A stretch of DNA of 24,213 bases. Origin: a virus. A program made the translations under genes and the position numbers. The notes beneath the pieces were generated by a model. That model was not told where the DNA came from. It searched no databases and saw nothing but the letters and a program-made list of their open reading frames with translations. The stretch is taken from the IMG/VR virus record IMGVR_UViG_3300028860_000021, positions 1 to 24,213 of that record. One strand, 5' to 3'. This document shows positions 1-24,213 of this stretch, one piece after another. Each line of letters starts with the position of its first letter. The first letter of the stretch is position 1.

Positions 1-1
1 C

Positions 2-1279
2 TCAGGCAGCTTGCTTGGGGACGTCCACAACGTCTCCCCACGGGGCTTTCCCCTGCGGATAGATGTTGCCCCAGATGACGGGATAGTTCGGCGGCTGGGC
101 CGGGAATGCGCCGCAGAGATCGGTGAGGTAGACCAGCGCGTCCGGCTTCAAGCCCAGCTTCTCGACCTCGTCGAACACCGGGATGAAGCTCGTGCCACCG
201 CCGCCGGGCGCTCCCTTGGCGCGGATCACGTTCAGGTCGGCGGCTTCCTCGCATTCGTCGGTGCGGTGCAGCTTGGCGTCGCACCACATGAGGAACAGCT
301 GCTTCGGCTTGCAGTCTTCCAAGATGCCGGAGACCTCGGCCAGAAACATATCGACCTCCTTGGGGCCGATACTTCCCGAAGTATCCACGCCAACCACCAC
401 GGTGCCGCAGCCGAAGCCGCTCCGCGACGGCGCGTAGATATCGCGATAGATCAGCTGGTCGTCTGGCGCCTGCCAGTTCCAGGAGCCGGTGCCGAGCTTG
501 CGGGCCATCAGTGCCTGAATGTGTTCCTGCCACGAGACTTTCGGGTTGAGGATCTCGCCCAGGAACCGCTCGAAGCAGCCGGCGACCGAGCCCTGCCTGC
601 GCGAGTTGGATGCCTTCTCGGCATCGGTTGCCGCGGCGACGTTCGTCTTCCACTCGATGTCGTCACGGTCGGCCATCGCCTGGTCCGGGCTGTTACCTGT
701 CGAGGTACCCGGCGCCAGATGCTGGTCGAAGCCGGTGCCGGTGCCCTTGTAGCCACCCTTGCTCGGCGGGTGCGCGGCGTAGACTTTCCGGTAGGCGTCG
801 ATCGCGCTGTCGGCGGCTACAGCGAGGCTGGTGTCATGCAGCCAGTCCTTGTTGAAGGTGCCGACCTTGCCCTCGATCAGCATGTCGTTGATGACCAAGT
901 CGGTCGCAATGTTCATGGTCTGGTGGTCGAATGGCAGCGTGGTGCCATCGGCGTAGGTGATCTTCCCGGTGCGCTTGAACTTGTGCATCTGGCCACAGTG
1001 GTCCCAGACGCAGTGCATGATCTCGTGAGCGCAGGCGAAGATGCGCTCATTGAGGTTGTATTTGAAGAACGTATCCGGGTTCAGCAGCAGGTTGCTGCCG
1101 TCAGTGGCCGCGATCGGCACGTCGCGCGTGAACAGCGCCACGTCGCGGGAGCCGGCGTTGTCGCACATCGTGTAGAAGATATGGATGAAGCCGGGACAGT
1201 GCCACGCCAGCGCGGTGCGCGTCATGTCCCATGCTTTGGATTGTGCGGGGGTGAGTGCGCAGGAAACCATCTTGGTCAT
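2..1279 (-). CDS. VWA domain / HExxH metallopeptidase-like protein (MoxR partner)
   Basis: About 425 residues. The N-terminal half carries HEIMH (about residues 85-89), a zinc-metallopeptidase HExxH signature, followed by a MNIATDLVIND segment as in VWA-like predicted metallopeptidases (DUF2201 type). The C-terminal half is a von Willebrand A fold: VVVGVDTSGS gives the MIDAS DxSxS (about residue 300), GGGGTSF supplies the MIDAS Thr, and LVYLTD the MIDAS Asp. The start at 1279 was chosen because GGAGG lies 5 nt upstream inside a palindromic start element; the frame stays open further upstream but overlaps the zinc-ribbon gene. Proteins of this type work with MoxR AAA+ ATPases, one of which lies two genes upstream at 2269-3336. 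Whether it is an active protease or a metal-dependent substrate adaptor cannot be told. It is complete; the stop lies at the window edge. Confidence 0.85.
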   Translation of the reverse strand: MTKMVSCALTPAQSKAWDMTRTALAWHCPGFIHIFYTMCDNAGSRDVALFTRDVPIAATDGSNLLLNPDTFFKYNLNERIFACAHEIMHCVWDHCGQMHKFKRTGKITYADGTTLPFDHQTMNIATDLVINDMLIEGKVGTFNKDWLHDTSLAVAADSAIDAYRKVYAAHPPSKGGYKGTGTGFDQHLAPGTSTGNSPDQAMADRDDIEWKTNVAAATDAEKASNSRRQGSVAGCFERFLGEILNPKVSWQEHIQALMARKLGTGSWNWQAPDDQLIYRDIYAPSRSGFGCGTVVVGVDTSGSIGPKEVDMFLAEVSGILEDCKPKQLFLMWCDAKLHRTDECEEAADLNVIRAKGAPGGGGTSFIPVFDEVEKLGLKPDALVYLTDLCGAFPAQPPNYPVIWGNIYPQGKAPWGDVVDVPKQAA

Positions 1280-1398
1280 GTAACCTCCGGGGGTAAGTCG
1301 TTGTAGTTCAGGCCGTCCCAGCCACAGTGCGGGCAGTAGCTGGGCTGCTCGTCTTCGTCGGCGTCCTCGTCGCACCGCGCGCAGATGAAGCGCCTCAC
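1276..1398 (-). CDS. Small zinc-ribbon protein
   Basis: A 40-residue protein with GTG start. It holds two CxxC knuckles (CARC near residues 7-10 and CPHC near 22-25) separated by an acidic DEDADEDEQ linker, a classic small zinc-ribbon layout. The GTG overlaps the TGA of the upstream gene (GTGA) and its own TGA overlaps the ATG of the VWA gene (ATGA), so all three are translationally coupled. Its last codons encode LPPEVT through the palindromic start element of the next gene, so that DNA serves as both coding and regulatory sequence. Function is unknown; a metal-binding accessory factor for the neighbouring metallopeptidase is possible but only inferred from adjacency. Confidence 0.75.
   Translation of the reverse strand: MRRFICARCDEDADEDEQPSYCPHCGWDGLNYNDLPPEVT
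1280..1297 (-). promoter_or_regulatory. Start-associated palindromic element (gene 2-1279)
   Basis: Minus strand CTTACCCCCGGAGGTTAC directly before ATG; contains GGAGG. It also encodes the end of the zinc-ribbon gene. Confidence 0.6.
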
Positions 1399-1628
1399 GT
1401 CAGAATGTCCTCGTCGTATTCGCCCTCGACGAAGAGGGCGATCTGCTCGGAGCCGGCGAACATATCGCTGGTGGAGAAACTCACCTGCGGCTGCCGCTTG
1501 TCAGCCAGCAGCAGTGCAGTGCCGTTGATCTCCTTGACGTGCTGCTTGATGTCGTTGAGCAGCAGGATCTCTTTGTCCTTCGTGTCGAAGTCGGCACGGA
1601 TCTCGATCGTCCAGGTCCGGAGCGTCAT
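1395..1628 (-). CDS. Hypothetical acidic 77-residue protein
   Basis: Begins MTLRTWTIEIRADFD and ends in a strongly acidic tail (VEGEYDEDILT). No family recognised. Predicted alternating strands and a helix suggest a small alpha/beta fold. The start is supported by AAGGAAG in the palindromic element at 1630-1647, one base before the ATG. Its stop overlaps the GTG of the zinc-ribbon gene. The upstream frame (1501-2169) runs 128 nt into this gene, so one of the two boundaries may be unusual. Confidence 0.75.
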   Translation of the reverse strand: MTLRTWTIEIRADFDTKDKEILLLNDIKQHVKEINGTALLLADKRQPQVSFSTSDMFAGSEQIALFVEGEYDEDILT

Positions 1629-2169
1629 GGTTACTTCCTTGGGTAAGGGGTTGGAGTTTAAGGGCGGTGCGGCACGCGGGGTCGGTCTTGACGAACGCGA
1701 GCCAGCTGTAGAACTCTCTGAGGCCCTCCGCCTTGTTGAAGCGGATGTACCAGTTCGTCTCGTCCGACGCGGCCTCAATGACTGGGGATTTTTCCGCTCG
1801 CTCGTAGGGCAGGCGCCCTCTCGCAGTGAGGGAGAGCGTCAAGAGAAAGTGCGCTACGAGTGGGGCGTTGCGCTTGATGCGCTTGATCGTAACGAGGGCG
1901 CGTTTGCCCTGCCACCCGTTCGTTTCCGCGAAGACGATCGGCCGCTTTAGATCCTTGGCGACCCGCCGGATGAACGACCGTTGTAGGGGGATTGATGCCA
2001 GCGGTTGCGATAGCTGCCGATGCCGGCGCAGCTTCGCGGCCCAATCGTCGTATGGGATATCGCTGTAGTCTATCCCACGAAGGGTCGCGATCCCGGTCTC
2101 GACGAACTCTTCCGCGAGCTGCTGAATGCCAGCTTCGACCATTGTATAGGTCTTACTTTGCTCGAGCAT
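1501..2169 (-). CDS. Hypothetical protein with long 3' overlap
   Basis: A frame of 222 residues, not recognised. The first about 170 residues look like a normal protein, mixed helix and strand (MVEAGIQQLAEEFVETGIATLRG, basic RRHRQL and FIRRVAKDLKR segments). The last about 42 residues (from 1628 down to 1501) are an out-of-frame reading of the next gene and are low-complexity, Arg/Gln/His-rich. In most neighbouring genes the stop TAA lies inside the palindromic element preceding the next ATG; here the same TAA is out of frame. A one-base indel (real or sequencing) or a true long overlap would explain this. The start at 2169 has AAGGAAG inside the element at 2171-2188. Confidence 0.7.
   Translation of the reverse strand: MLEQSKTYTMVEAGIQQLAEEFVETGIATLRGIDYSDIPYDDWAAKLRRHRQLSQPLASIPLQRSFIRRVAKDLKRPIVFAETNGWQGKRALVTIKRIKRNAPLVAHFLLTLSLTARGRLPYERAEKSPVIEAASDETNWYIRFNKAEGLREFYSWLAFVKTDPACRTALKLQPLTQGSNHDAPDLDDRDPCRLRHEGQRDPAAQRHQAARQGDQRHCTAAG
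1630..1647 (-). promoter_or_regulatory. Start-associated element (gene 1395-1628)
   Basis: CTTACCCAAGGAAGTAAC one base before ATG; identical over 18 bases to 2171-2188. Confidence 0.6.
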
Positions 2170-2170
2170 G

Positions 2171-2188
2171 GTTACTTCCTTGGGTAAG
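2171..2188 (-). promoter_or_regulatory. Start-associated element (gene 1501-2169)
   Basis: CTTACCCAAGGAAGTAAC one base before ATG; identical to the copy at 1630-1647. Confidence 0.6.
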
Positions 2189-2268
2189 AGGGAGCGTAGG
2201 GCACCCGGCGCCCATGACCGGGATTTGTGAGCACGCTTCGAGCATGTATACGCGCGTCGCCCCTAGTC

Positions 2269-3336
2269 TCAGCTCAGCGCCGCCAGCAGCGATGCGTTGG
2301 ACGAACTCCACACCTTCATGGCGGGGTCGATCGCCAGCGCCGGCGCCCGCTTCGAGACGCTCTTGGCGAACGTGACTGCGAAGTCCTTGGGCATCCGCTC
2401 GATGTACTTGATGACCGGGCCGAGGGTCTTGCTGTCGACGCGATGCGCCAGGTTGAACACCACCATCATGTGGGCGTCCGGCTTATCGGGGACCTTGGCG
2501 CCCATCGGGTCAGCCACGATCTTCTCGAACTTCGGCATCTCCCGCTCCAGGCGGTAGCTGGCGAACAGCTGCGCCGCGGTGGGGGCGCCGATCGCGCCAG
2601 CCGTCTCCTCGATCACGGCGCTGTCGTGCGGCATGACCCCGTTGTTGTGCTTGGTGAGGATGCGGTGGTACTCGTCGATCCTCACCAGCGAGCGCGGCGT
2701 ACACCACGGACCCTGCTTGTCGGGTACTGCGTCAGTGAACACCAGCGCCGTGTTCTGGTTGGCGAAGTGGCGGCAGACGGGCGTTACCCCGTGGGTAAGG
2801 GCGTAGTCGTCCCAGGCCACGATGTCGTCGGTGACTTCCAGCTGGACCCTCCGATTGATCAGATGGTCCAGCTCCTTAGTCGAGCCCGAGCGATGCGCCG
2901 CGGTGTTGCCAGCCATCCAGACGATCCAGCCGGGCGGCAGCTTGTGCGGGCCGAAGTTGCCGCTCAAAGCGGCTTCGCCGACGCACTTCTTGACGTCCGC
3001 GTCCATCTTGTCGGCCTCGTCGACGAAGATGATCCCGCCGTCGTACTCTTCGAGGCGCTTACCTTCGGAGGTACGCCAGAAGAACGGCTGCGAGAAAATC
3101 ATCTCCGAGTAGCCTTCGGAGTGCTTCGGCAGGCCGAAGCCGAGGACGTGCATGGGCGTGAGCAGGCCGCCGTTGATGATGACAATCCCGAGGCGCTTAC
3201 CGGTCGCCTTGCCGATGATTTCCGGGGCGCGGGCGATGGTGGTGGTCTTGCCGCGGCCGGGCGCCGAGACGAGATAGAAGCACATGCCCGACTCGTACCA
3301 GGCAGTCATGCGGTTCATTATGGTGTTGAGGTTCAT
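2269..3336 (-). CDS. MoxR-type AAA+ ATPase
   Basis: A 355-residue P-loop ATPase. Walker A is SAPGRGKT (about residues 24-31), Walker B is GGIIFVDEAD (about 100-109), and the sensor-1 region is WIVWMAGNTAAHRSG. The C-terminal half is helical, as in AAA+ lid domains. Start at 3336 (MNLNTIMNRM) has GGAG 8 nt upstream; an in-frame extension to 3429 lacks support. MoxR ATPases typically pair with a VWA protein (RavA-ViaA, CbbQ-CbbO) and remodel or activate target complexes using ATP. The VWA/HExxH gene three genes downstream is the probable partner. The target in the infected cell is unknown. This gene lacks the palindromic start element of its neighbours. Confidence 0.88.
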   Translation of the reverse strand: MNLNTIMNRMTAWYESGMCFYLVSAPGRGKTTTIARAPEIIGKATGKRLGIVIINGGLLTPMHVLGFGLPKHSEGYSEMIFSQPFFWRTSEGKRLEEYDGGIIFVDEADKMDADVKKCVGEAALSGNFGPHKLPPGWIVWMAGNTAAHRSGSTKELDHLINRRVQLEVTDDIVAWDDYALTHGVTPVCRHFANQNTALVFTDAVPDKQGPWCTPRSLVRIDEYHRILTKHNNGVMPHDSAVIEETAGAIGAPTAAQLFASYRLEREMPKFEKIVADPMGAKVPDKPDAHMMVVFNLAHRVDSKTLGPVIKYIERMPKDFAVTFAKSVSKRAPALAIDPAMKVWSSSNASLLAALS

Positions 3337-3380
3337 GGGTGGGTCTCCTGTGGGTGGTGGGTTTGGTGCGTGTGAGTGCG

Positions 3381-3566
3381 CTAGACGCCGTGGTACTTCG
3401 CGTAGGCGGCGGCGTGGGTGGTGGTCCATTCCCTGACGGCGGGAATAAGCGCGGCGCGCGGGTACAGCCCCCCGAAGGCGTGCACGACATCCGCCTGCAC
3501 CTCGAACGGAAGGTGCTCGATGGCGGCCATTGCTTTGGTGACTCTGTCGTCGATGAGCTTATTCAA
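3381..3566 (-). CDS. Hypothetical 61-residue protein, TTG start
   Basis: Reads (M)NKLIDDRVTKAMAAIEHLPFEVQADVVHAFGGLYPRAAL, then ends HAAAYAKYHGV. Mostly helical and not recognised. The TTG start is chosen because GGAG lies 7 nt upstream inside a palindromic start element (3567-3584); the frame is open for a further 100 codons but without any ribosome site. The preceding gene ends inside the same element. It lies directly upstream of the MoxR ATPase gene, with a 44-nt gap. Confidence 0.65.
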   Translation of the reverse strand: MNKLIDDRVTKAMAAIEHLPFEVQADVVHAFGGLYPRAALIPAVREWTTTHAAAYAKYHGV

Positions 3567-3584
3567 GTTACTTCTCCAGGTTAG
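3567..3584 (-). promoter_or_regulatory. Start-associated element (TTG gene 3381-3566)
   Basis: CTAACCTGGAGAAGTAAC directly before TTG; supports the non-ATG start. Confidence 0.55.
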
Positions 3585-3802
3585 GCCGCGATGCGGCTCT
3601 CGGTGTCGATGTACGGTTGCTGGGTGCGCAGCACGAGGTGCTGCTCGGTGGTGGTGAGTCCATCGAACCAAAGCTGGTCGATGATGAGTAGGTTGGCGCT
3701 CTTGTCGTAGAGAGTGCGGAGCCCGACACCCGGCAGGGTGCCGCGCGCCACGTAGCGGATCAGCCGCGCGGGGCCGTCGTCGGGGTTGAAGGCAAACGCC
3801 AT
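3581..3802 (-). CDS. Hypothetical 73-residue protein
   Basis: Begins MAFAFNPDDGPARLIRYVARG; contains NLLIIDQLWFDGLTTTEQHLVLRTQQPYI, which looks like a compact helix-strand fold. No family recognised. Start is preceded by AGGAG within a palindromic element at 3804-3820. The TAA stop lies inside the start element of the next gene, an arrangement repeated throughout this leftward block. Confidence 0.7.
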   Translation of the reverse strand: MAFAFNPDDGPARLIRYVARGTLPGVGLRTLYDKSANLLIIDQLWFDGLTTTEQHLVLRTQQPYIDTESRIAA

Positions 3803-3803
3803 T

Positions 3804-3820
3804 ATTACTCCTGGGGTTAT
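3804..3820 (-). promoter_or_regulatory. Start-associated element (gene 3581-3802)
   Basis: ATAACCCCAGGAGTAAT, one base before ATG; overlaps the end of the dNTPase-like gene. Confidence 0.5.
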
Positions 3821-4326
3821 CGTATGGACGTGGGTGAAGGCTTGTGCAGGGGCGCGCCCTCGTAGGCGGGCGCTTCACTGTCGGCCCATTCGGGCTTGAG
3901 GATCACAGCCTCGGGGCGGTTGTCGGTGCCGACACCGCGCAGCTCGTAGGCAATGAGGAAGAGGATCATACAGCCGGCGTGCCAGAGGTGGCTCATGCCG
4001 GTCTCGGGGTCGCCGTCTTCGCGGCGCATCCACGCCTCGAGATGTCTGATGCAAGCGTCCCACGGGCGCGTCCAGTTCATGCCCTTCTCCCAATTGCGGG
4101 GGGCATACTTGATCGCGCCGAACGTCAGCACCTTCATGATGCAGCCGAGCGCGTCGAACGGTAGGAGAGTGAAGCTGGGCTTGCCCTCGTCGGCCTTGTA
4201 GCCGGTGACTAGCTTGGCGGGCGCGACCGGCTTGGTGGGGTGGGCGGCGAAGAGCGCTGCATATTCGGCCTCAGCGCGGCTGTCGCGCTCGTCTTGGAAG
4301 CGGTCGAGCGTTTTCTGTGAGGGCAT
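3817..4326 (-). CDS. dATP/dGTP diphosphohydrolase-domain protein (MazZ/DUF5664-like)
   Basis: About 169 residues. The core GKPSFTLLPFDALGCIMKVLTFGAIKYAPRNWEKGMNW, followed by RHLEAWMRREDGDPETGMSHLWHAG and LFLIAYE, matches the all-alpha dATP/dGTP diphosphohydrolase N-terminal domain found in many phages (DUF5664 type, related to MazZ). Family members hydrolyse purine dNTPs to dNMP and pyrophosphate; in 2-aminoadenine phages this feeds the Z-DNA pathway. Acidic metal-binding residues are visible (E and D around REDGDPETG). The first about 45 residues are a helical extension. Start ATG at 4326 has GGAG 6 nt upstream; an upstream in-frame TTG at 4332 is less likely. It is the first gene after a putative promoter block at 4367-4399. 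Confidence 0.8.
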   Translation of the reverse strand: MPSQKTLDRFQDERDSRAEAEYAALFAAHPTKPVAPAKLVTGYKADEGKPSFTLLPFDALGCIMKVLTFGAIKYAPRNWEKGMNWTRPWDACIRHLEAWMRREDGDPETGMSHLWHAGCMILFLIAYELRGVGTDNRPEAVILKPEWADSEAPAYEGAPLHKPSPTSIR

Positions 4327-4340
4327 TATCAACTCCGTTT

Positions 4341-4466
4341 GAGTGTTGTTTCACTCGATACGGAGGGAGTAACCTTTGAGGGTTACCTGTGTGTCTCATC
4401 GAGAGATTTATTTTATGTCGCGGATGCGGTAGCTCGCGGCGGTGGTCAGTGTCGTCGGTTGGGTCG
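4341..4466 (-). promoter_or_regulatory. Leader/control region of the 4326-leftward unit
   Basis: A non-coding stretch of about 125 nt between two leftward genes. It contains the 33-bp block shared with 8846-8878 and an AT-rich stretch at 4405-4416 (minus CATAAAATAAAT) that could be a -10 region. No convincing -35 was seen. Confidence 0.5.
4367..4399 (-). repeat. 33-bp control block, copy 1 (palindrome plus GTGTGTCTCAT)
   Basis: Identical at 30 of 33 positions to 8846-8878. It contains a palindrome with 6-bp arms, GTAACC-N6-GGTTAC (4369-4386), then GTGTGTCTCAT. Both copies lie just upstream of the first gene of a leftward unit. Read on the minus strand both begin ATG AGA CAC ACr GGT AAC CCT, so they could also encode a short peptide MRHTGNP.RLL. 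Operator or leader-peptide function is inferred. Confidence 0.6.
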
Positions 4467-4835
4467 TCAGGTCTCCTCGTGGTCCGATGGTGTTATGATC
4501 GCGGTAAGTGCGCGACAGCACTCGACAAAGTTCCCAACTTTGATTGGTGCGGTGCGCTGCGATAGGGTCGGGCGACTATGGTTTCGGAACGTCTTCTTGT
4601 TCCAACGCGTCAGTCGGTGCGGCCCCCCGCGCTCCGGCCAGTATGCTGCGAGGTAGATGGCTGCGAGGTAGGTGGGTGCCATTGTGGTGCAGCAGCCCAC
4701 GCTCTTGCATCCGCTGATCCAGTATCCCTTGGCATGCGCCTCAAACTTCACAGCGGTTTGAATGGCGCGCCGGTCGCGCTCGCTCGCTGTGGTCAGATCG
4801 ACCATACCGCACGAGACCATATCTAGGGCGCCCAT
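4467..4835 (-). CDS. Hypothetical Cys-containing protein
   Basis: Reads MGALDMVSCGMVDLTTASERDRRAIQTAVKFEAHAKGYW, then GCKSVGCCTTMAPTYLAAIYLAAYWPERGG and a basic tail of about 45 residues. No family recognised. The ATG at 4835 overlaps the TGA of the upstream gene (TGATG), and a degenerate start element (4838-4855) overlaps the end of that gene. The tail after about residue 75 looks less protein-like and may be a degraded or recently acquired extension. The last codons contain the ATGGTGTTAT repeat (4485-4500). Confidence 0.5.
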   Translation of the reverse strand: MGALDMVSCGMVDLTTASERDRRAIQTAVKFEAHAKGYWISGCKSVGCCTTMAPTYLAAIYLAAYWPERGGPHRLTRWNKKTFRNHSRPTLSQRTAPIKVGNFVECCRALTAIITPSDHEET

Positions 4836-5056
4836 CACATACCTCTCAAAGTAACGTCGCCGTCGGTGGGGCTGATCCTGTAGCCCTTGCGTATCAGCCA
4901 CGCCGCGGCGATCGCGCGCTTACTGTAGAAGTTGCCAATCGTATCGCCGTCGCTGCGACACCAGAACCCGCTTACTTCGTCGCCGGTGAACTCCGCGCCG
5001 AGGAGAAGGGCTGTGGCGATCAGCGCGTCCCCTGGGTGCGTTGGTTCATCACTCAT
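4835..5056 (-). CDS. Hypothetical protein, paralogue-like to 6074-6322
   Basis: A 73-residue protein: MSDEPTHPGDALIATALLLGAEFTGDEVSGFWCRSDGD, ending ISPTDGDVTLRGM. The N-terminal IATALLLGAEF closely resembles IATAMLLGCEF in the gene at 6074-6322, and both have a similar length and a short W-containing strand, so they probably share a fold. No characterised family recognised. The start overlaps the stop of the upstream gene; AAGGAG lies about 10 nt upstream. Its last codons double as the start element for the next gene. Confidence 0.7.
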   Translation of the reverse strand: MSDEPTHPGDALIATALLLGAEFTGDEVSGFWCRSDGDTIGNFYSKRAIAAAWLIRKGYRISPTDGDVTLRGM

Positions 5057-5255
5057 GGGTGGCTGGCTCCTTCGCCTTGCGCTTCTTGTTGGGGATCACG
5101 CGCTGCTTGTACTTGGGCTCGGCCAGAGCCTTGGCTTCGGCCGACCGGGGCTTCGGCACGCGCGGCTTGTTCTTCTTGCGCTGCTGGAACACGTAGGGCG
5201 CGAAGTAGGGCCAGCCGCAGATCGTGTCAGTTACCGTCTCCATTCGCGGCGCCAT
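5049..5255 (-). CDS. Small strongly basic protein
   Basis: A 68-residue protein, MAPRMETVTDTICGWPYFAPYVFQQRKKNKPRVPK, with a Lys/Arg-rich C-terminal half (KYKQRVIPNKKRKAKEP). The charge suggests nucleic-acid or ribosome binding, but no motif is diagnostic. Two adjacent ATGs (5258 and 5255) are possible; the second is preferred because GGGAG is 6 nt away. It overlaps both neighbours by a few bases. Confidence 0.65.
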   Translation of the reverse strand: MAPRMETVTDTICGWPYFAPYVFQQRKKNKPRVPKPRSAEAKALAEPKYKQRVIPNKKRKAKEPATHE

Positions 5256-5431
5256 CATTCTCTCCCTTCGCCGCGCCGGATCGCCTCAATGAGCATCAGC
5301 CACTCCCGCGCGATCAGCCAGTAGTCGTCGGGTGGAACCGCCGCGTTGAGCGCGGACGATATTTGCTTGTGGTTCAGCGTAGCGAACAGCAGCTTGAGTG
5401 TCGCCGCGAGCTCTTCCTCAGTGGTCGCCAT
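5255..5431 (-). CDS. Hypothetical 58-residue helical protein
   Basis: MATTEEELAATLKLLFATLNHKQISSALNAAVPPDDYWLIAREWLMLIEAIRRGEGRE. Almost entirely helical. No family recognised. Start at 5431 follows AGGAAG by 6 nt within the end of the upstream gene; a longer in-frame version to 5506 lacks a ribosome site. The stop overlaps the start of the basic protein gene (ATGATG). Confidence 0.65.
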   Translation of the reverse strand: MATTEEELAATLKLLFATLNHKQISSALNAAVPPDDYWLIAREWLMLIEAIRRGEGRE

Positions 5432-5579
5432 CGGGCTCTTCCTTGTATGGGACCCATACCCACGCCGAGACCCAGGCACCGTCGTCGGCGCGGGAGGTGT
5501 CGGCATCGCTATCGACTTCGCAATTAGGGCTGGTGGCGTAGCGCCTGCGCGCCTCGGCGATTAGTTCAGCGTCGTCCAT
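5418..5579 (-). CDS. Hypothetical 53-residue protein
   Basis: Begins MDDAELIAEARRRYATSPNCEVDSDADTS and ends VPYKEEPDGDH; acidic overall. Not recognised. Supported by GGAGG 5 nt before the ATG inside a clear start element (5581-5598) and by a 14-nt overlap with the next gene, whose Shine-Dalgarno lies inside this one. Confidence 0.65.
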   Translation of the reverse strand: MDDAELIAEARRRYATSPNCEVDSDADTSRADDGAWVSAWVWVPYKEEPDGDH

Positions 5580-5580
5580 C

Positions 5581-5598
5581 GTTACCTCCAGAGGTTAG
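5581..5598 (-). promoter_or_regulatory. Start-associated element (gene 5418-5579)
   Basis: CTAACCTCTGGAGGTAAC one base before ATG; it overlaps the last codons and TAA of the upstream gene. Confidence 0.6.
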
Positions 5599-5890
5599 AG
5601 AGGCGCCGCGGCGCGTTGTGCTTGAGCACCGCGGCGACCGCGCGCTCGTGGATCTTCAGGTCCCTGGCGCGCTTATCGAGCGCCAGCTCGCGCAGATCCA
5701 GTGCAGCTGCGCGCTCGACGTTATCCGCGTGGCGCCTTATCGCTTCGTCACGCATGAACTCGACCAGCGTGACAGCGTTATCGAGGGCGCCCGGAGTGAG
5801 TGCGCGCGGCTGCATCTGGCTCACAGACGCTACGATGGTCCGATAGGTCAGCTCCTCGGGTGAGGCGCCATCTCCGAATGCCGCGGTCAT
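5582..5890 (-). CDS. Hypothetical helical 102-residue protein
   Basis: MTAAFGDGASPEELTYRTIVASVSQMQPRALTPGALDNAV, followed by charged helices (RHADNVERAAALDLRELALDKRARDLKIHERAVAAVLKH), probably a coiled coil. No family recognised. The ATG at 5890 follows GGGAG by about 9 nt; the TAG of the upstream gene lies one base before it. Its final codons (LSNLWR and TAA) are written through the start element of the next gene, showing that the element is conserved despite coding constraint. Confidence 0.7.
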   Translation of the reverse strand: MTAAFGDGASPEELTYRTIVASVSQMQPRALTPGALDNAVTLVEFMRDEAIRRHADNVERAAALDLRELALDKRARDLKIHERAVAAVLKHNAPRRLSNLWR

Positions 5891-5891
5891 A

Positions 5892-6071
5892 CTATTGCGC
5901 TCCCAATTTGGCCTGAAGGGACTTGAGGCTGTGGGCCATGCTGACGTTGATTTGGTGGACTTGGCTGGTGAACAGCGCGAGGCGGGCGCTGCGCCCATAG
6001 AGGTCGCAGATCAGCAGGAGGTTGAGGGCGCTCGTGCCCACAAGGCAGGCGAGGATTACGTCAAGCGCCAT
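5892..6071 (-). CDS. Small membrane protein
   Basis: A 59-residue protein. The N-terminus MALDVILACLVGTSALNLLLI is a single hydrophobic membrane segment or signal anchor; the remainder (CDLYGRSARLALFTSQVHQINVSMAHSL) is amphipathic. No lysis or superinfection-exclusion family is recognised. Start is preceded by GGAG within the element at 6073-6089; the stop TAG is one base from the next ATG. Confidence 0.7.
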   Translation of the reverse strand: MALDVILACLVGTSALNLLLICDLYGRSARLALFTSQVHQINVSMAHSLKSLQAKLGAQ

Positions 6072-6072
6072 C

Positions 6073-6089
6073 GTTACTCTCCAAGGTAA
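6073..6089 (-). promoter_or_regulatory. Start-associated element (gene 5892-6071)
   Basis: TTTACCTTGGAGAGTAAC one base before ATG; overlaps the final codons and TAA of 6074-6322. Confidence 0.6.
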
Positions 6090-6322
6090 ATGTGATGAAG
6101 TCGCGGGCGAGCTGGGCCTTGCTGGGCCTTGCTGGGCCAGCCGATCAGTTTTCCGTGGTGCTCAATCTCCCGCTTGAGTTCGAGTGGGTGAAGGTTTCTG
6201 GCGTCCTCGTGGACGTACCAGCCTGGGCGCAGGCGCGCATTGTCCGGGACGTGGAAGAACTCGCAGCCCAGCAGCATGGCCGTAGCGATGTCTTCGCGCG
6301 CCTTCTTGGTAAGTCCTCCCAC
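6074..6322 (-). CDS. Hypothetical protein with internal 10-bp tandem repeat
   Basis: An 82-residue protein, GTG start: (M)GGLTKKAREDIATAMLLGCEFFHVPDNARLRPGWYVHED, ending IYLGE. It resembles the protein at 4835-5056 over IATAxLLGxEF. Near the C-terminus a 10-bp unit GCTGGGCCTT is repeated almost three times (6111-6138), giving KAQQGPARPR and probably a local frame change. GGAGG lies 6 nt before the GTG, in the last codons of the upstream gene. Function unknown. Confidence 0.7.
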   Translation of the reverse strand: MGGLTKKAREDIATAMLLGCEFFHVPDNARLRPGWYVHEDARNLHPLELKREIEHHGKLIGWPSKAQQGPARPRLHHIYLGE

Positions 6323-6323
6323 C

Positions 6324-6530
6324 TCAGACCTCCGCGCGGATACGGCCGCGAATGTACTCAGTCACAGTGCAGGAGAGCTCGTCGAAGTCGCCATGTGCGT
6401 CACGCTCGACAACGGTGATCGCGCTGGCGTTCTTGAGCACGCTCTCGATGATGCGCTCGGCTTCGGCAAGGCTCGCCGCCTCGACCGCGCCGCTCAGCGA
6501 CAGCTGCGCGCTATACCGATACATCTTCAT
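6324..6530 (-). CDS. Hypothetical 68-residue alpha/beta protein
   Basis: MKMYRYSAQLSLSGAVEAASLAEAERIIESVLKNASAITVVERDA, then GDFDELSCTVTEYIRGRIRAEV. The strand-helix-strand layout with an ASLAEAERI helix resembles small ferredoxin-like phage proteins, without a named family. ATG at 6530 is preceded by GAAGG 8 nt away in the element at 6535-6551. It starts inside the end of the upstream gene (20-nt overlap). Confidence 0.7.
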   Translation of the reverse strand: MKMYRYSAQLSLSGAVEAASLAEAERIIESVLKNASAITVVERDAHGDFDELSCTVTEYIRGRIRAEV

Positions 6531-6717
6531 GGTCGTTACCTTCAAGGGTTGAAGTGGTGGGGAGGGACGCACTGAGCCCGACCACATATGCGTGGCCGGC
6601 CGGAGTGATCTCGTAGCTGTCTCCGATGCGCTTGATGAAGCCGGCGGCGATGCAGGCGTTGAGCGTCCGCGTGTGGCTTGGCGGCACGGGCGCTTTGCTG
6701 GGCTGGTGTTTGCTCAT
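6511..6717 (-). CDS. Winged-helix-like small protein
   Basis: A 68-residue protein: MSKHQPSKAPVPPSHTRTLNACIAAGFIKRIGDSYEITPAGHAYVVGL. The segment LNACIAAGFIKRIGDSYEITPAGHAYV has the helix-turn-hairpin look of a winged helix C-terminal half (compare LVxxGxIxxxxGxYxLTPxG). The upstream helix is short, so a complete DNA-binding domain is not proven. GAGG lies 7 nt before the start in the element at 6720-6736. Confidence 0.65.
   Translation of the reverse strand: MSKHQPSKAPVPPSHTRTLNACIAAGFIKRIGDSYEITPAGHAYVVGLSASLPTTSTLEGNDHEDVSV
6535..6551 (-). promoter_or_regulatory. Start-associated element (gene 6324-6530)
   Basis: CAACCCTTGAAGGTAAC four bases before ATG, inside the coding region of 6511-6717. 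Confidence 0.55.
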
Positions 6718-6719
6718 CT

Positions 6720-6736
6720 GTTACCTCAAAAGTAAG
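6720..6736 (-). promoter_or_regulatory. Start-associated element (gene 6511-6717)
   Basis: GCTTACTTTTGAGGTAAC just before ATG; overlaps the end of 6726-7034. Confidence 0.55.
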
Positions 6737-7034
6737 CGCTGTCGTCGTAAGCGAATTGGTAAACTGTGGAGTGCTCGTCGCCCTCGGCGAACACAACAAC
6801 GTCGCCCTCGCAGACCTCACACACGGCGCGGGCATCCCAGCGCCGGTGTATGAAGTCAGGCTTCCCAAAAACTTTGACGGCGCTGTGCCAGCGATCGTCC
6901 TTGAACCCCACGAAGTGGAGTGTCGGCACCTTCAGCATCGAGCGCCAGGCGCTGGGCGTCAGGCGTAGGCGCCCGTCCGGCAGCAGAGTGACCACTCCCG
7001 AGTCGACCAGGTGCTGGTGTGATGGTGGCGACAT
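6726..7034 (-). CDS. Hypothetical protein with winged-helix-like N-terminus
   Basis: A 102-residue protein: MSPPSHQHLVDSGVVTLLPDGRLRLTPSAWRSMLKVPTLHFVGFKDDRWHSAVKVFG, then HRRWDARAVCEVCEGDVVVFAEGDEHSTVYQFAYDDSAYF. The N-terminal LVDSGVVTLLPDGRLRLTPSAW resembles the winged-helix remnant in the neighbouring 6511-6717 gene. A CEVCEG pair could bind metal. AAGGAG lies 7 nt before the ATG. It overlaps a second frame (6856-7101) for 179 nt; a frameshift joining the two is possible. Confidence 0.65.
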   Translation of the reverse strand: MSPPSHQHLVDSGVVTLLPDGRLRLTPSAWRSMLKVPTLHFVGFKDDRWHSAVKVFGKPDFIHRRWDARAVCEVCEGDVVVFAEGDEHSTVYQFAYDDSAYF

Positions 7035-7101
7035 AGCCTTGCTCCTTGAACCAGCGGACCCAGCCAGCGCGGTCGTGGATGTCGGGGAGGGGGTTGGTCA
7101 C
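6856..7101 (-). CDS. Possible overlapping ORF or frameshifted N-terminus
   Basis: An 81-residue frame starting GTG at 7101, overlapping the TGA of the membrane protein gene. The first about 30 residues (VTNPLPDIHDRAGWVRWFKEQGYVATITP) look protein-like, and no other gene occupies 7035-7097. The rest is Arg/Gly/Ala-rich and is the out-of-frame shadow of 6726-7034. Best read as either a short real gene with a long overlap, or the displaced N-terminus of the next gene. Confidence 0.35.
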   Translation of the reverse strand: MTNPLPDIHDRAGWVRWFKEQGYVATITPAPGRLGSGHSAAGRAPTPDAQRLALDAEGADTPLRGVQGRSLAQRRQSFWEA

Positions 7102-7283
7102 GGCTTGCGGGCCAGTCCAAAGCCAGCCCCCAGCGAGTACCCGAGCATCACCCAATCTCCGGTGAGCATGAACACGAGGGCGTTCATCCCAATCCAAAGC
7201 CACGTCGATCGGGTACCGCCGAGCAGCCAGGTGGACAGGGCTACAGACACGACGCCAAAAGCGAACCCGATGATCACGGTCAT
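7098..7283 (-). CDS. Small two-helix membrane protein
   Basis: A 61-residue protein: MTVIIGFAFGVVSVALSTWLLGG, a short RSTW linker, then LWIGMNALVFMLTGDWVMLGYSLGAGFGLARKP. Two membrane segments with a basic C-terminus. The size fits holin-like or membrane-exclusion proteins, but no family motif is visible and no lysis genes are adjacent. Its leader (CCATAGGACC before ATG) closely matches that of the gene at 7467-7649, and it follows the multi-branched palindromic element at 7314-7444. Confidence 0.65.
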   Translation of the reverse strand: MTVIIGFAFGVVSVALSTWLLGGTRSTWLWIGMNALVFMLTGDWVMLGYSLGAGFGLARKP

Positions 7284-7313
7284 GGTGCGATGGTCCTATG
7301 GTGTTATGGGTTT

Positions 7314-7402
7314 GGCTCTTAACGAGGCGCTGGCGAACCGTCGTTCGCACGCGGCAATGAAATCCGCGCAGGCTTAATTTCCACAGCGCCCGGTTAAGAG
7401 CC
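7314..7402. ncRNA. Multi-branched palindromic element / candidate structured RNA
   Basis: Outer stem 7314-7323 GGCTCTTAAC pairs perfectly with 7393-7402, then, after a 2x2 internal loop, 7326-7331 pairs with 7385-7390. Inside are two hairpins: 7333-7338/7343-7348 (GCGAAC, CGTC loop, GTTCGC) and 7350-7354/7364-7368. It lies in a leftward intergenic region (7284-7466) with no gene. The strand is undetermined because the palindromes fold either way; no tRNA signature was found. No family recognised. Confidence 0.5.
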
Positions 7403-7444
7403 GCCGACTCCCCATCGGGGCGGGGGTGGCTCTTCAGGAGAGCC
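7395..7444. repeat. Alternative hairpins sharing AAGAGCC/GGCTCTT
   Basis: 7396-7402 (AAGAGCC) can pair with 7428-7434 (GGCTCTT), enclosing a CCCC-ATC-GGGG hairpin (7410-7420); 7428-7433 can instead pair with 7439-7444 in GGCTCT-TCAGG-AGAGCC. The arm at 7393-7402 can also pair with 7314-7323. These mutually exclusive pairings resemble an attenuator or switch. No U-run follows, so a simple intrinsic terminator is not supported. Confidence 0.45.
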
Positions 7445-7452
7445 GGCGGGCA

Positions 7453-7470
7453 GTAACCTCGGTAGGTTAC
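7453..7470. promoter_or_regulatory. Perfect palindromic element at gene end
   Basis: GTAACCTCGGTAGGTTAC: 7-bp perfect arms and a 4-bp centre. It overlaps the TAA of the gene at 7467-7649 but no gene starts directly after it, so here it cannot act through a ribosome site. Confidence 0.55.
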
Positions 7471-7649
7471 TCGACGGGCGTCAGCGTCATCGTGAACGCC
7501 GGCACGATTTTGCCGCTCATGGCGCTCTTGCGCACATAGAGCGTGGCGACCTTGGGATCGAACGTGTCCGTCCCATCGAGGTTCACCTCCTTGTAGCGGA
7601 CGGCGCCCTTGGTCTCTTTCTCGACAACGAAGTGGAGCGTGTGCGTCAT
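7467..7649 (-). CDS. Hypothetical 60-residue beta-rich protein
   Basis: MTHTLHFVVEKETKGAVRYKEVNLDGTDTFDPKVATLYVRKSAMSGKIVPAFTMTLTPVE. This looks like a small single-domain phage protein of mainly strands; proteins of this size and style are common in phage early regions, but no function is known to me. The leader has AGGA about 11 nt before the ATG and shares GTGGTCCTATGGG (plus-strand reading) with the leader of 7098-7283. Confidence 0.7.
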   Translation of the reverse strand: MTHTLHFVVEKETKGAVRYKEVNLDGTDTFDPKVATLYVRKSAMSGKIVPAFTMTLTPVE

Positions 7650-7713
7650 GGTTCTGTGGTCCTATGGGTTGGGTGGGGTGGTTCGAAAAGCGCGCAAAAT
7701 GAGTGCGCGGTGT

Positions 7714-8022
7714 TCAGCTGGCCGAAGCTGCCAGGAGCTTGGCTCGGCGGCGCTTGACGCTCTTGGCCAGGCGGCCAAGCGCGGCGATGGCGCTCTCCTT
7801 ACAATGGGGCCAGTAATTCTCCGGCTGATGCCGGTAGAGGGGGCTCAGCCGGAGGCGCCAGGCGGTGTGGTGCTCGTAGTGGTCCAGGGCTTCGGCGAAG
7901 CTCGCCCACACGCGGCAGCCGGCCGTGATGCGTTTGAGGCGCCCCGTTGGGGACAGGTGCGCCCGGTAGGTGTATCCGCGCACGCCGTCCGCCGAGGTGA
8001 CGATGATGTTTTTGGTCGCCAC
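7714..8022 (-). CDS. Hypothetical 102-residue protein with basic tail
   Basis: GTG start: (M)ATKNIIVTSADGVRGYTYRAHLSPTGRLKRITAGCRVW, ending KSVKRRRAKLLAASAS. A strand-rich N-terminus and a Lys/Arg-rich C-terminal helix suggest nucleic-acid contact, without a diagnostic motif. GTG at 8022 was chosen because GGAGGG lies 8 nt upstream, in the last codons of the preceding gene. The longer frame to 8061 would overlap that gene without a ribosome site. Confidence 0.68.
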   Translation of the reverse strand: MATKNIIVTSADGVRGYTYRAHLSPTGRLKRITAGCRVWASFAEALDHYEHHTAWRLRLSPLYRHQPENYWPHCKESAIAALGRLAKSVKRRRAKLLAASAS

Positions 8023-8026
8023 CGTA

Positions 8027-8797
8027 TCAGCCCTCCACGTCGGAGGAGGGCACGTACACACCGCCGCGGCGCGCAGCGATCTCGGCCAGCACCTTGTTGT
8101 CCGCGGCGGTCTGGGCGAGCAGCATCAGATCCTTGATGCGTGTGTTCACCAGCTCGGCTGCCTGCATCAGCTCGGGGCTCTGATCCTTGATGGCGTCCTT
8201 GTTCTCGCCGGTGATGACTTCCTCCATCGCCTTGGCGATCTTGTTCAGCTTACTCTCCAAGGTAACTTCCTTGACGTTGGAGGTCGGCAGGACCAGCACG
8301 CCTATCTCTGCCGAGGTGAGCTGCTGGTCGGACTTGAGCTGCTCGCGAGCCACATCCACCAGCGCCGCATAGGTGCTCTTGGTGTCGATGGCGTCCTTCT
8401 TATAGTCGGCGATCGCGCAGACCACATCGTTGGCCACACCCACGGCGTCCCACTTCGGATTACTCGCAAACTTCTGGAGCGCCCGCAGCTTGGAGATTTG
8501 CGCCTTGACGCTGTCGGGCGACCGATCATGGACGCTCTTGTTGCCGTCGGCATTGGCGAACTCGGTGAATACCCGCGCGGCGGCGTCGTTGTTGTCGCTG
8601 TCCTTGGCGATGTCGAGGACTTCGTCGGCGATCGCGCGGATGAAGCGCAGCCCCAGATTGGGAAGGCTGTCGCGGCCTTGCGCGCGGAGGCGCCCATCCT
8701 CGCGGACGGTTTTCATGTAGTCGGCGAGGCGCGTGTCGTTGGTGGCGGAGTGGGTGAGGCCCCCAGTCAGGGCGCTGGGATCAACTTGCATATTCAT
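8027..8797 (-). CDS. Hypothetical 256-residue helical protein
   Basis: MNMQVDPSALTGGLTHSATNDTRLADYMKTVREDG, then mostly helices with regular heptads (AEVNTRIKDLMLLAQTAADNK-like segments near the C-terminus). No catalytic motif or family recognised; the size and position (first gene after a promoter-like region) suggest an abundant early protein. GGAG lies 11 nt before the ATG at 8797; ATG at 8791 is possible. The coding region carries an internal copy of the start element at 8249-8266 (reading EVTLESKLNK), followed by CTG AAC AAG; an internal start is conceivable but unproven. Confidence 0.75.
   Translation of the reverse strand: MNMQVDPSALTGGLTHSATNDTRLADYMKTVREDGRLRAQGRDSLPNLGLRFIRAIADEVLDIAKDSDNNDAAARVFTEFANADGNKSVHDRSPDSVKAQISKLRALQKFASNPKWDAVGVANDVVCAIADYKKDAIDTKSTYAALVDVAREQLKSDQQLTSAEIGVLVLPTSNVKEVTLESKLNKIAKAMEEVITGENKDAIKDQSPELMQAAELVNTRIKDLMLLAQTAADNKVLAEIAARRGGVYVPSSDVEG
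8249..8266 (-). promoter_or_regulatory. Start-like palindromic element inside a CDS
   Basis: Minus strand GTTACCTTGGAGAGTAAG inside the 8027-8797 gene; nearly identical to the element preceding the gene at 6071. A CTG codon follows directly. Confidence 0.4.
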
Positions 8798-8845
8798 CGG
8801 TCCGTTTCTCCGTGGGGTGGGTGGTGTATCGAAGTGCTTTCACCC

Positions 8846-8878
8846 GAGTAACCTTCCAGGGTTACCCGTGTGTCTCAT
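8846..8878 (-). repeat. 33-bp control block, copy 2
   Basis: 30/33 identical to 4367-4399; palindrome GTAACC-TTCCAG-GGTTAC at 8848-8865 followed by GTGTGTCTCAT. It lies in the leader of the gene at 8797. On the minus strand, AT-rich sequence (AAATATATTTTCC) precedes it directly. Confidence 0.6.
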
Positions 8879-8900
8879 TGGAAAATATATTTGAAAGGGA

Positions 8901-8924
8901 GCGGTGCAATTTCGGCGGCACCGC
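8901..8924 (-). terminator. Hairpin in leader, possible attenuator
   Basis: GCGGTGC pairs with GCACCGC around a 10-nt loop. On the minus strand it is followed by TCCCTTTC, a weak U-rich tail. It lies between the promoter at 8956-8985 and the first gene at 8797. Confidence 0.3.
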
Positions 8925-8955
8925 ACGCCATCAACTGTTAGGTAGGCTTCGCCGC

Positions 8956-8985
8956 ATTATACGTGTGGCGTACACGGCCGGTCAG
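8956..8985 (-). promoter_or_regulatory. Leftward sigma70-like promoter
   Basis: Minus strand: perfect -10 TATAAT at 8956-8961; CTGACC (4 of 6 matches to TTGACA) at 8980-8985 with an 18-nt spacer. It would drive the 8797-leftward genes with a leader of about 150 nt containing the hairpin and the palindromic block. Confidence 0.5.
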
Positions 8986-9015
8986 GGCGGTTCGTTCGTG
9001 GCATCTTATGGCAGG

Positions 9016-9028
9016 GTCGCCCCTAGTC
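9016..9028. repeat. 13-bp repeat GTCGCCCCTAGTC
   Basis: An identical 13-mer occurs at 2256-2268, immediately after the MoxR ATPase stop codon. Both are in non-coding spacers of the leftward block; role unknown. Confidence 0.45.
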
Positions 9029-9158
9029 GGACTTCCTCCATTTAGTGCCGAGAGCTTTGAGGCTGCGTCGAGTGTGAGGACGCTATGTGCTTGCCCGGGC
9101 CGGCGATCATCCGGCATACGGCGGTGTAGGCGTGTTGCGACGCCTCGTTAGTTTCTGC

Positions 9159-9191
9159 CTACCACTTACGAGGCAGCTCACCGCGGGTCAT
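9159..9191 (-). CDS. Possible 10-residue leader peptide
   Basis: MTRGELPRKW and TAG. The ATG is preceded at 9198-9213 by the same 16 bases (GTAACCTTGGAGGTAC on the minus strand) that precede the real gene at 9398. Either a mini-ORF or the relic of a deleted gene whose start survives. Confidence 0.3.
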   Translation of the reverse strand: MTRGELPRKW

Positions 9192-9197
9192 TGTGAA

Positions 9198-9213
9198 GTA
9201 CCTCCAAGGTTAC
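9198..9213 (-). promoter_or_regulatory. Start-associated element without a clear gene
   Basis: GTAACCTTGGAGGTAC, identical to 9401-9416, but followed only by a 10-codon ORF. Confidence 0.5.
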
Positions 9214-9221
9214 GCGGCTGG

Positions 9222-9398
9222 TTAGCCGGCGGCGAACAACGCCTTCCACTCCGCATCTTCGCGGTCGTCGTCCTGCTCTGCCATGATCTCGAAGATCCTC
9301 CGGTCAGAGAGCGGGTCGGTCTCGGCGGGAAACCGCACGCGGTAGTCGTCGCACTCGAGCGCGGCGTATTCTTCGGGCGAGTAGACAAGCTTCTCCAT
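9222..9398 (-). CDS. Hypothetical acidic 58-residue protein
   Basis: MEKLVYSPEEYAALECDDYRVRFPAETDPLSDRRIFEIMAEQDDDREDAEWKALFAAG; strongly acidic, helical at both ends. Not recognised; small acidic proteins of phage early regions often bind host proteins or mimic DNA, but nothing here proves that. GGAGG lies within 6 nt of the ATG in the element at 9401-9416. Confidence 0.68.
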   Translation of the reverse strand: MEKLVYSPEEYAALECDDYRVRFPAETDPLSDRRIFEIMAEQDDDREDAEWKALFAAG

Positions 9399-9400
9399 AG

Positions 9401-9416
9401 GTACCTCCAAGGTTAC
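9401..9416 (-). promoter_or_regulatory. Start-associated element (gene 9222-9398)
   Basis: GTAACCTTGGAGGTAC two bases before ATG; contains the stop of 9413-9586. Confidence 0.6.
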
Positions 9417-9586
9417 ATGGTGTTGTGGGTTGCGATCGTGCCGTCGGCCAGCTCGCAGAGATACACGTCCACCTCCCAGGCTTTCTTGGCCTTGAAGTAG
9501 ACCGCCGCGGCGTCGCGAGCGTCGATCGAGCGCGCGGCCATGACTTGCCGCTGTCTGCCGCGATACCAGCAGATGTATGTGTGCAT
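9413..9586 (-). CDS. Hypothetical 57-residue protein
   Basis: MHTYICWYRGRQRQVMAARSIDARDAAAVYFKAKKAWEVDVYLCELADGTIATHNTM. The layout (strand, then A-R-S-x-x-A-R-D-A-A helix, then strands) resembles small phage proteins that remodel Arg/Lys-rich surfaces; no family named. The ATG overlaps the TGA of the upstream gene (TGATG) and GGAGG is 6 nt upstream. Its TAA stop lies in the next gene's start element. Confidence 0.7.
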   Translation of the reverse strand: MHTYICWYRGRQRQVMAARSIDARDAAAVYFKAKKAWEVDVYLCELADGTIATHNTM

Positions 9587-9723
9587 CAAGCCCTCCAAGC
9601 GTAGGCGGCTTTGTAGGCGCCGCTGTTGTTGGCAATCCACGCGGCGGAGCGCGCAGCGCGCAGCGTGCGGAACCTGATCGAGTTCACCGCACCGCTGAGT
9701 TCGATGAAAGTGCAATAAGACAT
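9586..9723 (-). CDS. Hypothetical 45-residue protein
   Basis: MSYCTFIELSGAVNSIRFRTLRAARSAAWIANNSGAYKAAYAWRA. Similar overall plan to the next gene (strand, then R-AARSAA helix, then short strand), suggesting a related fold. Supported by GGAAGG 8 nt before the ATG in the element at 9728-9744 and by the stop/start overlap with 9413-9586. Confidence 0.6.
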   Translation of the reverse strand: MSYCTFIELSGAVNSIRFRTLRAARSAAWIANNSGAYKAAYAWRA

Positions 9724-9727
9724 TCGC

Positions 9728-9744
9728 GTTACCTTCCAAGGTAG
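9728..9744 (-). promoter_or_regulatory. Start-associated element (gene 9586-9723)
   Basis: CTACCTTGGAAGGTAAC four bases before ATG; overlaps the TAA of 9729-9890. Confidence 0.6.
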
Positions 9745-9890
9745 TCGAGGGTTGTGGGAAACTTGGCGATCGTGTCGTCGATGGCGGCATCGAGATCCTC
9801 AAGCGTGATGACCGCGCCGATGTCGGCTTTATCATCGGCAATCGTGCTGCCGCTTTCGTTTTCGTAAGTGACCTCGGTTTTAGCTTTCAT
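9729..9890 (-). CDS. Hypothetical acidic 53-residue protein
   Basis: MKAKTEVTYENESGSTIADDKADIGAVITLEDLDAAIDDTIAKFPTTLDYLGR. Acidic with one amphipathic helix (LEDLDAAIDDTIAKF). Not recognised. It is the most upstream gene of the compact leftward block; the ATG directly follows the element GGTTACTCGGAGGTAAC (9891-9907). The stop TAA lies in the next start element. Confidence 0.68.
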   Translation of the reverse strand: MKAKTEVTYENESGSTIADDKADIGAVITLEDLDAAIDDTIAKFPTTLDYLGR

Positions 9891-9907
9891 GTTACCTCCG
9901 AGTAACC
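9891..9907 (-). promoter_or_regulatory. Start-associated element (gene 9729-9890)
   Basis: GGTTACTCGGAGGTAAC directly before ATG: arms GTTAC/GTAAC around the GGAGG. Confidence 0.6.
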
Positions 9908-9938
9908 GCGCCAACCATCGCACCATAAGGTACTCTAA

Positions 9939-9960
9939 GGGTCGCGCTGAAGTTTCGCGA
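9939..9960. repeat. 22-bp direct repeat, copy 1
   Basis: Identical to 10011-10032; begins GGGTCGCGCTGAAG and ends TTTCGCGA. Confidence 0.8.
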
Positions 9961-10010
9961 AGGTCTAGGTCGCCCAAACGTTACGTTACGCGAGCGTCTA
10001 AATTTCGTGG

Positions 10011-10032
10011 GGGTCGCGCTGAAGTTTCGCGA
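10011..10032. repeat. 22-bp direct repeat, copy 2
   Basis: Identical to 9939-9960, 72 bp apart. Confidence 0.8.
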
Positions 10033-10037
10033 GCATG

Positions 10038-10053
10038 TCATGGTGTTATAGGT
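10038..10053. repeat. TCATGGTGTTATAGGT repeat, copy 1
   Basis: Identical to 10091-10106. Related sequences with an ATGGTGTTAT core occur at 4485-4500, 7296-7311, 9415-9430 (one change) and, inverted, 12277-12291. On the minus strand it reads ACCTATAACACCATGA, containing a TATAAC that could serve as a -10. Confidence 0.7.
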
Positions 10054-10090
10054 TGCGCGATAATTTCACGTTAGCGATTGCGCAATGGTT

Positions 10091-10106
10091 TCATGGTGTT
10101 ATAGGT
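10091..10106. repeat. TCATGGTGTTATAGGT repeat, copy 2
   Basis: Identical to 10038-10053. Confidence 0.7.
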
Positions 10107-10202
10107 CTAAGCTAATAATTACTGCGGGGTATCATGGATTTGCGCGAGCTAATGATCCATAACTTTCGTGTAACGATCCAGATTTCAAAATATCGTGGAT
10201 TG

Positions 10203-10227
10203 CAAGTTAGCCTACTGCCGCAGGCAC
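10203..10227. repeat. 25-bp repeat, copy 1 (CTGCCGCAG core)
   Basis: 22 of 25 positions match 10389-10413; the central ACTGCCGCAG is invariant. Confidence 0.7.
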
Positions 10228-10243
10228 AAGTGACGTAATGTGC

Positions 10244-10249
10244 TATAAT
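10244..10249 (+). promoter_or_regulatory. Rightward extended -10 promoter candidate
   Basis: TGCTATAAT is a perfect extended -10 (TGnTATAAT). No good -35 at 16-18 nt upstream, as allowed for extended -10 promoters. No gene follows closely on the plus strand until 10900. Confidence 0.4.
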
Positions 10250-10388
10250 TCAAATGATCCGCAAGGGTACAGCGGCTGTGGGAAGTTACACCAAAGTTAG
10301 GTATCAGTGATGTAACCCCCGCACTGGGCTCTATACCTGTAAATGTACTGAATAATAGATCATTACATATAAGTATAAAACCAAAATA

Positions 10389-10413
10389 CAAGTTACCCCA
10401 CTGCCGCAGCCAC
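10389..10413. repeat. 25-bp repeat, copy 2
   Basis: 22 of 25 positions match 10203-10227. Confidence 0.7.
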
Positions 10414-10495
10414 TTCCTCGATTTGAGACTTTGGTGAAACGTGCTGAAATGCTAAGTTACCCCAACATATCACGATGGATCATTACACCAAAGTA

Positions 10496-10678
10496 TCATT
10501 GAGCCCGGACGCTGCCGAATGTGCGCGGCTGGCGCCGAAACGTGCGGTGGTCGTCCGAAGGTTCCAGCTGAGTATCAAGCTCGACCGCGAACCTAGCCTT
10601 GACGCCTTTGGTCTTCAGGACAAACAAGCGCTGCTTGTTCATGAGTTTCTTCTGCCAAGTATTTCCAGATGAAGCCAT
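10496..10678 (-). CDS. Hypothetical basic 60-residue protein
   Basis: MASSGNTWQKKLMNKQRLFVLKTKGVKARFAVELDTQLEPSDDHRTFRRQPRTFGSVRAQ. Basic N-terminus (QKKLMNKQR) and Arg-rich C-terminus; no family recognised. The start is supported by GGAGG 8 nt upstream inside a start element and by the same leftward orientation as the block to its left. The mRNA leader would fold the large 10698-10785 hairpin immediately upstream of the ribosome site, suggesting post-transcriptional control. Confidence 0.6.
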   Translation of the reverse strand: MASSGNTWQKKLMNKQRLFVLKTKGVKARFAVELDTQLEPSDDHRTFRRQPRTFGSVRAQ

Positions 10679-10681
10679 GTC

Positions 10682-10698
10682 GTTACCTCCAGAAGTAA
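10682..10698 (-). promoter_or_regulatory. Start-associated element (gene 10496-10678)
   Basis: TTTACTTCTGGAGGTAAC three bases before ATG; the 23-bp inverted repeat at 10698-10785 abuts it. Confidence 0.6.
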
Positions 10699-10785
10699 AC
10701 CATTCAACCATGAAACCACGGCCGTGGTTGAGCCGCCGGACAATCTCGAATTAACTAGATCGCGTGGTCTCATGGTTGAATGGTT
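10698..10785 (-). repeat. 23-bp inverted repeat hairpin upstream of 10496-10678
   Basis: Arms 10698-10720 and 10763-10785 are complementary at 22 of 23 positions (the exception is a G-U pair on the minus-strand RNA). Between them, 10715-10730 is itself a perfect 16-bp palindrome AACCACGGCCGTGGTT sharing the CCACG of the arm, so alternative folds are possible. It sits directly upstream of a start element. Confidence 0.7.
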
Positions 10786-10899
10786 GGGACGCGAGGGTTA
10801 AGCCCGCCGCGTCGCCAACCATTCTGAAAGATTAGATAATCGATCGCCACTCGCTGGCGACTTATAACGGCGTAGGCCATTGGTAGTTGGGGAGGTGCG

Positions 10900-11055
10900 A
10901 TGGCTAGGTTGGTAGTACCCTCGGGGTTTCACAAGCCGCGTAATTCGATCGCACTGTCTTGTTACCGTCCGATTGGTAAAGCCGCCGCATTGCTGCGAGC
11001 CTCCAATGGTTTGGTCGTTAGGTTTGAGTTTAACTCTGGCTGCCAGCGTGCTTGA
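10900..11055 (+). CDS. Hypothetical 51-residue protein
   Basis: MARLVVPSGFHKPRNSIALSCYRPIGKAAALLRASNGLVVRFEFNSGCQRA. Not recognised. The strong ribosome site GGGGAGG 4 nt before the ATG and the sensible composition favour it over a 108-residue opposite-strand frame that has no ribosome site. It is the first rightward gene after the control region. Confidence 0.55.
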   Translation: MARLVVPSGFHKPRNSIALSCYRPIGKAAALLRASNGLVVRFEFNSGCQRA

Positions 11056-11381
11056 AAGCTGTGTGAAGAGTGGTGGCAGACGGCGCGGCTCATATCCGCG
11101 AAGCTCCCCTAGTGGATCCACCACCGGCTAGAACTCTTACCTTGCGCGTGGTGCATCCCGGTCGCGAGCCAGTCGTTACTTTTAGAAGTAGGCAAGAGCG
11201 GCGCTTCGTCTGCCCGGTCCGTGTCGTTGCTGCCTACAGACTAGGTGCGGGGGGAGGGCGGGCCGTACCCCCATCTGGACAGGCCCCCACCACCCGGCCG
11301 GCCCCTTGTTTGGGGGCCCCAGAAATACCTAGGAACAAAAAACCCGATGTAACTTTGATGAAACCTATGGTAGGCACCGCC
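11056..11381. other. Non-coding stretch with GC-rich palindromes
   Basis: About 325 nt. The frame in register with the next gene (from 11070) is Arg/Pro-rich and lacks a ribosome site. It holds a degenerate start-like element (11175-11190), a very G/C-rich tract (about 11246-11322) and a hairpin GGCCCC-loop-GGGGCC near 11301-11320 without a U-run. A terminator, cos-like or packaging site cannot be distinguished. Confidence 0.4.
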
Positions 11382-11582
11382 ATGGCAAAGTTCTTCACGT
11401 GGATCGACAAGACCTACGCCGAGCCGGCAGCGGTGCCGCTCGCACTCCGCACGCAGATCAGGGCGTTGTGGGTGAGGGGTGCGAGACCTGACGAGCTCGC
11501 AGCGACGTTCAAGCTGCCGCTCGATTGGGTAGCGGACTTCGCGCTGGACGTGACGCTCGACGAGCCGCCCGCCCTAAATTAA
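11382..11582 (+). CDS. Small helix-turn-helix-like protein
   Basis: A 66-residue protein: MAKFFTWIDKTYAEPAAVPLALRTQIRALWVRGARPDELAATFKLPLDWVADF. The segment IRALWVRGARPDELAATFKLPLDWV has the spacing of a homeodomain-like helix-turn-helix (helix, GA/GR turn, xELAxxFxL, recognition helix). A DNA-binding regulator or small-terminase-like N-terminal domain is inferred. The start is uncertain: no strong Shine-Dalgarno; ATG at 11358 is an alternative. It heads the rightward accessory operon. Confidence 0.6.
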   Translation: MAKFFTWIDKTYAEPAAVPLALRTQIRALWVRGARPDELAATFKLPLDWVADFALDVTLDEPPALN

Positions 11583-11625
11583 ATTCCCCGAGAGACTCAC
11601 GCGTAACCGTGGCGGCGTATGGCTC

Positions 11626-12189
11626 ATGCAAATGAGCTTTGCACCGCCGCTCTTCGTCGCACTGATCGAGCGCCTAGCGGCTGCACACAAAGCAAACGTG
11701 GAGCGCCGCATGTCAGTTGTCGTCACCGGTCTCGCAGATACAGTCCGCCGGGCCAAGGCCGCGATCGGCGCCGCCGGCGATGCCGCGACGCGACTCGAGT
11801 CGTCCGCCAACGCGGTGGTCGCCACGATCGGCACCGTCACCAACATGACCGCGCAGCTCGACGCCGCCAACCGCGACCTCACCGACGCCGTCAGCGTGAT
11901 GACCAATGGTGGCCCCCCTTTGGACAGTACCGCGCCTGTCGCGCAGACCTCCGCGCCCGCGGCTTCGCCACCTGATGCGGTGGCAGCGAGCATTGCCCAG
12001 GTGCAGGCCGCGAACAGCGCAGCTCCCGCCAACGCGCCCAGCGACGCCGGCATCACCGCCGCCCCACCGGTCAACGCCTACGTGGCTCCGCCGGTCGTGA
12101 CCGCCTCGACGATCGCCGCCGCGAACAAGGCCAACGCCGATGCGCTCGCCAACGGCACGGCAGTCGCCGGCACGCCGGGTAGCGTCTGA
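11626..12189 (+). CDS. Ala-rich coiled-coil protein
   Basis: A 187-residue protein: MQMSFAPPLFVALIERLAAAHKANVERRMSVVVTGLADTVRRAKAAIGAAGDAATRLESSANAVVATIGTV. The N-terminal 90 residues are helical with heptad-like Ala/Val spacing (ATRLESSANAVVATIGTVTNMTAQLDAANRDLTDAV). The rest is a Pro/Ala-rich flexible tail. No catalytic motif and no family recognised. The ATG lacks a clear Shine-Dalgarno; MSF at 11632 is an alternative. It overlaps the next gene (TGATG). Confidence 0.65.
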   Translation: MQMSFAPPLFVALIERLAAAHKANVERRMSVVVTGLADTVRRAKAAIGAAGDAATRLESSANAVVATIGTVTNMTAQLDAANRDLTDAVSVMTNGGPPLDSTAPVAQTSAPAASPPDAVAASIAQVQAANSAAPANAPSDAGITAAPPVNAYVAPPVVTASTIAAANKANADALANGTAVAGTPGSV

Positions 12190-12269
12190 TGTGGGCGCTC
12201 GAAATAATCTACGCCCTGCTCAGCATCGGACTCGTAGCCGCGTTGCTCGAGGCCTGGCTCGGCGAGTAA
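12189..12269 (+). CDS. 26-residue membrane peptide
   Basis: MWALEIIYALLSIGLVAALLEAWLGE: one transmembrane helix and almost nothing else. The start codon overlaps the upstream stop (TGATG), implying coupled translation. Such micro-membrane proteins are common in phages but their roles are mostly unknown. Confidence 0.55.
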   Translation: MWALEIIYALLSIGLVAALLEAWLGE

Positions 12270-12276
12270 CCACCAA

Positions 12277-12291
12277 ACCATAACACCATCA
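12277..12291. repeat. Inverted copy of the ATGGTGTTAT repeat
   Basis: Reads ACCATAACACCATCA on the plus strand, upstream of 12317. This is the only copy found in the rightward block. Confidence 0.45.
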
Positions 12292-12316
12292 AACCCTAGC
12301 GATATCGCGGAGCCCA

Positions 12317-12622
12317 ATGATCAAACCGACAGTAGGCCGGGTCGTTCACTACCACCCATACATCACGGATACCGAGCTAGCGTTTACGGTTGGCGAACCG
12401 CTTGCCGCGATCATCACGAAGGTCTGGACCGATCGAATGGTGAGCCTCGCGGTGTTCGACGCCAATGGAAACGCTTTCGGGCGCACCAGCGTCGACCTGT
12501 TCCAGGGCGACGCGGCTAACCCCAACGAAAATGCGATGCCGTTCGCCGAGTGGGTGCCCTACCAGACCGGGCAGGCGGCAAAGACCGAGAAGCTCCAGGC
12601 GCAGCTGGACGCCAAGTCGTGA
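12317..12622 (+). CDS. Hypothetical 101-residue protein
   Basis: MIKPTVGRVVHYHPYITDTELAFTVGEPLAAIITKVWTDRMVSLAVFDANGNAFGRTSVDLFQGD, then AEWVPYQTGQAAKTEKLQAQ. The small beta-barrel-like pattern (GRVVHYHP, AAIITKVW, MVSLAVFD) is a type seen in many phage genomes as an uncharacterised protein. GGAG is 6 nt before the ATG. The TGA overlaps the next GTG. Confidence 0.72.
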   Translation: MIKPTVGRVVHYHPYITDTELAFTVGEPLAAIITKVWTDRMVSLAVFDANGNAFGRTSVDLFQGDAANPNENAMPFAEWVPYQTGQAAKTEKLQAQLDAKS

Positions 12623-12765
12623 CGATCGTCAAACTGATCGAGGCCGATGGCCGCCAGACCATCACGACCAGAATGGCCGGCCCCGATGGGAAGGCCACCA
12701 CCGAGACCATGACGCTCGGCGAGTGGTCGAAGCTGATCGCCAACCCCGAGATCATCGAAGAGTAG
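12619..12765 (+). CDS. Hypothetical 48-residue protein, GTG start
   Basis: (M)TIVKLIEADGRQTITTRMAGPDGKATTETMTLGEWSKLIANPEIIEE. Two strand hairpins then a helix; no family recognised. GTG at 12619 overlaps the preceding TGA (GTGA). A longer in-frame reading from 12550 lies within the upstream gene and is not favoured. Confidence 0.6.
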   Translation: MTIVKLIEADGRQTITTRMAGPDGKATTETMTLGEWSKLIANPEIIEE

Positions 12766-12775
12766 GAGATCCGAT

Positions 12776-12982
12776 ATGCCCGCGCCTTATGTTCAGACGT
12801 TCGTAGGCCTCGCCAACTTCGCCGCGGCCCAGGCCACGAACCTTGCCGCGTTCCAGGCGGACAATCCGGGGATCGCCAACCCGCAGGCAGCCGCCGACTC
12901 TTCGTGCACGCTCGGCCCCGATGGCGTGACCTACACGCTGACCTCGGACTTCGTCCCCGGCCCGAACGTCCCCGGCGCGTAA
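12776..12982 (+). CDS. Hypothetical 68-residue protein
   Basis: MPAPYVQTFVGLANFAAAQATNLAAFQADNPGIANPQAAADSSCTLGPDGVTYTLTSDFVPGPNVPGA. Ala/Asn/Pro-rich with no recognisable domain. Good ribosome site AGGAG 6 nt upstream. The TAA overlaps the next ATG (TAATG). Confidence 0.65.
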   Translation: MPAPYVQTFVGLANFAAAQATNLAAFQADNPGIANPQAAADSSCTLGPDGVTYTLTSDFVPGPNVPGA

Positions 12983-13098
12983 TGTTCTCGTACGCGCAAA
13001 TCGTTGACGGCTGGATCGCCTGTGGCCTGACCTTCGCCGCGATCATGGGCCTGCTGTGCTTCGTCGGCTACCTGGCCCTGAAGGGCACAAAACTATGA
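12982..13098 (+). CDS. Small single-pass membrane protein
   Basis: A 38-residue protein: MFSYAQIVDGWIACGLTFAAIMGLLCFVGYLALKGTKL. One membrane helix with a basic C-terminal tail. Holin-like in size, but no lysis partners are adjacent. Coupled to both neighbours by overlapping stop/start codons. Confidence 0.6.
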   Translation: MFSYAQIVDGWIACGLTFAAIMGLLCFVGYLALKGTKL

Positions 13099-13388
13099 GC
13101 GGGTTCAGCTTCAGCACCGCGCTGGTCCTGCTCAAGACCGGCTCGCGCGTCCAGCGCCACGGCTGGAACGGCAAGGGGATGTTCATCTTCCTCGTGCCGG
13201 AGGTTGGTTTCAGCGAGTTCGAAGTGAGTCGGCCGCCCCTGTTGGGGATCTACAAGGCCGGCACGCGCACCAAGTACCACGCCCATATCAACATGAAGAC
13301 GGCGGATGGTCAGGTGGTGCCTTGGTTGGCATCCCAGACGGACATGCTTGCCGAGGACTGGGGCCGCGCCCCCGAGGAGACCACATGA
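13095..13388 (+). CDS. tad2: DUF2829-family protein, Tad2-like (anti-Thoeris candidate)
   Basis: A 97-residue protein with the DUF2829 signature throughout: FSTALVLLKTGSRVQRHGWNGKGMF, then FLVPEV, RPPLLGIYKAGT, INMKTADGQVVPWLASQTDMLAEDW. Family members include Tad2, which sequesters the cyclic ADP-ribose-type signal of the Thoeris defence system. The core residues RxGWNGKGM, NMKTADG and PWLASQTDxLAxDW are all present, so an intact fold is expected; signal binding is inferred from family membership. Its ATG overlaps the upstream TGA, and its TGA overlaps the next ATG. Confidence 0.85.
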   Translation: MSGFSFSTALVLLKTGSRVQRHGWNGKGMFIFLVPEVGFSEFEVSRPPLLGIYKAGTRTKYHAHINMKTADGQVVPWLASQTDMLAEDWGRAPEETT

Positions 13389-13636
13389 ATATCGCCGGCA
13401 CCATGATCCCCGAGAACGCTATCCAGGGCACCCCGAACTTCGCCGTGGCCGTCCCCGCCGATGCCACCGTCTTGTCAAGCGTGCGCGGGGTCTACTGTTC
13501 GGTGGCCGGCACGCTCCAGGCGAAGAACGCCGCGGGCACCGTCGTGCCGTTCGTGATGGTCGCGGGCACCAAGCTGGACATCTCGCCGATCGCGATCATG
13601 ACGGCCACGACCGGAACCTACGTGGTTTTGTACTGA
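13385..13636 (+). CDS. Small virion-type beta protein (spike base/decoration-like)
   Basis: An 83-residue protein: MNIAGTMIPENAIQGTPNFAVAVPADATVLSSVRGVYCSVAGTLQAKNAAGTVVPFVMVAGTKLDISPIAIMTATTGTYVVLY. The pattern (A-x-x-x-RGVY-x-x-xAGTLxxxxAxGTxVxFxxVxxGTxLxIxxxxIxxTGTxxxxVLY) matches short beta-sandwich proteins seen in phages and gene-transfer agents as spike-base or head-decoration proteins. GAGGAGA lies 6 nt upstream. Its placement beside the Tad2 homologue rather than in the head cluster is unusual, so the assignment is moderate. Confidence 0.55.
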   Translation: MNIAGTMIPENAIQGTPNFAVAVPADATVLSSVRGVYCSVAGTLQAKNAAGTVVPFVMVAGTKLDISPIAIMTATTGTYVVLY

Positions 13637-13701
13637 AGATTACACCAGAGTCACGCCAGGGTTGCTTCAGGGTAAAATACTGATATTGTTAGTGTTTTAG
13701 C

Positions 13702-13730
13702 TTGACGGGGTTTGGTTTAGGACTCATTTA
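13702..13730 (+). promoter_or_regulatory. Promoter candidate upstream of the AlpA-like gene
   Basis: TTGACG (5/6) at 13702-13707, a 17-nt spacer, then CATTTA (4/6) at 13725-13730, 25 nt before the ATG at 13755. The region 13637-13754 is the only non-coding gap of note in the accessory operon and holds TTACACCAGAGT (13640-13651), near-identical to two copies in the control region. Confidence 0.5.
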
Positions 13731-13754
13731 AGCCTTGCAACAAGTGAGGACTTC

Positions 13755-14006
13755 ATGACCGACCAACCCACCCTAGCCGTACAGATCCGCGGCGCGCTCG
13801 GCCTCATCACCGAGGAGGTCGCCGCGGAGGTACTCCTCCTGAAGTCGGTGGACACACTGGCGACGTGGCGCTCCCAGAAGAAGGGACCCACCTACGTCAA
13901 GCTCGGCAAGCGAGTGTTCTACACGGTGAATGACCTCGGCCAGTGGATCGTCGCGCAGGCCCAGGCGCAGATGGCCGCTGAGGCAGCGCTGAGTCTCCCG
14001 GCATGA
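13755..14006 (+). CDS. AlpA/excisionase-type DNA-binding protein
   Basis: An 83-residue protein: the segment LLLKSVDTLATWRSQKKGPTYVKLGKRVFYTVNDLGQWI is the winged helix-turn-helix of MerR/AlpA/excisionase-like proteins (xxLxVSxxTLxxWRxxGKGPxYxKLGRRVxYxxxDLxxWL). It would bind DNA as a small regulator or recombination directionality factor. No integrase is in the window, so a transcriptional role is favoured. AGGAC lies upstream and it has its own putative promoter. Its stop overlaps the next ATG. Confidence 0.75.
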   Translation: MTDQPTLAVQIRGALGLITEEVAAEVLLLKSVDTLATWRSQKKGPTYVKLGKRVFYTVNDLGQWIVAQAQAQMAAEAALSLPA

Positions 14007-14365
14007 AGCTAGTCGTCCTGGAGAGCCCGTACGCGGGTAATTTTTTTCAGAGGTGGCTGAACCGGCGCTACGCGCGGAAGTGCGTCAGGGACTCGCTAAT
14101 ACGCGGCGAAGCCCCAATCGCGAGCCATCTGCTCTACACCCAGCCGGGCATCCTCAACGACAAGATCCCGAGCGAGCGCAAGCACGGGATCGCCGCCGGA
14201 CTCGCATGGCGCTACGTCGCCGAGGGCACCGTCGTCTACATCGACCGCGGCACTTCGAAGGGCATGGGGTATGGCATCGAGGCCGCGCACCGCGCCGGCC
14301 GCAACGTCGAGTATCGCTCGCTCAAGGTGATCCCTCCCCATGCCGTACAAGATCCGCGAAGTTGA
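14003..14365 (+). CDS. DUF7768-like protein (deoxyribosyltransferase-type fold)
   Basis: A 120-residue protein: MKLVVLESPYAGN, YARKCVRDSLIRGEAPIASHLLYTQPGIL, ERKHGIAAGLAWRYVAEGTVVYIDRG, SKGMGYGIEAAHRAGRNVEYRSL. The pattern ESPYAG, GEAPIASHLLYTQPG, RxxGIxxGxxW and GxxYGIExA characterises the phage DUF7768/DUF4406-type family, which is related in fold to nucleoside 2-deoxyribosyltransferases. Catalytic activity is not established. Start ATG overlaps the upstream stop; it ends 26 nt inside the GNAT gene. Confidence 0.7.
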   Translation: MKLVVLESPYAGNFFQRWLNRRYARKCVRDSLIRGEAPIASHLLYTQPGILNDKIPSERKHGIAAGLAWRYVAEGTVVYIDRGTSKGMGYGIEAAHRAGRNVEYRSLKVIPPHAVQDPRS

Positions 14366-14762
14366 TGGCGACGACGAGCACGACGACCTGACATCGCTGC
14401 ACCTTCGGACGTTTGGCCCGCATGAACCTATGGCCGACTTCAGTGAGGGATATTGGTGGCTGGCCTACTTCGAGGACGAGCCGATCGGCTTCGCCGGCGT
14501 GGGCGAGTCCATCCTAGATGACGGCATCGGGTACTTCTCGCGCGTCGGGATCCTCGAGCAGCACCGCGGCAACAAGCTCCAACTCCGCCTAATGCGAGCG
14601 TTCGAGGGTAAGGCCCGCCGGGTTGGCTGGAAGCGCATCGTAACCGACACCCATAACAGGCCCTACTCAGCCAACAACATCATCGCCGCGGGCTACCGAC
14701 TGTACAGCCCGATATACCCCTGGAGCTTCCCAAACGCCCTCTACTGGACGAAGGACCTTTGA
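14340..14762 (+). CDS. GNAT-family N-acetyltransferase
   Basis: A 140-residue protein. Core: YWWLAYFEDEPIGFAGVGE, IGYFSRVGILEQHRGNKLQLRLMRAFEGKARRVGWKRIVTDTHN, SANNIIAAGYRLY. The VGILEQHRGNKLQLRLM segment is the acetyl-CoA-binding motif A (V-x-x-xxxGxGxxL type, here with N-K-L), and the final AAGYRLY is typical of GNAT C-termini. Substrate unknown; phage GNATs can modify host or phage proteins or small molecules. It begins within the last 26 nt of the upstream gene; AGGTGA is a plausible ribosome site. Confidence 0.78.
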   Translation: MPYKIREVDGDDEHDDLTSLHLRTFGPHEPMADFSEGYWWLAYFEDEPIGFAGVGESILDDGIGYFSRVGILEQHRGNKLQLRLMRAFEGKARRVGWKRIVTDTHNRPYSANNIIAAGYRLYSPIYPWSFPNALYWTKDL

Positions 14763-14763
14763 A

Positions 14764-15084
14764 ATGAACGACGATACCCTCAACGACACCGCGACCATCC
14801 TGCCGTTCAAACCGAAGGTGGTAACCCCCGAAGTAACCGCCGCACCGGATCCCGATATCGTCAGGATGTTCGAGCGCATGCTGCATGCGGCCAAGGCCGG
14901 GCGAGTACGCTTTGGCGCCGTGGCCGTCGTCGACGAACGCGGCGTCGCCATCACGACCTGGGAGCCGAACGACTCCTCCGCCGAGATCGTGACTCAAGCA
15001 TTGGGCGCGGTGGCGTTCCTCAACGTGCGCTTCGCCAACGCCGCCAATGACGGTGGCGACTACACGGACACGCTGAAGAACTAA
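14764..15084 (+). CDS. Hypothetical 106-residue protein
   Basis: MNDDTLNDTATILPFKPKVVTPEVTAAPDPDIVRMFERMLHAAKAGRVRFGAVAVVDERGVAITTWEPNDSSAEIVTQALGAVAFLNVRFANAAND. The segment GRVRFGAVAVVDERGVAITTWE resembles small phage proteins of unknown function. AAGGA lies 8 nt upstream. It ends convergent with, and overlapping by 3 nt, the terminase gene, with no terminator between. An internal GTAACCCCCGAAGTAAC at 14820-14836 resembles the leftward start elements. Confidence 0.65.
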   Translation: MNDDTLNDTATILPFKPKVVTPEVTAAPDPDIVRMFERMLHAAKAGRVRFGAVAVVDERGVAITTWEPNDSSAEIVTQALGAVAFLNVRFANAANDGGDYTDTLKN

Positions 15085-16526
15085 GTCCAGCTGCTAGCTG
15101 TCATCTTGGGGCGCGTCGAGGTCGCCTTACCGGCCATGCGGCGCGCGAACAACCCCTGCATTCCGCCGTGCGCGCTCAAGCACGCGTACTGAAGAGCATC
15201 CGAGATATGCGAGTACTGGTTCTTGTCCGGCTTTGGCTTGCGCTGTCCGGTGCGCGTCTTGGCATAACGATACCCGCCGGCCATCGCCTGGATCAACGTC
15301 GGGCACCGGTCTTCATCGAAGATGATCGCTGGTCCGCCGTCGCGCTGCGCGAGCAAGAACGCTTCAACGGCTCGAAGTCGAGGGTCGATGTCGTTGGTGG
15401 GCGCGGGGAACGCCATGAACCCCATGCGCTTCAAAACATCGAACGTCGTCTCTTCATATATGGACGACTTCGATATCCCGGATGGATCCCCCACGATCGC
15501 GATCGGCTTACCCAGGTAGCGCGGGTCCATTAGCGCCGGCCGCAGCGCCTGCTCGATGTGCATCTCGAGACCGACGTCTTCGGCGGCGACTTCCTCCAGG
15601 ATCAGGAGGCGGCCCTTGTGGTCGAGCTGGCAGATGATGCTGCCGGGGTCCCGGCCGAAGTCCTGACCAACGATAAGAGGATGGCCTGAGACCGGTTGCA
15701 GATCCTTGACGACGTGAAAGCCGCGATTGAAGCTTTCGCGGAAGACAGCGGTGCCGCTCGGATCGTTGCCGTACTTGGCGTGCACGTAACGAAGCACCCA
15801 GTCGGTACCGCGGCCGCGCGCCAGGCGCTCATAGTAAAGCCTGCCTTGGGCGATCCGCCGCGGATCATCCAGGGGTAGCTTGAGCGTCTCGCTGGTCTGC
15901 GTGAGCCAGTTGAGGTTCTCGGCGCTCTCCTCGAGGCCACCCGGCTGGATGAAGATCTGCCAATCCATAGGCGTGTTGACCGCCATGAAGTTGTGCCAGT
16001 CGGATCCCTCGCTGGGCATATTGGTGTCGGCGATCATGCCGAACCAAGTGGCGCCACCCATTTGCGCGGAGGGATACCTCCCGAGGCGGCCGGCGAGCGC
16101 GTCGACGAGCGCCACGTCCATCTCGATCGACTCCGACATCCACGCACCGGTCAGCTGCATGGAGAGCAGCCTTCGCTGATCGTCGATGTTGTCCAGCGGG
16201 ATCAGGATCCACTCAGACCTCACGTCGCCGATCGTGACGTAGATGGTATTCTCCGAGACCTTGTACGTGGCCATGCCATCGAGCCAGGTAGTGATGTCCT
16301 TCAGGACCGTGTCCTTCAGCTGCTTCAGCGTCTGCCGAACGATCGCCCACCGCGTGTAACGGTAGCCGTCCGGCGCCTTGGCCTGCTCACAAGAGCGTCG
16401 GAAGAGCTCGAAGAGGCAGGTGATGGTCTTGCCCGAACCCACTGGACCGGCGAGCAACCGCCCGAAGGCCGCGCTCTTCATGAAGCGCGCACCTGTCGGC
16501 GGCGCCGTGAAATTGATGACGCTCAT
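15081..16526 (-). CDS. terL: Terminase large subunit
   Basis: A 481-residue packaging motor and nuclease. The ATPase domain has Walker A LLAGPVGSGKT (about residues 25-35), and the motif III and coupling regions follow. The nuclease domain has GQDFGRDPG (about 288-296), IVGDPSG and the late QYSHISDALQYA, giving the three acidic ligands of the RNase H-like fold. It cleaves concatemeric DNA and pumps it into the prohead. The ATG overlaps the stop of the HNH gene (ATGA). The whole packaging cassette is inverted with respect to the portal and head genes. Confidence 0.9.
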   Translation of the reverse strand: MSVINFTAPPTGARFMKSAAFGRLLAGPVGSGKTITCLFELFRRSCEQAKAPDGYRYTRWAIVRQTLKQLKDTVLKDITTWLDGMATYKVSENTIYVTIGDVRSEWILIPLDNIDDQRRLLSMQLTGAWMSESIEMDVALVDALAGRLGRYPSAQMGGATWFGMIADTNMPSEGSDWHNFMAVNTPMDWQIFIQPGGLEESAENLNWLTQTSETLKLPLDDPRRIAQGRLYYERLARGRGTDWVLRYVHAKYGNDPSGTAVFRESFNRGFHVVKDLQPVSGHPLIVGQDFGRDPGSIICQLDHKGRLLILEEVAAEDVGLEMHIEQALRPALMDPRYLGKPIAIVGDPSGISKSSIYEETTFDVLKRMGFMAFPAPTNDIDPRLRAVEAFLLAQRDGGPAIIFDEDRCPTLIQAMAGGYRYAKTRTGQRKPKPDKNQYSHISDALQYACLSAHGGMQGLFARRMAGKATSTRPKMTASSWT

Positions 16527-16864
16527 CCGTGGTCTTTCTCAAGATAGTCAGCAAGACGACGGAGCGTGGACGGTACGTCGCGGGCAAAACCGAGTGCCAG
16601 GTTGCAAGGGCGACACAGGATGCCTCGGACTTGTTCCGTCCGATGGCAGTGGTCGGTGTGCCAATGACCCTGTTTCTTCTTGCGGCAGCCGGCGCAGCGG
16701 TAGCCTTGCAGCCGCAGCATCCGGTTCCGCTCTTTCGTCGTGATCCCGTACCGCCGCTGGAGGCGGCGATCCGCCAACATCGGCGCCCGTAGCCTGTCGT
16801 AGGCGCGAATGCGCGCGGCGTTGTTCTTCCGCCAGTTCTTCAGGTACTGGCTTCGGGAGATCAC
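16523..16864 (-). CDS. Endonuclease VII-like HNH nuclease
   Basis: A 113-residue protein with GTG start directly after the upstream TAA. The C-terminal CAGCRKKKQGHWHTDHCHRTEQVRGILCRPCNLALGFARDVPSTLRRLADYLEKDHG is a recombination endonuclease VII (Endo VII) domain: CxxC and CxxC zinc pairs flanking DHCH, with the conserved VRGxLCxxCNxxLG. The N-terminus is basic (RSQYLKNWRKNN). Such HNH proteins next to terminase can resolve branched DNA or assist packaging in other phages; here only position supports that role. It is coupled to terL. Confidence 0.88.
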   Translation of the reverse strand: MISRSQYLKNWRKNNAARIRAYDRLRAPMLADRRLQRRYGITTKERNRMLRLQGYRCAGCRKKKQGHWHTDHCHRTEQVRGILCRPCNLALGFARDVPSTLRRLADYLEKDHG

Positions 16865-17344
16865 TTACTCGTCGGGGTCGTGATCAATTACCTTCGCGGG
16901 TAACTGCTTCTCAAAACTCAGCTTGTGGTCTTCGCCGAGATTGATCGTCACGGTGAAGCGCTCGCCGGCGCTCGCGCCGTCGACGTTGGGGACGCCGATG
17001 CCGGCCATGCGACCCAACATTTTTCCGGCCTCGACCTTCGCAGGGAGACCAATGTCGGCGTCGTGCAGGCGATTATTTAGTTCGGGCAACCACTCCTCGA
17101 GCATCGCCGCTGACTTTGCGCGGACGCGTTCGTGGGTGTTTGAGGCCCCATTCCACTCTTCAACCTGGCTCGAAAGCAGCTGAATGAATTTCGGGTTTGC
17201 CTGTAGAGACAGCCATGATTGGGCGTCGATCGAGTACTGTTTAAGTATAGTTTCGAGAGGGTGAATATCCATCGCAATTTCGCGAGCCAGCTTTACCATG
17301 CTGTTGTTGCTCAAGCTCGGCGATGTAATAGTTGTGGTGGCCAT
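16865..17344 (-). CDS. Probable terminase small subunit
   Basis: A 159-residue protein, MATTTITSPSLSNNSMVKLAREIAMDIHPLETILKQYSIDAQSWLSLQANPKFIQLLSSQVEEW, mostly helical, with the pattern of small-terminase helical DNA-binding and oligomerisation regions (LxxxYxIDAxxWxxLxxNPxFxxLLxxxVEEW). It ends in DHDPDE. Assignment rests on position (upstream of HNH and terL) and shape rather than a strict motif. No strong ribosome site; TATAATG overlaps the start, so a leaderless start or a later ATG (residue 16) is possible. Divergent from the portal gene. Confidence 0.65.
   Translation of the reverse strand: MATTTITSPSLSNNSMVKLAREIAMDIHPLETILKQYSIDAQSWLSLQANPKFIQLLSSQVEEWNGASNTHERVRAKSAAMLEEWLPELNNRLHDADIGLPAKVEAGKMLGRMAGIGVPNVDGASAGERFTVTINLGEDHKLSFEKQLPAKVIDHDPDE
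16887..16904 (-). promoter_or_regulatory. Palindromic element inside the small-terminase gene
   Basis: GTTACCCGCGAAGGTAAT on the minus strand, near the end of the gene and about 25 nt upstream of the HNH start; similar to the leftward start elements. Confidence 0.4.
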
Positions 17345-17405
17345 TATACTTTCATGATACCATATATAGTTTGTCGACCATCCGGCTATACTCTATAGAC
17401 GGCGT
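17345..17405. promoter_or_regulatory. Divergent terminase/portal intergenic region
   Basis: A 61-nt AT-rich gap. TATAAT-like sequences face each direction (plus TATACT about 17393-17398; minus TATAAT overlapping the terS start). Both would place transcription starts near the start codons; no clear -35 or Shine-Dalgarno is seen. Possibly phage-specific promoters. Confidence 0.35.
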
Positions 17406-19472
17406 ATGGCCAACGATTTTCAGGGACGCGGTCTTCTTCGAGTGGTCCCGCCGGGGCAGCTCAATGCCGCGATCAAAGCGCAGGACGAAGCGAAGGCGGC
17501 TGCTGAGCAGAGCGCCACTGATCCCGTCGCGCTGAGTAATCTCGCCGGGCATATCCGAACGCAGTTCGACATCATGAAGCAGCACCGCAACAACGCGGTC
17601 GCTGGCTGGTCCGAGCGACTGCTCGCTGCGCTGCGGACGTTCAACGGCAACTACGACGCGACGAAGCTCGCCGACATCAAGAAGTTTGGCGGCTCAGAAG
17701 TTTTCGCGCGTGTTATCGCCATGAAATGCCGCGGCGCCACGAGCCTGCTCAGGGACGTCTATCTCTCTCCCGACCGCCCGTGGGGGCTTGACCCTTCGGA
17801 GGATCCGGCCATCCCGCCGGAGATCATCGCCGCGATCCAGGAGCTGGTCGGCGTCGAGTGCCAGACCAATGCGAAGGCCGGCAAGCCGCCGGACGTGAAC
17901 GCCATTCGCGACCGCACGCTCGATCTGATGAGCGCCGCGCTGAGCGCCGCCAAGAAGCGCGCCGGCGCCCAGGCAAAAATCTCCGAGGACAAGATCGACG
18001 AGCTGCTGACTGAGGGCAACTTCTACAAGGCTCTCGCCGAGTTCCTGGTCGACCTCCCACTGTTCCCCTTCGCCTGCATCAAGGGCCCCGTCGTGCGGAT
18101 CGTGCCCACGGTCGACTGGCGCGGAGGCAGAGCCAACGTCCAGCAGAAGCCACGGCTCTTCTGGATGCGCGTATCGCCATTCGACGTCTGGTGGACACCG
18201 GGCGTCGGCGACATCGAGGACGCCACTGTCATCGAGCGCACGCGGCTGACCCGCGCTGACCTGAACGATCTCCTGGATCTGCCGGGCTACAACACCGAGA
18301 ACATCCGCCACGTCCTCGAGGACTACGGTAAGGGCGGCCTCAACGACGACTGGGACATGACGGACGCCGAGCGCGCGACCAACGAGAGTCGCGAGAACCC
18401 GCTGATGAACCAGTCGGGGCTGATCTCCTGCCTCGAGCTGCACGGCAACATCCAGGGCCAGATGCTCCTCGACTACGGAATGACCGCGAAGCAGATCCCC
18501 GATCCGCTGCGCGACTACTTCGTCCAGGCCTGGCTGATCGGCCGCTACATCATCAAGGTGCAGCTGGCGCCGAGCCCCCGCAAGCGGCACCCGTACTACA
18601 TCACGTCCTTCGAGAAGGTTCCCGGCACGCCGGTGGGCAACGGCCTTCCTGACATCCTCAGCGACATAGGCGAGGTCATGAACGCCACGCTGCGCACGCT
18701 GGTGAACAACCTGTCGATCGCATCTGGACCCCAGGTCGTGGTCAACACCGATCGTCTGGCTCCCGACGAAGACGGCGAAGACATCTACCCGTGGAAGCGG
18801 TGGAGGGTCACGTCCGACCCCATGGCGAACTCCTCGCAGAAGCCAGTGGACTTCTTCCAGCCCGTGTCAAACTCGCAGGAGCTGATTGCGGTCTACCAGA
18901 AGTTCTCGGACATGGCGGACGAGCTCAGCGCCATCCCGAAATATATGAGCGGCAACACCAGCGGCGGGGCAGGGCGCACGGCGTCCGGCCTGGCGATGCT
19001 GATGGGCAACGCCTCGAAGATCTTGCAGACGGTCGCCGCCAACGTCGATCGCGACGTATTTGACCCGCTGCTGGGAAACCTGTTCGACATGATCATGCTC
19101 ACCGACACTTCGGGCATGCTCACCGGAGAGGAGAGCATTCGGGTGATGGGCGTCAACGTCGCGATCCAGCGCGAGACCGAGCGCTCCCGCCAACAGGAAT
19201 TTCTCCAGGCCACCGCGAACCCGATCGACATGGGGATCATGGGCGTCACGGGCCGCGCCAAGGTGTTGCGCACCGTTGCGCAGGGCATCGGCATCCCCGG
19301 CGACGACATCGTGCCGTCGGACGACGAGCTCAAGGCCAAAGAACAACAGCAGGCCCAGGCCGCGCAGCAGCAGATGGCAGACGCCGGCGCGCAGGCGCAG
19401 GGCAACCAGCAGAAATCCACCGTCACCAAGGATATGGGTCCGCGGACCCGCATCGCTGGCGGCGCTGGCTAA
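17406..19472 (+). CDS. Portal protein
   Basis: A 688-residue protein. The position (next to terminase, before scaffold and capsid), length and sequence DMADELSAIPKYMSGNTSGGAGRTASGLAMLMGNASKILQ, RDVFDPLLGNLFDMIM and the helical C-terminus rich in Gln/Ala fit podovirus-type portals. The dodecameric portal forms the DNA entry vertex and binds terminase and adaptor proteins. The C-terminal KDMGPRTRIAGGAG tail is flexible. The ATG lacks a strong ribosome site. It is the first gene of the rightward virion operon. Confidence 0.85.
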   Translation: MANDFQGRGLLRVVPPGQLNAAIKAQDEAKAAAEQSATDPVALSNLAGHIRTQFDIMKQHRNNAVAGWSERLLAALRTFNGNYDATKLADIKKFGGSEVFARVIAMKCRGATSLLRDVYLSPDRPWGLDPSEDPAIPPEIIAAIQELVGVECQTNAKAGKPPDVNAIRDRTLDLMSAALSAAKKRAGAQAKISEDKIDELLTEGNFYKALAEFLVDLPLFPFACIKGPVVRIVPTVDWRGGRANVQQKPRLFWMRVSPFDVWWTPGVGDIEDATVIERTRLTRADLNDLLDLPGYNTENIRHVLEDYGKGGLNDDWDMTDAERATNESRENPLMNQSGLISCLELHGNIQGQMLLDYGMTAKQIPDPLRDYFVQAWLIGRYIIKVQLAPSPRKRHPYYITSFEKVPGTPVGNGLPDILSDIGEVMNATLRTLVNNLSIASGPQVVVNTDRLAPDEDGEDIYPWKRWRVTSDPMANSSQKPVDFFQPVSNSQELIAVYQKFSDMADELSAIPKYMSGNTSGGAGRTASGLAMLMGNASKILQTVAANVDRDVFDPLLGNLFDMIMLTDTSGMLTGEESIRVMGVNVAIQRETERSRQQEFLQATANPIDMGIMGVTGRAKVLRTVAQGIGIPGDDIVPSDDELKAKEQQQAQAAQQQMADAGAQAQGNQQKSTVTKDMGPRTRIAGGAG

Positions 19473-19493
19473 CGCCAACAACAGGAGAGACCT

Positions 19494-19709
19494 ATGGCGA
19501 AGACTAAGGAGATGAAGAGCAGCAGCCCGTCGTTCGCCAAAGGCGGATCGACCAAAATGTTCGGCAAGCAGCACGCTGGCACCCAGAAGCCGGGTATCAC
19601 GTCCACGAAGTCCGGCGCCGGCGGCAAGTTTGCCAAGGGCGGCACCACCAAGATGTACGGGTTTGCGAAGACCCGCACCGCGAAGCCTGGCGCAACCGCG
19701 GCCCGCTAA
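19494..19709 (+). CDS. Small basic repeat protein (head-associated candidate)
   Basis: A 71-residue, Lys/Gly/Thr-rich protein built from two copies of FAKGGxTKMxG (residues 14-24 and 46-56) followed by Gly/Pro/Thr linkers. Proteins with FAKGGSTKMFG repeats occur between portal and capsid genes in other phages and are probably virion components, though the role is not defined. Good ribosome site AGGAGA. Confidence 0.7.
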   Translation: MAKTKEMKSSSPSFAKGGSTKMFGKQHAGTQKPGITSTKSGAGGKFAKGGTTKMYGFAKTRTAKPGATAAR

Positions 19710-19737
19710 CCCAACATCCTGATCGGAGACTACGACT

Positions 19738-20193
19738 ATGACTATCGGAGCAACTGTCCGGACGCGCGTCGACCACGAAGACGCGGAGAAGGCGATCGTC
19801 GAAATCCTCAAATGGAGCGAGCTGGGGACTGTTATCTCGTTTGCCCCCGGCGTCGGCGGATCGAATACGTGCATCTACACCATCCAAGTGGTTGACGCTC
19901 AGGGCAACAACGTGGCCGCGGTGTTCAACCTCGCGGCGTACTTCTCGTCCAGTGCCGTGGGCGCCAACCTCACCGCCGCAGCGTTCAGTGGCGATCTCGT
20001 CGCCGGCGCGAGCGGAGCGATCCTCACCGAGTTCGTGGCGAAGAAATACTTCGACCTCATCACGGACGCGACCGGAAAGTTCATCGGCACCCTGACCGAT
20101 ACCGCCAAGACCCAGGGGCAGTATCTTGTGGTCCCGCGTCCGCGCGGCGACATGCAAGTCTCCGGCCCAACCGTCACGGCCTCATACGGCTAA
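19738..20193 (+). CDS. Structural protein
   Basis: A 151-residue protein, beta-rich: FAPGVGGSNTCIYTIQVVDAQGNNVAAVFNLAAYFSSSAVGANLTAAAFSGDLVAG, ending VTASYG. Strand-rich and small, it probably adopts a decoration, head-fiber or structural fold; no precise family. GGAGA lies upstream. The TAA overlaps the next ATG (TAATG). Confidence 0.65.
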   Translation: MTIGATVRTRVDHEDAEKAIVEILKWSELGTVISFAPGVGGSNTCIYTIQVVDAQGNNVAAVFNLAAYFSSSAVGANLTAAAFSGDLVAGASGAILTEFVAKKYFDLITDATGKFIGTLTDTAKTQGQYLVVPRPRGDMQVSGPTVTASYG

Positions 20194-20399
20194 TGGCGCG
20201 GATCCCCGGTGTCACGCACCACGTTGGTAAGGGAGCAACTGAAGAGTTGCTCCCTCACCGAGCCGCGCTCTCCACGCTCGCCGCCGGCCAGCACACGCTG
20301 AGCCAGTACGCGAAGCTGACGCCGTCGGGTGCCGGCGGCCTCGGAGCCAAGAGCATCCTCGGCATGAGCCCGCCCGACACCAGCGGGGACGTGTCTTGA
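20193..20399 (+). CDS. Hypothetical 68-residue protein
   Basis: MARIPGVTHHVGKGATEELLPHRAALSTLAAGQHTLSQYAKLTPSGAGGLGAKSILGMSPPDTSGDVS; no family recognised. It carries a perfect 10-bp hairpin in its codons at 20231-20254. Coupled upstream by TAATG and downstream by a TTGA overlap. Confidence 0.6.
   Translation: MARIPGVTHHVGKGATEELLPHRAALSTLAAGQHTLSQYAKLTPSGAGGLGAKSILGMSPPDTSGDVS
20231..20254 (+). repeat. Perfect 10-bp hairpin inside CDS
   Basis: Arms of 10 bp (GGGAGCAACT and complement) around a GAAG loop, inside 20193-20399. No U-run follows. Confidence 0.65.
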
Positions 20400-20656
20400 G
20401 CGATCGAGATCTCGTCATTGCGGCAGCTCGTCTCGCCAGCCGCGCCCCGCCCGAGTTCGCAGATTTCATATCGGCCCTCACTTCCTACACCGACGGCAAG
20501 CGCGACGAATGCGTGTCCGCGGATGCTCTTTCCCTCCCGGCCGCGCAAGGCCGCGCCCAGGCTTGCGTCGCACTCCGTAAGATCCTCGCTGAGTGCAGAA
20601 CCACCGCTGAAAAAATCGAAAAAAACCTCAACCAGAAGCCCCGCCTGCCGCTCTAG
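20396..20656 (+). CDS. Hypothetical helical 86-residue protein, TTG start
   Basis: (M)SDRDLVIAAARLASRAPPEFADFISALTSYTDGKRDECVSADALSLPAAQGRAQACVALRKILAECRTTAEKIEKNLN. Helical throughout. The TTG overlaps the upstream TGA, and GGGGAC is a weak ribosome site. Position before scaffold and capsid suggests a head or assembly role. Confidence 0.6.
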   Translation: MSDRDLVIAAARLASRAPPEFADFISALTSYTDGKRDECVSADALSLPAAQGRAQACVALRKILAECRTTAEKIEKNLNQKPRLPL

Positions 20657-20686
20657 CCGCATGTGGCGCGATACGGAGACTTGACT

Positions 20687-21646
20687 ATGGCCACCCCGCC
20701 CCCGATCGACCCGAACGTAAAGGTCCCCGAAGCGATCCGCCGCCAGGCCGAAGCCGCCCAGGAAGCCTTCAACGCCGCCAACAACATTCCGCCGGCTGAG
20801 CCAACCGCTACCGCCGCGCCCCTGGCGCCCGCGGATGTTACCCCGGCGGGTAACGCCGAAGTCAGCTGGGAGCACAAGTACAACTCGATGAAGGGGAGGT
20901 TCGACGCCTCTCAGAACAACATTCGCTCGATGAGCGACCAGATTGCGACCATGTCCGCGCGCATGGCGCAACTCGAAGCGGCGCCGCCGGCGCAGCTGTC
21001 GCCCGATCTGAACCCTGCAAGTCTGCTGTCGGCTGAAGAAGTCGGCGAGTACGGCGCGGAGTTCCTGACCGTGGTCGGCAAGAAGGCTCTCGAACAGCTG
21101 ACGCCCGAGATGGCCAAGATGAAGCGCGAGCTCGACGGCCTCAAGGCGCAGCTTGGCGGCAATGCCGAAGCGGCGAAAGTGACCGCGCGACATAACATGG
21201 AAGTATCATTGGACGAAAAATGTTCGTCCTGGCGCGAACTAAACTTCATGCCCGAATTTCATTCGTGGCTGAAGTTGCAAGATCCATTTTCGGGTGCTAT
21301 ACGACACGAGTTGCTGACGGCAGCTTACGAGCGGAACGATACCCCTCGGGTGCTCGCCTTCTTCAACGGCTTCCTCGCTCAAGAGGCTGCCCTGGCTCCC
21401 GCAACTACCGGTGCGCCGGCTCCTGCCGATGATGGCAAGATCCCGCTAGACACCTTCGCGGCACCGGGCAGAGCAAAGACAGCAGCGGCCTCTGGCGCCC
21501 CTGTTGAGAAGCCCACCTTCACAACCGCCCAAATTTCTCAGTTCTACGCTGACTCGAGTCGCGGAAAATTCCGGGGCAAGGAGGCGGAGTACAATCGCAT
21601 CGAGGCTCAGATCTTCGAGGCGCAGAGGGAAGGGCGGGTCAGGTAA
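20687..21646 (+). CDS. Scaffold-like protein
   Basis: A 319-residue protein directly upstream of the major capsid gene. The N-terminus is Pro/Ala-rich and disordered; a long coiled coil follows (SMSDQIATMSARMAQLEAAPPAQL, EMAKMKRELDGLKAQLGG), then a mixed segment and a basic C-terminal FYADSSRGKFRGKEAEYNRIEAQIFEAQREGRVR. This architecture and position are those of phage scaffolding proteins, whose basic C-terminal helices bind capsid protein. Start at 20687 has GGAGA 7 nt upstream. Codons around 21190-21320 are less GC-rich. A perfect GTTACC-N6-GGTAAC lies in the coding region at 20837-20854. Confidence 0.75.
   Translation: MATPPPIDPNVKVPEAIRRQAEAAQEAFNAANNIPPAEPTATAAPLAPADVTPAGNAEVSWEHKYNSMKGRFDASQNNIRSMSDQIATMSARMAQLEAAPPAQLSPDLNPASLLSAEEVGEYGAEFLTVVGKKALEQLTPEMAKMKRELDGLKAQLGGNAEAAKVTARHNMEVSLDEKCSSWRELNFMPEFHSWLKLQDPFSGAIRHELLTAAYERNDTPRVLAFFNGFLAQEAALAPATTGAPAPADDGKIPLDTFAAPGRAKTAAASGAPVEKPTFTTAQISQFYADSSRGKFRGKEAEYNRIEAQIFEAQREGRVR
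20837..20854. promoter_or_regulatory. Perfect palindromic element inside the scaffold gene
   Basis: GTTACCCCGGCGGGTAAC: 6-bp perfect arms, within the Ala/Pro-rich linker; no adjacent gene start. Confidence 0.4.
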
Positions 21647-21671
21647 CCCTTCTCTCAGGAGCTGAAACCCA

Positions 21672-22655
21672 GTGACCTTTCCAGTAGCATCCGGCGGTAC
21701 CCTCTATCCCGTAGGCGGTACCGCGAACACCCTCGCCTCGACCGGCTTCATTCCGACCATTTGGTCCGGCAAGCTGATCGAGAAGTTCTACGCCAGCACC
21801 GTGCTGGCCGCGATCTCGAACACCGACTATCAGGGCGAGATCAAGAACCAGGGCGATACGGTCAACATCCGCACCAAGCCGACGATCACGATCTCGAGCT
21901 ACTCCGCCGACCAGGCGCTGGCGCTTCAGCGTCCGTCCGGCAACATGATCTCTCTGCTGATCAACCAGGGTGAGTACTTCAACACCATCCTGGACGACGT
22001 CATGGAGGTGCAGACCGACCTCAACCTGCTGAATATGTGGTCGGACGATGCCGGCGAGCAGATGAAGATCGTCATCGACACCAATGTGCTGGCGGGCATC
22101 CTCAACGGCGCCGCCGCAGTTACCAACCGTGGCGGCGCCGCCGGCGCGATCTCGGGCAACATCAACCTCGGCGTCTCGGGCTCGACCCCGCTCGCCATCG
22201 TCAACCGCTCCCCCGCGGTCGGCAAGGTCGAAGTTGTCGATGCCATCCTGCGTCTGGGTCAGACCCTGGACGAGCGCAACATCCCGGAAAACGGCCGATG
22301 GGTTGTTCTTCCGGCGTGGGCCGCGACGCTCATCAAGAGCTCCGAACTCCGCGAGGCCTACCTCACGGGCGACGGGCAGTCGATGCTGCGCAACGGCCGG
22401 ATCGGCATGGTCGATCGGTTCACGCTCTACACGTCCAACCTGCTGCCGAACGGCATCGCGGGCGGCCTGGCTGCGGGCGAGTTCGCCATGTACGCCGGCC
22501 ACGCTCACGGTCTGACGTTCGCATCGCAGATGACGAAGATGGAGACGCTCCGGTCCGAGATGACCTTCGGCACCATCATGCGCGGCCTTCAGGTCTTCGG
22601 CTACAAGGTCGTCGACGGTACCGCGCTGGCCCAGGCGATCATCATCCCCGGCTAA
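21672..22655 (+). CDS. Major capsid protein
   Basis: A 327-residue protein: TFPVASGGTLYPVGGTANTLASTGFIPTIWSGKLIEKFYASTVLAAISNTDYQGEIKNQGDTVNIRTKPTITI, LINQGEYFNTILDDVMEVQTDLNLLN, NGRWVVLPAWAATLIKSSELREAYLTGDGQSMLRNGRIGMVDRFTLYTSN, GTIMRGLQVFGYKVVDG. The pattern (xFIPTIWSxxLxxxF, GDTVNIRxxPxxTIxxY, RWVVLPPxxxxLLxxS, GxVxGFxIYxSNN, GxxVYGYKVVxPxAL) is that of P22-like/HK97-fold coat proteins. GTG start with GGAG 10 nt upstream. Expected to be the most abundant virion protein. A strong hairpin follows at 22663-22687. Confidence 0.85.
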   Translation: MTFPVASGGTLYPVGGTANTLASTGFIPTIWSGKLIEKFYASTVLAAISNTDYQGEIKNQGDTVNIRTKPTITISSYSADQALALQRPSGNMISLLINQGEYFNTILDDVMEVQTDLNLLNMWSDDAGEQMKIVIDTNVLAGILNGAAAVTNRGGAAGAISGNINLGVSGSTPLAIVNRSPAVGKVEVVDAILRLGQTLDERNIPENGRWVVLPAWAATLIKSSELREAYLTGDGQSMLRNGRIGMVDRFTLYTSNLLPNGIAGGLAAGEFAMYAGHAHGLTFASQMTKMETLRSEMTFGTIMRGLQVFGYKVVDGTALAQAIIIPG

Positions 22656-22662
22656 CTGATCC

Positions 22663-22687
22663 GGGTGGCGGGATAATCCCGCCACCC
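22663..22687 (+). terminator. Perfect hairpin after capsid gene
   Basis: 11-bp perfect stem (GGGTGGCGGGA and complement) with TAA loop, 8 nt after the capsid stop. The tail is ACCTCTTTC, not a clean U-run, so partial termination or mRNA 3'-end stabilisation is likely. It would keep capsid mRNA abundant. Confidence 0.6.
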
Positions 22688-22710
22688 ACCTCTTTCGAGG
22701 CGGGAGCCCC

Positions 22711-23055
22711 ATGCTCGACAACGTCAGCCAGTACATCGTCGAGTCGCGGACGCTCTTGCAAGACGTCATCGCGCCCTATCGCTACGCCGACACGGAACTA
22801 CTCTCCACGCTCAACATGGCGATGCAGAGTGCGTACCGCCTGCGCGCGGATCTGTTCCTCGGCCTGGCGTCGTCCGCGATCCCATACTTCCTGAACAACG
22901 ACACCACCGCGGTGCCCATCGACGCGATGTACCGGCTGCCGATCGTCCACTTCATGGTGGGCCACGCACAGCTGCGCGACGAGGAAGACACCCAGGACAG
23001 CCGCGCGATCGCGCTCATGGCCGACTTCAAGGCCTCACTTATCTCGACGGGATAA
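22711..23055 (+). CDS. Head-tail adaptor candidate (DUF6682-like)
   Basis: A 114-residue protein: MLDNVSQYIVESRTLLQDVIAPYRYADTELLSTLNMAMQSAYRLRADLFLGL, then MYRLPIVHFMVGHAQLRDEEDTQDSRAIALMADFKASLIS. The pattern (RxLLQDxxxPYRYxDxELLxxLNxAxxxAxRLRPDLF) resembles adaptor/connector proteins following capsid genes in podophages. Ribosome site GCGGGAG 5 nt upstream. Role as connector between portal and tail inferred from position. Confidence 0.65.
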   Translation: MLDNVSQYIVESRTLLQDVIAPYRYADTELLSTLNMAMQSAYRLRADLFLGLASSAIPYFLNNDTTAVPIDAMYRLPIVHFMVGHAQLRDEEDTQDSRAIALMADFKASLISTG

Positions 23056-23058
23056 CCG

Positions 23059-23706
23059 GTGGCGAGCCTCGACCTCACACGCCTCATGACCAACTGCCGC
23101 GTGCACCTTCCGGGTGCGCTCGATACGGCCTTGCAGCTCGAGCTGTTCAACGTGCTGGATGACTTTTTCCAGAGCACCAACATCTGGCAGGAAGACATTA
23201 CTTTCCAGGTAACCGCTGGTGACACGGCCTACCTCGGCGCCCCCGCCGCGGACACCGCGGTCATCTACTACATCGAACAGTCGAGCGTCTCCAACATCAC
23301 GCGCCTGATTGGCATCGTCGACGACAACAACATCCCCGTGACCGGGGCGATGGCGACGCCGGGCGAGATCATCCTCCAGCTATCTCCCGGCAACACCGCG
23401 ATCTACACGGCGACGGTGTCGCTGACGGTGGACGATCCGGTCGCAGCCTCGGGCACCAACGCCGGCTTCCCGGAGTTTCCGGCCTGGGTGCTGGACAAAT
23501 ACGCCCTTGGAATTTTGGCCGGCGTCGTATCACGCATGATGGTGCAGCCGGCGAAGCCGTACTCGAACCCTGCCTTGGCGAAGATGCACCATCAAAAGTA
23601 CGCCCAGTTCCTTCAGCGCGCGAAGTACGAGGCGCTCCACCAGAACGTAAACAACGGCCAGAACTGGCAATTCCCGCAGGCATTCGCCACCACGCGCCGC
23701 CAATAA
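23059..23706 (+). CDS. Head-tail connector/tail tubular-like protein
   Basis: A 215-residue protein, GTG start: MASLDLTRLMTNCRVHLPGALDTALQLELFNVLDDFFQSTNIWQEDITFQV, then strands and WVLDKYALGILAGVVSRMMVQPAKPYSNPALAKMHHQKYAQFLQRAKYEALHQNVNNGQNWQFPQAF. The C-terminal helical hairpin with KYALGxLxRMxxQPxKPYSNxxLAxxHxxxxxxxLxxAK resembles phage adaptor or gatekeeper proteins. A ribosome site is not obvious; it follows the previous stop by 3 nt. Confidence 0.65.
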   Translation: MASLDLTRLMTNCRVHLPGALDTALQLELFNVLDDFFQSTNIWQEDITFQVTAGDTAYLGAPAADTAVIYYIEQSSVSNITRLIGIVDDNNIPVTGAMATPGEIILQLSPGNTAIYTATVSLTVDDPVAASGTNAGFPEFPAWVLDKYALGILAGVVSRMMVQPAKPYSNPALAKMHHQKYAQFLQRAKYEALHQNVNNGQNWQFPQAFATTRRQ

Positions 23707-23721
23707 CAGGAGCCCCTACAA

Positions 23722-24141
23722 ATGGCTGCATTTAATAAGTTCCAGTGCTTCACCGGGGACGTCGCCAACGGCCAGCACCTCATGAACACTGGTACGGCGC
23801 AGGTCTATAAGGTCTATCTGACCAACACCCTGCCGCTGGCATCGAACACCACCTACAACACGCCCGCGGATCTGGCGACCGCAAACGGCTACACCGCCGG
23901 CGGGACAACCATCGGCACGATCACGGGGGCCGACTCGGCGGGCACATTCTCATTTGCGGGAGGCACCAACCCGGCCTGGACGGCCTCGGGCGGCAGCATT
24001 GGACCGTTCGAGTACGCGCTGCTCTACAACAGCACGTCGGGGCGCTTGATCGGCTGGTGGGACTACGGCGGACCGATCACGCTGACCAACGGCAACACGT
24101 TCACCATTTCGCTTCCCGCGCCAATCCTGACGATCACGTAA
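23722..24141 (+). CDS. Phage structural (tail-type) protein
   Basis: A 139-residue protein: MAAFNKFQCFTGDVANGQHLMNTGTAQVYKVYLTNTLPLASNTTYNTPADLATANGYTAGG, then SGRLIGWWDYGGPITLTNGNTFTISLPAPILTIT. Strand-rich, Asn/Thr/Gly-rich with LIGWWDYG and TITNGNTFTI, typical of a small phage tail or capsid-surface protein (the F-x-x-W-DYGxxxxLxNGxxFxI pattern is common to them). AGGAG is 9 nt upstream. Confidence 0.65.
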   Translation: MAAFNKFQCFTGDVANGQHLMNTGTAQVYKVYLTNTLPLASNTTYNTPADLATANGYTAGGTTIGTITGADSAGTFSFAGGTNPAWTASGGSIGPFEYALLYNSTSGRLIGWWDYGGPITLTNGNTFTISLPAPILTIT

Positions 24142-24151
24142 GGGGCGCCCT

Positions 24152-24213
24152 ATGGCCGTCGTCGATCTCTGCCGCTTCAATCCGACACTCGGCGGAACGA
24201 CCTCTTGGGTCTA
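24152..24213 (+). CDS. Partial structural gene at the window edge
   Basis: Begins MAVVDLCRFNPTLGGTTSWV and runs off the window. Too short to identify; the downstream position in the virion operon suggests a tail or structural protein. Confidence 0.5.
   Translation, partial: MAVVDLCRFNPTLGGTTSWV

What the first reader, a model, noticed from the sequence alone, without database searches (positions are those of the whole stretch)
13095..13388. Tad2/DUF2829 anti-Thoeris homologue in a compact accessory operon
All core motifs of DUF2829 are present. It is surrounded by overlapping small genes of unknown function (12317-13636), plus DUF7768, GNAT and AlpA-like genes. Anti-defence genes often cluster, so the neighbours are candidates for further anti-defence factors.
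Basis: partly seen in the sequence, partly recalled or inferred. Interest (0 to 1): 0.65.

Follow-up and report, generated by a model that had tools for sequence, protein, structure and literature searches.

The report
Phage Tad2 sponge with partner gene
The gene belongs to a known family of phage proteins that soak up a bacterial alarm molecule, and a small gene of unknown function just upstream is joined to such sponge proteins in other phages, which makes that neighbour a good candidate for a new immune-evasion protein.

Summary
Window 13095-13388 encodes a 97-aa Tad2-like protein (PF11195, E 6e-24; predicted fold matches solved Tad2 structures at Z about 12). The invariant WNG and W..SQ.D..A.DW motifs are present. 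It lies in an uncharacterised Tad2 subclade with its own conserved insertion (RPPLLGIY). It lacks the VKSLP insertion shared by the two cyclic-dinucleotide-binding Tad2s and falls outside the His-ADPR-binding (ModTad2) clade. A sponge for a cyclic-ADPR-type signal is therefore most likely; the ligand is untested.

The claim that the neighbours are anti-defence genes splits. The gene overlapping Tad2 downstream (13385-13636) resembles a virion spike-base protein. The upstream gene 12317-12622 (phrog_2293, 'VGR domain', unknown function) is more interesting. In other phages and prophages this domain is fused to Tad2, to the validated CBASS sponge Acb4 (PF13876), or to both in one chain (Pararobbsia: VGR-Acb4-Tad2). 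A Tad2 or Acb4 domain lies near or in the same ORF as VGR in about a quarter of 136 sampled VGR loci. In one set of homologous proteins the sponge domain is swapped while VGR is kept. VGR is a candidate new anti-immune-signal domain: a testable inference, not a demonstration.

The parts
13095..13388 (+). Tad2-like (PF11195/DUF2829) protein, 97 aa
   Evidence: Pfam E 6.4e-24; PDB phmmer hits to all solved Tad2; AF2 fold match Z 12.0-12.6; place in tree
12317..12622 (+). VGR domain protein (phrog_2293 N-terminal domain), 101 aa; candidate second anti-immune gene
   Evidence: phrog_2293 E 1.8e-22; fusions with Tad2 and Acb4 elsewhere; AF2 SH3-like barrel, pLDDT 88.5
12619..12765 (+). small ORF, 48 aa, GTG start overlapping the VGR stop; no homologue found
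12776..12982 (+). small ORF, 68 aa, no homologue found
12982..13098 (+). 38-aa ORF that reads as one transmembrane segment by eye; overlaps the Tad2 start
   Evidence: sequence itself; translation
13385..13636 (+). spike-base-like virion protein (RCAP_Rcc01079 family resemblance), 83 aa, ATGA overlap with Tad2
   Evidence: NF048002 E 9.3e-6, 25.8 bits (below cut-off of 28); phrog_12296 tail fiber E 0.002; homologue in sister phage L086
13755..14006 (+). AlpA/HTH_17-like small regulator, kept beside terminase in many sister phages
   Evidence: phrog_66 E 6e-5; found in most sisters
14003..14365 (+). DUF7768, related to phage nucleoside 2-deoxyribosyltransferase families
   Evidence: PF24963 E 2.8e-26; phrog_355 E 1.5e-20
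14340..14762 (+). GNAT acetyltransferase
   Evidence: PF00583 E 8e-7

Best explanation
The gene encodes a Tad2-family sponge. Small subunits (tetrameric in solved homologues) would bind and hide an NAD-derived cyclic ADP-ribose-type alarm molecule made by a TIR (Thoeris ThsB) enzyme of the host, so that the effector is not triggered. It sits in a translationally coupled phage operon with a VGR-domain gene, which is probably a further anti-immune-signal protein or a partner of sponges. Shown: family, fold, conserved motifs, operon, and the recurrent fusion or adjacency of VGR with Tad2 and Acb4 elsewhere. Inferred: sequestration, the kind of ligand, the anti-Thoeris effect, and the role of VGR.
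For: Family and fold. In 67 homologues G16, R21, W24, N25, G26, W77, D83 and D88 are invariant and K27, S80, Q81 and W89 nearly so; all are present here. The WNGK loop and the W..SQ.D segment lie in the elements that a review assigns to the gcADPR pocket (loop beta1-beta2, loop beta4-alpha3, helix alpha3; PMC12043709). SQTD is shared with SPO1 and HgmTad2, whereas ModTad2 has SVSD. VGR linkage: Tad2 in 10 of 80 viral and 6 of 56 prokaryotic VGR loci, nearly all same strand within 650 bp, many in one ORF (uniform-position binomial p about 4e-8 and 1e-7). Acb4 hits in 12 of 80 and 13 of 56. Fusion tally: 11 Tad2 and 8 Acb4 among the 44 longest VGR ORFs (5 of the 11 Tad2 came from a Tad2 query). 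L163 and L155/L234 share a 75%-identical N-terminal part but end in Acb4 or Tad2. L259 is VGR-Acb4-Tad2; L252 has the order Tad2-VGR. Acb4 = PF13876 (PMC11722364).
Against: No ligand, host or phenotype data. The subclade (starred branch, 22 rows) holds no characterised member. Family members differ in ligand (gcADPR, His-ADPR, cyclic dinucleotides), so 'anti-Thoeris' cannot be read off the family. VGR is not seen near most Tad2 of this subclade: of 80 loci only the window's own phage (L004) and L024. Tad2's immediate downstream neighbour looks structural.
Confidence: 0.8

Rival explanations
1. The protein is a Tad2-fold sponge, but for another signal: His-ADPR (type II Thoeris), cyclic dinucleotides (CBASS), or a signal not yet described that fits the subclade's own conserved insertion.
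For: Solved Tad2s bind different ligands. The window's subclade has its own strongly conserved F.V.R.PLL.IY..GT..Y insertion, absent from the four characterised proteins.
Against: It lacks the VKSLP insertion shared by the two cGG-complexed Tad2s (HgmTad2, SptTad2) and lies outside the starred ModTad2 clade (100/96).
Confidence: 0.3
2. It is an anti-CRISPR (AcrIIA7-type): HgmTad2 was first named AcrIIA7, an inhibitor of type II CRISPR-Cas, and the same fold could inhibit Cas9.
For: The AcrIIA7/HgmTad2 chains are among the best PDB hits (8kbi, 9kzr); databases still use the name.
Against: The structures show small-molecule ligands in the fold. The window protein lacks the long HgmTad2 insertion.
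Confidence: 0.05
3. The gene has become part of a virion or late structural cassette and has no immune role; its neighbours are spike and fibre genes.
For: ATGA overlap with a spike-base-like gene. In sisters L086 and L088 this slot carries spike-like genes. A phage 812 neck protein is a weak fold match (Z 6.4).
Against: The motifs are intact. Other sisters carry Tad2 plus Acb4 (L122) or VGR (L106) in this slot. Spike-base genes are absent from nearly all other Tad2 records.
Confidence: 0.08

Closest known systems
SPO1 Tad2 (gp34.65; PDB 8SME/8SMF) and the Tad2-like family PF11195
   Same: Fold (Z 11.7-12.6), length, WNGK and SQTD..AEDW motifs
   Different: 38-45% identity in the structural alignment; different central insertion (RPPLLGIY..GT..Y); different subclade
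ModTad2 (PDB 9EIB, His-ADPR)
   Same: Fold Z 12.4; similar total length
   Different: W.PSVSD instead of W.ASQTD; separate starred clade
HgmTad2/AcrIIA7 and SptTad2 (PDB 8KBI-8KBM, 8WJD; cyclic dinucleotides)
   Same: Fold Z 11.3-12.6; W.ASQTD segment
   Different: Window lacks the longer VKSLP insertion and the extra G before the tryptophan (VNGW)
Acb4 (PF13876) CBASS sponge
   Same: Partner by fusion or adjacency of the VGR domain
   Different: Not found in the window proteins scanned; unrelated to Tad2
phrog_2293 (unknown function)
   Same: The 12317 gene is its N-terminal domain (E 1.8e-22)
   Different: The window protein lacks the C-terminal half of the phrog profile

Membership tests
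Tad2 (PF11195) | Profile match over the curated cut-off | tested here: met
   84.7 bits against a cut-off of 25, E 6.4e-24
Tad2 (PF11195) | Tad2 fold | tested here: met
   AF2 pLDDT 90.5; Z 12.0-12.6 over 86-91 residues to four different Tad2 proteins
Tad2 (PF11195) | Conserved WNGK loop and W..SQ.D..A.DW segment near the ligand site | tested here: met
   All present, with pocket elements from PMC12043709. Individual contact residues were not read from coordinates.
Tad2 (PF11195) | Homotetramer with two ligand sites | not testable with these tools
   Only monomer prediction was available
Tad2 (PF11195) | Binds a TIR-made signal and blocks Thoeris | not testable with these tools
   Needs binding and phage assays
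CDN-binding Tad2 subtype (HgmTad2, SptTad2) | Longer VKSLP insertion in the middle of the protein | tested here: not met
   Absent in the window protein
ModTad2 (His-ADPR) clade | Same clade and W.PSVSD segment | tested here: not met
   Window lies outside the starred ModTad2 clade and has W.ASQTD
AcrIIA7 anti-CRISPR | Inhibits type II CRISPR-Cas | not testable with these tools
   Sequence relation only
phrog_2293 / VGR domain (gene 12317) | Profile match and PTVGR.VHY...W.PYQ.GQAAK motif | tested here: met
   E 1.8e-22; A5 alignment
Spike base protein RCAP_Rcc01079 (gene 13385) | Profile match over the curated cut-off | tested here: inconclusive
   E 9.3e-6 over 60 of 85 positions, but 25.8 bits is below the cut-off of 28

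The most novel reading that the evidence does not exclude
The VGR domain (gene 12317-12622, phrog_2293) is an unrecognised phage anti-immune domain, either a sponge for another nucleotide signal or a scaffold common to sponges. Phages string it with Tad2 and Acb4 into polyvalent anti-signal proteins or operons, and the window carries a split two-gene version with a Tad2 of an uncharacterised subclade.
Probability: 0.4. Interest if true: 0.75.

Novelty: new member of a known kind. Interest (0 to 1): 0.5.

Why it matters
As a Tad2 it extends a known counter-defence family into a subclade with no characterised member. The VGR link matters more: a widespread phage domain of unknown function is tied by gene fusion to two experimentally established sponge families. 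That gives a concrete candidate for a further class of immune-signal antagonist, a short list of natural fusions to test, and a guide (domains fused to Tad2: VGR, WDGH, PGDYG, phrog_872 N-terminus) for finding more.

Tried and rejected
PADLOC gave no match for any gene and NCBIfam none for Tad2 or VGR. Spike-base genes do not travel with Tad2 in general: of 50 records only 4 have a match, one of them a Tad2 record. Clustering ORFs around 80 Tad2 of this subclade found no conserved partner family. DUF7768 as a co-travelling anti-defence gene: 0 of 7 loci have Tad2, VGR or Acb4, and no paper naming DUF7768 was found. Fold search with the VGR model: only generic SH3/Tudor-like barrels, best Z 6.8, no Foldseek match below 0.001, so no function from fold. 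The neck-protein resemblance of Tad2 (8qkh, Z 6.4) is too weak to use. STALD/ThsB in the eight bacterial genomes that hold selected VGR loci: no ThsA and two weak ThsB hits, so no co-occurrence argument is possible. No paper names phrog_2293; only two held papers mention both Acb4 and Tad2. The primary Tad2 structure papers are not in the library, so contact residues were not checked one by one.

Full report
Observation. The ORF 13095-13388 (+) is real and complete, starts ATGA-overlapped with the previous gene and ends ATGA-overlapped with the next. It matches PF11195 Tad2-like at E 6.4e-24 and all solved Tad2 proteins by sequence. An AF2 model built from 57 window/locus sequences has pLDDT 90.5 and aligns with SptTad2 (Z 12.6, 91 residues, 3.3 A), SPO1 Tad2 (12.6, 88, 4.0), ModTad2 (12.4, 86, 3.2) and HgmTad2 (12.0, 88, 3.1); every unrelated row lies at Z 6.4 or below.

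Genome. The window is a 24,213-base IMG/VR record. TerL, portal-like head-tail adaptor, major head protein and other virion genes are present. The nearest named relatives are Rhizobium phages (TerL 58%; major capsid gene 74.5% DNA), so an alphaproteobacterial host is a guess, not a result. In 297 genomes drawn from the order of a Bradyrhizobium genome, 2 hold a ThsA STALD domain and 45 a ThsB-type TIR domain; in those two the ThsB hit lies within about 2 kb on the same contig. So Thoeris-like targets exist in such hosts but are not common.

Which Tad2. In 67 homologues G16, R21, W24, N25, G26, W77, D83 and D88 are invariant. The WNGK loop and the W..SQ.D segment fall in the structural elements that a review gives for the gcADPR pocket (PMC12043709); contact residues were not read from coordinates. 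A tree of 58 sequences puts the window in a starred subclade (97/89, 22 rows) without SPO1, HgmTad2, SptTad2 or ModTad2. The subclade has its own insertion, F.V.R.PLL.IY..GT..Y. The two proteins solved with cGG (HgmTad2, SptTad2) share a longer VKSLP insertion that the window lacks; the same review ties cyclic-dinucleotide binding to an insertion in this part of the fold. ModTad2, solved with His-ADPR, has SVSD where the window, SPO1 and HgmTad2 have SQTD. The best guess is a cyclic-ADPR-type ligand. This rests on three or four reference proteins and is weak.

Neighbour downstream. Gene 13385-13636 resembles the spike base protein RCAP_Rcc01079 family (E 9.3e-6, slightly below the curated cut-off). 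The closest sister phage that extends this far (L086, TerL 87%) has a homologue upstream of its AlpA-like gene, next to long ORFs that look like virion spike or adhesin genes, and L088 has a 651-aa ORF that reads as a tailspike-like protein there. This neighbour is more likely structural than anti-defence.

Neighbour upstream. Gene 12317-12622 is the N-terminal domain of phrog_2293 (E 1.8e-22), called here the VGR domain from PTVGR.VHY. AF2 gives an SH3-like five-stranded barrel plus a C-terminal helix (pLDDT 88.5) with no close solved relative. In mycobacteriophage Curiosium a VGR gene overlaps a DUF2829 gene by 4 bases. Scans with the VGR alignment in viral contigs and in prokaryote genomes gave two separate samples. 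Tad2 was found in 10 of 80 and 6 of 56 loci, mostly on the same strand and within 650 bp, with single-ORF fusions in L155, L186, L195/L196, L234, L237, L259 and, in reverse order and with a weak Tad2, L252. Against uniform placement and random strand the binomial p is about 4e-8 (7 of 9 viral, duplicates merged) and 1e-7 (5 of 5 genomes, weak L252 left out); loci share ancestry, so these are guides only.

Second sponge. Pfam scanning of the 44 longest VGR ORFs found Tad2 in 11, PF13876 in 8 and crAss001_48 in 6; five of the Tad2 cases came from a Tad2-based query and must be discounted. PF13876 is the Acb4 family, an experimentally established CBASS sponge (PMC11722364). A local Acb4 model hits 12 of 80 viral and 13 of 56 genome VGR loci, mostly immediately downstream or in the same ORF, against 0 of 80 loci of the window's own Tad2 subclade and 2 of 49 TerL-sister loci. 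Counting the union by hand, 35 of 136 VGR loci have Tad2 or Acb4. L163 is 75% identical to L155 and L234 over about 240-255 residues from the N terminus, then ends in Acb4 where they end in Tad2. L259 (Pararobbsia silviterrae contig) reads VGR-Acb4-Tad2.

Spread on the Tad2 tree. VGR-linked Tad2s fall in several separated places: L199/L218/L247; fusions in the ModTad2 clade; L262/L214/Curiosium; L195/L259/L234; L204; the window. The tool's own label count, which ignores unlabelled rows, forces only two changes, so repeated origin is likely but not proven.

The slot beside terminase. Among sister phages, L122 carries a Tad2 and an Acb4 gene here, L106 a VGR gene, and L086/L088 spike-like genes. 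The slot is a variable accessory site that repeatedly receives anti-signal genes. Tad2 also occurs fused to WDGH, PF13876, PGDYG-like and phrog_872 N-terminal domains.

Verdict. The Tad2 call is right and ordinary as a family assignment. The VGR domain as a new anti-immune domain is the part worth testing; I give it 0.4.

Noticed in passing
window 7281-7311, 9416-9430, 10039-10053, 10092-10106, 12276-12290 (minus): A CCAT-rich element (YATGGTGTTATRGKT and complement) occurs 18 times with up to 3 mismatches against 0.8 expected. Copies lie upstream of leftward genes and, in the matching orientation, just upstream of the VGR-Tad2 operon; it may be a shared leader or regulatory element that ties this operon to the non-structural genes.
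   Followed up: partly
window 10698-10720 / 10763-10785: 23-nt inverted repeat, 96% complementary with 42 nt between the arms, in the gap between leftward and rightward genes; also a perfect 22-nt direct repeat at 9939 and 10011.
   Followed up: no
window 2-1375 (-) and 2269-3429 (-): DUF2201 metallopeptidase/VWA-like protein (E 2e-23) with a nearby weak AAA match: looks like a MoxR/VWA-type pair in a phage.
   Followed up: no
window 3817-4332 (-): dATP/dGTP diphosphohydrolase N-terminal domain (PF18909, E 6.5e-29).
   Followed up: no
window 16523-16864 (-): Endonuclease VII-type HNH gene between the putative small (16865-17344) and large terminase genes; present in the closest sisters (L086-L089) and absent in most others.
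   Followed up: partly
window 14003-14365; L086:2904-3398 (-): Between AlpA-like and GNAT the window has DUF7768 (deoxyribosyltransferase-like); the sister L086 has a different protein there that by eye resembles the DUF4406/NDT type, so the slot may keep an NDT-fold enzyme of unknown role.
   Followed up: no
L241, L251, L257, L210 and others: VGR is also fused to crAss001_48 (PF21825) helical domains (6 of 44 ORFs; members named here by eye), a family of unknown function that may belong to the same anti-signal repertoire.
   Followed up: no
L322, L324, L297, L292: Tad2 domains fused to WDGH (PF25311), Acb4 (PF13876), PGDYG-like and YIGTK (phrog_872 N-terminal) domains: more candidate anti-signal modules.
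   Followed up: partly
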